The position numbers were made by a program, and so were the translations under genes. The notes under the pieces were generated by a model, which searched no databases, was not told where the DNA came from, and saw nothing but the letters and a program-made list of their open reading frames with translations. A DNA stretch of 64,000 nt from Candidatus Binatia bacterium (lineage in GTDB: Bacteria > Desulfobacterota > Binatia > UBA12015), in assembly GCA_029248525.1 (NCBI GenBank), contig JAQWJE010000048.1:1-64000 (forward strand), in the 5' to 3' direction. This document shows positions 1 to 64,000 of this stretch, one piece after another; within the stretch, counting starts at the first letter, position 1; every line of letters starts with the position of its first letter.

Positions 1-75
1 TGGGTGGAGCGCTTCGAGAGGGATCTCGATCGCACCGGCGACGACGGCGCCATGCGGATCTGGCTCCGCACCTGA
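1..75 (+). CDS. C-terminal end of an unidentified protein (partial)
   Basis: An open frame enters from the left edge and ends at a TGA at 73-75, giving 24 residues ending MRIWLRT. The last residues are rich in Arg, Asp and Trp, but there is too little to assign a family. Only 20 bases separate it from the stop of the convergent XRE gene. Confidence 0.45.
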   Translation, partial: WVERFERDLDRTGDDGAMRIWLRT

Positions 76-95
76 AATGCGCGCGTCAGGCGCAA

Positions 96-299
96 TCAGT
101 CAGGCTTCCACTCAAAGACGGCCTCCACCGAGACCCCCAGCACCCGAGCCAGCCGGAGCGCCGTGGCCACGTTCGGCACCACCCGACCATTCTTGATTCG
201 GTTCAGGTGCCCCGCATCCAGACCGGCGGCCGCTGCCAGTTCGCTCTCGGCGAGCGCGCGCTCAAAAAGGATCTGATTCAAACGATTCGAAACCGGCAT
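96..299 (-). CDS. Small XRE-family (Cro/C1-type) helix-turn-helix regulator
   Basis: A 67-residue protein that is almost entirely one Cro/C1-type helix-turn-helix domain. Residues about 18-40 (ELAAAAGLDAGHLNRIKNG) are the two DNA-contacting helices, followed by the usual helix ATALRLARVLGVSVEAVF at about 45-62. Such single-domain proteins bind operator DNA as dimers and often serve as antitoxins or autorepressors; no toxin-like partner is visible here. The ATG at 299 lies inside a sequence block that recurs at 8448-8490, where only the first few codons survive, so the promoter and start of this gene belong to a dispersed repeat. Its target is unknown. Confidence 0.85.
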   Translation of the reverse strand: MPVSNRLNQILFERALAESELAAAAGLDAGHLNRIKNGRVVPNVATALRLARVLGVSVEAVFEWKPD

Positions 300-311
300 C
301 GTATGCCACCC
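269..311. repeat. Repeat block containing the XRE start region (intact copy)
   Basis: The segment covering the first ten codons and leader of the XRE gene closely matches 8448-8490 (shared core CAAACGATTCGAAA). The second copy lies in a non-coding region after repeat A copy 2. This is a visual alignment; exact identity was not computed. Confidence 0.6.
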
Positions 312-354
312 CCCTGCTGCCCGTCACCCTCCGAATCCGGCGACCTGCCTATCG

Positions 355-476
355 TGCCTGAGCCCCGCAATCGCGGGCAACGCCGAAAAGACTATTCGCA
401 GCCTACCCTGCGGGTAAGGGCTCGTTTCCCACCTCAGTTGGGCTGCGCGTTGCCGTGCGACCTGCGGTGTGGATAT
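355..476. repeat. Dispersed intergenic repeat B, copy 1
   Basis: About 120 bases that align with 6997-7115. Shared cores include ATCGTGCC, GGGCAACGC, ATTCGCA-CCTACC, CGCGGGTAA or TGCGGGTAA, GGCTCG and GGGCTGCG-GTTGCCGT. No coding frame is conserved between the copies, so this looks like a non-coding mobile or regulatory element. The copies have diverged, so recent movement is unlikely. Confidence 0.6.
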
Positions 477-482
477 GACTGA

Positions 483-839
483 TCACCCATCGGCGGGGCT
501 AACGGCTCGTGGCACCTGACGGCTCATCAAGCGGGCTCTTCGCGGCATTCGCCCGTCTGCGCCGAATAGGCTCATGGGGCGCCCTTCCCGCTCTTCGAGT
601 CGCCCCCCTCGCAGGTCCATGGCTGCGACACCTGTCCGAATGGTGAAAACAGAGCCGCGAAACACGGTCAGTGCGAGGCGGTAATCCGGATCGCTAGGCG
701 GACGGAACATCATCAGCGCGAGACGAGCCAGAGAGAGTACAATGGCAAAGTTCAGGACGGCGAGCAGGTCTCGTCGTGTTGGGGCCCTATCCGAGGTCCT
801 ATGAGTTCCACCGGCGGAGTAAATTGAAATCGCCCGCAA
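483..839 (-). CDS. Doubtful small protein with one membrane segment
   Basis: A 118-codon open frame sits between repeat B copy 1 and repeat A copy 3. Residues about 25-45 (LAVLNFAIVLSLARLALMMF) could be a membrane helix, followed by a basic tail. I recognise no family. The position between repeat blocks, the Arg-rich composition and the lack of a clear ribosome binding site make it uncertain; it could be a spurious frame or a gene remnant. Nothing else is visible between 300 and 1005 apart from the repeat blocks. Confidence 0.25.
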   Translation of the reverse strand: MRAISIYSAGGTHRTSDRAPTRRDLLAVLNFAIVLSLARLALMMFRPPSDPDYRLALTVFRGSVFTIRTGVAAMDLRGGRLEEREGRPMSLFGADGRMPRRARLMSRQVPRAVSPADG

Positions 840-889
840 GGCTTTCTTGGTTTTTTCAAAAAAAACTCAGACCCCGATCCGAGCGAGGA

Positions 890-985
890 CTGCTGCTTGT
901 TTTTGAATAAAATCCCTGGCCGAGGATCCATACCCTGCCGCAGGGGGGATGAGGGCAAAGCGGCACGCCGGGCCGCGCTGCTCGC
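890..985. repeat. Dispersed intergenic repeat A, copy 3 (truncated)
   Basis: Aligns with the first half of repeat A at 6796-6975 and 8160-8347. Shared blocks are GCTTG-TTTTGA-TAAAATCCC, CCTGCCGCAGGGGG and AAAGCGGCACGC. The second half, with GACCGTGGTGTGACCGGTTTTG, is missing. The CCTGC-CGCAGG block could form a short hairpin. Confidence 0.55.
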
Positions 986-1005
986 CTATGGCTGGACGAA
1001 CGTGA

Positions 1006-1506
1006 TCAGCTCGCTGCCGTTTTGGCAGCGAGCGCCCGGAACTTTCCGATCAAATACAAAAAATACCCCAAATACAGTATTTGGAAGAGCGCCATTTCCG
1101 CATACAGAGATAATATTTGTTGGAGAGAACCTTCCTCGAATACACGCTCGATAAACTCCAGGAAAAAAGCTGTAATAAAGAGGTAGGGGATCACCACGAC
1201 TGTCCAACGAATGGAAACCGGAAGAGTCAAGCAGGTCATACGAGCGATAAAATCCCCTCCGCTTCCCGATTGATTGATGGCAAAGCATCGCTTCGTCCCC
1301 CAAATGGTGATGATCAGGGAAAGAATCAAATCCGCAGCGGCCGGTCCGACTCGCAATTCGTCCGGCGACGCCGGAAAGGTCCGAACAAGAGTCATGACTA
1401 CAAGAGCCCCACAACCCAGAAGCAGATAGTAGTAAAATTTTTGCTGCTCCGTAATTTTCTGGCTGGCTATATCGTCCAGCAGGCCTTCGATATTCCAGAA
1501 ATACAT
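1006..1506 (-). CDS. Hypothetical integral membrane protein (166 aa)
   Basis: The protein has a short soluble N-terminus (MYFWNIEGLLDDIASQ), then four hydrophobic segments at about residues 28-46, 58-75, 97-117 and 133-155. The frame stays open to 1827, but the upstream part is low-complexity and unlike a protein. The ATG at 1506 follows GGGGGAG on the minus strand at close range, so I place the start there. The fold recalls small Yip1-like or DUF-type inner-membrane proteins, but no motif allows an assignment. Transcription is divergent from the lipoprotein gene at 1670. Confidence 0.6.
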   Translation of the reverse strand: MYFWNIEGLLDDIASQKITEQQKFYYYLLLGCGALVVMTLVRTFPASPDELRVGPAAADLILSLIITIWGTKRCFAINQSGSGGDFIARMTCLTLPVSIRWTVVVIPYLFITAFFLEFIERVFEEGSLQQILSLYAEMALFQILYLGYFLYLIGKFRALAAKTAAS

Positions 1507-1669
1507 TGCTCCCCCGTTCACGTTGCTTTGGGCCTTCCCCACGCGGCAGGCTCTACGCGATTCGACTTCATCCTTCCCCTGGAACGTATCCGACCTCATT
1601 CGGGTCTCAACCAAAAAAATGGGTTTCCCGAGTTTGCAAAACGTTCGAAAATTTGAGGGATCTCCCCGA

Positions 1670-2188
1670 ATGAAAGCACCGACGCTTCTACTCGCCGCGG
1701 CCATGCTCTTTGCGGCCTCCTGTGACGACTCGGACAAGAACGGACCGGAGTATCTCTTTGTCCAAACCTCAAACGGGGCAAGCCTATACGACTCCACGCT
1801 GACGCTGGGCGGGATAAGTCCAAACACCGGATGGTTTACCGACCGCCCTTACCGAGAAGCGGGACAGATCCCGACCGAAGAGTTTATGGCTCTCTGGGAT
1901 GAAGGCGAGAACTCTTTTGCAGACGACCCGCCAAATGCTGACTTCACCTGCACCGTCGATGGAGAAGTCGTCAACTACGCGGTCGAATTGCAGAACCCGC
2001 GAGAGCAGATTACCGGCTGCAATTGGGAGGTCTGTGTTCCCTACTATCTCTTGGTCTATGACATCGCGTTCATCGGGCCGGATGCCGCCGAAACATCCGG
2101 CGACTTTGAGTGCGATGGCCCCGGTCATTTGTTCATCGATGTGGAAATTTATAACCACCGGTTGGGTAATGGGGATAGACTTGAGTGA
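1670..2188 (+). CDS. Lipoprotein with a WF-DRP-type secreted domain
   Basis: A 172-residue predicted lipoprotein. A hydrophobic signal (residues 2-16) ends in the lipobox AASC, so the mature protein would start at Cys18. The rest is one domain running LFVQTSNGASL, LTLGGISPNTGWFTDRPYR, TEEFMALWDEG, FADDPPNADFTCTVDGE and VNYAVEL. This pattern (aromatic-DRP-R-AG, T-F-W, DPPNA) recurs in secreted proteins of many bacteria and algae, with no known function as far as I recall. The lipoprotein starting near 25862 carries the same domain, so the two are paralogues. The next gene starts 13 bases downstream, suggesting co-transcription. Confidence 0.8.
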   Translation: MKAPTLLLAAAMLFAASCDDSDKNGPEYLFVQTSNGASLYDSTLTLGGISPNTGWFTDRPYREAGQIPTEEFMALWDEGENSFADDPPNADFTCTVDGEVVNYAVELQNPREQITGCNWEVCVPYYLLVYDIAFIGPDAAETSGDFECDGPGHLFIDVEIYNHRLGNGDRLE

Positions 2189-2201
2189 GGATAGCTTGAT
2201 C

Positions 2202-4619
2202 ATGGAACGAACCCCGACCGACCAAACAGGCACCAAAGACTTTGCCGACCGGCTTCCGCTCCCCAGCCATGCACGAGGGGTCCTGACTCTGGCCATGGAG
2301 AGGCTTCTCGCCGGGTCCGCGGCGGGCACGGTCAAGGCGATGCTCGAAGGCCAAGGGGCCGACCCGGCGCTTCTGCAGCCGTTCCGACTCATCGCGAGCC
2401 TGAGCCCCGCGCCGGATGCTTTGCTGCAGGCTCGTCATATCGCACTGATCCAGACCACCCATGCCGAAGACGGCCTCTTGCTCGTCCTCCAACCCGAGAC
2501 GCCATCAAGCCATTCCCTGTTCGATGCGTGCCAACGATCCGAGCCCCAGAGCTACCGCGGCCGATCGATCCACGCACTGGCCGAATCTTCTCTTCGGCTC
2601 TGCGCCATCGAAGAAGACCTGATCCTCGTCGGACGAGAAGAACTGATCAGAAACTGCATCGACACCCGCGAATCTGCCGCCATCGATGCTCCGGCGATTG
2701 CCCCCTACCTCCCACACCTCAAGCGCGAGGAACCCATTGCTTTCGTCTACGGGCTGCCCGCCCTCTATCGCGACATCAAGGCCCCCGGCTCGGGAAAGGC
2801 CAGTCTGCGCGGCGCCAGGTCAATCCAGGGCTGGCTTTCCCTGGACCGCAGCGAGGTCGAAGGAGAAGTGGAGATTCACACCGACGGCGCGGAAACGTTG
2901 GCCGGCCGGTTCAACGACTTGAGAGCAGAGGCGATGACGCCTCTCACTCTTTCGGACGACGGCCGCGCCATGACGGTCACAATTCCGCCGACCCCCTTTG
3001 TGTCGCCGCCGGCCGAACAGCGGCAGTCCCTGGCTCTTCTCAAGAGCCTTTTCTTCGGCCTCGATGCCATTGACTATGCGGAGGCCGTAGCGCAGGGCGC
3101 CAACAACCCATGGATGAACTTCCACGTCGAGGGCGATCCCTACTCGATCTTCATCAATTTCGAATTTCGCGACCGCGCGCAGGTCGAGCGATTCGAAAAA
3201 AAAGAGCTTCCCGAAGGGTTCCGACTCGCCCCCTTGCGCATCCTCGAAGAGGATACGGACAGCTACTTTCTCGTGTTGAACGTCTACCAATCCTCGGGAG
3301 GACTCGTCAGCGGAGCCAGAGCCGAGTGGTCGGTTTTCGTCAAAGACCCTTTGACCGGCCAGCCCCGCTTTCTCGTCGTTCAGGCCGCCGCCGCCGATAT
3401 GTCGGCCGATCCGGTGAACCTTCTCACCCATCCCGAACCCGTCAGCCACGAACTCTGCGATGGCAAAATCGTAAGCCATGTCGGCGTGGCTGGTGACGAC
3501 GGCACCGAAGAGCGCTCCTATTTCACCTCGCGAATCGTCTGGCCCCAGGAGCCGGCCACCCCGGTGGCGTTCGCGCGCGAATTCGTCGCCGCCAACGACT
3601 ACATCCACTGGGGCCACGGCGTGTGCGACCATACTCTCTACAATGCCTCGGAACATAATCGCGATGGCATCAAGATCGCCGACGAAGAGATCGAGATCGA
3701 AGACGAGTCCCGCTGGGAACAATACATCCACCCCACCCCCAAGCACAGCTACGTCTACCTGAACCCCCTCGAATTGGTGATCTCGGCCTGGTGGAACCTC
3801 GACGCTGACTATCTCGACATCACGGACAAACATCGCCAGACCCTGATCAAATTCAAGAACGACTTCTATCCCGGCATGGTTCTGGATATCGCAGAAAAGG
3901 CCATTGCCGGAGATGGCGATGCTCTGGCCTCCTTTACAATCCCCAACACCACCCCCTCGGCCTACTTCAATTTTCGCATCACCGATCTGGAAGGTTTCGC
4001 AAGCCTGGTGCAGCCGCCGAACGATATGAGTCTGCGGGCCATCCGAATTCTGGAAGATGAGACCACAGACGCCCATTATCTGACCCTCAGAATCTCTCAG
4101 ACAGAAAATGCCTTCGAAGGTCCTCGTGCCGAGTGGATCACCTACGTCGAGACCGCAGACCACCGACCCGCGATGCTGATTCTCGACCTGCAGACCAGCG
4201 AAGTGACCGTCGACCCCCTCCACCTCTTGCGACTCCCCGCAGTCGTACACCACGAAATGGCAGAGAATACTCTGCGCTCCCGTCTCGAGTCCACAGACCT
4301 CGCCTTTCGCTCGTCGATCGACGTATCCGAAACTCAGGAAGTACTTCCGGATCGCGATTGGGTCGAGAGTGGCGATTGGATGCACTGGCCCAACGGCGTT
4401 CGCGACAAGGTCTTCTACGACGGCACCACAATGGCCACCCCGGTAGCCCGCCTCGACCCCGGCCACGTCGAGATCGAAGAAAACCGGACCCCCTGGCGTG
4501 CGTTTGTCTCCCCTGAACCATCCAGCATTTTCCTTCGCACCGCCCCGCAGGACTACGCCAGCAACCCATGGCACAACGTCCGCCCCCGGAGCACTGGAAA
4601 ACCGGTGGACCCGAAATAG
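2202..4619 (+). CDS. Large protein with two tandem copies of an uncharacterised domain (805 aa)
   Basis: The start at 2202 follows GAGTGAGG by about 11 bases; the frame continues upstream over the lipoprotein gene but is not plausible there. No signal peptide is visible. Residues 1-230 form an alpha/beta region that vaguely recalls DUF3352-type domains. A second module occurs twice, at about 300-507 and 579-767. The copies share YSIFINFEFRD/YFNFRITDLEG, RLAPLRILEED/LRAIRILEDE, ARAEWSVFV/PRAEWITYVE, ADPVNLL/VDPLHLL and IHWGHGVCDHTLYN/MHWPNGVRDKVFYD. The RAEW core resembles what I remember of acetoacetate-decarboxylase-like folds, but no catalytic Lys is evident, so this is only a suggestion. 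Function unknown. Confidence 0.75.
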   Translation: MERTPTDQTGTKDFADRLPLPSHARGVLTLAMERLLAGSAAGTVKAMLEGQGADPALLQPFRLIASLSPAPDALLQARHIALIQTTHAEDGLLLVLQPETPSSHSLFDACQRSEPQSYRGRSIHALAESSLRLCAIEEDLILVGREELIRNCIDTRESAAIDAPAIAPYLPHLKREEPIAFVYGLPALYRDIKAPGSGKASLRGARSIQGWLSLDRSEVEGEVEIHTDGAETLAGRFNDLRAEAMTPLTLSDDGRAMTVTIPPTPFVSPPAEQRQSLALLKSLFFGLDAIDYAEAVAQGANNPWMNFHVEGDPYSIFINFEFRDRAQVERFEKKELPEGFRLAPLRILEEDTDSYFLVLNVYQSSGGLVSGARAEWSVFVKDPLTGQPRFLVVQAAAADMSADPVNLLTHPEPVSHELCDGKIVSHVGVAGDDGTEERSYFTSRIVWPQEPATPVAFAREFVAANDYIHWGHGVCDHTLYNASEHNRDGIKIADEEIEIEDESRWEQYIHPTPKHSYVYLNPLELVISAWWNLDADYLDITDKHRQTLIKFKNDFYPGMVLDIAEKAIAGDGDALASFTIPNTTPSAYFNFRITDLEGFASLVQPPNDMSLRAIRILEDETTDAHYLTLRISQTENAFEGPRAEWITYVETADHRPAMLILDLQTSEVTVDPLHLLRLPAVVHHEMAENTLRSRLESTDLAFRSSIDVSETQEVLPDRDWVESGDWMHWPNGVRDKVFYDGTTMATPVARLDPGHVEIEENRTPWRAFVSPEPSSIFLRTAPQDYASNPWHNVRPRSTGKPVDPK

Positions 4620-5169
4620 CGCCAGTCTCTAGCGTTGAACGAGTTCGGTTTCTCGTCCGCGGGGTATGACGCGGGACTCCCCATCTGGTGGCTTGGAGCG
4701 ATTTTTCCGGGGTGAAATTTTTCTGCGAAAATCGTGAAATGCGGCAAGGGGTGAATACCGGATGCTCCGAGGGATTGAACCCCGGCAATCTCGATCCACT
4801 GGTCGAGGACTTGAAGAGTGGCCCGGGCGGCGGTTTTCGGTCCATATAGGCGGAGAAAGCCCCTAAATCCCTGCCGTTCTCACGTCGACTCAAACCCTTG
4901 CCTTGACAGCCAGAGCCGACTCAAACTACTCTTCCTGCATCGAGAAAACGCCCCCTCACCCATGCGAAATCCTGTAAACCCATCACCCCTCACCATCCCA
5001 AGGGCGTTTTCCCGACCCGCCATCACACCCACCGATACACGGATGGCCAAAGACCAGAAATGCGGTTTCGCGGTCCACGATGCCCTCGGCAAACTCCGAA
5101 ACGGTGCGCCCGTCCCGGTGAACGGATTCGACCATTGAAAGCCTCTAAAATGCGTCAAAAGCACTAACG
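4620..5169. other. Intergenic stretch with no convincing gene
   Basis: About 550 bases between the 805-residue protein and a secreted protein. Open frames on both strands are present but look like chance frames: Arg/Pro-rich, no domain and no ribosome binding site. An ATG at 5150 opens a five-codon frame that runs into the leader of the next gene and may be its original start (see that gene). Confidence 0.5.
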
Positions 5170-6561
5170 TTGGTGTGGGTTTCGTTATTCGCGCTCTGCA
5201 ATGCGCGCTTGGCCAGCGCTGCGAACACTCTCCTGGATTTCACGAACAGTACACCTACTTTCAATGGTGATACGGATTTCAGCAATCTTCAAAACAACAA
5301 CAATCTCGTAATCCGTTGGGGTTCGATCGCAAACGTAGGTGGCACGAATGTCGATCTGGTTGCGACGGTCACCGGGGGTTCCTACCAGGCGAATAATTTC
5401 AACCCACAGCCTGGCTTCGATGGCAGAGTATACTTGAACGGCCTGAGTGGCTTGACGGCTGCCAATTTTCGTTTCGGACGGATCAACCTGAGAAACAACT
5501 TCAGCGCAAACTTCACCTTTACGCTGGTGGACCCGAACAACAATGACAATGCGGTGTTTGCCGACTTTGACTTTTCAGTTCTGTACTTGGACACCGACAG
5601 TGATGAGCGGGTGACTCCAGCCAGTGGGATCGAATCCGTTCAACTTCTCAGCCGGAATGGCACGGCCACCTGGACAACCACCCCCGACACCGAGTTGAGC
5701 TCGACCTATCAAGCAACCACCCCCGCGGCTGACTGGTCCACTCCAGTCATCACCGCGACGCAACCCTTTTTTGGTGCCACCACGCCCGGAACGGGCGCGG
5801 ACAATCCGACGGATCCGTTGGATTTGACCCCACTGCAGGCAAACCGGACAGCGTCGTTCAGCTTCTCAAACACTTCGTCCTTCACGTTAAGGCTAAGTAT
5901 CGGGCCGTCTGGAACCGGCGATTTTAACGACGGAGGCCGCAATTTCCTCCTGACCGGCGGTGTTGACGCCGACCCGCCATTCCCCACCCCAAGCCCGAGT
6001 CCAAGCCCCAGTCCAAGCGCGAGCCCAAGCCCGAGTCCGAGTCCCAGCCCGAGCCCGACACCCCCAATACCGACGGTCACGCCTTCCCAGACACCGGGGG
6101 ACTTCGAGTCGGTTTGCAATCACCCATGTGCATCGCGAGTGAGATTGGTCCGGAATCCAGCGCGGCTGGATATGCTCTATCTGCTTGCCGGGTTCTACCC
6201 CGAGGAGCCCTACGACCCCGTCCTTTGTGACTTCCGCATCTCATTGAGCAACGCGAACGGGCCGATCTACGATGGCTCACTTCTGCCAGGTGATCTGGTG
6301 CGGAAGGGAAGAAAAAACCTCTTCAGGGATCGTTTGGCACGAACGAGCCCGAGCGCACGGGATGGGATTAGCCTCACTCAGATGTCGCGACGGCCCGAGG
6401 GCTATTGGCGTTTCCAATTCCGCGCATTCGATGACCTCGATGCAGCAACCGAAACCGAGATGACCCTGCGGATGGAAACCTGTGGCAATACCTACGAGTT
6501 GACCACGGACTGGAACAAGATCCAGAACGGCTTCAAGCTGAATATCCGCACGATCCCCTAG
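5170..6561 (+). CDS. Secreted protein with a Pro-Ser linker between two domains
   Basis: A 463-residue exported protein. A hydrophobic signal (LFALCNARLASAA) precedes a Thr/Asn-rich beta-domain (about 20-255). A 35-residue Pro-Ser linker (about 270-305) leads to a Cys-containing C-terminal domain (about 310-463; VCNHPCASRVRL, RMETCGNTYELTT). No PEP-CTERM or other anchor is seen. The start is doubtful: the first usable codon in frame is TTG at 5170 and leaves the signal without its basic n-region. The frame is open back to 5149 (SKALTLVWVS would fit better), while the nearest ATG at 5150 is out of frame. A one-base deletion near 5152 would explain this. Role unknown, possibly surface attachment. 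Confidence 0.65.
   Translation: MVWVSLFALCNARLASAANTLLDFTNSTPTFNGDTDFSNLQNNNNLVIRWGSIANVGGTNVDLVATVTGGSYQANNFNPQPGFDGRVYLNGLSGLTAANFRFGRINLRNNFSANFTFTLVDPNNNDNAVFADFDFSVLYLDTDSDERVTPASGIESVQLLSRNGTATWTTTPDTELSSTYQATTPAADWSTPVITATQPFFGATTPGTGADNPTDPLDLTPLQANRTASFSFSNTSSFTLRLSIGPSGTGDFNDGGRNFLLTGGVDADPPFPTPSPSPSPSPSASPSPSPSPSPSPTPPIPTVTPSQTPGDFESVCNHPCASRVRLVRNPARLDMLYLLAGFYPEEPYDPVLCDFRISLSNANGPIYDGSLLPGDLVRKGRKNLFRDRLARTSPSARDGISLTQMSRRPEGYWRFQFRAFDDLDAATETEMTLRMETCGNTYELTTDWNKIQNGFKLNIRTIP
5986..6066 (+). repeat. Pro-Ser coding repeat (linker)
   Basis: A run of CCNAGY hexamers encodes alternating Pro-Ser inside the secreted protein above. It is a flexible extracellular linker and a likely site of slippage during replication. 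Confidence 0.75.
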
Positions 6562-6795
6562 CCATCGCACCCTGAGAATGAAGACTCGCGACGGGATCCC
6601 CAAGGGGTCGACATAGCGCCCTGGTCAGAGATTGCGCTGGAAGACGGGGCAGATGCCCTGATCCTCCACGTGCAATTGCACTTCTAGTAGCGCCGCGCCC
6701 TGACCCGCACCTGCGGATCGTTAAAAAAACGGCGACCAACACAAATCGATGTTGCCAACCAAAGCTGGGACCTGGAGGCGATCTCGGCAAAGCCC

Positions 6796-6975
6796 CCGGC
6801 TTGCTTTTGATTAAAATCCCGAGCCGGGGATCAATCTCCTGCCTACGGCGGTGAGGGGAAAGCGACACGCTGGCTTCCCTGGCCGCCTGCTCTCCTGTGA
6901 CCGTGGTGTGACCGGTTTTGTCACCAGGCCCACCACCGCTTGTGCCCGCTGTGTGCCAAACTGGGGATAGCTCCA
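6796..6975. repeat. Dispersed intergenic repeat A, copy 1 (full)
   Basis: About 180 bases matching 8160-8347 over the whole length and 890-985 over the first half. Shared cores are AAAATCCCGAGCCGGGGAT or close variants, GGTGAGGGGAAAGCG, CTGCTCTCCTGTGACC, GACCGTGGTGTGACCGGTTT, CACCAGGCC, ACCGCTTGTGCCCGC and CTGGGGATAGCTCCA. It lies in the gap 6562-7202, which holds no gene. Repeat B copy 2 follows directly. Confidence 0.75.
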
Positions 6976-6996
6976 GACCACGCACGGCCAACCTGA

Positions 6997-7115
6997 GCAT
7001 CGTGCCCCACTCAGCCAACACCGGGCAACGCATAAACGACCATTCGCATCCTACCTCGCGGGTAATGGCTCGCCTGCCTACTCAGGTGGGCTGCGGGTTG
7101 CCGTTAGACTTGCGG
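6997..7115. repeat. Dispersed intergenic repeat B, copy 2
   Basis: Aligns with 355-476. Here it directly follows repeat A copy 1, which suggests A and B once formed a single element that has been shuffled elsewhere. Confidence 0.6.
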
Positions 7116-7202
7116 GGCAGCGGTGCCGTGCCCTTGGAAGACGTCATGCTGCCCGACCGATCGTCCCTGCGGATGCAGTGTCAGACAATCAGGTGAGACG
7201 GC

Positions 7203-7991
7203 TCAGAACCCGCCACGAACCGCGCGAACGGCTCGGGTGTCAATTTTATGAGCAGAGCCGCCGGGGAAACCTGTGTCGAAACCGACCACCCTTGCAACGC
7301 TGGGCACGCCGAAATTCGTCGTCGACGACCAGTACTGCAGGGGAGCAATATCGCCGGACGAAACAGTGGGGTTGTCGCCCGGAATCGTCGTACAAGAAGC
7401 CCCACTGCTGCAGCCCGGCGCGCTCGTGTCCACGATTGCCGCCAGCTCATCGATTGTCGGAAGCCTCCAGTCACACTCGCCCGCGAAGCACCCTGTAATC
7501 ACTCCACCCGACGGCGCTTCACCCGCGTTCAACGCTCCCAGGAAATCCACGAACGCGGATCCATCCGGTTTCCCTGTTGAGCCGCTGCTCCAGGTGTAGA
7601 GATTGTTCTTGTCGTGAATCGATCCGTCGTCGGTCTTCATTTCCCACTGGAGGCCTGTGTTCAGATCGCGGACAGTCCCATCCCCGAGTTCGAGCCATCG
7701 GCAAGAAGTCCCCTTCTTCGCCGCCGCCTTGTCCGCGTTCGCCATCGCCTTATTGAACCGATCAGCGCACTTTGCCGGCTCAGGCACACCTCCCACTGCC
7801 GCTCTTGAAAGCTCCGAATTCAGACAGAGATTGCGCTTGCCCAGCGCAGTCAGTTTCTTCTTCTGGCACCGCTGCTCTGCGGTTGCAGCATGCGTGACGC
7901 CCGAGAGCCCGAAGCTCAGGACCGCCGCCCCTAGAATGATCCGAAGGAATCCCGTCGAATATCGGCCAAGTACGAGAAGGAAGGTGTTCAT
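7203..7991 (-). CDS. Exported DUF1566 (Lcl-type) protein with a Cys-helix module
   Basis: A 262-residue protein with an export signal (hydrophobic segment about 15-30, then THAATA). Residues about 40-97 form a helical Cys module (CQKKKLTALGKRNLCLNSE, then AKCADRFNKAMANADKAA). Residues about 100-262 are a DUF1566 domain with its usual sequence: GTVRDLNTGLQWEMK, LYTWSS, CDWRLPTIDELAAIVD, YWSSTT and VRAVRGG. DUF1566 occurs in surface and adhesin-like proteins; its biochemical role is unsettled. A similar two-part design occurs in the protein at 41336-42388. The gene lies between two copies of repeat A. Confidence 0.85.
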   Translation of the reverse strand: MNTFLLVLGRYSTGFLRIILGAAVLSFGLSGVTHAATAEQRCQKKKLTALGKRNLCLNSELSRAAVGGVPEPAKCADRFNKAMANADKAAAKKGTSCRWLELGDGTVRDLNTGLQWEMKTDDGSIHDKNNLYTWSSGSTGKPDGSAFVDFLGALNAGEAPSGGVITGCFAGECDWRLPTIDELAAIVDTSAPGCSSGASCTTIPGDNPTVSSGDIAPLQYWSSTTNFGVPSVARVVGFDTGFPGGSAHKIDTRAVRAVRGGF

Positions 7992-8159
7992 AAGTAGCTA
8001 CCGGAAAAGAAGAGTGGCAGCATGTCGCTGCCCTCCATCCAGAGACTATCAAAAAACAGGAGAACGCCATTTTCGTCAACCGGAAATCACGAGCAGTCCG
8101 ACGGCAGGAAACATGAAGGCCCTTTAGCGGGCTGTCAGAAATCCATACCCGGGATCGCA

Positions 8160-8347
8160 ATTTCGATGAAAATCTCGAGCCGGGGAACCAATCTCCTGCC
8201 GCAGGGGGTGAGGGGAAAGCGGCACCTCTGGCCTCGCCGGGCGCCCTGCTCTCCTGTGACCATGCTGTGACCGTGGTGTGACCGGTTTTGCCACCAGGCC
8301 CCCCACCGCTTGTGCCCGCGGTGTGCCAGACTGGGGATAGCTCCACA
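8160..8347. repeat. Dispersed intergenic repeat A, copy 2 (full)
   Basis: Second full copy, with a small insertion (CATGCTGTGAC duplicating the adjacent CGTGGTGTGAC) relative to 6796-6975. The gap 7992-8531 holds this copy and the XRE remnant, and no functional gene. Confidence 0.75.
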
Positions 8348-8432
8348 TCACTCAGGAACAGAAAGCTCCCGGGATTTCTGGCCCGGAAGCCTCCTGCTTG
8401 TGGTCGTGCGTTATGTCGAGTGATGTCCCGTA

Positions 8433-8477
8433 TCAGCCCGCAATGAAGATCTGATGCAAACGATTCGAAATCAGCAT
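8433..8477 (-). pseudogene. Remnant of an XRE-gene start
   Basis: On the minus strand this reads M-L-I-S-N-R-L-H-Q-I, then FIAG and a stop. The intact regulator at 96-299 begins MPVSNRLNQILF. The match covers the first ten codons and about 14 bases of leader (8448-8490 against 269-311), then stops. It appears to be a decayed copy of the same small gene. Confidence 0.55.
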
Positions 8478-8531
8478 GGCAGGCTACCCCCCATGCTTGG
8501 CTTCAGCCTTCGGGTTGAGCGCTACTCGCGC

Positions 8532-9116
8532 TCAATCCTCGTCGGCCACAGGCTTCTCGCGGACCCGGCGTTCCGCCATGATATGCTCGTTGAGTCGACC
8601 TACGAATTTTTTGAATCCATCCATCGTGAAACCACAGGATGCATCGATAAAATTGCCACGTGGATCAAAAACAAGTGTGGTCGGGATATACGAAACCCCC
8701 AGTTCATCAGCGGCACGGCCACGAGAGTCTCGCGTCAGCAGAATATCACCCCAGCCCTTCCATGACCGATAAGCTTTGCGGAGCGTTCGCATATCTTCGT
8801 CGAAATTGATGGCAACAACCTGCAGCTCATCGCTCCCCACCTGACGCTGAATCGAGCTGAGCAGCGGAAGCTCTTCGCGACATGGCGGGCAGTAGCTCGC
8901 CCAGAAGGAGACGACTACGAACTTGTCGCGCATCGATTCGAGCAGAACGTCATTACGGTCCATATCGCGGCCAAGGTAGTTGCCCACCGTGCCTTCCGGG
9001 ATCGGTCGACATTCCTCTGCCTGAGCCGAGGCAGCAGCAGCCAGTAGCCCCAGCAAAAGGCCACCCAAGGCGATCCATCGCGAACCAATCCGATACCGAA
9101 TTTTCGAAGCAGACAT
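8532..9116 (-). CDS. TlpA/ResA-like periplasmic thioredoxin-fold protein
   Basis: A 194-residue exported protein: signal helix at about 14-32 (ALGGLLLGLLAAAASAQA), then a thioredoxin/AhpC-TSA fold. The redox site CPPC sits in FWASYCPPCREELPLL at about 72-87, with the cis-Pro loop in GVSYIPTTLVFDP near 140-152. Proteins of this type reduce or relay disulfides in the periplasm, often for cytochrome c maturation; no such genes are close, so the partner is unknown. A further Cys in the mature N-terminus (AEECRPIP) and one near the C-terminus (DASCGF) are extra to the active-site pair. Confidence 0.85.
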   Translation of the reverse strand: MSASKIRYRIGSRWIALGGLLLGLLAAAASAQAEECRPIPEGTVGNYLGRDMDRNDVLLESMRDKFVVVSFWASYCPPCREELPLLSSIQRQVGSDELQVVAINFDEDMRTLRKAYRSWKGWGDILLTRDSRGRAADELGVSYIPTTLVFDPRGNFIDASCGFTMDGFKKFVGRLNEHIMAERRVREKPVADED

Positions 9117-9298
9117 CGTCGAGAGTTTACCAAAGTTCCCATCCGGAGCCGAGCAAATTCTCCTTCAAGCACCGGAGCCGCCCAGAGCCTTCGGGGGTTC
9201 ACACCCAACGCCACAGGCAGTGCGACGAAATCTACCGGTTGCCAATATCCCGCCCGCGGCCTAGTGTCGCCCCGGAAACCAGGAGAGTCGTCAATCTC

Positions 9299-10150
9299 AT
9301 GAAAGAAATCGCCCGATGGATCGAAGACTCCGGCTACAGCAGCTTTCTCGGGGCCGAACTAGCCGAAATCGATAGCGAGAATGCCCGGCTGCGCCTCCCT
9401 TGGAATCCCGGCAATTCCAATCCCGGCGAGGTCCTTCACGGTGGATGTGCGGCTTCGCTGGGGATCCTCGGGGGACAGGCGGTCGCCCGCGCCGCGCTCG
9501 GGCCCGAAGCAGGCGGGTTCCATACAGCCCAACTGCAGGTCGCCTATCTCGCGGCCGCACAGAACGAAGAGGTGACGGCAGAGGCGCGCCTGCTGAGGCG
9601 CGGCAAGACCCTTTGCTTTGTTCGTATCGATGTCGCCACATTGGGAGGCAAACCCATCGCCTCGATCCTCACCACAGTCCGCGGTCGCTGCGGCGAAACG
9701 CCTGCGCGGACACCTGCTCACGGCGGCGACCATCGAGAGTCCGACCCCAGCGAAATCGGCGGCTTTATCGAACAGCAGCCTTTTATCGCCAATCGAAAAC
9801 TACGGATTGAGCATATGACCGGAGGAACCTCACGCCTCTCGATGCCCTTTTCCGACGAGCATAACGGTGACGCCGAGGGAGGAGTGCATGAAGGTGCCGT
9901 CGCAGCCCTGCTGGATACCTGCGGTGCCATGGCCGCGTGGGCCGAATCCGGAATCGGCCCCTACCGCGCCTCAACCGTCTCCCTGCAGAGCGAGTCACTC
10001 GCCCCCGCACCGGACGAGGACTTGGTGGCCTACGGACGCTGCACCCACCGGGACGGCGACATGTTCTGGGCCGACGTGGATATTACGGTCGCGAGTACCT
10101 CAAATCTGATCGGCCGGGGGACAGTGCTCTACCGGATCGTCACCGCCTGA
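9299..10150 (+). CDS. Double hotdog-fold thioesterase (PaaI/4HBT type)
   Basis: A 283-residue protein with two 4HBT hotdog domains in tandem, each about 125 residues. The first has GEVLHGGCAASLGILGGQAV (about 40-60), the second GGVHEGAVAALLDTCGAMAA (about 193-212). These are the PaaI-type motifs in which a His/Gly loop and a helix bind acyl-CoA. Such proteins hydrolyse acyl-CoA thioesters in the cytoplasm. The ATG at 9299 has AGGAGA about 12 bases upstream; the longer open frame reaching 8882 crosses the TlpA-like gene and is not used. Substrate unknown; the fused tandem form is found in several Deltaproteobacteria-like genomes. Confidence 0.8.
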   Translation: MKEIARWIEDSGYSSFLGAELAEIDSENARLRLPWNPGNSNPGEVLHGGCAASLGILGGQAVARAALGPEAGGFHTAQLQVAYLAAAQNEEVTAEARLLRRGKTLCFVRIDVATLGGKPIASILTTVRGRCGETPARTPAHGGDHRESDPSEIGGFIEQQPFIANRKLRIEHMTGGTSRLSMPFSDEHNGDAEGGVHEGAVAALLDTCGAMAAWAESGIGPYRASTVSLQSESLAPAPDEDLVAYGRCTHRDGDMFWADVDITVASTSNLIGRGTVLYRIVTA

Positions 10151-10315
10151 AGACAGTCCCGAAACTCATTGCGGCCAGCAGGCGACACGCAGCATTTTGG
10201 ATTTGCAAACCCGCGAGACTCCGCTGATACTCGAGAGGGTCAGTGGATGTCGATCTGGGTGCAGACCTATGCTCCCGGCGAGTCATTTCAAAAAACCGCA
10301 CCAGGAGGACCTATC

Positions 10316-10780
10316 GTGAGGCAAAGCTTCTTTGACGCCGACCGCTACAAATGGCGGGAGGTCGCAGGCGACCCAAGTCTGTCCTACAAAGTCCGTCACG
10401 ACTACACGATTCTCGGCCACGACGAGGATGCGGGAACACTCGATATGGTCGTGCGGTGGAAAGCCGACGGCGGGCACTGCCCGATCCATCGCCACACCGC
10501 GACAACGACCGTACTCGTCCTCGAAGGCGAGCAGCATCTTTGGGATATTGGCCTCGACGGCCGCCGCGGTGACCATACCGTCCGGACCGCCGGAGACTAC
10601 GCACTGACCGTCGGCGATCGCCTACCTCACCTGGAACGAGGCGGCGATCAGGGTGGCGTTGTCTTCTTCGGATGCCACGCAGATGATGGGGTTCTCTACG
10701 AAATCCTCGATGAAGACATGAAGGTCGTCTTTGCCGTCACCATCCCGGGCCTGGTGGCCGACTGGCAGGAAAACGCCTGA
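10316..10780 (+). CDS. Small cupin-domain protein
   Basis: A single cupin domain of 154 residues. Metal-binding motif 1 is seen as CPIHRHTATTTVLVLEGE at about 59-76, and motif 2 in the region DRLPHLERGGDQG at about 99-112. Cupins of this size may be dioxygenases, isomerases or sensors, and the sequence does not say which. The start is decided by a strong AGGAGG at 10303-10308, seven bases before GTG at 10316; an upstream ATG at 10247 has no such signal. Confidence 0.75.
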   Translation: MRQSFFDADRYKWREVAGDPSLSYKVRHDYTILGHDEDAGTLDMVVRWKADGGHCPIHRHTATTTVLVLEGEQHLWDIGLDGRRGDHTVRTAGDYALTVGDRLPHLERGGDQGGVVFFGCHADDGVLYEILDEDMKVVFAVTIPGLVADWQENA

Positions 10781-10927
10781 GCCAGAGGCCCTCCGGAAAA
10801 GCGGCTCGAGAAAATCCTTCGCTGTCGCTGGCACCACGCGCCCTGGACCGCAGACCCAGCTCTATTCGTCCCTGAACGCGCTCAGGCGCGGTGGCTGCCA
10901 CATCAAGGGGGCCTGGATAGCGACACA

Positions 10928-12508
10928 TCAACGGCCTTCCTGCTCTGGCGGCGCCTTTTCGACCAGCGCCAAAATTACGCCCGGAAACGCAAGCCGCTCG
11001 CGCTCTTCAGCCTGTCCATCCGTGACAAGCTGTTCCAGAGCCGCCACATCCTCGACAGAATAATGTGACAGCAGGAAGTACACACGACCATGACGGCGCA
11101 GTGTGGCCCTCATGGCTTGATACATTCGATCTTGATTGCCGGACTCCGGAAGAAAGCTCCGGCGCCCGAAGAACAGACCGCCAAAGCGTTGCCGCTCGGT
11201 CTCGTGGAACCGCGTGTAATAGTTCAGTGCCGGGATCGCGAGAATATTGACAGAAATATGAGTCTCATCGGGCGCACCCTTTGGCGAACGGGACCGCAGA
11301 ACCTCCATCGCATCGACAATCTCCTGGCGCTGAGTGCGGTACTCCACGGGCTTACCGGTCCAGGCAGTCGTAGCCAAAGGAAACTGCAGGGCGATCAGCA
11401 GGCCGGGGACAACCCACTGGAGCCATACAGGTCGCGATCGGACAGCCGCATCCAGGCCGCTGCAAACGAGCAGCAGAATTGTCGGCACCATGAACAGGTT
11501 AATGCGCTCGACTCCGAACGACCACTTCCCAAGCAGCGCAGCGCCGAGCGGCACCAGAAGCGGGGCCGAAAGTGCCAGCGCCGAAATCAGGCGTTTCTCG
11601 CGGATCAGCACGACCAAGCCGACCCCGGCGGTCATGCCGCTCACCAGACGATAAAGCCAGTCCCCGAAACCAAAGGCGAGCGGCGACTGCAGACTGCTGA
11701 ACTGCGACAGCGCCTCGCTCATCTTCATAAACGCCCATCTAGGAATCTGCACCGCATTCGCCCAGGGAGCAAACCCGTCGTGATAATTTACCATCGCGGG
11801 ATCTTCCGCGCTCCCGCGCAGGGCGAGCCACGCCGCAACCGCCAGATAGCCGGTCAGCCCGAGCGTCAGAACGCCGAGCGAGCGCGCTCGGCGAGGCAAG
11901 CCGGCGTTGGCCTGTCCCCATGCCAACGCCCCGGCCAGTACCGGAGCTATCATTGCGCCACCGAAACTGAAGACCACTGCACCAATGGCAGATACGACGA
12001 AGAGCCTCACATACGGCCGCGCCTGGGTCCGCTCCCATCCGACCACCCCGACCACCATCGCGAGACAGAGAAAGCTCTCAATCGAGTAGGCCTTGAATTC
12101 CTTGGCATACACAATGAGCCAAGGATTTGCGGCAAACAGAACAAGAGCAGCAATCTGCATGGCTCGCGAACGCAGGAGCAATCGAGAGGCAAGAACGAAC
12201 AGGGGCAGTGAGGCAAGTGACGGGAGCCAGGCAAGAAGCCGGACGGTCCACTCGGAGTTGTGAATCGAGAGCAATCCATGCTGCAGGTAGAGAAACCCAA
12301 GCGGCCTGTTGGTACCGGGGGAGCGAAGGAACTCTTCCATCTCTCCCCGTGCCGCGAGATTTGCGATCACCGCTTCGTCCACCCACAGATTCATGGATCC
12401 GACGCCGATCAGACGAAAACAGGCGCCGGCGACAAGGATCGCGAGAACCGTGGAGCGATAGAGAAGAGGCTCGCGCCACAGCGGTACGGATGCAACGGGG
12501 GATGACAT
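10928..12508 (-). CDS. Membrane glycosyltransferase, GT39/ArnT-like
   Basis: A 526-residue polytopic membrane protein with about ten to twelve hydrophobic helices. The first periplasmic loop has the acidic motif LWVDEAVIANLA (about 41-52), the DE signature of PMT/ArnT-type enzymes that move a sugar from a polyprenyl phosphate donor. The hydrophilic C-terminal stretch (about 395-526) is periplasmic. Acceptor and sugar cannot be told from sequence. The gene stands alone, about 210 bases after an SGNH hydrolase gene in the same direction; that gap holds nothing I recognise. Confidence 0.75.
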   Translation of the reverse strand: MSSPVASVPLWREPLLYRSTVLAILVAGACFRLIGVGSMNLWVDEAVIANLAARGEMEEFLRSPGTNRPLGFLYLQHGLLSIHNSEWTVRLLAWLPSLASLPLFVLASRLLLRSRAMQIAALVLFAANPWLIVYAKEFKAYSIESFLCLAMVVGVVGWERTQARPYVRLFVVSAIGAVVFSFGGAMIAPVLAGALAWGQANAGLPRRARSLGVLTLGLTGYLAVAAWLALRGSAEDPAMVNYHDGFAPWANAVQIPRWAFMKMSEALSQFSSLQSPLAFGFGDWLYRLVSGMTAGVGLVVLIREKRLISALALSAPLLVPLGAALLGKWSFGVERINLFMVPTILLLVCSGLDAAVRSRPVWLQWVVPGLLIALQFPLATTAWTGKPVEYRTQRQEIVDAMEVLRSRSPKGAPDETHISVNILAIPALNYYTRFHETERQRFGGLFFGRRSFLPESGNQDRMYQAMRATLRRHGRVYFLLSHYSVEDVAALEQLVTDGQAEERERLAFPGVILALVEKAPPEQEGR

Positions 12509-12719
12509 GACGACTCTTCTTGGCTCACATGCCTTTCATGAGTCAAACGCGCAAAAGACCTCACAGCCTTCGGCTCCTGATCGTGCATTTAAAAGGTGGG
12601 GGGGTCGATCGAGCGCGATCCAGAGCGCTGGCGCTACTGACTCAGGCCAAGGCGCGGCAGATGGATTACAGCCAGAGGCAGCCAACCGCCGACCCATACC
12701 TGTTCGCAGCGATGATTGC

Positions 12720-13886
12720 CTATGGGTCCTCAGCAAGTAGCCAACGAAAAATGGGAACGAGCGGCCCGAACCATTTCAGCGCCCCTTCGGAAGTCTGGTG
12801 CAATCCGTCGGGAGAATCGCCCAGATCCGCCGGGTCGAATTCCGCACCGCCATCGACGAAGAGGACGCGGCCTTCGTCGGCCAGAACCGCGATGAGCTGG
12901 TTGGTGACCAGATTTTTTTCGTGGCGAATCGGATCCGTTGTGGGCGGAATCGCAATCAGCACGATCTTTGCCTGTCTGGCGATCCGCTGAGTTTCAGCGA
13001 CGAGTCTGGCGATGCCTTCCGCGGTCGCAGATGGGTCGGCATCGAGTCCGTTCGACTTGTGGTTGTTGGTGCCGATCTGGATGGCAACTAGTCGAGCGCT
13101 TGGTTCAATGGTCCAGGTCCGATCGAGAAGGTGTTCTACACGATCGCCACTGACCGCGCCGTTGAGAACAGCATGGTCCCCCACCAGGGCCTCCCAGATA
13201 AATGCCTTTGCGGGGTCATTGAGCCCCCGAAGCTGGGAAACGATCGAATCGCCAAGAAAGACTCCGTCGGCAGCCCGGCCGTCAAGAACCTGCCGATGAT
13301 AGTTCGCCTCGAAGGAGAGTCCGAAATTATCAGTGCGCGGGGACGGAAGGGCCGCGGCAGGCACAGGTTGTTTCCGTCCCTGGGCATCGGTTCGGTGCTC
13401 GGGTGCCCCGGAGGGCCCATAGTGAGTCAGAGACTCTCCGGTAGCAAAAAGACGCAGTCCCTCGATCGAGGCAAAGCTCCGCGGCAGTGCGGCCCCGAGA
13501 ACTCGACCTTTCTCCTGCGAGAAATAGGCTTGCAGGCCATCGCTTTCGAGATAATGGGCAGAAGCGAGGCTTCCGTCCGGATGACGCTTCTCGCGAATGC
13601 GGACCGTGCTGTTCTGTGAAAAGACTTTGCGTAGTCCACCGGTCGGCCAGAAGATTCGTCTTTCAATCCTCTTGCGCGAATCGCAATCGGTGTAGGTGAC
13701 ACTCCGCAAACCCCCATCATTAAAATATTGCGTCTCCGCACAGATCTCTGCGGCGGCTGGACGAACCTCCACTAAACCTACCCAGAGGACGGCAGAAAAA
13801 AGCGTAGCCCAGGCCCGGACCACGGCCGTCACAAGAACTGCCGTCGCAAAACGATCTCGCCTTCGGGGATGGACATTACGCAACAA
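12720..13886 (-). CDS. Exported SGNH/GDSL-type hydrolase with a repeat-like N-terminal half
   Basis: A 388-residue exported protein. After a signal (about 14-46, ending RPAAA) comes a Cys-containing region (about 50-190) with MORN/YwqK-like pieces such as YFNDGGLRSVTYTDC and KRHPDGSLASAHYLESDG. Residues about 205-388 are an SGNH hydrolase: FLGDSIVSQ (nucleophile Ser), GAVSGDRVEHLL, QIGTNNH and DGLHQTSEGA (Asp-x-x-His). The substrate may be an acylated glycan or lipid, as for related enzymes. The start codon is TTG (13886 or 13883); no in-frame ATG precedes the signal. Confidence 0.75.
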   Translation of the reverse strand: MLRNVHPRRRDRFATAVLVTAVVRAWATLFSAVLWVGLVEVRPAAAEICAETQYFNDGGLRSVTYTDCDSRKRIERRIFWPTGGLRKVFSQNSTVRIREKRHPDGSLASAHYLESDGLQAYFSQEKGRVLGAALPRSFASIEGLRLFATGESLTHYGPSGAPEHRTDAQGRKQPVPAAALPSPRTDNFGLSFEANYHRQVLDGRAADGVFLGDSIVSQLRGLNDPAKAFIWEALVGDHAVLNGAVSGDRVEHLLDRTWTIEPSARLVAIQIGTNNHKSNGLDADPSATAEGIARLVAETQRIARQAKIVLIAIPPTTDPIRHEKNLVTNQLIAVLADEGRVLFVDGGAEFDPADLGDSPDGLHQTSEGALKWFGPLVPIFRWLLAEDP

Positions 13887-13945
13887 GCCAACCGTCTTGT
13901 GACTGAATAAATCGATGTTCGCAATCGCGTTTGCTTCGGAGAATT

Positions 13946-15085
13946 CTAATCGCCGCGCAGTGCGGCGGCGGCCGCGTGAGCGGCGAAGATCACGTTAGCC
14001 GAACGGGCTCCGCCGACCGTCCCATCCTGCATCCGGTTCATGACATAGACTACTGTCATCTGGTTCTCCACGTCGACTACCGCGAACGACCCACCCCACC
14101 CGGCCCAAAACAGCGTGCGGTCATTCACGCCCATCGGCATACCCTCGGACGGAAGGCCGAACCCGATACCAAATTTCGCCTTGAGTCCGAGGACCTGGTC
14201 GACACCGTCGGCCTGGACCTCAAAGCAACGCTCGATGGTTGCCTTCGAGACAATCTGATGACCATTCACCGCGCCCTCTCGCCCAAGGCAGGAGACAATG
14301 GTCGCGACCGAGCGGGCGTTGCCGTGACCGTTACTCGCAGGCTGCTCGAAGCGGCGCCATCGATCGGTATTTACCATCGCCGCGTGCGCCGGTTCGCCGC
14401 GAGAAACGCGGGCTCCGACAGAGTCGCCTGCCACAACCGAAACCGCGATCTCGTCGGTGCGCATCTCAGCGACCCGCGAAAAAGCCTCGTCCGGGGTACC
14501 GATATGAAAGTCCGCTCCCAGAGGTCCCGCAATCTCGTCGCGAAAGTAATGCCCCAACGACCGGCCATCCACGCGGCGGACAATTTCGCCCAGTAACGGG
14601 CCTTGCGTCGACGAGTGATAACCTGAAGCCGCACCCGGCTTCCACCACGGTGCCTGCCCTGCCAATCGCGCCACACACAAAGGCGTATCGTACATTTCCT
14701 CTTCGTTAATCGGCACATCATACCCGGGCACACCCGCGGTATGGCTCAGGACATGCCTGACGAGCACGTCCTCCTTTCCTTTGGCTGCAAATTCCGGCCA
14801 ATGCAGAGCGACCGGATCGTCGACCGACAATCGACCCTGATCATGCAAGCGCAGCACGCACAACGCGGCCATCATCTTGGTGGTCGACCAGACGTTGACG
14901 AGAGTGTCGCGCTCCCAGAGGCTTGTGGCCGCCACGTCGCGATGACCGCCCCAGAGGTCCACAACGGTTTCGTCGCGATGGATCACACAGGCGGAAGCCC
15001 CGAGGTCGCCTTCGGCAAAATTCTCGGCGAACTTCGCTCGCACGGCATCCCAGGCCGGATCACAATATCCAGAAATTTCGCTCAT
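13946..15085 (-). CDS. Serine hydrolase of the beta-lactamase/EstB family
   Basis: A 379-residue protein of the class C beta-lactamase-like family (COG1680). The catalytic Ser-x-x-Lys is STTK in NVWSTTKMMAALCVLRLHD (about 69-87), followed by LVRHVLSHTAGVPGYD and GYHSSTQGPLLGEIVRR, where the Tyr is the expected base. Members are esterases or D-amino peptidases more often than true beta-lactamases. There is no signal peptide, which argues for a cytoplasmic esterase. ATG at 15085 is chosen over 15202 because the upstream extension is not protein-like. It diverges from the GST gene. Confidence 0.8.
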   Translation of the reverse strand: MSEISGYCDPAWDAVRAKFAENFAEGDLGASACVIHRDETVVDLWGGHRDVAATSLWERDTLVNVWSTTKMMAALCVLRLHDQGRLSVDDPVALHWPEFAAKGKEDVLVRHVLSHTAGVPGYDVPINEEEMYDTPLCVARLAGQAPWWKPGAASGYHSSTQGPLLGEIVRRVDGRSLGHYFRDEIAGPLGADFHIGTPDEAFSRVAEMRTDEIAVSVVAGDSVGARVSRGEPAHAAMVNTDRWRRFEQPASNGHGNARSVATIVSCLGREGAVNGHQIVSKATIERCFEVQADGVDQVLGLKAKFGIGFGLPSEGMPMGVNDRTLFWAGWGGSFAVVDVENQMTVVYVMNRMQDGTVGGARSANVIFAAHAAAAALRGD

Positions 15086-15293
15086 ATCATTACCCCACGA
15101 TTCCAGACTGCGATCCCTATCCCATGCAAATGCGCCTGGAAAGATCACGATTCCGAGACACTTGTTGCCGCCGATCAGCTCTGGGGTCCGAATCGAAGAC
15201 ATGCCGGCCTGCCCCGCTTCTCATGGGCGCACTGCGGAGCCAACGAGAGGCGTCTCCATGATCTCGAGGCCGCGTGCTAACATTTTTCTGACA

Positions 15294-15917
15294 ATGAAAC
15301 TCTATACATTTGACGGCGCGCCGAATCCCCGACGAGTTCATATTTTCCTGCGGGAAAAAGGCATCGAAATCCCCCGCGAGAAAGTGGATATCACGAAAGG
15401 AGAGAGCCGCAGATCCGAGTTTCGCGAGCGCGTGAATCTGATGGGCGGGCTTCCCGTCCTCGAGCTCGATGACGGCTCTCATATCGCCGAGTCCATCGCC
15501 ATATGTCGCTACCTGGAATCCGCAAACCCTGATCCGGCGCTTTTCGGCAGCGACGCCAAATCGCAGGCATTCGTCGAGATGTGGACCCGACGGATCGAAC
15601 TCAATTTCATGCTCTCTGTCGGAATGGTCTGGGTCCACGGATCACCCCTGACCCGACACGTGGTGAAGCAGCAAATTCCCGAAATGGCAGAACTCAACCG
15701 GGGGCTGGTCCGAAGCTATTTCGAGTTTCTCGACCGCCACTTCGAGCAGAACGAATTCCTGGCGAATCAGAGTTTTTCGATCGCCGATATTACCGCATTC
15801 TGCACCCTTGAATTTGCCGCGAAACTCAACGACCTTCCGCACGCGCCAGAACAGAAGCATCTCTCGCGTTGGGTCGATGCGCTCGCCGCTCGACCGAGCA
15901 TCGAAGACCAAAGCTAG
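15294..15917 (+). CDS. Glutathione S-transferase family protein
   Basis: A 207-residue protein with the two GST domains. The N-terminal thioredoxin-like domain (about 1-80) contains GGLPVLELDDGSHIAESIAI, carrying the cis-Pro and the Glu-Ser that hold the glutathione gamma-glutamyl group. The helical C-terminal domain (about 88-207) has FSIADITAFCTLEF, the N-capping motif. The active-site residue of the first loop is not obvious (FDGAPNPRRV). Probable role: conjugation or reduction with glutathione in the cytoplasm. The ATG at 15294 begins the first beta-strand MKLYTF. Confidence 0.85.
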   Translation: MKLYTFDGAPNPRRVHIFLREKGIEIPREKVDITKGESRRSEFRERVNLMGGLPVLELDDGSHIAESIAICRYLESANPDPALFGSDAKSQAFVEMWTRRIELNFMLSVGMVWVHGSPLTRHVVKQQIPEMAELNRGLVRSYFEFLDRHFEQNEFLANQSFSIADITAFCTLEFAAKLNDLPHAPEQKHLSRWVDALAARPSIEDQS

Positions 15918-15976
15918 GAACCGCGCAGCCCCCGCCTTCCTCCTCCCATGCGGCCGCGTTTCCGACCGCCTGTTTC

Positions 15977-16801
15977 CTAGGAGACCTTGAGAGCCATCGC
16001 TGTGTATTTATCTGCCAGTGGCTGAATTCCCGGCGCGATCTCAACCTGGTGAGGCGTGTAGGTCGGAAGATACGTACCCAGCAGTGCCGGGATCAAGCTG
16101 CGCAGCGAAGAAGCGTTCCCCATCCGGTCCGCGGCATTTTGCTGGGCAATCTCCTCGGCACTGAGCTTCGGCTGGGGGCGGACCTTCAGCATGTACTGCG
16201 TGGTGCGGTGGATCCAGCTGATAAAATGCCACTGCGCCCAGGCGCCGACAAAGAGCCGGTAGAAATAACCACCACAGACGTGATCGTAGACATCAAAGGC
16301 TACCGTGCGGTGCTCGAGTTCTTCGACAAAATGCCACTGGATCATCTCCAGATAGTCGGGCAGATCATCGCCCAAGCCGTTCTCACCCATCATGCTGTTG
16401 ATCAAATTCATGGTGATGGCTTCGAAACCTTCGGCGTAAGCGAGGTTAAAGCGGAGCGATTTGGTTTTCGTGAATCGTTGGTAATCGTCGGAAAGTTCTT
16501 TTTCCAGAGCCTCCAGCCCCGGGAAACCCGCGCGCTTCACCGCCGCGTTGAACTTCATATGGATTCGGTAGTGCTGGCCTTCCTGCGCCGAGAAACCCTT
16601 GAGTCCCTCGAGGATCTTGGGGTCGGTGACGTGCTTCTCGGCCGCTTTCATGGATCGAATCAGGTAGGGCTCGAGGTAGGGCAAAAGCAGCGAACCCGCG
16701 ATGAAGGAGAAGGATCGCCGATGGTCACGCTCCATAAAAACCGGATCGATTTCATCGGGGAAATCAAAGGGCATCTGGCGGATTTTAATCGTGTCCAGCA
16801 T
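15977..16801 (-). CDS. Predicted metal-dependent hydrolase (PF10118/COG3687 type)
   Basis: A 274-residue, mostly helical protein with a ferritin-like pattern of metal ligands: GFSAQEGQHYRIHMKFN (about 89-105), EGFEAITMNLINSMM (about 136-150) and WHFVEELEHRTVAFDVYDHV (about 168-187). These Glu and His residues would hold a di-iron or similar centre. The family is annotated as predicted metal-dependent hydrolases, but I know of no firmly established reaction. It is convergent with the GST gene. Confidence 0.75.
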   Translation of the reverse strand: MLDTIKIRQMPFDFPDEIDPVFMERDHRRSFSFIAGSLLLPYLEPYLIRSMKAAEKHVTDPKILEGLKGFSAQEGQHYRIHMKFNAAVKRAGFPGLEALEKELSDDYQRFTKTKSLRFNLAYAEGFEAITMNLINSMMGENGLGDDLPDYLEMIQWHFVEELEHRTVAFDVYDHVCGGYFYRLFVGAWAQWHFISWIHRTTQYMLKVRPQPKLSAEEIAQQNAADRMGNASSLRSLIPALLGTYLPTYTPHQVEIAPGIQPLADKYTAMALKVS

Positions 16802-16966
16802 ATCGGGAGCCTTCGGCTGATCGAACTCCCCTTGGCGAAGCAGAGGGGTTGGACAGCGCTATCACACCCCGAAGACGTTCGGTAGCAAGAACTCGAGGCG
16901 CAACGATCCCCGCTCAACCAACAGGTCGCAAATATCGGGAGATTCCTCGCTCCCGAAATCCGCTCC

Positions 16967-18625
16967 CTAGTTCCCCGATGCCACAACACCGAACCCTTGC
17001 GGCCCCTGCTGCCATGCGATCAAGGTATCCTCATCCGGCAGAGGAAATCCCTGAATCAGGTATTCACCGCTGAGTCCGCGCACAAACGGTGCGCCCAGTG
17101 TCTGAACGCTGAAAGTCGTTGCCGCAAATTCAACCCCGTCATCATAGAGACGCAACGTATGTTCGCCGTCCCCCAAAAGGGCGTAATTCCATTGCAGGAC
17201 GTAGGCATTATTGACGCGATCTGCGTCCGCACATTGGCCGCGGGTATCTCCGCGAGGGGTTCCATAAGCCACCTGAATCGGTTCTCGGTCATTGAACTGA
17301 GCGGTGATATTGCCGCCAGCACATCGCCAGCCCGAGACGATTCCGATGCCACTCATCTTGGCTCCGGGACCCGGATTCTCGAGTGCGCCCGGCACTACCT
17401 GAGCCACGCTGGCACGCCCGGAGCTTGTCGAAGCCGGGCCGCCGCATTGGCTCACCAGAACGAATGATTGGTTAGCCTGCTGCCATTCCACGTGCTGAAC
17501 ATCGCCAGAAGCGGGGAACCCGTCCAAGGCCGTGCAGTTCTCGACACCTCGAAGAAATCTCGAACCGGCAAGGCGCTGGACAGAAAAGGAGACCGAGCGC
17601 CAAACATTGCCGTCATCGAGAATCTCCAGAAGGTGATCCCCATCTTCCAGATTCGAATAGTTCCACTGCAGGGCAAACGCCGTATTTTGCTGCTCGGGGT
17701 CCGCACAGCGTCCCAGAGTATCGCCACGTGGGGTGCCGTAGGCTATCGGCAACTCATCACCACCATCAAATCGGGCGATCAGACTGCTGGCCGTGCATTT
17801 CCAACCGGAAACAATGCCGATTCCACTCTGAATCGATCCCTCCGCCGGGATTCCCAGATTTCCGATATCGCTATCGGACGGAACGACAGGAGATGGGGAG
17901 ACGACAGGGGTCGTCGTCGGTGAGACCGTGGGCCCTGGCGTCGAGGGTGCCGTTGGTGCCGGGGTTGGTGCTCCCGTGGGTGCCGGCGTCGGCACAGCCG
18001 TTGGTGCCGGGGTTGGTGCTACCGTGGGTGCCGGCGTCGGCACAGCCGTAGGTGCCGGCGTTGGTGCTGCCGTGGGTGCCGGCGTGGGTGCCGGTGTCGG
18101 GGTTGGCTCAGGCTCGTTGCTCAGGAGCAATTCATAAACGGGAGACGGCCCGTAACCAGAATCGGCCACGAAACGGAATCGTACCGGATACACACCAAGC
18201 TGGTCCTCGGGCACAATCACCTGATACGAAGGGTGGATGTGCAACGATGAGGCCGTCCCGAGGTCTGCGGACTCCCCGGCCGCATCCAAATTCGTCGACC
18301 CGACCTTGACGGTCACGGCGGGGTCAATCTCGACGATCTCCATGCGAATCTCGGTGCCCGGCGAAACGCGGGAATAGGAGCCAGTGCCTGAGTCGGGGGT
18401 GATGATCCCGGGATTGACGGTGCTGTACAGACAGTCCGAGGGGAAGCAGATGCTCTCGTTCTTGAAAACAGCATTAAGGCCCGGCTCGGGGAGCCCGACC
18501 AAAGATCCGGAAGAGGTCACGTAGACAGCAATGTCTTCGTGCACCACCTGAGCCTGGACCGGCGCCACCAACGCGGCCAGAGCCAGCAAGACAATTCCAA
18601 CCCTCGTCATATTCCGTCTCTGCAT
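16967..18625 (-). CDS. Exported protein: metal-locus surface domain, Pro/Thr stalk, two GIGIVSGW domains
   Basis: A 552-residue exported protein. A signal (about 5-26, LVAPVQAQ) precedes domain 1 (about 28-170), which has PGIITPDS, GTEIRMEIVEIDP and LHIHPSYQVIVPEDQLG. That domain is shared with the next two minus-strand genes. A Pro/Thr/Ala-rich stalk (about 172-255) follows. Two copies of an Ig-like module then come at about 270-375 and 420-530, each with GIGIVSGW, AYGTPRGDT, GRCAD or GQCAD, LQWNY and a final FLRG/FVRG. The module is common in secreted proteins of unknown function. ATG at 18625 follows GGAG by about ten bases. Context suggests a surface role linked to metal acquisition. Confidence 0.75.
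   Translation of the reverse strand: MQRRNMTRVGIVLLALAALVAPVQAQVVHEDIAVYVTSSGSLVGLPEPGLNAVFKNESICFPSDCLYSTVNPGIITPDSGTGSYSRVSPGTEIRMEIVEIDPAVTVKVGSTNLDAAGESADLGTASSLHIHPSYQVIVPEDQLGVYPVRFRFVADSGYGPSPVYELLLSNEPEPTPTPAPTPAPTAAPTPAPTAVPTPAPTVAPTPAPTAVPTPAPTGAPTPAPTAPSTPGPTVSPTTTPVVSPSPVVPSDSDIGNLGIPAEGSIQSGIGIVSGWKCTASSLIARFDGGDELPIAYGTPRGDTLGRCADPEQQNTAFALQWNYSNLEDGDHLLEILDDGNVWRSVSFSVQRLAGSRFLRGVENCTALDGFPASGDVQHVEWQQANQSFVLVSQCGGPASTSSGRASVAQVVPGALENPGPGAKMSGIGIVSGWRCAGGNITAQFNDREPIQVAYGTPRGDTRGQCADADRVNNAYVLQWNYALLGDGEHTLRLYDDGVEFAATTFSVQTLGAPFVRGLSGEYLIQGFPLPDEDTLIAWQQGPQGFGVVASGN
17930..18110 (-). repeat. Tandem repeat coding the Pro/Thr/Ala stalk
   Basis: Near-identical 24- to 48-base units on the minus strand encode PTPAPT-A-PTPAPT in series. 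They resemble a hypervariable extracellular stalk; unit number may differ between strains. Confidence 0.75.
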
Positions 18626-18800
18626 TTTTCGCACTCCACTCGGCAGAGAATCACTCAGCCCTTGTGCATATATGAAAACACCCCGGGGAGAGGAGGCCAA
18701 GCAAGACCATTCCACCCAGGGAGAATATTTGTTCGACCAACAGTTGCCATATCCCTCAAAGTCGCGACTCGGAGGGAGATGGCAGCTCCGCTCCTCGGGC

Positions 18801-18832
18801 CGGGCAAGAAGCCCGAACCCGAGAAGCGGGTT
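18801..18832 (-). terminator. Paired hairpins after the His-rich protein gene
   Basis: Two adjacent short hairpins with related loops lie downstream of the stop at 18877: AACCCG-cttct-CGGGTT and CGGGC-ttctt-GCCCG on the minus strand. No T-run follows, so a terminator or an mRNA-stability element are both possible. Confidence 0.3.
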
Positions 18833-18876
18833 ACCAACGAGGCCATCGGTTCATCAGAACCTCAGCCATGCCCAAC

Positions 18877-19941
18877 CTAGTCCTCTTCAGGAATGGTGGA
18901 ACCCTGACTTTCACGAATGCACGGAAAGGCTGCCTCGGCTGCCTCCTCGTCATCAGCGAAAACGACCACAGCGATATCCTCGAGCCCGCTCGAGTAACCC
19001 GCTCCGACCAACTCCTGCACACGACAGGCGGCCATGCCCATATTCGGGGAGATCGCGGCGGTAGCCGCAGCCAGATCGACGCCAAAGGTACCTACGCACT
19101 TCTCGGAAGCCTTGGTGATCGCATGCTGGAGGTTCGCCGAGGTTCGCGCGACAATGCCCTTATCGACATCCGAGCAGGTTTTGAGCACACGATTCGGTGC
19201 TGTATCCGTTTCCGGATCGCCACCACCGGCGCGCCAGGACTGGATGGCATCCAGGCAGTTGGTCAGCGCCTTGTAGTTCGAAGAAATCAGCTTGCCAGTG
19301 CTCCGGCTCACAGTCTTCTGACATTTGGCGGTTGTTTTCGTGGCAGTCTCGACCGGAGCCAAATAGCCATTGGTGACATGGAAGGTGTAGATGTCGGACG
19401 CCTGATAGTTACTGTCAGGATCCTCGAAGACAAAATCGATATCGCCTTCACCAAAGCCACCGATGCTCGTGTCGGTCGAATCCAGTGCGATTTGGTAATC
19501 CGGGTGGGCGTGCAGAGTCCCGTCTTCCCCGGGAGTCCCGTCATAGGTACCCAAGGAAGCCGACTCACCAATCTCGTCAAGGGTCGTAGCGCCAATCTGA
19601 ATCGAGAGACCTTCATCGATGTTGATCAGGGCGAACTCGACCGTGGTGCCAACATTCAACTCGTAAAGCTCGGGGGCCTCGTCCTCAGCAGCTCCGATTC
19701 CGGGAGTTGTCGAACCGTAGACAAGAACGGGCCCAACTGCGTTGGCGAAATCGGTACGCAAGACGGACTCAAAATTATATTCGCCCATCAGCTGCCCGGC
19801 ACCTGCATCGGTCGATCCGACTTCGATATCACCATGTCCATGATGATCGTCCTCTTCGGCGAATGCGGCGGGGCTCATGCCGAAAGCCGCAAGGCTGACG
19901 GCTGCGACGGCCGTCACAAATGTTTTGTTGATAATCTTCAT
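18877..19941 (-). CDS. Exported His-rich protein with metal-locus surface domain and Cys-helical tail
   Basis: A 354-residue protein with a clear signal peptide ending PAAFA near residue 28. The mature N-terminus is EEDDHHGHGDIEVGS, a likely metal-binding segment. The domain at about 38-190 has STTPGIG, ELNVGTTVEFALINID, LDEIGESASLG and LHAHPDYQIAL, like the proteins at 16967 and 20168. Residues about 200-354 are helical with scattered Cys (CQKTV, NCLDAIQSW, TCSDVD, KCVGTFG, ACRVQELV). The domain layout recalls all3515-type Zur-repressed proteins of cyanobacteria and surface-anchored metal-transport-associated domains; that comparison is from memory. AGAGGA precedes the ATG, and a GAAG tract lies in the leader region. 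Confidence 0.75.
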   Translation of the reverse strand: MKIINKTFVTAVAAVSLAAFGMSPAAFAEEDDHHGHGDIEVGSTDAGAGQLMGEYNFESVLRTDFANAVGPVLVYGSTTPGIGAAEDEAPELYELNVGTTVEFALINIDEGLSIQIGATTLDEIGESASLGTYDGTPGEDGTLHAHPDYQIALDSTDTSIGGFGEGDIDFVFEDPDSNYQASDIYTFHVTNGYLAPVETATKTTAKCQKTVSRSTGKLISSNYKALTNCLDAIQSWRAGGGDPETDTAPNRVLKTCSDVDKGIVARTSANLQHAITKASEKCVGTFGVDLAAATAAISPNMGMAACRVQELVGAGYSSGLEDIAVVVFADDEEAAEAAFPCIRESQGSTIPEED

Positions 19942-20010
19942 TTAAGATTCCTCTTTCTTTGGTTTGACTTCGAATAGAACTGATTTTGTGAATGAAAAAA
20001 ATGAATGCGT

Positions 20011-20033
20011 GAAGGAAGGAAGGAAGGAAGGAA
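20011..20033. repeat. Tetranucleotide tract (GAAG)n
   Basis: Five full GAAG units plus GAA on the + strand, about 70 bases upstream of the start of the minus-strand His-rich gene. Short tandem repeats in promoters can change length by slippage and alter expression. Whether this tract varies is unknown. Confidence 0.8.
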
Positions 20034-20167
20034 CTAACCGGGGAGCGAGCGAGGCTTCCCTGTCACCGCATCAAGCGCGGGCGCATAGAGACCCTGCCGA
20101 GCGCGAAACTCGACGAGTTCAGATGGACTGTGGACCGAGATGAACTCGGGCCCTGCGGATCAACCGT

Positions 20168-20785
20168 TCAGTCCTCGTCGTGGTCCTCGTCGTGCTCGTC
20201 GTGACCCTCATGATCGTCGTGACCGTCACCCTCTACCGGAACGAGACGGGCCTGGGCTGGCTCTGACGGATCGTAGATTCGATCGGCCTCAAGGCGGAAC
20301 TCGAGCAGATATTCGCCCGATTCTGTGCCCTCGGGCAAGATCACCTGCCACTCACCGTGACCATGGAGTCCGGGAGAGCTTCCCAGCACTACCGAGTCTC
20401 CCACCTCATCCAGCGCAACCCCGTCGAAACGGAACTGAACCCCAGGATCGAGAGCGGTGATCACGAGCGTTACCTCGACCCCGGACATCAACGGGTAAAC
20501 GCCTTCTTCGGGCTCATCGAATTCCACGAGCCCGAAGCCGGGATCACTGCCAGACCATAGGACAAGCGAACCGACGATGGTGTTTTCGAAGACTTCAAAC
20601 GCCTGACTGAAATCGTAATCGACGACCAGCACGCCGCCATCAGGGCTGCTCGCTCCGATCATCAAATCGACGTGAGGGTCATCCGGAACAGCGTGCGGAC
20701 TCCCGCACGCCCCCACCAGAAATACGAGTCCCAGCAGCCATCCCACCGCAGGACGCCGTGCCTGATGCCGCTGGCGCGGAGACAT
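20168..20785 (-). CDS. Lipoprotein with metal-locus surface domain and His/Asp-rich tail
   Basis: A 205-residue predicted lipoprotein. The basic n-region RQRHQARR and hydrophobic core end in the lipobox LVGAC. The mature protein begins near HVDLMIG and has SDPGFGLVEFDEPEEG, SGVEVTLVITALDPG, LDEVGDSVVLG and LHGHGEWQVILPEG, the same domain as in the two genes downstream of it. The last 20 or so residues alternate His, Asp and Glu (GDGHDDHEGHDEHDEDH), a strong candidate metal-binding tail. An in-frame ATG at 20836 exists, but the extra 17 residues do not fit a signal peptide. Probably an outer-membrane metal scavenger or buffer; this is inference from context. Confidence 0.75.
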   Translation of the reverse strand: MSPRQRHQARRPAVGWLLGLVFLVGACGSPHAVPDDPHVDLMIGASSPDGGVLVVDYDFSQAFEVFENTIVGSLVLWSGSDPGFGLVEFDEPEEGVYPLMSGVEVTLVITALDPGVQFRFDGVALDEVGDSVVLGSSPGLHGHGEWQVILPEGTESGEYLLEFRLEADRIYDPSEPAQARLVPVEGDGHDDHEGHDEHDEDHDED

Positions 20786-21060
20786 CGCGCCCCCAAAGCC
20801 CGTATTAGAACACTTCTGAATGCTTTTGTTGATCATTTCCCGTCACTCGCTTGCTGATCCAGGATCGAAATCCGGATGGTTGGTCTGACCGCGGAAGCCG
20901 AGGGAGCGACTTCATGAAAGAATTCGCCCCACGGTTCCGCGAGGTCCTCGGCTGCCACCCAGCGGCCGGATCTGCGATTTGAAGTTTCGAGATCGCAAAT
21001 CGTGGGGCTGCTTGAATGCAGAACCCGCGATCAGGCGCTGATTGCCGAGGCTTTGTAGCT

Positions 21061-21342
21061 TCAGACCCGCGGGGGGCCGCGAATTGTTCGCACCGAGTGA
21101 GAAACGAACGGAGCTTCCGAGCCGGAAGGTTTCGCCGTAACGAGGGAGCCGAAAAGAACAGGAGCCAGAGGTACAGAGGCCGCTGCCGTAATCAGCGGGG
21201 CTCGGACAGTCGTACAAACCGCGCAATTCTCGGCGAGGTGGGCGCCCTCATGCTCGAACTGATGCAGGATCCCGAAAGACACCACGACCAACAACGAGAA
21301 ACTCGCCGCCAAGGCGACTAGTCGCCCCTGTCTGCGTTGCAT
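21061..21342 (-). CDS. Small membrane-anchored His/Cys protein (paralogue 1)
   Basis: A 93-residue protein. One hydrophobic segment (about 8-25, LVALAASFSLLVVVSFGI) precedes a short loop, HQFEHEGAHLAENCAVCTT, with three His, several Glu and a CxxC. The rest is a less conserved tail ending RTIRGPPRV. The gene at 21988 has the same plan (AAEHDARHDSPPCSTCLA and an end ARAPP). Small proteins of the DUF2946 kind look broadly similar, but I cannot confirm membership. GGAGGA lies nine bases before the ATG at 21342 and directly abuts the ATG at 21351, so 21342 is the start. A palindrome at 21405 separates it from the divergent Fur/Zur gene. Confidence 0.7.
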   Translation of the reverse strand: MQRRQGRLVALAASFSLLVVVSFGILHQFEHEGAHLAENCAVCTTVRAPLITAAASVPLAPVLFGSLVTAKPSGSEAPFVSHSVRTIRGPPRV

Positions 21343-21404
21343 TCCGACCATTCCTCCGTCGAACTAGCATCGCGTCAGGCTTCCCGTCAACCTGCAATCG
21401 CATT

Positions 21405-21419
21405 TGCAACTAATTTGCG
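21405..21419. promoter_or_regulatory. Candidate operator TGCAA-N5-TTGCG
   Basis: Imperfect inverted repeat TGCAA-ctaat-TTGCG in the 86-base gap between the divergent small His/Cys gene and the Fur/Zur-type gene. A third half-site (TGCAA at 21393) lies alongside. The same palindrome, with perfect arms, precedes the second small gene (21949). It is a natural candidate for the site bound by the regulator encoded here, but binding has not been shown. Confidence 0.5.
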
Positions 21420-21428
21420 TTTGCTGCG

Positions 21429-21902
21429 TTGCCTGTGGCGCGGCAAGCTGATACCTACTTCCCAGTGCCACCCTCAAAAAAAGCAACAGAATTACCGGCC
21501 GCGGATTTAAAGGCGGTCCTGAGAGAAGCCGGCCTTCGGGCCACGATGCCCCGGCTGGAGGTTCTGCGTCGGCTGCAGTCGACCGAATCGCCCATGAGCC
21601 ATGCGGATCTGGCATCCGAACTCGTGCCACTCGGCTTCGATCGTGCAACTGTGTACCGAAACCTGAATGATTTGGTGGAAAGTGGGCTGGCGACTCGGGT
21701 CGATCTGGGAGACCATATTTGGCGGTTCGAGGGCCTGCGGCCCGAGGACAGAGACGGACCCGAGCATCCTCATTTTCTCTGCAACGACTGCGGGGACATC
21801 GTCTGCCTGCCTGCTATGGAGATCCCTCTCACGAGCAAAGCCGCCCGCCCGATCCGCGATATTCAGGACGTCGTCCTGCGCGGACGCTGCACTTCCTGCT
21901 GA
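21429..21902 (+). CDS. Fur-family metal-dependent repressor, probably Zur-like
   Basis: A 157-residue Fur-family protein. The winged helix spans about 30-100: LREAGLRATMPRLEVLRRL, then FDRATVYRNLNDLVESGLA. The metal-binding and dimerisation part has HPHFLCNDCGDIVCLP (His-x-His and a CxxC) and ends RGRCTSC, giving the second CxxC of a structural zinc site. In this family the repressor loaded with Zn or Fe blocks uptake genes. Zur is favoured over Fur because the neighbours are His-rich surface proteins and a ZnuD-like receptor. The start is uncertain: TTG 21429, GTG 21435 and GTG 21465 are in frame, and none has a clear ribosome binding site. Confidence 0.85.
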   Translation: MPVARQADTYFPVPPSKKATELPAADLKAVLREAGLRATMPRLEVLRRLQSTESPMSHADLASELVPLGFDRATVYRNLNDLVESGLATRVDLGDHIWRFEGLRPEDRDGPEHPHFLCNDCGDIVCLPAMEIPLTSKAARPIRDIQDVVLRGRCTSC

Positions 21903-21948
21903 TCTCGGCAGACCCCTGGGAGCCGGTTCGAGACCCGGAAATCGCCGT

Positions 21949-21963
21949 TGCAATCAAGTTGCA
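21949..21963. promoter_or_regulatory. Candidate operator TGCAA-N5-TTGCA
   Basis: A perfect 5-base inverted repeat, TGCAA-tcaag-TTGCA, whose right edge is 24 bases before the ATG of the second small His/Cys gene. It would overlap the core promoter, as expected for a repressor site. It matches the palindrome at 21405-21419. Confidence 0.55.
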
Positions 21964-21987
21964 TTAACGCTAGTTTCCACCCTGTAA

Positions 21988-22308
21988 ATGGAGAGGCCCA
22001 ACAGAAACGTCGGTACCGCGAGCAAAAACCGCTGGATCCGACTGGCAGGCCGCATCGCCATCGTGGCAAGCCTGTTCCTCTGGACAGTTGGTGCTCTGCA
22101 CGCCGCGGAACACGATGCCCGGCATGATTCCCCACCCTGCAGCACCTGCCTCGCAGTAACAGACGAGGGTCTGCACCAAACGAGCCACCCCCTTCCCCGG
22201 GTGGACGTCTCCATTCAGATCGCACCGATTCGGGTCGCCGACAAGAACTCCGCCGGAGCCCGAGAGTTTCGCCTCACCGCTCGCGCGCCACCCCAGTCCC
22301 TCATTTAA
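21988..22308 (+). CDS. Small membrane-anchored His/Cys protein (paralogue 2)
   Basis: A 106-residue protein. A basic start and a hydrophobic segment (about 19-40, LAGRIAIVASLFLWTVGAL) precede HAAEHDARHDSPPCSTCLA: four His and a CxxC within 18 residues. The tail ends with FRLTARAPPQSLI. It matches the protein at 21061 in length, layout and end motif although overall identity is low. The ATG at 21988 has no obvious ribosome binding site. The TonB-receptor gene begins 137 bases downstream, so the two may share a transcript. Likely a periplasmic-facing metal-binding protein of unknown function. Confidence 0.65.
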   Translation: MERPNRNVGTASKNRWIRLAGRIAIVASLFLWTVGALHAAEHDARHDSPPCSTCLAVTDEGLHQTSHPLPRVDVSIQIAPIRVADKNSAGAREFRLTARAPPQSLI

Positions 22309-22445
22309 TCAATATGGTCCAACCCGTCGCGCTGAACAGCGCGCGGTCCGACCCGTTAAATGTGGGGACTGGAACTGAAACTCGTCGCCCCGTGCGCATG
22401 CGTTATTAGAAGTCCCCGAAAAGATAGAAGAGTGGAAAAGGTCAA

Positions 22446-24689
22446 ATGAAAAATCAATCGTATCGAAATTTAAGCAGCTGGGCGGTCCGGGTCGGACTTC
22501 TCGCGACACTTCTCCTGGTGTTGAGCGCGCGCGTTGTCGCGGCCGAAACCACGGACGCAGACCCGGCAGCCACGGTTGCCGCAACGGCAGAAGCCAGCGA
22601 GCAGGGTCAGGCAGACGGACAGCAAGGCGACACTTCCGAAGCAAAGGACCCCCGAGAGCGCGTCCTTTCCTTCGGTCTTGACGAAATTGTGGTGACCGGC
22701 AGCGCGGTGCCGCGTACGGCAAGCCGACTTGCTGGCGCGGTGTCGACTCTCTCGGGCGAAGAGCTCCTGCAGAAACAGCAGGCAACAATCGGCGAGACCC
22801 TCCGCTACGAACCCGGCGTCAGCGCGACCTACTTCGGACCAGGCGCGAGCCGTCCGATCCTTCGCGGCCTCGGAGGCCCCCGGATTCAAATGCTGATCGA
22901 CAAGTTGGCGGTCCCGGATGCGTCAGCATCGAGCCAGGACCACGCCGTGACCGTCGATACACTTGGCGTCGAAAAAATTGAAATCCTGCGTGGTCCGGCC
23001 ACGCTTCGCTTCGGCCCGAACTCCGTGGGCGGCGTCGTGAATACGATCGAGCATCGCGTGCCCAAGAAATCTATCGGCAAGGCCGTTCAAGGTTCGGTCG
23101 AACTTCGTGGATCCTCCGTTGACGGCGGATTTGGAGGTGCAGCCGTCATCGAGGGCGAGGTCGAGAACATTGTCTATCGCCTGAAGGGCTTTGGCTTCAC
23201 GGCCGGCGAGGTCTCGATCCCGGGCTATGCCGAGTCCAAGCAGTTCCGCGATCAAGAGGCAGCCGAAGCCGACGAAGACGGCGAGGAAGAGGAAGAAGAG
23301 GCCTTCGGTTCCATTCCCAACAGCCAAGTGGAGTACACCGGCTTCAACGCGGGTGTCTCGTGGGTCGACGAGAAGTTTTTTGTCGGAGCCGCAGTATCGA
23401 ACTTCCAGACCAATTATGGAGTCATCTTTCACGAAGCCGGTCATGACCACAGCCATGGGCATGGTCACGGCGGCGAGGGCGAAGGCGGCGAAGAGCCCCC
23501 CATCCTGATCGATATGGACTCCTGGTCTCTGGACTTCGCAGCAGGAATCACGGACCCGTTTGAAGGCCTCCAATCGGCCGAAGCACGACTTCGCCTCGTC
23601 GACTATGAGCACTTCGAAAGCGAAGGCAGCTTCATAGCGACAACCTTCAAAAATAAAGCCTATGACCTCCGGGTGGAGGTCGTCCACGAGCCACTCGGCC
23701 TCTTCGAAGGATCCGTGGGCTTCCAGAGCACCTTCAGTGACTTCAAAGTCAGCGGCGAGGAGGGGTTCCTTCCCAATACATACTCATCGACGAACTCCAT
23801 TTTCGTCATCGAGCAAGTCGATCTTGCACCCGTAACGATCGAAATGGGCGCACGCCTTGACTACTCCTCGGTTGCATCGGGCGGAGGCGGGGCCTTTGGA
23901 CCCGCAGCGAACCGTGACTTCCCTCTCGGTAGTGCCTCTGCAGGTATTGTCTACGACTTCATGGACTCACAATTCCTGAGCCTTGATGCGTCGTGGAGCA
24001 TGCGGGCCCCCAGCTTCGAGGAGCTCTACGCCCGTGGGGTCCACGTCGCCACCGGGTTCTTCGAGATCGGGAACCCTGACCTCGACACCGAGAATGCGTT
24101 TGGCCTCAATATCGGCTATGCCGGCCAAATCTCGATTGTGGACTGGTCGATCAACGGATTCTACAACCGCTACTGGAACTTCACCTACCTCAATGGCACC
24201 GGAGTGGAACGCGACGAGATCGAGATCGGCCGCTTCATTGCTACCGACGCAGAGCTGACCGGTGGAGAGCTCGAGGTAGCCGTTCATCTGCTCGAAGACG
24301 GCCCCCATCGTCTCCATTTGATCGGCCGTGCAGATGGGGTCTACGCGCAGAATCTCAAGACCAACGAACCGCTCCCCAGAATGCCTCCAGTCCGCTTTGG
24401 GGGAAGTGTCGTCTATGAATACGAGGCTTTCCGGGCAGAATTGGACGTCCTGCGTGCCGCCAAACAAAACCGAGTGCCGGACGGTGAGTTTTCGACCGCC
24501 GGCTACACCATGCTGGATCTTGGATTTGATTACGAGCTTGATATGCTCGACCTGCCGATCACCCCTCTGCTATTCTTCCGCATGACAAACCTCCTGAATG
24601 AGGAAGCAAGGGCTTCGGAATCTTTCCTCCGGGATCGGGCGCCCTTGCCTGGCCGGAACTTCACGGGTGGCGTGAGAATCACTTTCTGA
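22446..24689 (+). CDS. TonB-dependent outer-membrane receptor, ZnuD-like
   Basis: A 747-residue TonB-dependent receptor. After a signal (about 12-32) and a low-complexity region comes the TonB-box area LDEIVVTGS (about 78-86) and the plug domain (LSGEELLQKQQATIGETL, GPGASRPILRGLGG, DHAVTVDTLGVEKIEILRGP). The beta-barrel runs to the C-terminus and ends with an aromatic residue (GGVRITF). An extracellular loop at about residues 330-350 is His-rich (HEAGHDHSHGHGHGGEGE), and an acidic Glu-run precedes it at about 275-290. Such loops mark ZnuD-type zinc receptors. It would move a metal or metal complex across the outer membrane, powered by TonB. Placement next to a Fur/Zur gene supports this. Confidence 0.85.
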   Translation: MKNQSYRNLSSWAVRVGLLATLLLVLSARVVAAETTDADPAATVAATAEASEQGQADGQQGDTSEAKDPRERVLSFGLDEIVVTGSAVPRTASRLAGAVSTLSGEELLQKQQATIGETLRYEPGVSATYFGPGASRPILRGLGGPRIQMLIDKLAVPDASASSQDHAVTVDTLGVEKIEILRGPATLRFGPNSVGGVVNTIEHRVPKKSIGKAVQGSVELRGSSVDGGFGGAAVIEGEVENIVYRLKGFGFTAGEVSIPGYAESKQFRDQEAAEADEDGEEEEEEAFGSIPNSQVEYTGFNAGVSWVDEKFFVGAAVSNFQTNYGVIFHEAGHDHSHGHGHGGEGEGGEEPPILIDMDSWSLDFAAGITDPFEGLQSAEARLRLVDYEHFESEGSFIATTFKNKAYDLRVEVVHEPLGLFEGSVGFQSTFSDFKVSGEEGFLPNTYSSTNSIFVIEQVDLAPVTIEMGARLDYSSVASGGGGAFGPAANRDFPLGSASAGIVYDFMDSQFLSLDASWSMRAPSFEELYARGVHVATGFFEIGNPDLDTENAFGLNIGYAGQISIVDWSINGFYNRYWNFTYLNGTGVERDEIEIGRFIATDAELTGGELEVAVHLLEDGPHRLHLIGRADGVYAQNLKTNEPLPRMPPVRFGGSVVYEYEAFRAELDVLRAAKQNRVPDGEFSTAGYTMLDLGFDYELDMLDLPITPLLFFRMTNLLNEEARASESFLRDRAPLPGRNFTGGVRITF

Positions 24690-24737
24690 GACGAGGAAAA
24701 AATCGCTATTATATAAACTAAAGTCGGAGACCAAACC

Positions 24738-25124
24738 GTGAATCGTCTCGGGAACCTTCTGGACAAGACGGCGATCGGCATCTCGATCGCTTGCGGTATT
24801 CACTGTCTCCTTTTACCCGTGGCTCTGGTTGCGGCTCCGTCGACGGCGCTTCTCGCGTCGGTCGACGAGAGCCTGCACCAGGCCCTCATCCTTCTGGTCT
24901 TGCCCGTCAGCTTGATCGGGTTAAGCCTGGGATGCCGACAACACAGGCAGTGGCCGATCTTTCTGCTGGGAATACTGGGAATTCTGGTCTCTGTCGGAAG
25001 CGTTTTGCTGGGCCACGATTTCCTTGGTGAATCCGGCGAGATCGCAGGCACACTCGTTGGGGCGTCCCTTATCTGTGCCAGCCATATCCAGAACTACCGG
25101 CGCTGTCGCGCCGATGCTTGCTAG
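24738..25124 (+). CDS. MerC-like inner-membrane metal protein
   Basis: A 128-residue protein with four hydrophobic helices. The first carries the MerC signature GISIACGIHCLLLPVALV (about 15-32), in which the paired Cys residues would bind a soft metal. Another Cys pair is near the C-terminus (CRRCRADAC has several). MerC proteins were described for mercury uptake, but relatives are common in zinc-regulated operons. GTG at 24738 has GGAGA seven bases upstream. The gap to the receptor gene is only 48 bases, so the two are probably one operon. The role may be inner-membrane transfer of the metal delivered by the receptor; this is inference. Confidence 0.75.
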   Translation: MNRLGNLLDKTAIGISIACGIHCLLLPVALVAAPSTALLASVDESLHQALILLVLPVSLIGLSLGCRQHRQWPIFLLGILGILVSVGSVLLGHDFLGESGEIAGTLVGASLICASHIQNYRRCRADAC

Positions 25125-25843
25125 CGCAAGGCCTGATCCGTCGAGCAACGAGTCGATCACTTCTCGGGGTCTCTGCCCGGCCAGATGAGCCTCGCGCAAG
25201 TCCCGGGACTCCAGAGAGCCATCCGGGGCGAGATGAGCGAGTCGTTCGCTGAGCAAATCTGGACGAAGCCATTCCCGAGTTCTACGACTTTTCCCAGATC
25301 GCAAAAAAGGCGCTGGACGAACAGGATTCTGCCCGCATGGGTGAAGTGCTCCTGGCGTCGTCAGGAATTTCTATTCAGAAGGGCGCCCGTCGGAGCCCGA
25401 AGACACCTTCGGCGGGATCTGGAAACGGAAATATCCCGACCTGCCCATACCCAAGAGGCGTTACTGGGTGATCCTGAACGGCAATTTACGGGAAGCACCA
25501 CAAACCAATGACACCAACTGGGCGAGTATCGCCTCGCGAAGCTTGGCTGTTTCCGTGGGTTCTTCCGAGGCGCGGCGCGCTGCGGGAACTCCATGCTCTT
25601 GCCGAGTTGACCAAGCATCGCGGCATGGGAGACGCGGAAGTGCGCTGGGTGGCGATCGAAGAACCCCTTGAAGGGTCGGGCTTCCCCACACTTTTTGACC
25701 AAAAGCAGATGCGCCGGTTGTCCGACCTTGGCCGTCGGGCGGGCGCCGATCGCGCCTCGTGGAATCGCGAAGCGCCTTGACACATCACGTTTTCCCGCTG
25801 TCTGACTCGATCGCGCAAGGAACGGAAATTTTAGCTTGCTTAG
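25125..25843 (+). pseudogene. Decayed coding region without an intact gene
   Basis: About 700 bases with no complete gene but with protein-like pieces in different + strand frames. One reads EFYDFSQIAKKALDEQDSA (around 25270-25330), another DTFGGIWKRKYPDLPIPKRR (around 25400-25465), and a third AEVRWVAIEEPLEGSGFP (around 25635-25690, part of a 90-codon frame at 25508-25780). Frameshifts between them would be needed to join one protein. I recognise no family. It may be a broken gene or the edge of an inserted segment. Confidence 0.35.
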
Positions 25844-25861
25844 ACCGGAGGAACCCGAAAA

Positions 25862-26860
25862 CTCAATAGAATTAAACATCCTTTTCTTTTCGCTTTTGCC
25901 GCGCTGGTTCTGATTGCTGGTTGTGGCGGGTCCAGTCAGGAAGCCGGTCCAAAAATTGACGACGATCAGACAGCCACGCTCTTCGTCCAAACTGCGGGAA
26001 TAGCAAGTTTTTCCGAAACCCGGCTGTGGCTCGAGAAGGCCAGTCCGCAAACCGCATGGCGCGCTAGCGACCGTGAGCCCGGCGCCGGCATGGTTTCCAC
26101 CGAATCATTCGTATCGCTATGGGAGCAGGAAGACATCTTCGCCGCGCAACCACTGACAGCCCAATTCACCTGCACGGTGAACGGTGAGGCAGTCAATTAC
26201 CTGATAGAACTGCTGGCCCCGAAATTTTATGATGGCTTTTGGCGAGGCGAGCTCTCGCCGTCGCACAATCTGGTTGTGGGGCCCTATCACACCTACAGCC
26301 AGGCCGGGGGGCTCGTGGCCGGATTCAACAATACCACCTCCGGCAGCTACGCCTCGGTTACCGGCGGCTCGGAGAACATCGCGAGCGAGAGTCGCAGCTC
26401 CATCACGGGGGGAAGGTCCAATGAGGCCAGCGGGACTGATGCTTCCGTATCCGGAGGCTTCCTCAACAAGGCCACCGCCGATCGCTCCTCGGCGAGTGGC
26501 GGCCGCGAGAACCAGGCCTTGAATACCCTTGCGTGGACTGGTGGCGGATACCGCAACAAGGCAAGCGGGCTTTACTCCGCGGTCAGCGGGGGGAGCGCCA
26601 ATGACGCCTCCGGGATCAAGGCATCCATCAGCGGCGGTGGGAGCAACGAAGCCAGCGGCGGATCCTCCTCGGTCAATGGCGGGTTCCTCAACGAAGCCAG
26701 CGGCGCTGCCTCCTCGATCAGTGGCGGTTACACCAACGAAACCACCGCCAACTATTCGGTGGTCAGCGGTGGAATCGCCAACACCTCCAACGGCAGGTAC
26801 GCTACGGTGACCGGTGGCAAATTGAACGTCGCAGACCTCGACGATTCGGTCCTGCCTTGA
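25862..26860 (+). CDS. Lipoprotein with WF-DRP-like domain and twelve 15-residue beta-roll repeats
   Basis: The frame is open from 25844. It encodes a basic n-region (NRIKH), a hydrophobic core and the lipobox LIAGC, then a domain (ATLFVQTAGIAS, TESFVSLWEQEDIF, AQFTCTVNGEAVNYLIEL) homologous to the lipoprotein at 1670. From 26312 to 26851 there are exactly twelve 15-residue units of the form V-S-G-G-x-x-N-x-A-S-G. These resemble the YadA-head (Hep_Hag) beta-roll of trimeric adhesins, but no YadA anchor follows. A strong GGAGGA lies at 25847-25852, yet the codon at the right spacing (25862) is CTC, not ATG; the first in-frame ATG at 26090 would lose the signal. The gene may use a rare start or be a recent pseudogene. 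Confidence 0.65.
   Translation, partial: LNRIKHPFLFAFAALVLIAGCGGSSQEAGPKIDDDQTATLFVQTAGIASFSETRLWLEKASPQTAWRASDREPGAGMVSTESFVSLWEQEDIFAAQPLTAQFTCTVNGEAVNYLIELLAPKFYDGFWRGELSPSHNLVVGPYHTYSQAGGLVAGFNNTTSGSYASVTGGSENIASESRSSITGGRSNEASGTDASVSGGFLNKATADRSSASGGRENQALNTLAWTGGGYRNKASGLYSAVSGGSANDASGIKASISGGGSNEASGGSSSVNGGFLNEASGAASSISGGYTNETTANYSVVSGGIANTSNGRYATVTGGKLNVADLDDSVLP
26312..26851 (+). repeat. Twelve tandem 45-bp units coding beta-roll repeats
   Basis: Twelve in-frame 45-base units without insertions, each encoding a variant of xSGGxxNxASGxxSS. They end two codons before the stop. Units have diverged in sequence but not in length, which shows selection on the fold rather than recent expansion. 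Confidence 0.85.
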
Positions 26861-26923
26861 CCAACAGCCGGGGATCATTATGGTTTGGATGCGAGTCAGA
26901 TTATTGCGTCAAAGGAGACCTGC

Positions 26924-27679
26924 ATGATTCAAGAGATCACCGACCTTCCCGACAACGTCTTGGGATTGAAAGCCTTGGGAGAAGTGGAAGCCGAAGACTA
27001 CCAGCGCGTACTTGTGCCCGCGCTCGAGGCAAAACTTCGCGATCACCGGCGCGTCCGCCTCTTGTACGTCATCGATGAGTCCTTCACCGGCTACACCGGA
27101 GGCGCGGCGTGGGAGGATGCCAAGATCGGGATGTTTCATCTGACGGCTTTCGAAAGAGTCGCGGTGGTCACCAACGAAGAATGGATTCTGAAAATGGTAA
27201 GCGCCTTCGGCTTTGCGATGCCTGGCGAGGTGCGGGTTTTCGCACCGGAGGACATCGCCTCGGCTCGCGAGTGGTCGTGCGAAGCTCCTGCCGAAAGTGA
27301 TCTGAAATTCGAGCTATTGACCGATAGTGCGACTGTGGTGCTCGAACCCCATGGCGCCTTGGAGGCCGGCGATTTCGAACGTCTCGCCGAGGCCCTCGGC
27401 GATTTCGAAAAGCAAGGCGGTGTCTTGCGCGGTGTTCTCATCGATGCCAGCAAATTCCCTGGCTGGAGTGGTCTCACCGCACTGACCTCACATATCGAAT
27501 TGGCTCGCACCCATCGCAAGGAACTGCGGCGCATTGCCCTTGTTTCCGACGACCGTCTCCTCGCCGGTCTGCCGCTCCTCGCCTCGCACTTTGTCGATGC
27601 CGAGGTCCGCTCGTTCAACGCCTCCCAACGAGATCAGGCTTTGAGCTGGGTCGGCGGTGCGGCCTCGAACGACTCCTGA
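26924..27679 (+). CDS. Protein with two tandem SpoIIAA-like (STAS-fold) domains
   Basis: A 251-residue protein made of two domains of about 115 residues. Domain 1 begins MIQEITDLPDNVLGLKALG and has RVRLLYVIDESFTGYTGGA, AFERVAVVTNEEWILK and PGEVRVF. Domain 2 repeats the plan with LEPHGALEAGDFERLAEAL, GVLIDASKFPGWSG, RRIALVSDD and DAEVRSFN. This is the SpoIIAA-like family (PF11964 type), an STAS-related fold of uncertain function; single-domain forms are more usual. AAGGAG stands five or six bases before ATG 26924, which is preferred to 26885. No phosphatase or kinase partner lies nearby. Confidence 0.8.
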   Translation: MIQEITDLPDNVLGLKALGEVEAEDYQRVLVPALEAKLRDHRRVRLLYVIDESFTGYTGGAAWEDAKIGMFHLTAFERVAVVTNEEWILKMVSAFGFAMPGEVRVFAPEDIASAREWSCEAPAESDLKFELLTDSATVVLEPHGALEAGDFERLAEALGDFEKQGGVLRGVLIDASKFPGWSGLTALTSHIELARTHRKELRRIALVSDDRLLAGLPLLASHFVDAEVRSFNASQRDQALSWVGGAASNDS

Positions 27680-27732
27680 GTCAGGGCCGGCTCCCGTCCA
27701 GAACACAACCGATCGAGACCATAACTCCGCCT

Positions 27733-27777
27733 CGAGAAGCCCGAAGAGTCCGAGAAGCCCGAGAAGCCCGAGAAGCC
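27733..27777. repeat. Short tandem repeat, 9-bp unit CGAGAAGCC
   Basis: Five adjacent 9-base units (the second altered to CGAAGAGTC) in the gap between the SpoIIAA-like gene and the amine oxidase gene. It lies outside any convincing gene. Confidence 0.75.
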
Positions 27778-27914
27778 CCGGTACCGTGTCGAAAATATAC
27801 TGCACCATTTCTCGGAATCGTTCCGCACGCGGCACCACTCGAAGCTCCGCAGCGCGGTATCAGGAATCGCCCATACGCTTGTCATTGAGGAGAGCATTTG
27901 CTCCCTAATCATCA

Positions 27915-29849
27915 ATGACAATCACCAAAGACGCTGCGCCCGCAGCCCATCCCCTCGACCCCGCCACCACCGAGGAACTCGCCCATGCCGTGGCGATCCT
28001 GCGCGCGAGTCAGAAATTGGGCGAACGAGCCTTTTTTTCGTTCGGCCATCGATACGAGCCATCACGCAGAGAGCTGGACCAGCATCGATCCGGGACTGCT
28101 TTGGAAAGAATCATTCAGCTCGTCGGGCACGACCGCGATCGAGGACAGAGCTTCGATGCACGCATATCACTGACGCTTGATAGTATCGCGAGCTTCGAGT
28201 GGATTAACGAAGGCCAGGCACCCCTGGGCGCGGACGACGTCGCCGTGCTCTACGGCATCCTTTTCCAGAATGAACAATGGCTGGCCGCCTTGGCAAAACG
28301 TGGCATCGAAGATCTCTCCCTGGTTCATATCGAACCCTGGATCGCCGGCATTCATCCACCCGAAATGCCTGCGGGGCGTGTCCTGCGTGCGCTGGCTTTC
28401 CTGCATCAGCACCCCGATGACAATCACTATGCGCGCCCGGTCGAGGGGCTGGTCGGGTTGGTGGATGTCGACAGCGGCAACGCCGTCATTCTTGACCATG
28501 GCGTGCACCCGGTACCAACCGAATCTGCCAACTATGCAGCCGATCAAGTGGAAGAGGTTCGCCAGGATCTCAAGCCACTCGAGATCACCCAACCCGAAGG
28601 ACCGAGCTTCACAGTCGATGGCCACACGATCTGCTGGCAGAAGTGGCGGGTTCGCATCTCGACCCATCCGGTCGACGGCCTGGTGCTCCACGATCTCCGC
28701 TACCGCGATGGGGATGTCGACCGAACGATCCTGCACCGGGCCGCGCTCTCCGACATGGTGGTTCCCTACGGCGACCCCTCGCCGATGCATTTCTGGAAGC
28801 ACGCCTTTGATGCGGGAGAAACCGCACTGGGCCAAAATGCAAACTCCCTCAAACTCGGTTGTGATTGCCTGGGCGAAATCCAATATTTCGATGCGACGTT
28901 TCTGGGCGCGGATGGAACACCCTACACCTGCGAAAATGCCATTTGCCTGCATGAGGAGGACTTCGGGATTCTCTGGAAGCATGCCAATGTCTTCCGGCCC
29001 GACATGAAACCGGAGGTGCGCCGCTCACGCCGACTTGTCATCAGCATGATCCATACGATCGGCAACTACGAATACGGTTTCTACTGGTACTTCTATCTCG
29101 ACGGGAACATCGAATTGGAGGTCAAACTGACCGGGATTGTCGGCGTTTCGGTCCTGGGCACCGAAACCGATCCGGAAAGCTCCCCGCAAATCGCCCCATC
29201 CCTCTCCTCCCCCATCCATCAACATCTGTTCTGCTTCCGGCTCGACTTCCATCTGGATGGTCCGACCAACTCGGTAGCGGAAACCAATATCGAGCCGACC
29301 GAGGACGACAACCATCCTTACGGCTCGGGCTTTCGCGCCCGCACCCGGCCGCTGCGCACCGAACACGAAGCGATGCGCGTGATTGATCCTGCCCGCAGTC
29401 GAAGCTGGCAGATACTGAACCCCAACAAGGAAAATGGTCTCGGCAAACCAGTGGCCTACAAACTTCTGCCGAAGGCCACGCCGACCTTGCTGGTCCCCGA
29501 GGGTTCACCTGCCGGGCGCCGCGGCGGCTTTGCCCGACATAATCTCTGGGTGACTCCCTACCGGGAAGATGAGGCCTATGCCGGAGCCGGCCCCTTCACC
29601 AACCTTCATCCCGGAGGCGCCGGCCTGCCCGCCCATGTGGCCGACAACCGATCGATCGAGAACACCGAACTCGTGGTCTGGCACAGCTTCGGCGTCACCC
29701 ATGTGCCACGCCCGGAAGACTGGCCTGTGATGCCGGTAGAGTATGCAGGCTTCATGCTGATGCCCTCAGGGTTCTTTGACCAAAGCCCCGCGCTCGATGT
29801 CGCGCCCTCGAGCACCTGCCACACGAAATCCGGGAAAGGATCGGCCTGA
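27915..29849 (+). CDS. Copper-containing primary amine oxidase
   Basis: A 644-residue copper amine oxidase of the usual bacterial length. Key residues are in place: the catalytic Asp in HAFDAGE (Asp299), the TPQ-forming Tyr385 in TIGNYEYGFY, and copper ligands His435 and His437 in SPIHQHLFCF. His596 in WHSFGVTHVPRPEDWPVMP is the third ligand. The enzyme oxidises primary amines to aldehydes, releasing ammonia and hydrogen peroxide, with topaquinone self-made from Tyr385. No signal peptide is present, so it is probably cytoplasmic, as in Arthrobacter. The gene stands alone and converges with an MBL-fold hydrolase gene 12 bases away. Confidence 0.93.
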   Translation: MTITKDAAPAAHPLDPATTEELAHAVAILRASQKLGERAFFSFGHRYEPSRRELDQHRSGTALERIIQLVGHDRDRGQSFDARISLTLDSIASFEWINEGQAPLGADDVAVLYGILFQNEQWLAALAKRGIEDLSLVHIEPWIAGIHPPEMPAGRVLRALAFLHQHPDDNHYARPVEGLVGLVDVDSGNAVILDHGVHPVPTESANYAADQVEEVRQDLKPLEITQPEGPSFTVDGHTICWQKWRVRISTHPVDGLVLHDLRYRDGDVDRTILHRAALSDMVVPYGDPSPMHFWKHAFDAGETALGQNANSLKLGCDCLGEIQYFDATFLGADGTPYTCENAICLHEEDFGILWKHANVFRPDMKPEVRRSRRLVISMIHTIGNYEYGFYWYFYLDGNIELEVKLTGIVGVSVLGTETDPESSPQIAPSLSSPIHQHLFCFRLDFHLDGPTNSVAETNIEPTEDDNHPYGSGFRARTRPLRTEHEAMRVIDPARSRSWQILNPNKENGLGKPVAYKLLPKATPTLLVPEGSPAGRRGGFARHNLWVTPYREDEAYAGAGPFTNLHPGGAGLPAHVADNRSIENTELVVWHSFGVTHVPRPEDWPVMPVEYAGFMLMPSGFFDQSPALDVAPSSTCHTKSGKGSA

Positions 29850-29860
29850 GGCTAAGTGAT

Positions 29861-30934
29861 TCAGGGCGTCGCGTCGTCGACAAAGTCGCGCCCGCCTGCG
29901 GGCAGGATGCGAAACTTTTTCGGGTCCAGACCCTGCTCCTCGATCAGCTGCCTCAAGGCGGCCGGTGGTTGATCCATCGGCTCGTCGGTGAGATCAAAGG
30001 TGCCGTAATGCATGGGGTAGAATCGGTCGGCCCCAAGGTCCTCAAAGGCTGCCACGGCTTCCGCCGGATCCATGTGCTGGTAGCGCATCATGAAGCGCGG
30101 AGCCCAGGCACCAATCGGCAGTATCGCGACATCGATCGGAGCAAATCGCCGACCGAATTCTCGAAAACCATGGAAGTATCCCGTGTCGCCCGCAAAGAAA
30201 TATCGGCGCTCCCCGTTATCCAGCAGAAAGGCACACCAGAGAGATCGATTGGGGAACTGGTCGATCCGGCTCGACCAATGCTGCGAGGGCAGGCAGGTGA
30301 TCGTCCATGCTCCGTGGCGGGTCGATTCCCACCAATCGAGTTCCACCGCATCTCGTCCAAGGTCGGCAAACCATTCTCCGAGGCCCAGCGGAACATACCA
30401 TTTCATCGATGCCGGCAAGGATTCGATCGTCTCTGTATCCAGGTGGTCGTAGTGGTTGTGCGAGATCACGGCGAAAGCGTCGGTCGGAATCGATTCCAGA
30501 GGAATGCCGGGTGGATTCCAACGTGCCGGCAAGAGAGCCCGTTTCGAGAAATGGGGATCTGTCAGGAAGACGTCGTCGCCATCCTGGACGGCGAAACTCG
30601 CATGTCCGATCCAGGTGATACTAGGCAACTCCCCGGATTGGCGTAGATATGCTCCGTCATTTTCGACCAGCGGCAGATCCGGCGTGCGCCATTTATCAAA
30701 ATGGTTCCAGTCAAAGAGCTTCCAACGCAGGAATGACCAGGACTTGCTGCCCATCTCCTGCCAGGGGTTGAAGAACTCACCATCCCGCCAATGCGGAAGG
30801 TAAAGGTCGCGAGCCTCCTCGGGTATGGGCTTCTCGGGCCCGCTGAGGCTCGGCTCCGCTCGATTGACGGCCTGTGCCTCGACAGCCATCACCGCCAATA
30901 GAGCAAGCCCAAGCAGAACCACAAATCCACGCAC
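29861..30934 (-). CDS. Exported MBL-fold hydrolase (UlaG/NAPE-PLD-like)
   Basis: An exported protein of the metallo-beta-lactamase fold. The signal is RGFVVLLGLALLAVMAVEAQA. The fold has ITWIGHASFAVQDGDDVFLT, the metal motif SHNHYDHLD, then YFFAGDTGYF and MDPAEAVAAFEDLGADR, ending with PMHYGTFDL. The long N-terminal region before the fold (LPHWRDGEFFNPW) is typical of NAPE-PLD-like relatives. Substrate unknown; possibly a phospholipid or lactone. GTG at 30934 gives a normal signal; TTG at 30970 would add 12 residues (358 or 369 in all). Neither has a strong ribosome binding site. Confidence 0.8.
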   Translation of the reverse strand: MRGFVVLLGLALLAVMAVEAQAVNRAEPSLSGPEKPIPEEARDLYLPHWRDGEFFNPWQEMGSKSWSFLRWKLFDWNHFDKWRTPDLPLVENDGAYLRQSGELPSITWIGHASFAVQDGDDVFLTDPHFSKRALLPARWNPPGIPLESIPTDAFAVISHNHYDHLDTETIESLPASMKWYVPLGLGEWFADLGRDAVELDWWESTRHGAWTITCLPSQHWSSRIDQFPNRSLWCAFLLDNGERRYFFAGDTGYFHGFREFGRRFAPIDVAILPIGAWAPRFMMRYQHMDPAEAVAAFEDLGADRFYPMHYGTFDLTDEPMDQPPAALRQLIEEQGLDPKKFRILPAGGRDFVDDATP

Positions 30935-31163
30935 CCGCCAACCATAACTGTCAGCCGGGAATCCTTCCAAACCGGGACCAAACTGCCGGATCGAAGGGAT
31001 ACGGGCAGCTCACGGGTGGCCCGTGCGAAACTGAGGAGGCCGTAAGCGAGGCCAGGTGCGCCAGAAACGGCGCCCGGGACTTCACACCAACGCCGGACAC
31101 GCATGGGCATCCAAAACGGTCGGATTCGACTCAGGGCCGTTGTTTCGCCAAACTCATGAGCAG

Positions 31164-32453
31164 ATGGATTTTCGCCTCTACACACGCTGTCCGATCAAGG
31201 CTCCGGTCGAGGCGGTGACGTCCATTCGTCCGGACACCGAGATCGACCCCGGAGAAGTTGGTGCCGATGCTGATGAGTTGAACGCCGCCTGGCACGCGAT
31301 CACCCGTCTTTACGCAAGCGGGATGCATCCCGCGATCAGCCTCTGTGTCCGACGCCGAGGAAAGACGCTTTTTGATCGAGCGATCGGCCACGTCTCCGGT
31401 ACACTGCCCGACGACCCGGCCGATGCTCCGCTCGTCCCGGTATCTTTCGATACGCCTTTTTGCCTGGCCTCCGCATCGAAGCCAATCACGGCCATGCTCA
31501 TCCATAAACTCGTTGAGCGAGAGCTTCTCGGATTGGACGATCGCGTAGCGGATCATTTGCCGGACTTCGGGCAGCACGGCAAGGAGACCATCACCATCCG
31601 TCACCTCCTCACTCACCGTGCCGGCCTCGCGATCACGCCCAAATCCACAATGGACCTTGAACTGCTCGCGCAACCCGACAAGATCCTGGAGTTGCTCTAC
31701 GCGGAAACGCCCGCCTGGACTCCCGGCCGCCACATGGGCTACCACGCTCTGACTTCCGGTTTTCTCTTTGCCGCATTGATTCAAAGCGTCACCGGCAAGA
31801 CCATTGATCAGGTGCTCGACGAAGAAATCCGCCAACCGATGGCCACCCGCTGGCTTCGCTACGGCGCCGCCCGCGAAGACCACGGACTGGTCGCTCGAAA
31901 TGCCTTCACCGGCGCTCCCGTACCTCCACCATTTTCACTACTGGTCGAGCGTGCGTTGGGACTGGATGTTCCCGGCGCCGTGCGCCTCATGAACGACCCC
32001 CGATTTCTGAGCACCGCAGTTCCCTCGGCCAATATTGTGGCGACGGCCGAAGAAACCGTGCGGTTTTTCGAGGTCTTGCGCAACGGTGGCTATGCCGGGC
32101 GCACGCAGATTTTCAAACGAGAGACGATTCGCGAGGCCGTCGCCAACCAGAGCGGCATGGAGCCTGATGCGACCCTCTTGCTGCCCTTTCGCTATGGAAT
32201 GGGCTTCATGCTCGGCGGCGAGTACGCAAGCCTCTTCGGGCTGCGCGCTCGCCATGCCTTCGGCCATATCGGCCTGACCAATACGCTTTGCTGGGCCGAC
32301 CCGGATCGCGATCTCAGTGTCGCGTTGCTGACCAGCGGCAAACCCGTCCTGTATCCGGAGTTCGTAAGCTTTGCCGAGGCCGTATTCAGGATCGCGGGCG
32401 CCTGCCCGCGCGATTCCGCAAGCGCCTCAGACTCCAACCTCTCGCCGAATTGA
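31164..32453 (+). CDS. Serine hydrolase of the beta-lactamase/EstB family
   Basis: A 429-residue relative of the enzyme at 13946, with the catalytic SASK in CLASASKPITAMLIHKLVE (about 100-118), IRHLLTHRAGLAI, and GYHALTSGFLFAALIQ where Tyr is the likely base. A late GHIGLTNTLCWADP corresponds to the third active-site strand, with His-x-Gly. No signal peptide, so probably a cytoplasmic esterase acting on a lipid or beta-lactone-like substrate. The start is placed at ATG 31164, before MDFRLYTRC; the frame runs open to 31056 without a better signal. Confidence 0.8.
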   Translation: MDFRLYTRCPIKAPVEAVTSIRPDTEIDPGEVGADADELNAAWHAITRLYASGMHPAISLCVRRRGKTLFDRAIGHVSGTLPDDPADAPLVPVSFDTPFCLASASKPITAMLIHKLVERELLGLDDRVADHLPDFGQHGKETITIRHLLTHRAGLAITPKSTMDLELLAQPDKILELLYAETPAWTPGRHMGYHALTSGFLFAALIQSVTGKTIDQVLDEEIRQPMATRWLRYGAAREDHGLVARNAFTGAPVPPPFSLLVERALGLDVPGAVRLMNDPRFLSTAVPSANIVATAEETVRFFEVLRNGGYAGRTQIFKRETIREAVANQSGMEPDATLLLPFRYGMGFMLGGEYASLFGLRARHAFGHIGLTNTLCWADPDRDLSVALLTSGKPVLYPEFVSFAEAVFRIAGACPRDSASASDSNLSPN

Positions 32454-32626
32454 TTCGCTGCCTGCAAATCGTCCAGGCGAATGAGATGCGGCACGCGTCA
32501 TGCCTGCGGCCAAATTCGAGATTCCATGGGTCCTGTCCGGTGAATATTAGTTGCTTCTCAACTTTCCCCCCGGCAAGGTCGAATAGTCAGGGACGTGTGA
32601 TTCCATAGCCGTCCGGGGGGACCATC

Positions 32627-34009
32627 ATGGTAGACTGGAACGAAGAAAATGCAGCTCATCTGCTGTCGCGAGCAGGCTTCGGCGGAAAGCCTCAAGAAGT
32701 GGCCCGCTATGCCAAGCGCTCACAGATCTCCTGCGTTGCGGTGTTGCTTCGCCCGAAACCTTCACGCGCCAAGGGCCCGGGCGTCGACGACAAGGACACG
32801 GATAGCCTGATCAAACTGGCGCAGTGGTGGGCCAAGCGAATGGCCACCCAATCTTCGCGACGTGTCGACGAGAAAATGGCTCTTTTCTGGCACGATCACT
32901 TCGCCACGCAATACTCGGTAGTCAAAAACGTCCGCGAGATGTCACTCCAGAATCGAACCTTCCGCGAATTCGGCATGGGCTCCTTTCATCGACTTTGCTG
33001 GGAGATCACCCGCGATCCAGCCATGCTGGTTTTCCTCGACGGCAAGGACAACAAGGCCAATAAAGTAAACGAGAATTACGGCCGTGAGATCATGGAGCTC
33101 TTTGTGCTCGGCGAGGCCGATCGCAATGGTGTGGCCAACTACACTCAAACCGACGTCGAAGAAATCAGTCGCGCCCTGACCGGCTACCGGGTCGATGGCG
33201 ATCGCGGTGTGATTCGCAACAACCGATTCGACGACGGCGACAAGACACTATTTGCGGGCACCAGCTTCGAGACCACGGGCAATTTGGGTGTCGAGACCAC
33301 ACTCGGCCTGCCCTTCGCCCCGGACGTAAATGTCATCGATATCCTGTTTACCCATCGCGACTCCGACGGCGCGTTGACCATGCCCAGATTCCTCGGCCGA
33401 AAACTCTGGGAATATTTCGCCTACCCCGACCCGGATACCGCTCTGATCGACGAAATCACGGCGAATTTCATTGCCGGCGGCTTTATCATCGAGGACCTTC
33501 TGCAGTCCATCTTCATGCACGACGACTTCTATTCGGACGAAGCCAAAAGCAGTTCCGTCCGCAACCCTGTCGAATACGCGATCAGTTCGATTCGAGCACT
33601 CGAAGCCCGAGGGAACCTCAAGGAACTACCCTTTCATTTTGACGGCATGGGAATGACACTCTTTGAGCCACCCAGCGTCAACGGGTGGCCGCAGGGACTA
33701 CCCTGGCTTTCCAGCGGTCAATTCCTCGCGAGACTCGATTTTGCGCAGACTTGCGCCTCGGGGCGCGCCAGCACCCTGAAACTGATCCCCAAAAAACTGG
33801 TGCCGAAAAATGCCACTACCGCCAGCGAAGTGGTCGACGGCATTCTCCACCGACTGCAAATTCAGGATTCCATCCCGTCCGATGCCCGTCAGGTATTGAT
33901 CGACTATTTCGACGGCGAGACCGACTTCAAGGATCCTGTCGTTCTCGAAACAAAAGTCCGCGGCGCCGTTGCGCTCGCCCTGCAGCTACCCGAAGTTCAC
34001 GTTCATTAA
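32627..34009 (+). CDS. DUF1800 domain-containing protein
   Basis: A 460-residue DUF1800 protein. Family features are HLLSRAGFGGKPQEV at the N-terminus, KMALFWHDHFATQYSVVKN (about 83-101), MLVFLDGKDNKANKVNENYG (about 130-149) with REIMELFVLGEADR, and FEPPSVNGWPQGLPWLS. The usual partner, a DUF1501 protein, starts 13 bases after its stop. The pair is widespread in Planctomycetes, Bacteroidetes and Proteobacteria; its function is unknown, though both are thought to act at or beyond the membrane. GGGGGG before the ATG serves as ribosome binding site. Confidence 0.9.
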   Translation: MVDWNEENAAHLLSRAGFGGKPQEVARYAKRSQISCVAVLLRPKPSRAKGPGVDDKDTDSLIKLAQWWAKRMATQSSRRVDEKMALFWHDHFATQYSVVKNVREMSLQNRTFREFGMGSFHRLCWEITRDPAMLVFLDGKDNKANKVNENYGREIMELFVLGEADRNGVANYTQTDVEEISRALTGYRVDGDRGVIRNNRFDDGDKTLFAGTSFETTGNLGVETTLGLPFAPDVNVIDILFTHRDSDGALTMPRFLGRKLWEYFAYPDPDTALIDEITANFIAGGFIIEDLLQSIFMHDDFYSDEAKSSSVRNPVEYAISSIRALEARGNLKELPFHFDGMGMTLFEPPSVNGWPQGLPWLSSGQFLARLDFAQTCASGRASTLKLIPKKLVPKNATTASEVVDGILHRLQIQDSIPSDARQVLIDYFDGETDFKDPVVLETKVRGAVALALQLPEVHVH

Positions 34010-34022
34010 GGAGATTTGTCGA

Positions 34023-35339
34023 ATGCCACGCATTGATCGACGACGCTTTTTGCAGACCGGCATGGCCACCGCGGCTGCGCTGACGACACCGATAGCCTTC
34101 CCGCGAGCCTTCGGCCCCCGCTCGGCGCACGCCGCCGGACCGGTGGATCCGATCTTTGTCTTCGTGCAGCTCAAGGGCGGAAACGACGGCCTGAACACCG
34201 TCATTCCCATGGACGATACGGGCCCGGTCCCGCAACGCTCACTCTACGAGGCCGCGCGCCCCAACATTCAGGTTCCCACCAGTGCACTCGCGGCGACACA
34301 GATCGACAATGACCCCGAAAAGGGCACCGCGCTCGCGCTGCACCCCTCGATGCCGGAGATGAAAGGGCTCTATGATCAGGGCAAGGTCGCTGTCCTCAAT
34401 GGCATTGGCTACCCGGGACAGAACCTCTCTCATTTTCGCTCCGAGGATTTCTGGCTCGGTGGCAAAATTTCGGGCCCCTTCTCGGGCGGTTGGCTCGGGC
34501 ATTATCTCGATGCAAACTATACTCCGAGCGATATGGTGGCGCTGGACGCCGCAAAGACCATGTCCCCCGCTTTCTTCTCCGAAACGGCCAATGTGCTCGC
34601 GGTCAAGAAGATCTCTCAGTTCGTGCTCCCGACGGACGATCTCTATCCGGATACAGCCGCGAAACGGGCCGCTCTCAACGCAGCCTACGCGGCCGAAGCC
34701 GATCCGGCCCTGACCGACGGATTGCAGTTGAGCGTCGGCACCTCAGGCGACGTCCTGCTCGGTAAAATCGACGAATTCGCCGCCGTGGAGACACGCTGGG
34801 GCGCCAATGTCGGCAACGCCAACGGAAGACTGGCCGACCGCCTTCTCGAAATCGCCTCGGTGATTCGTCATGATGTGCTGGTCGGCCCGCCGCTTGGGGT
34901 CCGCTATTTCCATTGCGAAGAAGGTGGCTTCGACACCCATACGGCTCAGGGAAGCCTGACGGGCCGACAACCCGACCTGTTGGCCAAGGTCAGCAAGAGT
35001 CTTGCGGCCTTCTGGCAGGATATGATCGACATTGGGGTTCAGGACCGCGTGCTCATGCTGACCGTTAGCGAGTTCGGGCGGCGCGTCGCCGAGAATGGGG
35101 GACAAGGAACAGACCACGGCGCCGCCAGCTGCATGTTTGCGATCGGCGACACCGTGCAGGGAGGCGTTCACGGCACCGTACCCGCACTTGACGACCTCGA
35201 ACGCGGCAATCTGAAGTTCCACACGGACTTTCGGCGGGTCTATGCCACGGTAATCGACCGCTGGCTCCAATCACCGGGTGCGCACACCGCCCTGCTCCCC
35301 GATGCGCCGCACGCGATGCTCGATTTCCTGCCGAGCTGA
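34023..35339 (+). CDS. DUF1501 domain-containing protein with Tat signal
   Basis: A 438-residue DUF1501 protein. The N-terminus MPRIDRRRFLQTGMATAAAL is a twin-arginine signal, so the protein is exported folded. The domain shows IFVFVQLKGGNDGLNTVIPM (about 42-61), LHPSMPEMKGLYDQGKVAVL, EDFWLGG, GFDTHTAQ (about 304-311) and LTVSEFGRRVAENGGQGTDHG (split as LTVSEFGRR and GTDHGAA). This sulfatase-like alkaline-phosphatase fold keeps Asp, His and Thr residues that could bind metal. AAGGAG nine bases before ATG 34023 fixes the start. It is co-transcribed with the DUF1800 gene. Confidence 0.9.
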   Translation: MPRIDRRRFLQTGMATAAALTTPIAFPRAFGPRSAHAAGPVDPIFVFVQLKGGNDGLNTVIPMDDTGPVPQRSLYEAARPNIQVPTSALAATQIDNDPEKGTALALHPSMPEMKGLYDQGKVAVLNGIGYPGQNLSHFRSEDFWLGGKISGPFSGGWLGHYLDANYTPSDMVALDAAKTMSPAFFSETANVLAVKKISQFVLPTDDLYPDTAAKRAALNAAYAAEADPALTDGLQLSVGTSGDVLLGKIDEFAAVETRWGANVGNANGRLADRLLEIASVIRHDVLVGPPLGVRYFHCEEGGFDTHTAQGSLTGRQPDLLAKVSKSLAAFWQDMIDIGVQDRVLMLTVSEFGRRVAENGGQGTDHGAASCMFAIGDTVQGGVHGTVPALDDLERGNLKFHTDFRRVYATVIDRWLQSPGAHTALLPDAPHAMLDFLPS

Positions 35340-35499
35340 AGCCCCGGACGGGCGACTCCCGGAAGCAATCCGGGGATCCGACAACCGTTGATCGAATCTC
35401 GACTCCAAGGTGGGCCTCGGCAGGATCGAGCCTCGGCCCGAGAGATCGGGTGCGACTTGCGGCTGGATATCCGCTAGGACGAACAACAGGATTGATTCG

Positions 35500-36615
35500 A
35501 TGCCGACGCCCGAAACGACAACCTTCTCGATGCTGCGTGCCGAGGCCGTCATACCGGCTGCGGCACTGACCCTGCTTCTTTTCACGATTTTCGGTGCCAC
35601 ATGGGAAGCCTCGCCGATCGATACCCCCACGCAATCAGCTATCCTCTTCGGCTGGATCTTTGCTATTCTTGTCTGGGCTTCTTTCGGAGTCGTTCGTCAC
35701 GCCGAAGGTCTGGCCACGATTCTGGGCGAACCGATCGGCACCATCCTTCTTACCCTCAGCGTGATCTCGATCGAAGTTGCCATGATCACCGCCGTGACCC
35801 TGACCGGCGAGCATAACCCGACTCTTGCGCGTGACACGATGTTTTCCGTTTTGATGATCGTTCTGAATGCTCTGGTCGGTGTTTCCCTGATTGTCGGCGG
35901 GCTGAAACATCACTCCCAGCTCTTCAGCTTGCGCGGCGCCAAAGCCTATCTCGGTGCGCTCTTTACCTTGGCGGGATTGGGACTGATCCTCCCGCGCTTC
36001 ACGCCATCCACACCAGACGGCTCTCCCTCAACACTTCTTGCCAGCTTTCTTCTTCTGGTGTCAGCGGTCGTCTACGGTATTTTTCTGACCCAGCAAACAG
36101 TCAGCCACCAATCGCTGTTTCAGGTCGACGGAGAAGCTGGCGCTCACGATCATGGGCACACCGTACACTCGGTGAAATTCCATGCCGCCCTGCTTGTCGG
36201 CATCATGTTGCTGATCGTATTTCTCTCGAAACATTTCGCGGTCTTTGTCGAGTCAGGGGTCTCGCACGCCGGTCTGCCACCGGCGCTCGGAGGAATCCTG
36301 GTCGCAATTATCGTACTGACGCCCGAGGGGCTTGCCGCAGTTCACGCCGCGGCCGAAAACAATATTCAGCGCTCGATCAACATTTGCCTGGGATCGGGAC
36401 TCGCCACCATCGGCTTGACGATTCCTGCCATTCTGGGCGTCAGCCTCTTCACCGGCCGGACCATGGAACTGGGGCTTGAGACACCCGATATCGTGATGCT
36501 GGCAATCACCATGATTGTTTCGATGACGACGTTTGCCGCCGGGCGCACCACCTACCTGCAGGGTTGCCTCCACCTGGTTCTTTTCCTCGGGTATTTGATG
36601 CTCGTTTTTGACTGA
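35500..36615 (+). CDS. Calcium/proton (cation/H+) antiporter, ChaA-like
   Basis: A 371-residue membrane protein with about eleven helices and the two inverted alpha-repeat motifs of the CaCA superfamily: GEPIGTILLTLSVISIEVAM (about 82-101) and LTPEGLAAVHAAAENNIQRS (about 275-294). The conserved Glu in each would bind the cation. A His-rich cytoplasmic loop (GAHDHGHTVHSVKFHA, about 215-230) lies between the halves, as in ChaA. It exchanges Ca2+ or Na+/K+ for protons at the inner membrane. ATG 35500 is chosen over 35410 because the extension is not protein-like. Confidence 0.85.
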   Translation: MPTPETTTFSMLRAEAVIPAAALTLLLFTIFGATWEASPIDTPTQSAILFGWIFAILVWASFGVVRHAEGLATILGEPIGTILLTLSVISIEVAMITAVTLTGEHNPTLARDTMFSVLMIVLNALVGVSLIVGGLKHHSQLFSLRGAKAYLGALFTLAGLGLILPRFTPSTPDGSPSTLLASFLLLVSAVVYGIFLTQQTVSHQSLFQVDGEAGAHDHGHTVHSVKFHAALLVGIMLLIVFLSKHFAVFVESGVSHAGLPPALGGILVAIIVLTPEGLAAVHAAAENNIQRSINICLGSGLATIGLTIPAILGVSLFTGRTMELGLETPDIVMLAITMIVSMTTFAAGRTTYLQGCLHLVLFLGYLMLVFD

Positions 36616-36692
36616 ATCGACTCGCCGCAGCATCCGCCGACAGGTAAGCTGTCAGCAGGGCCCCGAGAGAAAGGCTGGCGACCTCACGCATC

Positions 36693-37382
36693 ATGTCCGA
36701 GAATCAGCACCAAGATACGGATCCGCGGACCAAAGCCGTCCGTTCCCTACCCGCTCGCCTGCGAGGATATTTCTTCTCCGGCTTCCTGATTCTGGCACCC
36801 CTGGCGATTACCTTCTGGGTGACTGCCTGGTTCATCCAGATGGTCGATCAACAGATTCTTCCCAGTCGACTGATTTCCGACTCCATCCCCGGCGTCGGGA
36901 TCGTCGTCACGCTTGCGGTCATCACCTTCGCGGGTTGGGCGACCTCGGGACTGGTTGGTCGCGTGATCCAGCGACGAAGCGAGGATCTGGTCGCTCGAAT
37001 CCCGATCATTCGCAGCATCTATGGGGGCACAAAACAGATCTTTGAGGCGGTTTTGGCCAAACGCTCCCACGCGTTCCGGCAGGTGGCAATTTTCGAATAC
37101 CCGCGAAAAGGAGTCTGGTCGATCGGGTTTCTGACCGGCACCACCGCTGGCGAAGTCCAACAGCGCACCAGCACCGAAACCGTCAACGTCTTCGTCCCGA
37201 CGACCCCGAATCCGACCTCCGGGTTTCTGCTTTTCGTTCCTCGCGCCGATTTGATCCTGCTCGACATGACCGTCGAGGAAGGGATCAAGATGGTGGTCTC
37301 CGGCGGCATCGTGACGCCCGAGCATCTGCACGATCGGATGACGCAGCGCGACACGCCAGATCCTCCTGTCACCGAGGTCTGA
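36693..37382 (+). CDS. DUF502 family membrane protein
   Basis: A 229-residue protein with the DUF502 (COG2928) pattern. Two membrane helices (about 25-50 FFSGFLILAPLAITFWVTAW and 70-92) frame the family segment IPIIRSIYGGTKQIFEAV (about 103-120). A soluble part follows with FEYPRKGVWSIGFLTG, VNVFVPTTPNPTSGFLLFVP and MVVSGGIVTP. The function of the family is not established; plant relatives act in membrane trafficking. It starts 78 bases after the antiporter gene and may be co-transcribed. Confidence 0.85.
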   Translation: MSENQHQDTDPRTKAVRSLPARLRGYFFSGFLILAPLAITFWVTAWFIQMVDQQILPSRLISDSIPGVGIVVTLAVITFAGWATSGLVGRVIQRRSEDLVARIPIIRSIYGGTKQIFEAVLAKRSHAFRQVAIFEYPRKGVWSIGFLTGTTAGEVQQRTSTETVNVFVPTTPNPTSGFLLFVPRADLILLDMTVEEGIKMVVSGGIVTPEHLHDRMTQRDTPDPPVTEV

Positions 37383-37562
37383 TCGGGAACCCCTCGGAGG
37401 AAGACCTGATCGGACCCTCCGCGCGTTCCCCGGGGCATCCGCGGGGCAAAGCCTTGGCCAGAGATCCTGGCTCGAAGAAATTTGAACCCGAAGGGCGGTT
37501 TGTGCTTGTCGAGGTACCCGCTCTATACGGTATGGTGCCACTAACCAGCCTGAGGGAATTCT

Positions 37563-39917
37563 ATGCTCCGTTGCGTCATGATTACGATATCCATCCTGAG
37601 CCTTTTACTCGGGCTGGCCCCAGAAACAGCATTTGCGCATAGCGATCAGATTCCCATTGGCGGCGATCTGCTGAAAATCGACAACCGCAAGGAACCGGCA
37701 AAACACAAGTTCCTGTTCAAGGCGGTAAAGCAGATCAATATCGAGCCCCTGCACAACCCGGCCGTCACTGGATCCAAATTCCTGATTCGCTGGACGGGCG
37801 CCGATGCCGGGCGAAGCGAATTGGTCGAACTCGACCCGAGCAAATGGAAGGGACTGGGGAAACCGGCAGGCCTCAAGGGGTACAAATATACCGATCGGGC
37901 ATCGGCCCGCGGCATCAAGACAATTATCTGGAAGCCGGGCAAAAGCGGCGGGATGCTGAAAATTCTCGGCGGTGGCGAAAATCTGGAATATACCCGCAGC
38001 ATCCCCGCGAACCCGACCACGATGGAAGTTCATTTCAACGTGGAGAACGAGTGGTATTGCGCCAGCTTTGGTGGCGACGTGAGAATCGCCGCCCCTGATT
38101 TCTATCTGGCCAGAAAAGCGGAGGCACCGCCGGCCTGCCCGGAGACCCTCTGTGGCAATGGAATTCAGGAACTAGGTGAAGACTGCGACGACGGTAATCT
38201 GGACGAAGAAGACGGTTGCAGCAATACCTGCACGAATACCAGCGGCTGTTCCGGCGAATCCTTTGATTCCACATACGAGGGCATTCAGGCGAAAATTTTC
38301 GATGGCTACAGCTGCTCGGAGGCCTTCTGTCACGGCAGCACCTCCGGGCGCGTCAATCTCACCGACGGGAACTCGTACGCGGCGATCTTCAACCAACCCG
38401 CGAACCAGTCTTCACTGAAGCTGATCGAGCCCGGGGACCAGGACCTGAGCTTCCTCTACAGGAAAATCGCTGCCAAGACTCTCGGCGGCGAATATGCGAG
38501 TGGGCTGCCCGGCAGCCCGATGCCCAGCACCGGCAGTACTGTTCCCGCAGACCCTCTGCTGGCGCTCAGCAAATGGATCCGCGGCGGTGCGCCTGAGGAC
38601 GGCGTCATTGAAGGTACCGCAGAACTTCTTGACGCATGCTTGCCCGATCCAACGCCACTCAAGGTGGAGCCTCTCGAGCCACCCGCGCCAGGAGCGGGCA
38701 TTCAATTCTATGCGCCGCCGTGGGAACTTCCGTCGGGAAGTGAGCGCGAGGTTTGTTACACAACTTGCTACGACGTCAGTGATCAGGTCCCCGCTGCGGC
38801 CAAAACCGCCTGCCCGGCCAACTACGGCGGTGCGTCAAACACCTGTTTCAAATGGAATTCGAGCGTCATCCTGCAGGATGCCCAATCCCACCATATGATC
38901 ACCACCATGTATAAAGGTGCCTCAGATTGGACGGATCCAAAATGGGGGGACTGGACCTGCCACGGCGGCGATCTTGCTGGCGCGCCTTGTAACCCTGATC
39001 CTGCTCAGGCTGAAGTTTCGGCGGCACTTGGTGGGGGCGATTGCGGTTCTCGTTCGGCCTGTTCGAGCACCGTCGTCGATTCGGTTGCTTGCACGGGCTA
39101 CGGCCCGGACGACTATACGTTCTCCGTTTTCGGCGGAGGAAGCACGACCACCACAAGGTTCGGGGGCACGCAGGAATCTCGCCAGGAAGTCGTCATGCCA
39201 GACGGCGTCTTTAGCACTCTGCCAGAGCAAGCGTGCATCGTATGGAACTCCCACGCCTTCAATCTGACCGAAACAGACACGACGATGGAGGCGTATTATA
39301 ACTTCAACTTTGCGGAACCATCGGATCAGGATCCGATGGTGGCGATTTTCGACGCAGATACGATTTTCGCCATGGACGTCCCCGCATTCGAGAAGCAGGA
39401 GGTCTGTGGAACATTCGTCCTCCCGCGAAACAGCTACCTCTTTGAGCTCAGCAGCCATGCCCACCGGCATCTCGAGAAGTTTCGGATTTGGTTGCCGCCG
39501 AACACCTCCAGCTACAGCGACGTACCGACCTCGACGCCGGACTATATCAGTCGGATCTACAACGATCCCGTGATCCAGCTATACCCGGAACCGATTCACT
39601 ATCCGGCGACGCTCAACAACTATAATCGGCGAGTGAAATACTGCGCGGTCTACGACAATGGAGCGGATAATATTGAGGAGGTTCGAAAACACTCCGAGAG
39701 CGTGGGCCTCGTCGTACTCAACCCGTGCGAAGCGAACGAGAGACGTTGTATCGGCGGACCACGTCACGGACTCCTTTGTGCCGGTCAGAACAGCAATTGC
39801 GATACGACCCCACAAGCATCTGACGGGGTTTGCGATGCATGTCCGCTTCGTGGCGGGGTCACCACCCATGATGACATGATGATCATGCTGGGGAATTATT
39901 ACGTCCCCGGGAATTAG
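37563..39917 (+). CDS. Large secreted protein: Cys-rich repeat, CxxxxCHG segment and PHM-like copper region
   Basis: A 784-residue exported protein (signal about 5-24, ending TAFA). Parts in order: an Ig-like N-terminal domain (about 30-190); a myxobacterial-type repeat CGNGIQELGEDCDDGN with CSNTCTNTSGC (about 197-230); a cytochrome-like segment CSEAFCHGSTSGRVNL with LAL-KWIRGGAPEDG (about 250-345); and a C-terminal region like copper type II monooxygenases (about 395-700). The last has His clusters in SHHMITTMY, NSHAFNLTE and SSHAHRHLEKFRIWLP, where peptidylglycine and dopamine monooxygenases bind copper. It ends with a Cys-rich tail. I infer a periplasmic or secreted copper oxidase-like protein; the reaction is unknown. 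Confidence 0.75.
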   Translation: MLRCVMITISILSLLLGLAPETAFAHSDQIPIGGDLLKIDNRKEPAKHKFLFKAVKQINIEPLHNPAVTGSKFLIRWTGADAGRSELVELDPSKWKGLGKPAGLKGYKYTDRASARGIKTIIWKPGKSGGMLKILGGGENLEYTRSIPANPTTMEVHFNVENEWYCASFGGDVRIAAPDFYLARKAEAPPACPETLCGNGIQELGEDCDDGNLDEEDGCSNTCTNTSGCSGESFDSTYEGIQAKIFDGYSCSEAFCHGSTSGRVNLTDGNSYAAIFNQPANQSSLKLIEPGDQDLSFLYRKIAAKTLGGEYASGLPGSPMPSTGSTVPADPLLALSKWIRGGAPEDGVIEGTAELLDACLPDPTPLKVEPLEPPAPGAGIQFYAPPWELPSGSEREVCYTTCYDVSDQVPAAAKTACPANYGGASNTCFKWNSSVILQDAQSHHMITTMYKGASDWTDPKWGDWTCHGGDLAGAPCNPDPAQAEVSAALGGGDCGSRSACSSTVVDSVACTGYGPDDYTFSVFGGGSTTTTRFGGTQESRQEVVMPDGVFSTLPEQACIVWNSHAFNLTETDTTMEAYYNFNFAEPSDQDPMVAIFDADTIFAMDVPAFEKQEVCGTFVLPRNSYLFELSSHAHRHLEKFRIWLPPNTSSYSDVPTSTPDYISRIYNDPVIQLYPEPIHYPATLNNYNRRVKYCAVYDNGADNIEEVRKHSESVGLVVLNPCEANERRCIGGPRHGLLCAGQNSNCDTTPQASDGVCDACPLRGGVTTHDDMMIMLGNYYVPGN

Positions 39918-39964
39918 GGCCACCGAAGTAGCGTGCGCGTCAGCGCGCCTGTCTGACCTTGAAG

Positions 39965-40690
39965 CTAAACCGGATCGCTATCCGATCCCAACGCCTCGGC
40001 GAAAGCGAGGGCTTCAGGCGAGATGCGGGGGCCGTCTTCGACCAAAAAAGCTGCGACAAGGATAGCCTCGGCGAGGAGACTGGCCGCAAACCCCACAGCA
40101 GGCCACGCGGCATGCCCATAGGCCGCAGACCCCAATAACGTGAACGTCCAACCAACGCCCCAGAATACCATCGCAACCATGGCGTAGGCCAAGCTGGCGG
40201 GCCCCACTCGGCCAATACGACTCGCACTCGCCGCACCCAGAAGAGCGAAAACGACTGCGCCCCAGCCGTTGCGCCCCCAGCCATCCGGCATTTCCGGGGC
40301 GAGCAGAAACAGGACCAACATCGGCCATAGCAGAAACGGAAGGCCTGCCATGGATTTGATCGACCCGGGAAAGGGCGGATCCCCACGCAATAGAATCAAG
40401 GGAGTCGGCACGCGCAGAGCAAGCAGCCAACATCCGCCAGCGGCGGCGTGACAAACAGTTACCCACGAGGATGAGCCGGGAAGGAAACGGCCGAGAATCG
40501 TGAGGAGCAGCGCTGCGGCGACTGCTCGACGCAACAACGGCACCTGATCTCGTGCGAATACCATCAGGCATGCCAATAGGGACAGATCGAACAGGATGGC
40601 GAACCAGACAGCGGTGGATGTCGAGCCGATAGAGGACCAAACTGCCCCCAGAAACGTCGCCGCAAGCGCGGCCAGAAAAGTCGCTTTCAC
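39965..40690 (-). CDS. Hypothetical membrane protein coupled to the sulfite-oxidase-fold gene
   Basis: A 241-residue protein with seven or eight hydrophobic helices and almost no charged loops; the C-terminal 25 residues are acidic. A His in HAAAGGCWLLAL and one in GHAAWPAVGF are the only likely cofactor ligands. No family recognised. The start codon is GTG at 40690, overlapping by four bases (GTGA) the stop of the preceding gene, so the two are translationally coupled and probably work together. Confidence 0.6.
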   Translation of the reverse strand: MKATFLAALAATFLGAVWSSIGSTSTAVWFAILFDLSLLACLMVFARDQVPLLRRAVAAALLLTILGRFLPGSSSWVTVCHAAAGGCWLLALRVPTPLILLRGDPPFPGSIKSMAGLPFLLWPMLVLFLLAPEMPDGWGRNGWGAVVFALLGAASASRIGRVGPASLAYAMVAMVFWGVGWTFTLLGSAAYGHAAWPAVGFAASLLAEAILVAAFLVEDGPRISPEALAFAEALGSDSDPV

Positions 40691-41151
40691 GATCCGAGTC
40701 GGTGCAGGTCTTCATGCTCTGCCGCATTGGTCGGACGGGTGTCGCGGCCTGGCCCAACGGTCAAACGGAGGATTCCCAGAAATTTCACGTTCGCGCAGGC
40801 GTCGACGGCGCCGCTGTCGCAGGCTCCGGCCTCGGGCACGAAGAAACGGAAGGGGCCACCCAAATCGCGGGGCAGAGGATCCTCACCCAGACGATAAGCG
40901 ACGATGCCGTTTTCGAGATCCTTCAGGGGAGCACTGGCGGAAAAACCGCCATCAGTGGATTCCAGGGTGATGTGGGTTGCCTTCTCTCCCGGATCTGCCG
41001 CTGCCAGAATTTCCCGCAACGGCACTCCGCTACCCTTACGGCCGGGCATCACATCTCCCAAATCCTTGATCTGACCCGAAAGCTCGCAAAGCTGAAGGAA
41101 ATCCATGCGTTGCGGCTGGCGAACCTCGCCTGTGATGTCGAGCACGGTCAT
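40687..41151 (-). CDS. Short sulfite-oxidase-fold (molybdopterin-domain-like) protein
   Basis: A 154-residue protein resembling the PF00174 fold of molybdopterin-dependent oxidoreductases: LDITGEVRQPQRMDFLQLC, VPLREILAAADPG, THITLESTDGGFSASAPL, AYRLGEDPLPRDLGGPFRFF and CANVKFLGILRL. It is half the length of true enzymes such as MsrP, and the Cys ligand of the molybdenum, usually followed by Gly-Asn or similar, is not evident, so cofactor binding is doubtful. There is no signal peptide. ATG 41151 is preferred to TTG 41160. Coupled with a downstream membrane protein. Confidence 0.65.
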   Translation of the reverse strand: MTVLDITGEVRQPQRMDFLQLCELSGQIKDLGDVMPGRKGSGVPLREILAAADPGEKATHITLESTDGGFSASAPLKDLENGIVAYRLGEDPLPRDLGGPFRFFVPEAGACDSGAVDACANVKFLGILRLTVGPGRDTRPTNAAEHEDLHRLGS

Positions 41152-41335
41152 AAGCCCCAAAGTAGCCCGAAATCAAGGAGAATCAACGCCTCTAGGACAT
41201 AAAGCACCTGCCATAGAGTCCGCTGGGGCAGTGCGATTTTTTCAGCTTGAACCCGAGACTTCGATCGAGCTATGATTAGGGCGAAGTCTGTCGCTCACCA
41301 TCAGGTCCCACATCTCAGTCAGGAGAAAATTTATC

Positions 41336-42388
41336 GTGCGCATCTTTGCCTCAATCCTCATCGCAGTTGCCATTCTCTTTGGTGCCACCGACTCCGGCGC
41401 TGCCCCGGATGCGAGGGCCTGTGCTGCCAAGAAAAACATCGCAGCAGGCATCTACTTCAAATGCATGACTAAAGCCGAGGCCAAATTCGATATCAATCTA
41501 GCCGTCGGCAATCGCGTCCGCGCCAAGCGGAAATGCGCCGAAAGGCTCGAAAAATTCTATCTCCGTGCCGACAATCGATTCGGCGCAAACTGTGCGACAT
41601 CCGCCGACTCCCAGTTGATCCAGCAGGACCTCGCGGCCATCACTGACAAAGTCACCCAGTGGTTACGCAGCGGGGATGGACCGGGGCCGATTTTGCCCGA
41701 GATCGAATGCGGCACCAATACCTTCTTCGACAGTGTTTCTCGAACGTGCACGGGCAGCCCGGTGCAGCCACCAAATCTCTGTGGCAATGGCGAGATCGAC
41801 TCCGGTGAAGAATGCGACTTCCAGAACCTGGGCGCGCTTACCTGCAGCGATTACGAATACGACCGCGGCAATCTCGAATGCTCAGAGGGCTGCGTGGTCG
41901 ACACTTCCGGCTGCTACAATGACGACAATCCCACCGGCAACCAGAGGTTCGAGGTCTTGGACAATGGAACCGTTCTGGACAGGCACCTCAATGTACATTG
42001 GGAAGGAAAATGGGATCCTTCACGTATAAACGTTTCGAGGCGCGACCTGAAATTCACCAAGCCTGCGATTGATTCCTTTTTCCTGCCGAGCCTGAATGGC
42101 CAGATCGGACCTTTCAGCACTCCCTTCGCTGGCTGCGACACCTGGAGGCTTCCCCGAGCCGAGGAACTGGCTTCCATGGCGGGAACAGGCTTCAATCAAT
42201 GGCAGTGCAGCTCCATCGGTCTCCCCCCGGAACTCTGCCGGGATAATACCCGCCTCTGGTATTGGTCATCCACCGCAGTCGGTGACAGCGGAGACTTCGT
42301 CGGCATTGCCATACCCAGCGGTGAGACCAAGATCCTCACAGCAGGCTCCGACGAACGAGCCATTGCCGTCTGCGACATCACGGATTAG
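41336..42388 (+). CDS. Exported DUF1566 protein with Cys-helix module and CGNG repeat
   Basis: A 350-residue exported protein starting with GTG at 41336 (AGGAG about ten bases before). The signal ends TDSGAA near 23. Residues about 25-110 are the helical Cys module (ACAAKKNIAAGIYFKCMTKA, KRKCAERLEKFY). Then comes a myxobacterial-type repeat, CGNGEIDSGEECDF with CSDYEYDRGNLECSEGC (about 150-190), and a DUF1566 domain (about 200-350: RFEVLDNGTVLDRHLNVHW, CDTWRLPRAEELASMAG, LWYWSSTAVG). It shares the helix-module plus DUF1566 design with the protein at 7203. Likely a surface or envelope protein of unknown role. Confidence 0.8.
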   Translation: MRIFASILIAVAILFGATDSGAAPDARACAAKKNIAAGIYFKCMTKAEAKFDINLAVGNRVRAKRKCAERLEKFYLRADNRFGANCATSADSQLIQQDLAAITDKVTQWLRSGDGPGPILPEIECGTNTFFDSVSRTCTGSPVQPPNLCGNGEIDSGEECDFQNLGALTCSDYEYDRGNLECSEGCVVDTSGCYNDDNPTGNQRFEVLDNGTVLDRHLNVHWEGKWDPSRINVSRRDLKFTKPAIDSFFLPSLNGQIGPFSTPFAGCDTWRLPRAEELASMAGTGFNQWQCSSIGLPPELCRDNTRLWYWSSTAVGDSGDFVGIAIPSGETKILTAGSDERAIAVCDITD

Positions 42389-42425
42389 TCTCAAGTTCAT
42401 TGCCCCAAGCGAGGGCCTTCCATCG

Positions 42426-42458
42426 AGCGCCCCGAATGCAGCATGCATTCGGGGCGCT
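42426..42458. terminator. Bidirectional hairpin terminator
   Basis: A perfect 14-base stem, AGCGCCCCGAATGC with GCATTCGGGGCGCT and a five-base loop, lies between the convergent stops at 42388 and 42466. The + strand follows with TCTGGTTTC. Confidence 0.75.
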
Positions 42459-42465
42459 TCTGGTT

Positions 42466-43578
42466 TCAATCGAAGAGAACGACGCTGCGAATCGACTTGC
42501 CTTCGTGCATCAAGTCGAAGGCCTCGTTGATCTCGGCCAATGGCATCGTATGGGTGATCAGCGGGTCGATCTCGATCTTGCCGTCCATATACCAGTCCAC
42601 GATCTTCGGTACGTCGGTACGCCCCTTGGCCCCGCCAAAGGCAGTTCCCCGCCACACGCGTCCCGTCACCAATTGGAATGGACGTGTCGCGATCTCCTGG
42701 CCGGCGCCGGCCACACCGATGATCACGCTTTCGCCCCAACCTTTGTGGCAACACTCGAGCGCCTGGCGCATCGTATTGACGTTGCCGATGCACTCGAAGC
42801 TGTAGTCCGCCCCGCCACCGGTCAGGTCGACCAGATAGGGCACCAGATCGCCCTCGACTTCCGCCGGGTTCACAAAATCAGTCATCCCGAAACGCTCGCC
42901 AAGGGCCTTGCGTTCCGGGTTCAGATCGACGCCAACGATCCGGTTGGCCCCCACCATGCGTGCACCCTGAATCACGTTGAGACCGATGCCACCGAGGCCG
43001 AAGACCACGACATTGTCGCCCGCCTGCACGTTTGCGGTATTGATCACGGCGCCAATGCCGGTGGTGACACCGCAGCCGATGTAACAGACCTTGTCGAACG
43101 GCGCGTCCTCGCGGATCTTGGCCAGTGCGATCTCGGGCACCACCGAGAAATTCGCGAACGTCGAAGTCCCCATATAGTGGTAGAGGCTGTCGCCGCCGAT
43201 CGAGAACCGGCTTGTGCCATCCGGCATCAGGCCCTGTCCCTGGGTTGCCCGGATCGCCTGGCAGAGGTTGGTCTTGCCGGACGTGCAATAATTACATTGG
43301 CGACATTCCGGCGTGTAGAGCGGAATCACATGATCCCCGGGTGCCAGACCTTTTACCCCGGCTCCTACCTCGCGGACAATGCCCGCGCCTTCATGGCCGA
43401 GAATTGAGGGAAAGATACCTTCGGGATCCTCACCCGAGAGCGTGAAGGCATCGGTATGACAGATCCCGGTTGCCTGCATCTCGACCAGAACCTCGCCTTC
43501 GGCGGGGCCCTCAAGATCCACTTCTTCAATGACCAACGGTTTTCCTGCGGCATGCGCCACGGCGGCTTTCACTTTCAA
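42466..43578 (-). CDS. frmA: Class III alcohol dehydrogenase / S-(hydroxymethyl)glutathione dehydrogenase
   Basis: A 370-residue zinc-dependent medium-chain dehydrogenase with the family's usual length. Catalytic zinc ligands are in [14 protein letters not shown] (Cys, about 40) and [10 protein letters not shown] (His, about 62), with the third Cys in [14 protein letters not shown] (about 165-178). The structural zinc site is [17 protein letters not shown]. The NAD site is [19 protein letters not shown]. It oxidises the spontaneous formaldehyde-glutathione adduct, detoxifying formaldehyde; some relatives in this clade use other cofactors such as mycothiol. The start codon is TTG at 43578 with AGGAGG eight bases before it. 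Confidence 0.88.
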
Positions 43579-43681
43579 GGTCCGATCCTCCTGCCCTCCT
43601 TTGTGGCCTGTCGCGGCCCGGCTTTCAATGCTGAAAGCCCGAGCCTTTGGGATTTTTCCTCACTTCCAGTAGGACCAAGGC

Positions 43682-43903
43682 ATGAGCGCCATCCTATCTG
43701 TACGTAGTCCCAGTGTCGGCCGGGTCCTCGAGATCCTGGTGGAAGTCGGGGAGACCGTGGAAGCCGAAGACGAACTGCTGATTCTCGAATCCATGAAACT
43801 CGAGATCCCGGTCAGCGCGACGCGCAGCGGCGAGATCATCTCGATCGATACCTCCGTCGAAGCTCAGGTCCAGACGGACGAAATTCTCCTGACGATTCGC
43901 TGA
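43682..43903 (+). CDS. Stand-alone biotin/lipoyl attachment carrier protein
   Basis: A 73-residue single domain of the biotinyl/lipoyl type. The modification site is ESMKLEIPV (Lys at about 40), where EAMKM or ESMKM is the standard biotin sequence. The protein is only the swinging carrier domain; such small carriers serve acyl-CoA or acetyl-CoA carboxylases. No carboxylase subunit is in the window. It is divergent from the frmA-like gene and 48 bases before an LLM oxidoreductase gene in the same direction. Confidence 0.85.
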   Translation: MSAILSVRSPSVGRVLEILVEVGETVEAEDELLILESMKLEIPVSATRSGEIISIDTSVEAQVQTDEILLTIR

Positions 43904-43951
43904 CCTATCGTCAAGTTTGCACTTTTCGCCTGATCCTCTAGGCATTTCATC

Positions 43952-44950
43952 ATGAAACTCGGATTGATGATTGGCTATTGGATGTTTGGCCCCGAAGACC
44001 CCGCTCCGATCGCGATCGAAGCCGAAAAGCTCGGCTACGATTCCGTTTGGACCGCCGAGGCCTATGGCTCGGATTGCGTGACCCCGCTGGCGTGGATCGC
44101 CGCACAGACCAGCAAGATCAAGCTGGGGACCAGCATCATGCAGATCTCGGCGCGCACGCCCGCGTGCGCCGCCATGACGGCCATGACGCTGGACCACCTC
44201 AGCAAGGGCCGCGTGATGTTCGGCTTCGGTGTATCCGGACCGCAGGTTGTCGAAGGCTGGTACGGCCAGGAATTTCGCAAACCGCTGGGCCGCACCCGTG
44301 AGTTCCTGACTCTGTTCCGGGAGATGATGAAACGCGAGGGACCTCTGGAGTTCCAGGGCGACCACTACCAGTTGCCTCTGGAGACAGGCTCGGGGCTCGG
44401 CAAGCCGCTCAAGCTGATCAACAAACCGCTGCGCAGCGAGTTGCCGATCTATCTCGGCGCCGAGGGACCCAAGAACGTGGCCATGTCGGCTGAGCTCTGC
44501 GACGGCTGGTTGCCGCTGTATTACTCGCCCTACCGCCCCGAGGTCTACGAAGATTCGCTCAAGAACGCTGGGCCCGACTTCGATGTGGCTTGCAACGTCA
44601 CGGTCAACATCAACGACGACCTCGAGGCAGCGCTGCTGCCGGTCAAGTCCATGCTCTCGTTCTACATTGGCGGCATGGGCGCCAAGCACAAAAACTTCCA
44701 CGCCAACCTGGTGCGACGCTTCGGCTTCGAAAAAGAAGTCGATCAGATCCAGGACCTCTTTGCCGAAGGCAAGCGCGAGGAAGCAGCCCACGTCGTCCCC
44801 GACTCGTTTGCCGACGAGATCTCTCTTTGCGGGCCGATCGATCGCATCAAGGATCGCATGCAGGCGTGGGAAGATTCCCGTGTCACCACCATGTTGATCG
44901 GGGACCGCGACCCGCGCAATCTGCGCGCGATCGCCGAACTGGCACTCTAG
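43952..44950 (+). CDS. LLM-class (F420-dependent-type) oxidoreductase
   Basis: A 332-residue luciferase-like monooxygenase family protein. Features are MKLGLMIGYWMFG, EAEKLGYDSVWTAEAYGSD (about 27-45), KIKLGTSIMQISARTP (about 60-75), TLDHLSKGRVMFGFGVSGPQ and LPIYLGAEGPKNVAMSAELC. This form is typical of F420-using enzymes of the group common in mycobacteria and soil bacteria. It is a TIM-barrel enzyme in the cytoplasm; substrate unknown. Possibly co-transcribed with the carrier gene before it. Confidence 0.88.
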   Translation: MKLGLMIGYWMFGPEDPAPIAIEAEKLGYDSVWTAEAYGSDCVTPLAWIAAQTSKIKLGTSIMQISARTPACAAMTAMTLDHLSKGRVMFGFGVSGPQVVEGWYGQEFRKPLGRTREFLTLFREMMKREGPLEFQGDHYQLPLETGSGLGKPLKLINKPLRSELPIYLGAEGPKNVAMSAELCDGWLPLYYSPYRPEVYEDSLKNAGPDFDVACNVTVNINDDLEAALLPVKSMLSFYIGGMGAKHKNFHANLVRRFGFEKEVDQIQDLFAEGKREEAAHVVPDSFADEISLCGPIDRIKDRMQAWEDSRVTTMLIGDRDPRNLRAIAELAL

Positions 44951-44957
44951 ACGTTTC

Positions 44958-45908
44958 TCAGGCCGCTTTGCCGCGACCCGCGGCGAAGCGGTCGAGCAAC
45001 ATCACCAGCGCAAAACCGAGTACGGCAAAGAGGATCGGGAACCAGACCGAACCCGGCGCCTCCCAGGGCGCGACGTTCAGGAAGATCTTTTCCTTGAACT
45101 CCTTCATCACGGTTGTCGAGTCCTCGACCTTGAAAGGCCAGATCTTGCGCAGGCTGCCGAACATGAAGCCGCAAAGCACCGCCATGGTCAGCGATTGTGC
45201 CTTCTCGAGCAAAACCTTGAGGATCTTGCTGAAGGTCAGGATTCCGACCAGAGCCCCCGCCCCGAAGGCCAGCAGGGTGGTGATCCCCTCGCCGGTCAAC
45301 TCACCGCCACCGAGGCCCTTGAGCACTCCCGTCACATGATAATACATCCCGAGGATCAGCAGGATAAACGATCCGCTGATGCCCGGCAGGATCATCGCGC
45401 AGATCGCGATCATCCCGCTGAAAAAGATGTAGAGCACGCTCGGGCTGGCGACGACCGGCACCTGACCCGTCAACCAGAACGCAAAGATCGCACCGGCGAT
45501 CGCGGCAATGACAGTCGTCGGGTTCCAGTCCTCGATCATACGCGCCACCACCAGCGTCGAAGCGAGGATCAAGCCGAAGAAGGCGCCGAAGGTGCTCGGC
45601 ATCTCATGCTCGAGCAAATGGTGCATCAACCCGGCCAGACTCAGGACACCAATGCCGATTCCGGCTACCAGGGCGATCAGAAACCGCAGATCGATGTGGC
45701 GTGCGGCATCCGCAATGCGTCGCTCGCGCACCGCAGCCAGAAGCGTCAGGTCAACGTGACTGATCGCTGTAACCAGACGCTCATAGATGCCGAGGATCAG
45801 CGCCACCGTGCCACCCGAGACGCCGGGCACAATATCGGCCCCGCCCATGCAAACCCCGCGCACCACCTGCTTGGCATCTTCGACCAGCGAATCTTCGGCA
45901 TGTTCCAT
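44958..45908 (-). CDS. DUF368 family membrane protein (polyprenyl-phosphate translocase type)
   Basis: A 316-residue membrane protein with about nine helices. Two re-entrant-type motifs stand out: GGADIVPGVSGGTVALILG (about 24-42) and CAMILPGISGSFILLILGMY (about 170-189). The repeated PG-SGG or PG-SGS motif defines DUF368; members are now thought to return undecaprenyl phosphate across the inner membrane for cell-wall and polysaccharide synthesis. ATG 45908 follows GGGG closely; a TTG nine bases upstream is also in frame. Its stop is eight bases from that of the convergent LLM gene. Confidence 0.85.
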   Translation of the reverse strand: MEHAEDSLVEDAKQVVRGVCMGGADIVPGVSGGTVALILGIYERLVTAISHVDLTLLAAVRERRIADAARHIDLRFLIALVAGIGIGVLSLAGLMHHLLEHEMPSTFGAFFGLILASTLVVARMIEDWNPTTVIAAIAGAIFAFWLTGQVPVVASPSVLYIFFSGMIAICAMILPGISGSFILLILGMYYHVTGVLKGLGGGELTGEGITTLLAFGAGALVGILTFSKILKVLLEKAQSLTMAVLCGFMFGSLRKIWPFKVEDSTTVMKEFKEKIFLNVAPWEAPGSVWFPILFAVLGFALVMLLDRFAAGRGKAA

Positions 45909-46066
45909 GCCCCGCAATTACCGCCCGGCGCTGCAGGACACAAACGCCCGGGAAGAATTCCGCCCGCAACCACAGTGCGCCATCCCCGCCTAATCCGCGC
46001 CGATCCCGATTGGCTTCGCAAGACTAATTTCTTGACTCCGGCCATGGGCCAAGCAACCATTCTGCG

Positions 46067-46489
46067 ATGTCGGAGATGGGACCAACACCGCTCAAACCCC
46101 CCGGTCTCGCAGCAAAGCTCGCCTTGCCGATCCTGATGCTCCCGCCTTTGGCCCTGCTCTACTGGGCCTACCCCGAACCTACAGTCTATTTCTTCAAGGA
46201 ATTTGCAATCTTCTACTCACCCGCTTTGATTGCAGCAGTCTGCGTCCATCGTTCGATGCGAAACGTGTTTCTGATCGGCGTGCTCAGCTATGTGCCGTTG
46301 GCTGTCTGGATCGGGCACGCCTATCTGGATCGTCCGGAATCCTTCCCCGGCTCGCTCTACGAATTCATCACGATGGGAAAATACAGGCCTACGTGGTTGC
46401 TTTTGACTGCCCCGATTCTTCCGATGTTGCTTATTCTCCACAACCACCGAAGTACTCTCCGGCAGCTGGAATCGGTAGATCCGGACTAG
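46067..46489 (+). CDS. Hypothetical membrane protein (140 aa)
   Basis: A small protein with four hydrophobic segments at about residues 19-36, 44-62, 70-88 and 105-123, and a charged C-terminus ending LESVDPD. No family recognised. Its last four bases overlap the stop of the convergent acyl-CoA dehydrogenase gene. Confidence 0.55.
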   Translation: MSEMGPTPLKPPGLAAKLALPILMLPPLALLYWAYPEPTVYFFKEFAIFYSPALIAAVCVHRSMRNVFLIGVLSYVPLAVWIGHAYLDRPESFPGSLYEFITMGKYRPTWLLLTAPILPMLLILHNHRSTLRQLESVDPD

Positions 46490-47631
46490 CGCTTGTATCG
46501 CGCCAGCAGGCCCTTGGCGACAACCAGTCGCTGGATCTCGTTGGTGCCCTCGCCGATGATCATGAGCGGGGCGTCGCGATAGTAGCGCTCGACGTTGAAT
46601 TCCTGGCTGTAGCCATAGCCGCCGTGGATGCGCATCGCTTCGAGCGCGACTTCCTGGCACATCTCGGAGCAGAAGAGCTTGGCCATGCCGGCTTCGACAT
46701 CGGTGCGCTCGCCGCGTTCTTTTTTCTCGGCGGCACTTTGCACAAGCAGACGACCGGCCTCGATCTTGGTGGCCATATCGGCCAGCTTGAGCTGGATTGC
46801 CTGATGGTTGCAGATCGGCTCGCCGAAGGTTTCGCGTTCCTGCGCGTAGCGAATCGCGTCTTCGAACGCGGCCTGCGCCACCCCGACCCCACGGGCGGCG
46901 ATATTCACCCGGCCAACCTCGAGCCCGGCCATGATGTATTTAAAGCCCATGCCTTCTTCCCCGACGAGGTTCTCGACCGGGACACGAAAATCCTCGAAGG
47001 CCACTTCCGAGGATTCGACCCCCTTGTAGCCGAGCTTCGGAATATCCTTGCTGACCGTGCAGCCCTCGCCGACTTTTTCCGCAATCAGATAGCTGATGCC
47101 CCGGTGGCGTGGTTCGGCATCCGGGTCGGTCTTGACCACCAGACCGAAAAGCGTGCCGGTGCGCGCATTGGTCGACCACATCTTGTCGCCGTTGACGACA
47201 TAATCATCGCCGTCGCGGACCGCGCGGGTGCGGATATTCTGCGCGTCGCTACCGGCATGGGCTTCGGTCAGGCCGAAGGCCGCGCGTTTTTCGCCGGTGG
47301 CCATCGCCGGCAGAAAGCGTTGCTTGAGTGCATCACTGCCAAAATTCTTGATCGAGAAAGCCACCATCAAATGGGTGTTGATGATGCCCGAGATCGACAT
47401 CCAACCACGACAGAGCTCCTCGACCACCTTGGCATAGGTCACCACACCAAGACCGAGGCCGCCGTATTCCTGCGGAATGGTGGCGCCGAACAAACCCATT
47501 TCCTTCATCTGGTCCACGAGGTCCTGCGGGTACTCATTCGCGCGCTCCAGCCGGTTGGCGACCGGCTTCACTTCCTTTTCGACGAAATTCCGAACGGCTT
47601 CGATAAGATCTGCGTCTTCTTGCGTGCTCAT
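46486..47631 (-). CDS. Acyl-CoA dehydrogenase
   Basis: A 381-residue acyl-CoA dehydrogenase of normal length. It has MGLFGATIPQEYGGLGLGVV, the first signature FGLTEAHAGSDAQNIRTRA (about 120-138), and QLKLADMATKIEAGRLLVQ. The second signature surrounds RYYRDAPLMIIGEGTNEIQR, with Glu361 in the GEGT motif as catalytic base, as in short/medium-chain enzymes. FAD-dependent, it makes the alpha-beta double bond of acyl-CoAs and passes electrons to ETF. AAGGAGA seven bases before ATG 47631 fixes the start; the open frame to 48219 is not used because it crosses the divergent glycosyltransferase gene. Confidence 0.92.
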   Translation of the reverse strand: MSTQEDADLIEAVRNFVEKEVKPVANRLERANEYPQDLVDQMKEMGLFGATIPQEYGGLGLGVVTYAKVVEELCRGWMSISGIINTHLMVAFSIKNFGSDALKQRFLPAMATGEKRAAFGLTEAHAGSDAQNIRTRAVRDGDDYVVNGDKMWSTNARTGTLFGLVVKTDPDAEPRHRGISYLIAEKVGEGCTVSKDIPKLGYKGVESSEVAFEDFRVPVENLVGEEGMGFKYIMAGLEVGRVNIAARGVGVAQAAFEDAIRYAQERETFGEPICNHQAIQLKLADMATKIEAGRLLVQSAAEKKERGERTDVEAGMAKLFCSEMCQEVALEAMRIHGGYGYSQEFNVERYYRDAPLMIIGEGTNEIQRLVVAKGLLARYKR

Positions 47632-47739
47632 GAGGTTCTCCTTCGTTTGCAAGAGTCCCATCGAGGCAACCGCTTGGCAAGCATGGCCCGTCAGGCATTC
47701 TTTTGCGGCCCAAGGTTGCCTTCCGCATCCCCATGAGAA

Positions 47740-48804
47740 ATGACCGTTCTGGCGGCCCGAAAGCCCCCGGGAGCAGCTTTTTTGGACCAAAAACCCGCAA
47801 CACAACCCTCGATCTCGGTGTTGATCCCCGCACGGGACGCCGCCGCCACCCTCGACGCCACGTTGGAGAGTGTGCGTCGCCAGACTCTGAGGGATTTCGA
47901 ATGCCTCATTGTCGATGATGGCTCGGTCGATGCCACATCCGCGGTCGCCGCGCGCGTGACCAACCGGGACGCTCGCTTTCGTCTCATCATCACCGAGCCT
48001 CGGGGATTGGTCAGCGCTCTGAACACCGGACTCGCCGATTGCCGAGCGACGCTGATTGCCCGCATGGACGCCGACGACCTGATGCGACGGGATCGATTGG
48101 AGAAACAATATGCCGCCTTCGCCCGCGATCCGGACCTCGCGCTGCTCGGAGCCCATACGCGCATCTTTCCCCGCGCGCGGATGGGTCATGGTCTGCATGC
48201 CTATCAGGACTGGCTGCAATCCATCCGCACGCCCGCAGAAATTCGACGCGAACGATTCATCGAATCTCCGCTACCCCACCCGAGCTGGATGATTCGCCGA
48301 TCCGTCCTCACCGAATTTCCCTATCGCGAGACCCGCTGGAGCGAGGACTACGATCTGATCCTGCGACTGGCCGAAGCCGACCGAAAGCTCGATATCCTGC
48401 CACAACGACTGCTCCTGTGGCGCGAACACCCCGACCGCCTGACACACCGAGCCGAGACTCTGACCATCGAGAGCTTTGTCGCCGCCAAGGCCCACTTTCT
48501 CGCCTCCGGCCCCCTGCGGGACTCGTCTCGATACATCCTGTGCGGCTATGGTCATACCGGACGTGCGCTGCGGCGTGCCTTGCTGGCGTATGACCGACAG
48601 CCCTCGCATATCGTCGACGTCCACCCGCGACGTCTGGGAAAGATCATCCACGGCGCCCCGGTCGTCCCGGTAACAGCCCTCCCCGGCCTCCCCGGCGAAC
48701 CGATTCTGGTCTCGGTGGCCGGCGCGGGCCCACGCCAAAAGGTCCGCGCCGAACTGGCCGCAGTCGGACGAGTCGAGGGTCGCGACTTTTTCTGCACGGC
48801 ATAG
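47740..48804 (+). CDS. Family 2 glycosyltransferase with a Rossmann-like C-terminal domain
   Basis: A 354-residue protein. The GT-A domain (about 20-255) has SISVLIPARDAAATLDATLE, CLIVDDGSVDATS, the metal motif MDADDLMRRDR and ETRWSEDYDLILRLAEA. After about residue 262 a second domain begins with SRYILCGYGHTGRALRRAL, a Gly-rich nucleotide-binding turn, followed by HIVDVHPRRLGKIIHGAPVV and EPILVSVAGAG. This looks like a small NAD- or nucleotide-binding domain of the kind fused to sugar acyltransferases. No ribosome binding site stands before ATG 47740, so the start may lie a little further in. Probably adds sugars to a surface glycan. Confidence 0.8.
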   Translation: MTVLAARKPPGAAFLDQKPATQPSISVLIPARDAAATLDATLESVRRQTLRDFECLIVDDGSVDATSAVAARVTNRDARFRLIITEPRGLVSALNTGLADCRATLIARMDADDLMRRDRLEKQYAAFARDPDLALLGAHTRIFPRARMGHGLHAYQDWLQSIRTPAEIRRERFIESPLPHPSWMIRRSVLTEFPYRETRWSEDYDLILRLAEADRKLDILPQRLLLWREHPDRLTHRAETLTIESFVAAKAHFLASGPLRDSSRYILCGYGHTGRALRRALLAYDRQPSHIVDVHPRRLGKIIHGAPVVPVTALPGLPGEPILVSVAGAGPRQKVRAELAAVGRVEGRDFFCTA

Positions 48805-49120
48805 AGACGAACCCCGAGACGAAGCGCCACCCGCGATGCCCCACGGGGACCATCTCAGCCCGAACGCAGGCCACTGCCGGCCTTTTTCGTCCAATCACGC
48901 GGGGCTGGGCCGGCAAAAGGCGTGTCACAGCTGAGCCATCGCCCAAGCCACCCCCCATAAGATCCCTTTAAATTAGACACTTAGGATCTTTCGCCCAAGG
49001 CGGAACAAATTTCTCCCGTGTCACCCTCCGTGACGGCAAGTGTCACGCCCAAGGGGCAGGGACGACATCCCGTCGCTCCCACGAAATGAGTCGCCGCAAG
49101 CGACCAAGGAGGAAAGACCC
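48805..49120. other. Intergenic region and leader of the Cys-rich secreted protein
   Basis: About 315 bases without a gene. An AT-rich patch (48968-48985, TTTAAATTAGACACTTAG) could be the promoter. Between 49020 and 49085 the leader can form small stems (GTGAC-ggcaa-GTGTCAC is one), ending in a strong AAGGAGG before the ATG at 49121. No riboswitch class that I know is recognisable. Confidence 0.35.
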
Positions 49121-49870
49121 ATGAAAACGATCCAACTGACAAAGATCCTGAACTTCAAACGAACCCTGGCTGCGGCCGCTCTGGCCCTCGCCGCACTGGC
49201 GTATGCGACACCGGGGCAAGCAACGCCTCATATTATCAGTTTTGATTTTTCCGCACCGGGAGACTGCTCCGCATCCATCTTCGACGTCGCGGCGAAGTAT
49301 TCATCTTGTACCCTCAAAGCAGAGGCCAAGGCGGCCAAACGTGGCGTCGAGCCGAATCTCGCCGCATGCGATGCAAAGATGGGCCGCTGGACGAAAAAAT
49401 CAGAGAAAAAGTGCTGCAGCGATTCGATTGGGGACCCGGAAGAACACGAAGCCTGCATCGACAGTCTGGATGAAGCCATCGTGAGTGTCGGCGGTTCGGC
49501 GGAACCCGGCGGCGACGATGTCTACCAGGAGGATCCTGGATGCTCGGCCAACACCGGCGGTGCCTCGGATGGAAGCGGCGCCGATATCCTGGCATCACGC
49601 TACATCCTCGGCGATCTCTGCAACGACGCGCAGGACGAGGCGCGAAGCTTCCGCGATATGCTGGATGAATACGACTGCTGCGTCGCGACGAGCGGGTGCG
49701 CGGTTGAAGCCAGCTGGAATGGCGCCGAAATGTGCAACGAAATGTCCTGCAAGTGTGAGGATTCGACTTGGAACACCGCCGACCGTGCCTACGAGCAATG
49801 TGTCAGCAGCGTGGGAGGACAGGTGATCGAGGCGCCCAGTGAAGTCGCGGCCGACCCGGCCGGGATGTAG
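49121..49870 (+). CDS. Secreted Cys-rich protein with Cys-helix module
   Basis: A 249-residue exported protein (signal about 14-34, ending GQA). Residues about 45-110 match the helical Cys module of the proteins at 7203 and 41336: YSSCTLKAEAKAAKRGVEPN, ACDAKMGRWTKKSEKKC. The remaining part is Asp/Glu-rich with many Cys (DCCVATSGC, CNEMSCKCED), probably disulfide-bonded. No anchor. The ATG at 49121 follows AAGGAGG by eight bases. A strong hairpin terminator ends the unit. A highly translated secreted product is likely; its role is unknown. Confidence 0.75.
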   Translation: MKTIQLTKILNFKRTLAAAALALAALAYATPGQATPHIISFDFSAPGDCSASIFDVAAKYSSCTLKAEAKAAKRGVEPNLAACDAKMGRWTKKSEKKCCSDSIGDPEEHEACIDSLDEAIVSVGGSAEPGGDDVYQEDPGCSANTGGASDGSGADILASRYILGDLCNDAQDEARSFRDMLDEYDCCVATSGCAVEASWNGAEMCNEMSCKCEDSTWNTADRAYEQCVSSVGGQVIEAPSEVAADPAGM

Positions 49871-49950
49871 TCCGGTGCGAAGGCTTCGGCCGGTATGAGA
49901 TACGTCTTCCCAGCCAATCTCGCAGGACCGCCCGAAGCTCTTTGCCGGTC

Positions 49951-49980
49951 AGGGGGGCAGCTCGACAGAGCTGCCCCCCT
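49951..49980 (+). terminator. Strong hairpin terminator
   Basis: A perfect 13-base stem AGGGGGGCAGCTC with GAGCTGCCCCCCT and loop GACA, followed by TTCCTGTTTC. It lies 80 bases after the stop of the Cys-rich secreted protein. Confidence 0.85.
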
Positions 49981-50104
49981 TTCCTGTTTCCTGCCTCCGC
50001 TGGCTGAGGATTTCCCCAGTGGAAGCGATCGGTAGAGCCCGGGAATCTCGTCCGGTGAACAAGACATTGGAAATGACGGCTGGAATAACCCGCCTCAACG
50101 CAAG

Positions 50105-50129
50105 AAACCCCCGGGGGAACCGGGGGTTT
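50105..50129 (-). terminator. Terminator of the tRNA-Gly transcript
   Basis: A 10-base perfect stem AAACCCCCGG with CCGGGGGTTT and loop of five, immediately 3' of the minus-strand tRNA; the stem ends in TTT and TTCTTG follows on the minus strand. Confidence 0.75.
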
Positions 50130-50137
50130 CTGTCGAG

Positions 50138-50209
50138 AGCGGGCGACCGGGATCGAACCGGCGACATCAAGCTTGGGAAGCTTGCATTCTACCACTGAAT
50201 TACACCCGC
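50138..50209 (-). tRNA. tRNA-Gly(CCC)
   Basis: A 72-base cloverleaf on the minus strand. The acceptor stem is GCGGGTG/CGCCCGC with one G-U-type pair, discriminator T. The D arm has TTCAGTGGTAGAA, the anticodon stem CAAGC/GCTTG closes loop TTCCCAA (anticodon CCC), and the T arm is GCCGG-TTCGATC-CCGGT. It matches the pattern of bacterial glyU. The CCA end is not encoded. Confidence 0.93.
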
Positions 50210-50393
50210 GTATGCGGCTTGCTCTCGCCTCAGCTTAGCCTGAAAGCCCCCCCGAGCGAAAGGTCCGGGGCGATCCTGAAAAACACCCCACCCAAATCAT
50301 TTCTGCCCGCAAGACGCCGCACCACGCCGCACCACGCCGCACCACGCCCCCGATCCGTCCAGGCCCGAGGGGAGGCCTCCCAACCGTTTTCGA

Positions 50394-51161
50394 TCACCCG
50401 TCCTTCGGAGCTGACGATGGTTGCCCAACCGTTGGTTGCAGCACCGTCTTTTCCACCGTGTCGTCCCATCCGAGGCGAATCTCGAGGTCCCAGGTCGACG
50501 GACCTCCCTGTGCGGGGTTCACAAACGGCTTCTCGCCATTTTGCCCCCCGAAGGTGAAGGTCCCCTCGACCAAGGCCGCCGACATTCCGAAGGGCAACGA
50601 GAGTTGGCTCTGGATCTTGCCGAGTGCCATCACGGGGGCCCCCTGCGGGCCGATCGCCAGACGCCCGAATAGCGTCTGGGCCGAGGCCCCAAAGATCTGA
50701 CCTCCGGGAAAGTAGTAAACGAGATTCTGGCCTTCCGGCGCATTCGGGGGAGCCACCACATACACGTCCCCGCGAATGGTATGCCGGCCCAGAACACTCG
50801 TAATCAAGACGCCGGAGCCAATCTTTGCCTGAGGAAACTTGTCGGCACAGATCGAACCGGCATCGGTGCCGGTTTCCGCCAACTGGCATTTTACAGCCAT
50901 CGCCTGCGGATTGAGGCGGGCGCCGGCGGGCAGATCAATGGCCACGAGGTCCAGTTCTTCGTAGGTATCGCTCGTCGCCGTAAACGAAAATTGCGTCCCG
51001 GCTTTGGCGCTCGGCGCCGCATCCGTCAGGGACAGACCCACGCGATAGCGAGATCGTTCTCCGTCGGCCGCCGCGAAAGCCGGCAGCGCCACGACGAGAA
51101 TCAGGGAGACCAGAGAAATCATGCTCGCTGCGGCGCGCGAACGTCCCACCGCAGACGCCAT
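50394..51161 (-). CDS. Exported protein of unknown function (255 aa)
   Basis: A signal with basic n-region (GRSRAAAS) and hydrophobic core ends LPAFAAAD near residue 32. The mature part is a beta-rich domain with KAGTQFSFTATSDTYEELDL, DLPAGARLNPQAMAVKC, IGSGVLITSV and GRLAIGPQGAPVMALGK. It resembles secreted DUF-type proteins of Actinobacteria and Deltaproteobacteria in which an early Cys pair (KCQLAETGTDAGSIC) forms a disulfide. Function unknown. The ATG at 51161 follows GGGG-rich sequence; the frame is open to 51326 but not protein-like upstream. It diverges from the lipoprotein gene at 51356. Confidence 0.65.
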   Translation of the reverse strand: MASAVGRSRAAASMISLVSLILVVALPAFAAADGERSRYRVGLSLTDAAPSAKAGTQFSFTATSDTYEELDLVAIDLPAGARLNPQAMAVKCQLAETGTDAGSICADKFPQAKIGSGVLITSVLGRHTIRGDVYVVAPPNAPEGQNLVYYFPGGQIFGASAQTLFGRLAIGPQGAPVMALGKIQSQLSLPFGMSAALVEGTFTFGGQNGEKPFVNPAQGGPSTWDLEIRLGWDDTVEKTVLQPTVGQPSSAPKDG

Positions 51162-51355
51162 GTGGGCACCCCTGCCCCTTGCCCTGCTCCGTCTGAAGAA
51201 GGGTTCGCGTTTCTTGAAGCAGCGGATTTCGGCTTCTTCGTGATCCAGCGAGCCCACTTCGGGATCGTTCCGTTTTCGTTTTCCACCAATTGTATTCTCG
51301 AACAAAGCGTATCCTCCTTCGGCCATCTACGATAAGACTACAAATTGGAGGGATC

Positions 51356-52450
51356 ATGCGAAAGTTGATGAAAATTTTAAGTGTTGTAGCGATCAGTGTC
51401 GGCCTGACGGCATGCGGCGGCAGTTCCAAACCGGCGCCTTACCCGGTCGCCGCCGAGCTGGCGGATCTCGGCTATGGGGAGTATCTCGGGGCCGCCACAC
51501 CGGTGGCCACCGAGGTCGATGGCGAATGGACGCATCTGCGATTTGATCCCGCAGCCGAAGGACCGATCTGCCTGACGGGCGAGCCTTTCCAGCTCAGCTT
51601 TCGCGACGGCCCCTCCGATGAGGTGCTGGTCTTTCAACAAGGGGGTGGCGCCTGTTGGGATGACTACACCTGCAATGTCGCCCAGACGGCGACCACCAGA
51701 GCTGGTAGCCCGCCCAATGTCGGCATCCTCGCGCTCGACAATCCCGCAAACCCGTTCCGAGATTACGATATCGTTTATGTACCGTATTGCGACGGGTCGG
51801 TCTTCATCGGGGATACCGCGATCGACTATAATGGTCGCATCACCTACCACCACGGCCTGCAGAACCTTTCCGCAGCCATCACCGCGCTGACGGAGCAATT
51901 TCCCAACCCGTCTCGCGTCGTCGTCAGCGGGTCGAGTGCCGGAGGTTATGGCACCTATTCCGGATATGGAGTCCTGCGCGTCGCGCTGCCGTCCACCGAG
52001 ATCATCATCTTCAACGACTCGGGCCCCGGCGTGCAGAACAAGGAGGCTTCACAGGATGTCCAGGACCGTCTGGCGAATTGGGACTTTGAACGCCTGGTGC
52101 CGCCCAGCTGCGTTCTATGCGACGACCAATATACCTTCCTGACCCACTGGGCGATGGAGCGTGACAAGGATCTGCGTGCAGCCCTCTACACCTACCAGCG
52201 AGACGGCGTGCTGCGCTTTTTCCTCGACCTCTCGGGACCCGGTTTCGAAAGCCTGCTCCTGACCAGCACCGACGAGTTGAAAGTCCTTACCGGCGACCGA
52301 TTTGCCCGTTACTTCCCGAAGGGCAGTAACCATACGGTTCTGATGAGCAACTTCCTCTATGAGCAAACGATTGACGGCACACCCTTGCTCGATTGGCTGG
52401 ATGCCTTTCTTGCCGACGACCAAGATGTCTGGAAAGACGTCATCGAATAA
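51356..52450 (+). CDS. Pectinacetylesterase-like lipoprotein
   Basis: A 364-residue predicted lipoprotein; MRKLMKILSVVAISVGLTAC ends in the lipobox LTAC. It then follows the pectinacetylesterase/Notum family: VLVFQQGGGACWDDYTC (oxyanion motif), VYVPYCDGSVFIGD, the nucleophile in SGSSAGGYGTYSGYG, FNDSGPGV and a late KGSNHTVLM with the catalytic His. The family removes acyl groups from polysaccharides or proteins. The enzyme would sit on the envelope. GGAGGG five bases before ATG 51356 fixes the start. Confidence 0.85.
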   Translation: MRKLMKILSVVAISVGLTACGGSSKPAPYPVAAELADLGYGEYLGAATPVATEVDGEWTHLRFDPAAEGPICLTGEPFQLSFRDGPSDEVLVFQQGGGACWDDYTCNVAQTATTRAGSPPNVGILALDNPANPFRDYDIVYVPYCDGSVFIGDTAIDYNGRITYHHGLQNLSAAITALTEQFPNPSRVVVSGSSAGGYGTYSGYGVLRVALPSTEIIIFNDSGPGVQNKEASQDVQDRLANWDFERLVPPSCVLCDDQYTFLTHWAMERDKDLRAALYTYQRDGVLRFFLDLSGPGFESLLLTSTDELKVLTGDRFARYFPKGSNHTVLMSNFLYEQTIDGTPLLDWLDAFLADDQDVWKDVIE

Positions 52451-52494
52451 GGCAACTGCCGCGGGAGCGCGACCAGCCATGCCAGCAAGCGTGG

Positions 52495-52770
52495 TTAGCG
52501 TCCGCGCTCCCGACGCAAGGAAACCCCCGCCTCGCGCAGGCAGGCCTCAAACGCCTCTTCGGGGGTATCGGCTGTCACAGTCGCTTTGACCCGCGGGTCC
52601 TCAAGATCCTGAGCCCGGGCAAAGAAACCTCCGGACAGAAGATCTTCAAAGACCGTGAATCGCATCCAACCTCGGGCTTCGTCTCCAAAGTCCAGAACGA
52701 GTTCCGCTTCGGTCACAATTCGCCCTGCTTCAGCAATCGCCTCCGGCATCCGAATTTTTCGCCAATCCAT
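52495..52770 (-). CDS. Small hypothetical protein divergent from an acyl-CoA dehydrogenase
   Basis: A 91-residue soluble alpha/beta protein (MDWRKIRMPEAIAEAGR, then ELVLDFGDEARGWMRFTVFE, SGGFFARA, DTPEEAFEACLREAGVSLRR). No family recognised. An ATG at 52815 would give 106 residues, but would overlap the start of the divergent acyl-CoA dehydrogenase gene (52797); both are possible. It may share a promoter region with that gene. Confidence 0.5.
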   Translation of the reverse strand: MDWRKIRMPEAIAEAGRIVTEAELVLDFGDEARGWMRFTVFEDLLSGGFFARAQDLEDPRVKATVTADTPEEAFEACLREAGVSLRRERGR

Positions 52771-52796
52771 ATCAACCTGTGCTATCTCTTCTCGCG

Positions 52797-53975
52797 ATGC
52801 CAATCGAGTCACCATGCGAAAATCTTCCCGGGCAGCTTGCCCCCCGTGAAAGCAGCGAAGAGCATCGCCTCTTGCGCGAAATGGTCGTCGACTTCGTCTG
52901 CAAGGAAGTCGAGCCCCAGGCCGCGCAATTCGATGAACGCGCGGAACTGAACCGGCCTCTGATTCGTCGTGCTGGCGAATTAGGCCTGCTGGGCCTGACC
53001 GTGCCCGAAGCCGATGGCGGCGCGGGCCTCGATGCGACTGCCGCTGTGATCGCCCACCATGAAATCTCCCGCAGCGATCCGGGGTTTTGCCTCGCTTATC
53101 TCGCGCACGCACTTCTGTTTGTGAACAATTTATATCAGGCCGGCAATGCCTCCCAACGCGAGCGCTTTCTGCCACCGACTCTATCCGGCGAGATCATCGG
53201 CGCCATGGGGATGACCGAGCCTGGTGCCGGCACCGACGTCCTCGGGATGCAGACCACAGCGCAAAGATCCGGCGATCATTATATTCTCAACGGGAGCAAA
53301 ACGTATATCACCAACGCCCCCGATGCGGGTCTCTTTCTAATCTATGCCAAGGTCGACGGCCGGATCAGCTCGTTTGTCGTAGAAAAAGACACCGAAGGTT
53401 TTCAGGTCGGGCATCCGCTTCGAAAAATGGGCATGCGGGCGTCTCCCATGGCCGAACTCCACTTCGAGGAATGTCGCGTACCCGCAGAAAACCTTCTGGG
53501 GACCGAAGGCGGCGGGATCGTCCATATGATGCGGAATCTGGAAATCGAACGGATCTGTCTGGCCGCCATGAGCTTGGGGATCGCCGACCGCTGCCTGGCC
53601 GAAATGGTCCATTATTCGATCGAGCGAGAAGCCTTCGGCAAGTCGATTCTCGACTTCGGCCAGATCCAGCGCTACGTGTCCGACGCCTTTGCTCGGACCG
53701 AAGCCGCGCGAGCCTTGGTCTATCGCGTCGCCAGCGAAATGCACCCCGACAAGCGCAGCCGCATCGCATCGGATGCTGCGAAACTGTTTTGTGCTCCGGT
53801 CGGAAAATCGGTCGCGGACGATGCGATGCAAGTATTCGGCGGCGCAGGCTATTGTGCGGAATTCCCGATCGAGCGTCTGCTGCGCGATGCCAAGCTTCTG
53901 GAAATCGGCGGAGGCACCTTGGAATCTCATCAAAAGAATCTGGCGCAAGACCTGCGAAAGGCTCTCCACCCATGA
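52797..53975 (+). CDS. Acyl-CoA dehydrogenase, isovaleryl/long-chain-like active site
   Basis: A 392-residue acyl-CoA dehydrogenase. It has LGLLGLTVPEADGGAGLDAT, the signature AMGMTEPGAGTDVLGMQT (about 140-157), and FGKSILDFGQIQRYVSDAF. The C-terminal motif is EIGGGTLESHQ: the usual catalytic Glu of GEGT is Gly. In isovaleryl-CoA and long-chain enzymes the base is instead a Glu on helix G; here NLEIERICLAAMSLGIADR (about 245-263) supplies a candidate. That predicts a branched or long acyl-CoA substrate. The stop overlaps the start of the next gene by four bases. Confidence 0.9.
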   Translation: MPIESPCENLPGQLAPRESSEEHRLLREMVVDFVCKEVEPQAAQFDERAELNRPLIRRAGELGLLGLTVPEADGGAGLDATAAVIAHHEISRSDPGFCLAYLAHALLFVNNLYQAGNASQRERFLPPTLSGEIIGAMGMTEPGAGTDVLGMQTTAQRSGDHYILNGSKTYITNAPDAGLFLIYAKVDGRISSFVVEKDTEGFQVGHPLRKMGMRASPMAELHFEECRVPAENLLGTEGGGIVHMMRNLEIERICLAAMSLGIADRCLAEMVHYSIEREAFGKSILDFGQIQRYVSDAFARTEAARALVYRVASEMHPDKRSRIASDAAKLFCAPVGKSVADDAMQVFGGAGYCAEFPIERLLRDAKLLEIGGGTLESHQKNLAQDLRKALHP

Positions 53976-54763
53976 ACCGCTTTGAGATCCTCGTAAAGGC
54001 GACCCTGCAGATGTATGCCGAGGCTATCCGCGAGGGATCCAAAAGTCTGGTCGCACACTTCTGGATTGTGGGGCTGATTCCGGGTTACACGATGCTTCTC
54101 GGCCTCGTCGCAACTCTGGGCATGAGTCTCGGCTTTCTGGGCGGCATTCTCCAATATCTCGCGATGGCGGCCTTGTTGAGTTCGTTTTTGAGCATTCTGG
54201 AAGAGGCCGTCTCTCACCAACGCGTCAACTTCGCTGGTTTGGGTTCCACCTTCGGCCGGTATTTCAATTCCCTGATTTCGGTCCTCTTTATTTTCTGGAT
54301 TCTGGATCTCGTGCTCGGGATGATCGGCCAAAATAGTGCCAACTCCCTCTGGCTGATTCTCTCTGTGAAGACTGCAATCTTTGTCGTCTTCAACCCGGTT
54401 CCCGAGCTGATCTATCAGGGAAGGCGCGACGGCATGGGCCTCCTCGAGGATGCCTATCGCTTTACGCTTGCCAACACGCTGGAGTGGTTGTTCCCGATGT
54501 TCCTGATCCTCGGCCCCATCTTCGCCATCGAAACGCAATGGGGCCTGGTCGTCATGTCGCAACTGAGCCCGACCAATGCATTGAGCATGATCAGCACCAT
54601 CCTGATGCAAGGACTCCCCGCCAGCCCATGGACGACCATCCTGTCGACCCTGGTGGCCAGCGCCCTTCTGACCTGGATCATGCTCTTTCGGGGGTTCCTC
54701 TTCCGATCCCTGAATCGCGGTGGGCGCCGACAGCGAATCTTCATGAGTCGGATGCAGTCATAA
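53972..54763 (+). CDS. Hypothetical membrane protein coupled to the acyl-CoA dehydrogenase
   Basis: A 263-residue protein with about six hydrophobic helices (about 26-75, 105-150, 175-200, 225-245) and a basic C-terminus (RSLNRGGRRQRIF). It overlaps the acyl-CoA dehydrogenase by ATGA, a sign of translational coupling. No family recognised; the layout resembles DUF-type proteins of the YIP1/DUF975 sort, but this is not certain. Confidence 0.55.
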   Translation: MNRFEILVKATLQMYAEAIREGSKSLVAHFWIVGLIPGYTMLLGLVATLGMSLGFLGGILQYLAMAALLSSFLSILEEAVSHQRVNFAGLGSTFGRYFNSLISVLFIFWILDLVLGMIGQNSANSLWLILSVKTAIFVVFNPVPELIYQGRRDGMGLLEDAYRFTLANTLEWLFPMFLILGPIFAIETQWGLVVMSQLSPTNALSMISTILMQGLPASPWTTILSTLVASALLTWIMLFRGFLFRSLNRGGRRQRIFMSRMQS

Positions 54764-54767
54764 AAAA

Positions 54768-54801
54768 AAGGGGTGGCCACACGCATGCGTGACCACCCCT
54801 T
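54768..54801. terminator. Bidirectional hairpin terminator
   Basis: Stem AAGGGGTGG with CCACCCCTT, extended by an inner CACGCATGCGTG palindrome. A-run before it and TTGTT after it. It lies between convergent genes (stops at 54763 and 54822). Confidence 0.8.
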
Positions 54802-54821
54802 GTTCATCGAGATTTTGCTTT

Positions 54822-55724
54822 TCAGGCGTTCGGCTTTTTCTTCGCAGCCGCCGCTTTTGCGTACATTTCCAACTTTTCGAGAAGGCCCATCTTTTCCTGC
54901 CCGATCGTCGAATCAAGACGCTCCGCGATCGACTCCGGCGTCCAGCCGCCATCTTGATAGACGGCGCGAACCTCTTCGGGCTGATTCCAGACGGCAAGTT
55001 TTGTTCCCGCAACCGAGTACACCTGGCCCGTGACCTTGCTCGCAGCGTCCGACAGGAGGTAGACCGCCATCGGCGCGATATCTTCGGCCGATCCCATATC
55101 CGGAATGGCAAAAGGGACGTTCTCGCTCATCCGTGTCTTGGCCGTCGGCGCAATGCAGTTCGCACGCACGCCGTATTTGTTCAGACCCGCCGCGGCGCTG
55201 CGCACCAGAGAGACGATGCCACCTTTGGCCGATGCATAGTTCGCCTGCGCTACGGAGCCGGCAAAAGCGCCCGAAGTGAATCCCACCAACGAACCACTCT
55301 TCTGCTTGCGCATGACTGCCGAAGCCGCCCGGAAGAGCGTGAAATGCCCCTTCAAATGCGTCTCGATGACCGGATCCCAATCTTCCTCGGCCATATTGAA
55401 AAGCATTTTCTCGCGAAGGATCCCCGCGACACAGACCACGCCGTCGATCGTACCGAACGTATCGACGGCCTGCTGGACGATGCTTTCCCCACCCGCCATC
55501 TCCGCAACAGAGCTCGGGTTGGCAACAGCTTCGCCACCTGCAGCCTTGATTTCAGCGACGACCTCGTTCGCGGGTTCGCTGGTCGGCTCACTACCGTCCA
55601 TCGACACTCCGTAGTCATTGACGACAACTTTGGCGCCGGCCTTGGCGCAGGCCAGAGCGACAGCGCGACCAATTCCTCGTCCCGCACCGGTAACAGCGAT
55701 GGATTTTCCTTCGAGCATACCCAC
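54822..55724 (-). CDS. Short-chain dehydrogenase/reductase
   Basis: A 300-residue SDR. The NAD(P) motif is AVTGAGRGIGRAVAL (about 10-24), followed by VVVNDYGVSMDG. The catalytic Tyr-x-x-x-Lys is NYASAKGG (about 165), with Ser in GFTSGAFAG. The C-terminal extension (QPEEVRAVYQDGGWTPESIA and on) is typical of SDRs related to the peroxisomal multifunctional (HSD17B4) family, which oxidise 3-hydroxyacyl-CoAs or sterols. GTG at 55724 lies seven bases after GGAGGA, so I prefer it to ATG 55718. Confidence 0.88.
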   Translation of the reverse strand: MGMLEGKSIAVTGAGRGIGRAVALACAKAGAKVVVNDYGVSMDGSEPTSEPANEVVAEIKAAGGEAVANPSSVAEMAGGESIVQQAVDTFGTIDGVVCVAGILREKMLFNMAEEDWDPVIETHLKGHFTLFRAASAVMRKQKSGSLVGFTSGAFAGSVAQANYASAKGGIVSLVRSAAAGLNKYGVRANCIAPTAKTRMSENVPFAIPDMGSAEDIAPMAVYLLSDAASKVTGQVYSVAGTKLAVWNQPEEVRAVYQDGGWTPESIAERLDSTIGQEKMGLLEKLEMYAKAAAAKKKPNA

Positions 55725-55821
55725 TAGGTGTTCCTCCGTTCTTTTCTGAAGACCCGGAAATCCTAGCTTTTCGTCCGTCAAAGCGCACCTATCGCTGAAC
55801 GGCTGTCTTCCCAGTCATTCT

Positions 55822-56607
55822 CTAGCTCAAATCGAGGTCGATCCCGATCGGGCAGTGATCCGAGCCGAGGATCTTTGGTCGAATCCAGGCATCGCGGACC
55901 TTGGGCATCAGGTCTTCGGAAGCGAGCATATGATCGATGCGCCAACCGATGTTTTTCTCCCGGATCCCGAAGCGTTGGCTCCACCAGCTATAGGCGACAT
56001 CCTCCGGATGAAAATGCCGAAAGGTATCGATCCAGCCTCGGTCCAGAAGTTCGCTGAAGGCCTCGCGCTCCTCCGGAAGGAAGCCACTGGTTTTCTGGTT
56101 CGGCTTGGGACGCGCCAAGTCGATCGCCTGTGGCGCCGTATTATAATCGCCGCAGATCAAAGCCGGCAGACCGGTTTCTCGCCGCGCCGCCTCTACAACA
56201 TCAAAAACTCGGCGCGTGAAGGCAAGTTTGTAGGGCACTCGAGAATTGTCGCGATCCTTCCCGCTGCCGTTGGGGAAATATACGTTTGCCAGCAAGAGTC
56301 CGGGAAATTTAGCCAACTGAAACCGGCCCTCGATATCGTAGGACTCCTCTCCCAAATCGATTGAGAGATCGCTCGGATTTTCGCGGGACAGAAGACCCAC
56401 ACCGCTGTAGCCCTTCCGGCTGCGAGCCGCGTGCAGAGAAAAATGCGGAAAGCGCCGCAGGCGATCGATCTCGGCTGGTACATCCTCCAGCTGAACCCGG
56501 GTTTCCTGCAGGCCCAGAACGTCAGCCTTCAGCTTGCGAATCTCGGTCGTAAACCCCTTTTGCACACAGGCCCGCAATCCATTCACATTCCAGGATACAA
56601 TTCGCAT
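55822..56607 (-). CDS. xthA: Exodeoxyribonuclease III
   Basis: A 261-residue AP endonuclease/exonuclease III. Active-site motifs are all visible: RIVSWNVNGLRAC (Asn7), DVLGLQETRVQ (Glu, about 34), NVYFPNGS (Tyr, about 109), LICGDYNTAPQAID (Asp-x-Asn, about 151-153) and ILGSDHCPIGIDL (Asp-His near the C-terminus). It cleaves DNA beside abasic sites and trims 3' ends in base-excision repair. The gene is transcribed alone, divergent from the glycosyltransferase gene 64 bases away. Confidence 0.93.
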   Translation of the reverse strand: MRIVSWNVNGLRACVQKGFTTEIRKLKADVLGLQETRVQLEDVPAEIDRLRRFPHFSLHAARSRKGYSGVGLLSRENPSDLSIDLGEESYDIEGRFQLAKFPGLLLANVYFPNGSGKDRDNSRVPYKLAFTRRVFDVVEAARRETGLPALICGDYNTAPQAIDLARPKPNQKTSGFLPEEREAFSELLDRGWIDTFRHFHPEDVAYSWWSQRFGIREKNIGWRIDHMLASEDLMPKVRDAWIRPKILGSDHCPIGIDLDLS

Positions 56608-56670
56608 CCCCTCCCTTAACCCATCTCGGGAACGTTCGCAGTCCCCTGCCCGGGGCGGTAGGAAGAACGC

Positions 56671-57846
56671 ATGAGTTCTGCCGCCGATCGCCTCCCGCGA
56701 ATCGCAGCATTTTCCGAGCTGCGAATTCCTTCGGCGATTCTTGGCGTAGATCAGATTTTCGAATTTCTGGCTGCCACAGGTATTTGCGAATTCCGTGCAT
56801 CCTCATCGCTCGAGTTCCGTCCCGAAGATCTCGCATGGGCCGACAGCATCATTCTCGTTCGAGGCGCCTCCCAGCAGGAATCGCGGATTCAGAAGGAGGC
56901 CCTTCGTCTAGGAAAACGCACGGCCATTTATCTCGATGACGACCTCGAAAACGTACCCTCGACGGCCAGCAGTGCGCTATTCTTCCATACGGCGACGGCA
57001 CAGAAGGGCCTGCTCTCCATCCTCAAGGGTGCCGATCTCACTCTGGTGACCAACGAGTTCCTCGGACACTCCCTCGAGAAGCGCCACGGAGTGCAAGCAA
57101 CCGTGCTGCGGCAGCCTCGACCTGCTCCGCCCATAACGCCGCCGCAGGCAGCCTCCGAATACGGAAACACGATTCGCATCGGATTTCTCGGCAGCTTCGA
57201 TCACCACGCATTTCTGGAAGAGCTTCTCGAGGAACCGGTGAGGAAAGTTCAAGAAAAATTCGGACAGCAGGTCCGGTTTGTCTTCTGTGGAAGCGCGCCT
57301 GCTTTCGCTGCGGCGATCGGGGCCGAAGTCATTCCCTATGAAATGGATTTCCACGCCTGGCGGCAGCGTGCGGCGGGCCTCGGTATCGATATCGGGCTGG
57401 CTCCCTTGCCGAGCGCCGACTTTCATCGAGCCAAGTACTGGAACAAATACCTGGAGTACGGATCACTGGGGATTCCTGGAATCTATTCCGAAGATTCACC
57501 GAACGCGACGGTAGTCCGCTCCGAGCAAACCGGGTTGATTGTTCCCAACGAACCCGAAGCGTGGGGAAACGCCATCGAAAGGCTGATTCGCGATGAGGGA
57601 TTCCGGGCAGATCTCGGACGTGCCGCAGCACAAGATGTCGAATCACGCTTCTCGGAGAAAGCACTCGCGTCACAATGGCGCGACGCAGTTCAGCCATTAC
57701 TCGCACACAGGGCTCCAGCAACCGAGACGAGCGCGATCCGGATCGCGCAGGGGCCCTGGCAGCATTGGAGGGATCGCTACGCGCTTTATGGGGCGCGCCG
57801 AACCATCGCGATGCTCAGGCGACGGCTCCAGCGTAGGCGCGGATAA
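56671..57846 (+). CDS. GT-B-type glycosyltransferase
   Basis: A 391-residue protein with a two-lobed GT-B layout. The C-terminal lobe has IRIGFLGSFDHHAFLEEL, RFVFCGSAPAFAAAIG, DIGLAPLPSADFHRAKYWNK and YLEYGSLGIPGIYSE, the family 1/4 sugar-nucleotide-binding region. The N-terminal lobe is weakly conserved. GGAAGAA precedes the ATG. It converges with, and overlaps by 32 bases, the first ABC-exporter gene of the polysaccharide cluster. Probably builds a surface polysaccharide. Confidence 0.8.
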   Translation: MSSAADRLPRIAAFSELRIPSAILGVDQIFEFLAATGICEFRASSSLEFRPEDLAWADSIILVRGASQQESRIQKEALRLGKRTAIYLDDDLENVPSTASSALFFHTATAQKGLLSILKGADLTLVTNEFLGHSLEKRHGVQATVLRQPRPAPPITPPQAASEYGNTIRIGFLGSFDHHAFLEELLEEPVRKVQEKFGQQVRFVFCGSAPAFAAAIGAEVIPYEMDFHAWRQRAAGLGIDIGLAPLPSADFHRAKYWNKYLEYGSLGIPGIYSEDSPNATVVRSEQTGLIVPNEPEAWGNAIERLIRDEGFRADLGRAAAQDVESRFSEKALASQWRDAVQPLLAHRAPATETSAIRIAQGPWQHWRDRYALYGARRTIAMLRRRLQRRRG

Positions 57847-58543
57847 CGGCCTCTGTCGGGCCATCTTCCCGCACCTCGCCTGATTCAACCCAGATACACC
57901 TGTCCGACATCGCCCGGATCGTTTCCATATCGTGGCTGATCAAAACAACCAGGGAAGCATTCTCGACCATGCTGTCGAGGCGCTCCTGCGCCTTTGCCTG
58001 AAATCGTGCGTCACCCGCCGCGACAATCTCGTCGAGCAACAAGACATCGGGCTGAATGGCTGTCGATACCGCAAAGGCCAGCCTGAGAAACATCCCGAAA
58101 GAATAGGTTTTGACAGGACGCTCAAGCGCCGTGCCCAACTCGGTGAACTCGGCGATCGCGGGGAGTGCCGCTTGCGCTTCGCTGCGCGACATCCCGAGCA
58201 GGAGAGCCCGGGTCAACATATTGTCGAACCCGCTGGCCTCCATTTCGAACCCGGTCGCCAACTCGAAAAGACTGGCGACGTCGCCCTCCACCTGAACGCG
58301 ACCTTCCGTCGGGGTATAAATCCCGCACATCGTCTTGAGCAGAGTGGTTTTGCCTGCTCCGTTCCAACCGATGACGCCGACCCTCTCGCCGGTGCGGATC
58401 GTGAGAGAAATCTCATGCAGAGCGCGCACGCCATCATCGTCCATTTGCGCTGTGGCTCCGCTGAAAAAACCGGCCAATCGATCTCGCAGACGGAAACCGT
58501 TCTTGCCCGGAAAATGTAACGATACCTTCTCGAGATCGATCAT
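57815..58543 (-). CDS. Polysaccharide ABC exporter ATPase (Wzt-type, no C-terminal domain)
   Basis: A 242-residue ABC ATPase. Walker A is GWNGAGKTTLLKTMCG (about 57-72), the signature is YSFGMFLRLAFAVS (in place of LSGGQ, as usual in Wzt/KpsT-type proteins), and Walker B is DVLLLDEIVAAGDARF. It lacks the carbohydrate-binding extension, as expected for exporters that do not select a capped glycan end. It overlaps the permease gene by four bases. It is the last gene of a five-gene operon. Confidence 0.9.
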   Translation of the reverse strand: MIDLEKVSLHFPGKNGFRLRDRLAGFFSGATAQMDDDGVRALHEISLTIRTGERVGVIGWNGAGKTTLLKTMCGIYTPTEGRVQVEGDVASLFELATGFEMEASGFDNMLTRALLLGMSRSEAQAALPAIAEFTELGTALERPVKTYSFGMFLRLAFAVSTAIQPDVLLLDEIVAAGDARFQAKAQERLDSMVENASLVVLISHDMETIRAMSDRCIWVESGEVREDGPTEAVIRAYAGAVA

Positions 58544-59361
58544 AGCCAGAATACCACCGAAGAACGCGAGCGTCGGAGAGCAACGATCGCGAGCGGCACC
58601 AGAAGCAGCAGGACAATCGCCGAGGCGATATAGTGAGAGAGTGGCGGGAGGTCGCCGAAAACAAGAGGGGTCCGAACAAGCATCAGCAAATGGTAAACCG
58701 GGTTAAAGGTGAGCAGCCAGGATAGCCCATGCTCCACAAGCATCTGAGGCGGATACATAATCGGGGTCGCGTAGAATAGAGCCTGCACGCCAACCGTCTG
58801 TACGTATGTGAAATCGCGCACCATCGTATTGAGGACCGCCGAGAGACTGGCCAGAGCGATCCCGAAAATCAGCCAGGCCCCAAGAGCCGGCAGGATACTT
58901 AGCCAGGAAGCATTGATGGTGCCGCCCAGAACGACCGTCACCAGCGTGGCCGCAAAGAGGCCAAAGCAGAGCGCCGCGAAGGCACCGAACGCCATACGGA
59001 GAGGATAAGCCGCCAAAGAGACGTTCGGGACCTGCTTGATGTAGCCCTCGGCCGCGATGAAGGCGATCGCGCCGCCTTCAAGGCAGGCAACGAAAAAGGC
59101 CCATAAGGTCAGATTCACGAACAAATAGGGCAAGAACTCCGCGAGTCCCTGATCAAAAACCTTGGCGAACACCGCACCGATGACCAAAGACATCCCGAGC
59201 GGCGACAGGATCGCCCAGAGCATTCCAAGGCCGGTAGAGGTGTAGCGTCGCACCAGATCCAGGCGCGCCAACTGCCAGGCAATCGATAATGTCTGCTGGA
59301 AAGCCTCCTGCTTGCGGGGAGCTACCAATATCTCGCCGGGCGAACCTTTCACTGGAACCAT
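58540..59361 (-). CDS. Polysaccharide ABC exporter permease (Wzm-type)
   Basis: A 273-residue ABC-2-type permease with six membrane helices. The N-terminal LARLDLVRRYTSTGLGMLWA (about 29-48) is the family's amphipathic start, followed by ILSPLGMSLVIGAVFAKVFD and a C-terminal LLTFNPVYHLLMLVRTPLVF. With the adjacent ATPase it forms one exporter for a polyprenol-linked glycan. The gene overlaps those on both sides (by 4 and 13 bases). Confidence 0.88.
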   Translation of the reverse strand: MVPVKGSPGEILVAPRKQEAFQQTLSIAWQLARLDLVRRYTSTGLGMLWAILSPLGMSLVIGAVFAKVFDQGLAEFLPYLFVNLTLWAFFVACLEGGAIAFIAAEGYIKQVPNVSLAAYPLRMAFGAFAALCFGLFAATLVTVVLGGTINASWLSILPALGAWLIFGIALASLSAVLNTMVRDFTYVQTVGVQALFYATPIMYPPQMLVEHGLSWLLTFNPVYHLLMLVRTPLVFGDLPPLSHYIASAIVLLLLVPLAIVALRRSRSSVVFWL

Positions 59362-60332
59362 GCCATGACCTCGGATGATGGGCGCCGGCGCCGCGACTCA
59401 ATCCAGCGATGCTGATCCCTTCCATGTCGCCACCCACGCAAAGCTTCGCCGAGTCCGGGAAGTGACGACCATTCACGAAATAGACACCCACCCACCACAA
59501 TCAGATCACGGAAGACTCCCGGCCATCCGCAATGACGCCAGGTCGTGGCATCCGCATTCTTCCAGCGCATCAGAAAACGATTGCGCACCGAATGGCGATT
59601 CAAAACAGCAGAGACCTCTGACCTTCGTTCGGGCAACACGGAGCGCACGTGATACCCGATCGCTGCCGGCACGTAAAGGCAGTCCCAGCCAAGGCTTTGC
59701 GCACGCCACGCGACGTCCGCATCTTCTCGATAGGAGAAAAAGTCCGGATCGAAAAATGCACCCTCTATCGAAATATCCTCGATCATCGAGCGTCGGTACA
59801 TCGCGGCAGCTCCGGAGGCTCCGAAAACCAACTCTTCGCAATCCCAGGAACCGTCGTCCAACGCCCCCGACCCACGATCCAGATGTCGAAAACTGCGAAA
59901 CATTTCCATTCCTGCCGAATCAATTTTCGCGGGGCTGAGCGGATTCAGGTTCGCATCCATGCGTCGAAGCTTCCCACAGAGAGTTCCCATCCGTTCGCTC
60001 GGATTTCGAGAGAGGGCTGCCGACAACTCTGCGAGAAAATCATGCTCGAGACGAGCATCCGGGTTCAGCGCGAGAACCCAATCCGAAGTGGTCCGTGCGA
60101 TCGCACGGTTCTGGCCCCTAGAAAACCCCAGGTTTTCTCGCGCCTGATCGACAAAAGTGACGACCGGATGATTCTCGGCAATCCGAATACTTTCATCGGT
60201 GGAACCATTATCCACCACCACTACCTCGAAAGGCATCCGGGTCTGTCCGGCCAGGGCATCGAGGCATGCAGGCAAATAGGCAGCGCTGTTCCAGCTCACG
60301 ATCGTCACGCTGATTGTGCTGGCATGACTCAT
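59349..60332 (-). CDS. Family 2 glycosyltransferase (rhamnosyltransferase-like)
   Basis: A 327-residue GT-A protein: TISVTIVSWNSAAYLPACLD, VVVVDNGSTDESI, ENLGFSRGQNRAIA, the acidic motif ALNPDARLEHDFLAEL, and FFDPDFFSYREDADVAWRA, where the D residues fit the metal and catalytic sites of rhamnosyl- or related transferases. It sits between two ABC exporters in one operon, so it probably builds the glycan they export. Overlaps neighbours on both sides. Confidence 0.88.
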   Translation of the reverse strand: MSHASTISVTIVSWNSAAYLPACLDALAGQTRMPFEVVVVDNGSTDESIRIAENHPVVTFVDQARENLGFSRGQNRAIARTTSDWVLALNPDARLEHDFLAELSAALSRNPSERMGTLCGKLRRMDANLNPLSPAKIDSAGMEMFRSFRHLDRGSGALDDGSWDCEELVFGASGAAAMYRRSMIEDISIEGAFFDPDFFSYREDADVAWRAQSLGWDCLYVPAAIGYHVRSVLPERRSEVSAVLNRHSVRNRFLMRWKNADATTWRHCGWPGVFRDLIVVGGCLFREWSSLPGLGEALRGWRHGRDQHRWIESRRRRPSSEVMAWFQ

Positions 60333-61555
60333 GGCTTCACCCAGTCGGCCGCTACCGGCAACTGAGCAACCCCGGTGAAAGTCGATTCATCATGATCGAC
60401 CACTTGAAACACCAGCGCCCGATCCCACCAATCGTAGTTTTCCTCAAGATGTGTCGCGCCACGGTGCAAGGCGATCGATACCGAATAGCTGCCCGGCCCC
60501 AGCCGCAACTCAGTCGCGAACGAAACCTGCAAGGTCGTCGCCGCGCCCTCCGGTGACTCCAGTTGGAGATGGTGGGTATTGGTCCCGAAAATTTCATTGC
60601 CCAAACGGTCGCGAATCAGGAAGCCGACGCTTGGGATCGCGCAGTCTTCATCGCGCGAAAATTCCACGGAGAGCCGAACCGGGGTGCCGACCGGGAAGAC
60701 CTGCGACGGGGCCCCGTCCTTGTCCAGAAGTTCGACCTGCCGGATGCATGCGCCGCCCACCCCGGTGCGCGTCGAAACCTCACCGTCACCCATCTCATTC
60801 TGCTCGATTGGCGTGGCTGCCCCCTCCTTGGCGGCAATCCGGGCGTTATAGAAGTCATAAACCGTGGATGGTTTCCCCTCACAAACGACGGTACCCCGAT
60901 CCAGCAGAAGAACTCGGTCACAGAGGGCTTTCACAGCGCCCGGGTCGTGCGTCACGAAAAGCACCGTTGTCCCTGCGGCACGCATTTCGTGAATGCGCCC
61001 CATCGATCGGTGCTGGAAAAACATATCACCAACCGAGAGTGCCTCATCCACAATCAGCACATCAGGCCGAACGGCTGTGGCCGCGCTGAACGCCAAACGG
61101 ACCTGCATACCGGTCGAATACGTTCGCACGGGCTGATCCATATGATCGCCCAATTCCGAAAACTCCTGAATCCAGGGCAGAACATCCCTGATTTCAGGTT
61201 CGCTCATACCCAGAAGTTGGCAGGAGAGGCGAGCATTCTGCCAACCCGTGAAATCGGGATGGACACCGATCCCCAGTTCCAGAAGGGCTGCAACCTTGCC
61301 TGTAACCGAGAAACTTCCTTCCGTGGGGGATGTCGTCCCGGTGAGCAAACGTAACAGGGTGCTTTTTCCCGCGCCGTTCATCCCGATAATACCCAAAGCC
61401 TCTCCAGCCTCCACGTTGAAGCTGATATCCCGGAGGGCCCAATCGAGCGTGTGCAGGTCGCGGCGAGAGCCCGGCAGCAGTTCCCAGAGGCGGTGTCGCG
61501 AGCGCTGATAGCGGCGGTAGGCCTTACCCAGACCGGTGGCGATAATGCGACTCAT
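60329..61555 (-). CDS. Polysaccharide ABC exporter ATPase with glycan-binding C-terminal domain (Wzt)
   Basis: A 408-residue protein. The ATPase part has Walker A GMNGAGKSTLLRLLTG (about 58-73), signature YSTGMQVRLAFSAA and Walker B DVLIVDEALSVGDMFF. From about residue 265 a beta-sandwich domain follows (ACIRQVELLDKDGAPSQVF, PVRLSVEFSRDEDC, PGSYSVSIALHRGATHLEEN), as in Wzt proteins that read the capped end of an O-antigen before export. Overlaps both neighbours. Confidence 0.9.
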   Translation of the reverse strand: MSRIIATGLGKAYRRYQRSRHRLWELLPGSRRDLHTLDWALRDISFNVEAGEALGIIGMNGAGKSTLLRLLTGTTSPTEGSFSVTGKVAALLELGIGVHPDFTGWQNARLSCQLLGMSEPEIRDVLPWIQEFSELGDHMDQPVRTYSTGMQVRLAFSAATAVRPDVLIVDEALSVGDMFFQHRSMGRIHEMRAAGTTVLFVTHDPGAVKALCDRVLLLDRGTVVCEGKPSTVYDFYNARIAAKEGAATPIEQNEMGDGEVSTRTGVGGACIRQVELLDKDGAPSQVFPVGTPVRLSVEFSRDEDCAIPSVGFLIRDRLGNEIFGTNTHHLQLESPEGAATTLQVSFATELRLGPGSYSVSIALHRGATHLEENYDWWDRALVFQVVDHDESTFTGVAQLPVAADWVKP

Positions 61556-62337
61556 CAGAGGAAGTCCGGCATCTCTGCGGCAAAGCGGCGATGCGTGGCG
61601 CGTGCCAGAAGTGATAGAACCCCGATCGCAATGACGATGGGTAACAAGCTACCGAGGCCCGGAGCTTCGGCACCCAGAACGATCGCCTGGTAGCCCTCGA
61701 CGACGCCCGTCATCGGATTGAGGGCCAGAGCCGATCTTGCCCAATCAGGTAAAACACTGCTGGGGTACACAACCGGCGTAAACCAGAACCAGTACTGAGT
61801 GAGAATACCGGTTGCGTGGCCAGCATCCCGGAAAAAGACGTTCAGAACGCCAAGCGTGATACCTAGCGCCAATGCAAGAAGTTGCTGGAGCAGGAGCAGC
61901 GGTATGAATCGAAGAAGATCCCAACCCGGGAAATGCCCTGTCACCAGAAGAATCACCGTCAGTACCCCAAAAGTAACGGCGAAACTCATCGCGGCGGAAA
62001 CAAAGACCATCGCGGGCAAGGCAAGCCGAGGGAAGGCCATCTTCTTGATCAGATTTCCTTCCTCCACGAAAATACTCGTGCAGCGCTGGAGGGTGTCGGC
62101 AAACAGGCCCCAGGGCAAGACTCCGGCGCAGAGAAAGATGCCGTAGGTCGAACCGCTCTCCATGCCGGGGAGGCGATGACCCATGATCTTGCCGAAAACA
62201 ATCGTATAGATCAGGATCAGAGCCAACGGATTCAGGACCATCCATAGGGCTCCAAGCAGAGACCCCATATAGCGCTGACGAAAGTCCTTCCCGGCGAGGC
62301 CAAGAATGAATCGTCTATAGTCCCAGATTCCTCGCAT
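61555..62337 (-). CDS. Polysaccharide ABC exporter permease (Wzm-type)
   Basis: A 260-residue ABC-2 permease with six helices. The amphipathic start is FILGLAGKDFRQRYMGSLLG (about 11-30), followed by ALWMVLNPLALILIYTIVFG and a late FWFTPVVYPSSVLPDWARSA. It is the first gene of the operon, paired with the Wzt-like ATPase downstream (stop and start overlap by one base). A promoter should lie in the 80-base gap to the tRNA, but I cannot name the boxes. Confidence 0.88.
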   Translation of the reverse strand: MRGIWDYRRFILGLAGKDFRQRYMGSLLGALWMVLNPLALILIYTIVFGKIMGHRLPGMESGSTYGIFLCAGVLPWGLFADTLQRCTSIFVEEGNLIKKMAFPRLALPAMVFVSAAMSFAVTFGVLTVILLVTGHFPGWDLLRFIPLLLLQQLLALALGITLGVLNVFFRDAGHATGILTQYWFWFTPVVYPSSVLPDWARSALALNPMTGVVEGYQAIVLGAEAPGLGSLLPIVIAIGVLSLLARATHRRFAAEMPDFL

Positions 62338-62417
62338 TTACCTGCTCAACCGTGCCAGATGTCCTGAGCAGTTGCGAGGAGGGGTCGCCGCAAAGGTACG
62401 TTTGCGGCGGAGTTTAG

Positions 62418-62491
62418 TGGTCGCACCCGGACTCGAACCGGGGACCCCCGCCATGTGAAGACGATGCTCTAACCAGCTGAGCTATGCGACC
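62418..62491 (-). tRNA. tRNA-Val(CAC)
   Basis: A 74-base cloverleaf on the minus strand. The acceptor stem is GGTCGCA/TGCGACC with discriminator A; D arm GCTC-AGCTGGTTA-GAGC; anticodon loop TTCACAT (anticodon CAC) on stem TCGTC/GGCGG; T arm CCCGG-TTCGAGT-CCGGG. The CCA end is not encoded. Confidence 0.93.
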
Positions 62492-62525
62492 ATTGCTTTG
62501 GGTAGCAATCGAAGCCGATACAGAA

Positions 62526-62554
62526 AAGGGGTGGTCCCGAAGGAACCACCCCTT
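62526..62554 (-). terminator. Terminator of the TPR-protein gene
   Basis: Stem AAGGGGTGG with CCACCCC and a tetraloop-like middle, followed by TTTTC on the minus strand. It is 32 bases after the stop of the TPR gene and upstream of the tRNA. Confidence 0.8.
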
Positions 62555-62585
62555 AATTCACAACACCATTTGGCGATCGTCTGAC

Positions 62586-64000
62586 TCAGGAAGGCTGAAC
62601 CGCCTCCACGACGACTTCATTCGCGGGCTCGATCACCGCCTCAACTTCGGGCTCGGGCTGTTCGATCGTGATCATTCCCGCCTCGAGGCCACCGATAAGA
62701 ACGGCTCGATCACCCTCGGGCAAATCGTACCAATCGGCCGGAATTCCATCGACCATCTCGACGACTTCTTCCTCTTTTTCTTCCTCGATCTCGACTGGAA
62801 TATGGCGCCCGACCTGACTCAACCATTGCTCGGCCGAAGCCTTGGTCTTGTCGAACTCCCTTGCTTCAAAGAAGGCATCACGAGCCTCTTCATACTGCTC
62901 CAGGTTGAAGAAGGTGATTCCCTGCAGAAGATGGGCCATGGCTTCGTTGCGCAGTTCGCCCTTCTTGACAGCGCTCGCCAATGCTTCCTGTGCATCGGCC
63001 CACTCGGCTTGATCAAGATATAATTGCGCAAGCCGAATATAGGCGTTTCCATCCTTGCCGCGGGCGGCGGACTCCTTGAGGGCAGGCAACGCCAGTTCGC
63101 GTTCGCGCGCCAACAACCAGGCTTGGGCCAACAAATCGTAGGCCTTGCGGTCCTTCTTGACGATGCCGGCCTTCATGCCCTTCTGCATCACGCGGCCTGC
63201 CTGGTAGGGGATCTCGCGTGTCATGTAGAGCTGAGCCAGGTTTCGATATTCGCTATCCTGGTTGAGCATCTTCTGGTGATAGGCCAGCTCGAGGACGGCC
63301 AGTGCCCGAGCTTCATTCCCGAGTTCGTTGCTCAGAGCAGCGAGCTGGATGAAGTAGTTTTTCTTGGGGAAGCGCGCGACCAGAATTTCGAGTACCCCGG
63401 CGGCCTTCTTGTACTGTTTGGTCTCGAAATAAAGAGATGAGGCCAACTGCAGCCAGGCTTCTTTGGGGGCCGCCGATCCATCAATCGCTTTCAGAATCCA
63501 GGGGATGGCCTTGCGGGCCTGACGCTTCTGGGTCAGCGCGATCGCATACATATAGTAGGCATCGGGGGATGGCGTCTCCACTTGGGCAAAGTATTTATCG
63601 AAGGTCGCCAGCGCCTTCGAGTACTGCTCCTGCATGACGTAGAGTTGAGCCACGTTCATATAGGTGGCGGTCTGGGTCGCCTCCGGTAATGCATTCGGCT
63701 CAAGCGCCTTCTCGAAAGCAACCAATGCCTTTTTGTAATTCGGCGGATCCTGAGAGGAGTAGATGAAGCCGTAAAACTGCCACATGGTGGCTGTTTCGAT
63801 GCCGTTGAGCTTCTTGCGGTCCTTCATTTCCTGAAGGATCGTCAGGGCCTCGCTCCACTGCTCGGCCGCGAGTGCTTCCTGAGCTCCCATAATTCGCTTG
63901 GCAGCCCATTTGCCCGGAGACTGGACCCGCCGCAATTGCGGCTTGGGCCGAGGCTTCTTGTCGTCATCCTGAGCCGCAACACCCGCCGCCATCGAAAAGA
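62586..64000 (-). CDS. Exported tetratricopeptide-repeat protein (5' end beyond the window)
   Basis: The frame runs off the right edge; 471 residues are present. The first visible residues (FSMAAGVAAQDDDKK) look like the end of a signal peptide, so the start should lie a few codons outside. Most of the protein is TPR helices: ALAAEQWSEALTILQEM, KKALVAFEKALEPNALP, TYMNVAQLYVMQEQYSKALA, AWLQLASSLYFETKQYKKAA, IRLAQLYLDQAEWADAQEAL. The C-terminus is acidic (EIEEEKEEEVVEMV). It probably acts as a periplasmic scaffold; similar proteins lie near Tol/Exb genes in Deltaproteobacteria-like genomes, but those are not in view. Confidence 0.8.
   Translation of the reverse strand, partial: FSMAAGVAAQDDDKKPRPKPQLRRVQSPGKWAAKRIMGAQEALAAEQWSEALTILQEMKDRKKLNGIETATMWQFYGFIYSSQDPPNYKKALVAFEKALEPNALPEATQTATYMNVAQLYVMQEQYSKALATFDKYFAQVETPSPDAYYMYAIALTQKRQARKAIPWILKAIDGSAAPKEAWLQLASSLYFETKQYKKAAGVLEILVARFPKKNYFIQLAALSNELGNEARALAVLELAYHQKMLNQDSEYRNLAQLYMTREIPYQAGRVMQKGMKAGIVKKDRKAYDLLAQAWLLARERELALPALKESAARGKDGNAYIRLAQLYLDQAEWADAQEALASAVKKGELRNEAMAHLLQGITFFNLEQYEEARDAFFEAREFDKTKASAEQWLSQVGRHIPVEIEEEKEEEVVEMVDGIPADWYDLPEGDRAVLIGGLEAGMITIEQPEPEVEAVIEPANEVVVEAVQPS

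Follow-up and report, generated by a model that had tools for sequence, protein, structure and literature searches.

A predicted Zur-controlled zinc-acquisition locus in Binatia with exported Ig-like proteins and small His/Cys proteins

Genes and features of the locus

The window, which is the whole stretch of DNA that was analysed, comprises 64,000 nucleotides from a Candidatus Binatia bacterium, and the locus described here spans positions 16967-25124 of it, with genes on the forward and on the reverse strand (Table 1). An ORF check of the window found all eight reading frames in the places given by a first-pass annotation, and the starts of two of them were revised. The frame of P1 is as annotated there, but its start is most likely not at 18715 but at 18610, with a signal-peptide-like beginning (MTRVGIVLLALAALVAPVQAQ), and the frame of P3 also stands, with a corrected start that is probably at 20785 and a lipobox, LVGAC, read directly off the sequence, by which P3 is a predicted lipoprotein. 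No RNA families and no tRNAs were found within the locus.

Table 1. Genes and predicted operators of the locus (positions in the window)
Feature	Position	Strand	Description
P1	16967..18610	-	exported; N-terminal Ig-like domain, probably ZepA-related (about aa 21-170), Pro/Thr linker, C-terminal domain x2
P2	18877..19941	-	exported; His-rich N-terminus, shared domain, C-terminal Cys-containing domain
P3	20168..20836	-	predicted lipoprotein; shared domain and His/Asp-rich tail
S1	21061..21351	-	small, membrane-anchored; H-x3-H, C-x2-C, C-terminal RGPP; DUF2946-like
Palindrome TGCAATCGCATTTGCA	21393-21408		overlaps the predicted operator at 21405-21419
Predicted Zur operator TGCAACTAATTTGCG	21405..21419	.	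between S1 and the repressor gene; 1 mismatch
Fur-family repressor, predicted Zur	21429..21902	+	begins at TTG or close by; structural cysteines in CxxC and in a C-terminal CTSC
Predicted Zur operator TGCAATCAAGTTGCA	21949..21963	.	upstream of S2; perfect
S2	21988..22308	+	second small His/Cys membrane-anchored protein
ZnuD-type TonB-dependent receptor	22446..24689	+	His-rich loop; NF038289 and PDB 4RDR matches
MerC-family inner-membrane protein	24738..25124	+	PF03203; 48 bases past the receptor gene, same strand

The regulator had been annotated as a Fur/Zur-type protein, and it indeed belongs to the Fur family (PF01475, E 1e-11), with a structural Cys4 site that is made up of CNDC and a C-terminal CTSC. 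The genome has two Fur-family genes, and the other one encodes a canonical Fur with HHDH. The curated model NF008646, which represents one Zur lineage, is not reached by the repressor (19.7 of 167 bits), and its matches in the PDB are generic Fur and Nur proteins. A shared palindromic operator sits before zinc genes, and the repressor is predicted to be a Zur that binds this box in a Zn(II)-dependent manner. Its metal would be zinc, and not nickel or cobalt, to judge from the gene neighbours and the ZnuD-type receptor.

This receptor had been described as a TonB receptor with a His-rich loop, and the loop is there (HEAGHDHSHGHGHGG). The best family model is ZnuD (NF038289; 314 bits, which is below the cut-off of 950 bits that was set for this narrow model), and ZnuD is also the best solved structure (PDB 4RDR, E 3e-55). 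The MerC-like nature of the membrane protein encoded next to it was borne out by PF03203 (E 3e-24, 85.9 bits with a gathering score of 27.6). MerC was not found at related loci, and the literature library that was searched contained nothing relevant on MerC together with Zur.

The two small proteins S1 and S2 had been taken for His/Cys paralogues, and they match each other weakly (E 4e-6). Together with 11 relatives, they have three invariant features, namely H-x3-H, C-x2-C and, at the C-terminus, R-[GA]-P-P. They had also been regarded as unnameable, which is only partly the case: the family DUF2946 is matched weakly by 6 of the 13 (best E 0.002), but S1 scores 18.2 bits with PF11162 and thereby stays below the gathering score of 23.7. 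From the sequences, the pair can be termed DUF2946-like, and it would stand outside that family.

The predicted operator and related loci

A 15-bp palindrome, TGCAA-N5-TTGCA, occurs in each of the two promoter regions of the cluster, and in the entire genome there are only 7 perfect copies of it. Two of these lie 101 bases apart on contig C41, where they separate the gene of a COG0523 GTPase, a zinc chaperone, from a divergently oriented FAD oxidoreductase gene (Pfam cobW and Pyr_redox_3). A third, on C49, is located before a degenerate COG0523 gene, downstream of which an alcohol dehydrogenase of the iron type (named by reading) and a TonB receptor are encoded. Another is the copy in the window, and a further one lies ahead of a possible repeat-protein gene. 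The perfect boxes at C49:600064 and C24:1585 are both within reading frames and were taken for chance occurrences. The box by the repressor gene deviates from the palindrome in one position, in the own genome, where it lies in the gap between S1 and the repressor gene, and in genome G012. Dinucleotide shuffling of ten regulatory intergenic regions from five genomes (400 shuffles) never attained the observed box match in 8 of the 10 regions, and did so in 1.5% and 4.25% of the shuffles in the other two. No operator was found upstream of P3, P2 or P1 individually, and these genes are therefore taken as a single unit that begins with S1. The two ZIP transporter genes elsewhere in the genome showed no box in those surrounding stretches that were retrieved.

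Two FAD oxidoreductase genes occur with COG0523 under a predicted Zur box (L003:3935-7919 in the own genome, and likewise in G102), and both also adjoin the cluster in G008. Downstream of the MerC gene, the window encodes a repeat protein (26090-26860; SVTGGxxNxASG) whose N-terminal FTCTVNGEAVNY-like stretch is common to it and the product of the gene at L005:11485-12138 near the C49 boxes.

The cluster recurs in relatives. In G009, the order is P3-S1, box, Zur, box, S2, ZnuD, and in G008, the genes FAD1-FAD2-methyltransferase-ZnuD-S2-Zur-ArsR and S1-P3-S-P2-P1 occupy opposite strands and have the box TGCGA-N5-TCGCA between them. G012 has a Zur gene with the one-mismatch box, together with ArsR, a His-rich protein and DksA, and here genes with the domain that P1, P2 and P3 share are found at both ends of the contig. 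G102, which belongs to another family, carries FAD2-FAD1-COG0523, two perfect boxes, a divergent Fur-type gene and a domain gene. The own genome, G008, G102 and G090 all show the order P3-P2-P1, and in G008 and G102 the interleaved S genes occupy matching positions. Elsewhere in the class, domain genes lie beside ZnuA (G090), ZnuBC and three S proteins (G102), ZIP (G012) and ZnuD (G079, G081). Box, Zur, ZnuD and small His/Cys proteins stay together in relatives. The first-pass view that the genes form one system for zinc limitation, centred on a Zur-type gene, is supported by this synteny, by the shared operator and by zinc-related neighbours, namely COG0523, ZnuA, ZnuBC, ZIP and a Cys-poor DksA. 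As to the neighbourhood of the shared domain in general, a Zur-type gene is nearby in G008, G009, G012 and G102, but many copies of the domain stand alone.

Several further genes were observed near these loci. The DksA-like protein of G012 (L044:3503-4024) has 1 of 4 zinc-finger cysteines and is encoded close to the Zur gene. In G008 and G012, the Zur-type gene adjoins an ArsR-type regulator gene (L048:6685-7038, L044:2096-2395), which is absent from the window; it could encode a sensor of zinc excess. Spermine/spermidine synthase-like proteins of about 870 aa that are fused to an MFS part (by reading, with Pfam on one of them) adjoin domain genes at L104, L106, L107, L125, L050 and L052 (G079, G081, G102, G008, G011), and such proteins could make an aminopropyl metallophore.

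The exported proteins and their shared domain

P1, P2 and P3 had been described as three exported proteins with one common domain, two of them His-rich, and this applies in both respects. The domain of about 150 residues is recognized in pairwise blastp comparisons (E 2e-14 and 3e-14 with P1, 2e-15 for P2 with P3), and the His-rich stretches are at the N-terminus of P2 (EEDDHHGHGD) and at the C-terminus of P3 (HDDHEGHDEHDEDHDED). Among 35 domain rows, the first His of the motif LHxHPxxQ is invariant and the second, two residues on, is nearly so. The C-terminal Cys-containing domain of P2 is kept in P2-type relatives. An AlphaFold2 model of the shared domain is an all-beta sandwich (mean pLDDT 91.8), and its structural neighbours in the PDB are Ig-like domains of the pilin/FimH type (Z 6-8), which is a common arrangement. 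Since these matches are generic Ig-like ones, they say nothing on function. A sequence search of solved structures with the domain gave no match, and no Pfam family was reached by any of the three proteins.

The domain is present in 21 of 148 genomes of the class and in 6 of the 14 genomes of the own order in the collection, and a search of 395 genomes of the phylum gave matches in only three, all of them from the own class. When 84,980 species genomes were scanned for two conserved peptides from a P1-type subset, 14 loci were obtained, in records labelled Candidatus Binatia, Deltaproteobacteria or bacterium. In a tree of 76 domain copies, the P2 type is one clade (99/88) that extends across several families, the P1 type with a cysteine pair is on one side of a branch (82/67; in 91% of the bootstrap trees), and the tree does not resolve the P3 type. 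The conserved exported trio appears to be previously undescribed.

Obvious zinc genes are lacking beside the domain at most loci of the families f4, f6, f7 and f17 and at some loci of f1, and with so many lone copies the domain need not be specific for zinc. In the own genome, a gene that stands alone and has no box nearby (L042:9925-10350 on contig C14) encodes a recent P1 paralogue with 79% identity in the domain. Near lone copies, there are genes for a PilS/RegB-type histidine kinase, sometimes with a response regulator (L045, L050, L107, L111, L124), which suggests a second, non-zinc setting of the domain.

One known protein comes close to the domain. ZepA/All3515 is a Zur-regulated zinc exoprotein of Anabaena that mediates zinc uptake and consists of an Ig-like domain A and a unique domain B, with a zinc site H-x(2-9)-H-F/Y-H and a PEP-CTERM end (PMC10957091). 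P1 matches the corresponding model NF040463 ('all3515 family Zur-repressed PEP-CTERM protein') with an E of 0.022 and 14.6 bits, the cut-off being 75 bits, and below this cut-off the model is matched by 9 of 23 domain rows (best E 3e-5), with no other family appearing repeatedly. The cut-off was exceeded in none of the 14 f1 genomes. Run on the 395 phylum genomes, the profile gave zero matches, but the controls were silent as well, so that nothing follows from this run. A true ZepA occurs in the same class (G029, 286 bits), and hhalign aligns the C-terminal halves of the trio's domain and this ZepA (E 2e-4, probability 47%). Direct reading of the C-terminal ends of P1, P2 and P3 shows no PEP-CTERM signal, and H-x(2-9)-H-[FY]-H is found in none of the 76 domain rows but in the ZepA of G029. 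Because of the absence of this end and of the zinc motif, the trio was kept out of the ZepA family, and sequence comparison makes its domain a probable distant relative of ZepA domain A. The trio, for which no name had been found, can thus be placed as a probable remote ZepA relative, although it lies outside that family.

A proposed zinc path, its alternatives and known systems

The gene content, the operator, the synteny, the fold and the absence of an ABC-3 permease are supported by computation, and it is likely on these grounds that the locus is a Zur-controlled zinc-acquisition locus with two divergent units, ZnuD import, Ig-like carriers and a His/Cys relay. The comparative evidence is good for the regulatory part, for which we infer zinc as the ligand and the direction of regulation. 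With zinc plentiful, the Fur-family protein would sit on its TGCAA-N5-TTGCA boxes and silence S1-P3-P2-P1 as well as Zur/S2-ZnuD-MerC, and the remote COG0523 genes and their neighbours would be silenced by the same protein, and with zinc short, both divergent units would open. The carrier and relay roles, and with them each transfer step, are what we infer beyond this. Zinc would cross the outer membrane via the ZnuD-type receptor, and the lipoprotein P3 and the exported soluble P1 and P2 may capture it by the H-x-H and by His-rich tails, either on the surface of the cell or within the periplasm, such that the metal would be handed towards the receptor or taken from it. S1 and S2 could relay zinc to the inner membrane, where MerC or a ZIP protein may substitute for the missing ZnuABC.

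That no ZnuABC was in view had been noted for the window, and it is true genome-wide as regards the ABC-3 (ZnuB) permease, for which the own genome, 98.9% complete, gave 0 matches in a search that was positive in 13 of 14 control genomes. In the class, ABC-3 is present in 104 of 127 genomes without the domain and in 12 of 21 with it, and in none of the 6 domain-carrying genomes of the own family f1, both comparisons being confounded by kinship. That ZnuABC is dispensed with altogether, with P3 and P1/P2 feeding ZnuD by means of a relocated H-x-H and the His/Cys proteins passing zinc on to MerC or ZIP, is a possibility to be considered tentatively.

It is rather unlikely that P1-P3 do not feed the receptor and are instead storage, buffering or zinc-economy proteins of the surface, which would retain zinc in the periplasm or, under starvation, take the place of envelope proteins that depend on zinc. 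The Ig-like sandwich, with pilins and adhesins as its structural neighbours, is a common fold, and the linker and repeat regions of P1 are adhesin-like, but zinc uptake is the role of the remote relative ZepA (PMC10957091), the module accompanies an outer-membrane receptor, and P3-type proteins are lipoproteins, the present one with a His-rich tail. More improbable is a system for another metal (nickel, cobalt or copper), in which a Nur- or Mur-like sensor would control a TonB receptor that imports this metal. The full-length PDB matches of the repressor include 3EYY, which we take to be Nur of S. coelicolor, COG0523 and MerC are not zinc-specific, and many orphan domain copies lie beside the PilS/RegB-type kinases and other non-zinc genes, but ZnuD is by far the best match of the receptor, and in relatives it is ZnuA, ZnuBC, ZIP and the DksA with 1 of 4 zinc-finger cysteines that are encoded next to the module or next to the regulator gene. 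That the regulator and the receptor are a true zinc pair with P1-P3, S1-S2 and MerC as mere chance neighbours is highly improbable, for in spite of the orphan domain copies away from zinc genes, including the one on C14, in G008 and G009 the S and P genes have remained beside Zur and ZnuD, the operator between them is conserved, and S-P3-S-P2-P1 recurs in another family.

How zinc is gathered outside the inner membrane of Gram-negative bacteria is poorly known, with ZepA as a recent example of an exoprotein. The zinc-acquisition locus proposed here would add a second, diverged lineage, in which synteny and a predicted operator tie conserved paralogues and small His/Cys proteins to a Zur-type gene. 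It also provides a concrete predicted operator and regulon for Binatia, a little-studied and largely uncultured class (the literature library that was searched had nothing on Binatota with zinc uptake), and a system in which zinc uptake without ZnuABC can be tested.

Zur regulons regularly include COG0523 proteins, TonB receptors, DksA paralogues and alternative alcohol dehydrogenases, and the 7-1-7 palindrome is one standard form of the Zur box (PMC6103462). All of these have their counterparts here, whereas the lack of an ABC-3 permease in the own genome sets the system apart, and the operator is TGCAA-N5-TTGCA instead of the GTTA-N5-TAAC of many proteobacteria. Two DUF2946 proteins are among the Zur-dependent genes of Caulobacter, and one DUF2946 gene, CC2720, heads a Zur-activated efflux operon there (PMC4176598). 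Like DUF2946 proteins, S1 and S2 are small, exported or anchored, and have a CxxC, but the S genes are predicted to be repressed and not activated, and the S proteins end in the invariant R-[GA]-P-P. The receptor has in common with ZnuD (4RDR) the conserved DH in the plug region, the HVA in the barrel and a His-rich loop, and differs in its score against the narrow NF038289 (314 versus 950 bits). With respect to ZepA, the trio comprises several paralogous lineages instead of one protein, has its H-x-H placed elsewhere and lacks the PEP-CTERM end, the zinc motif and any match to domain B, but like ZepA these proteins are exported, have a domain that is Ig-like in its predicted fold and are encoded near Fur/Zur-type genes, COG0523, TonB receptors, DksA, ZnuA and ZupT.
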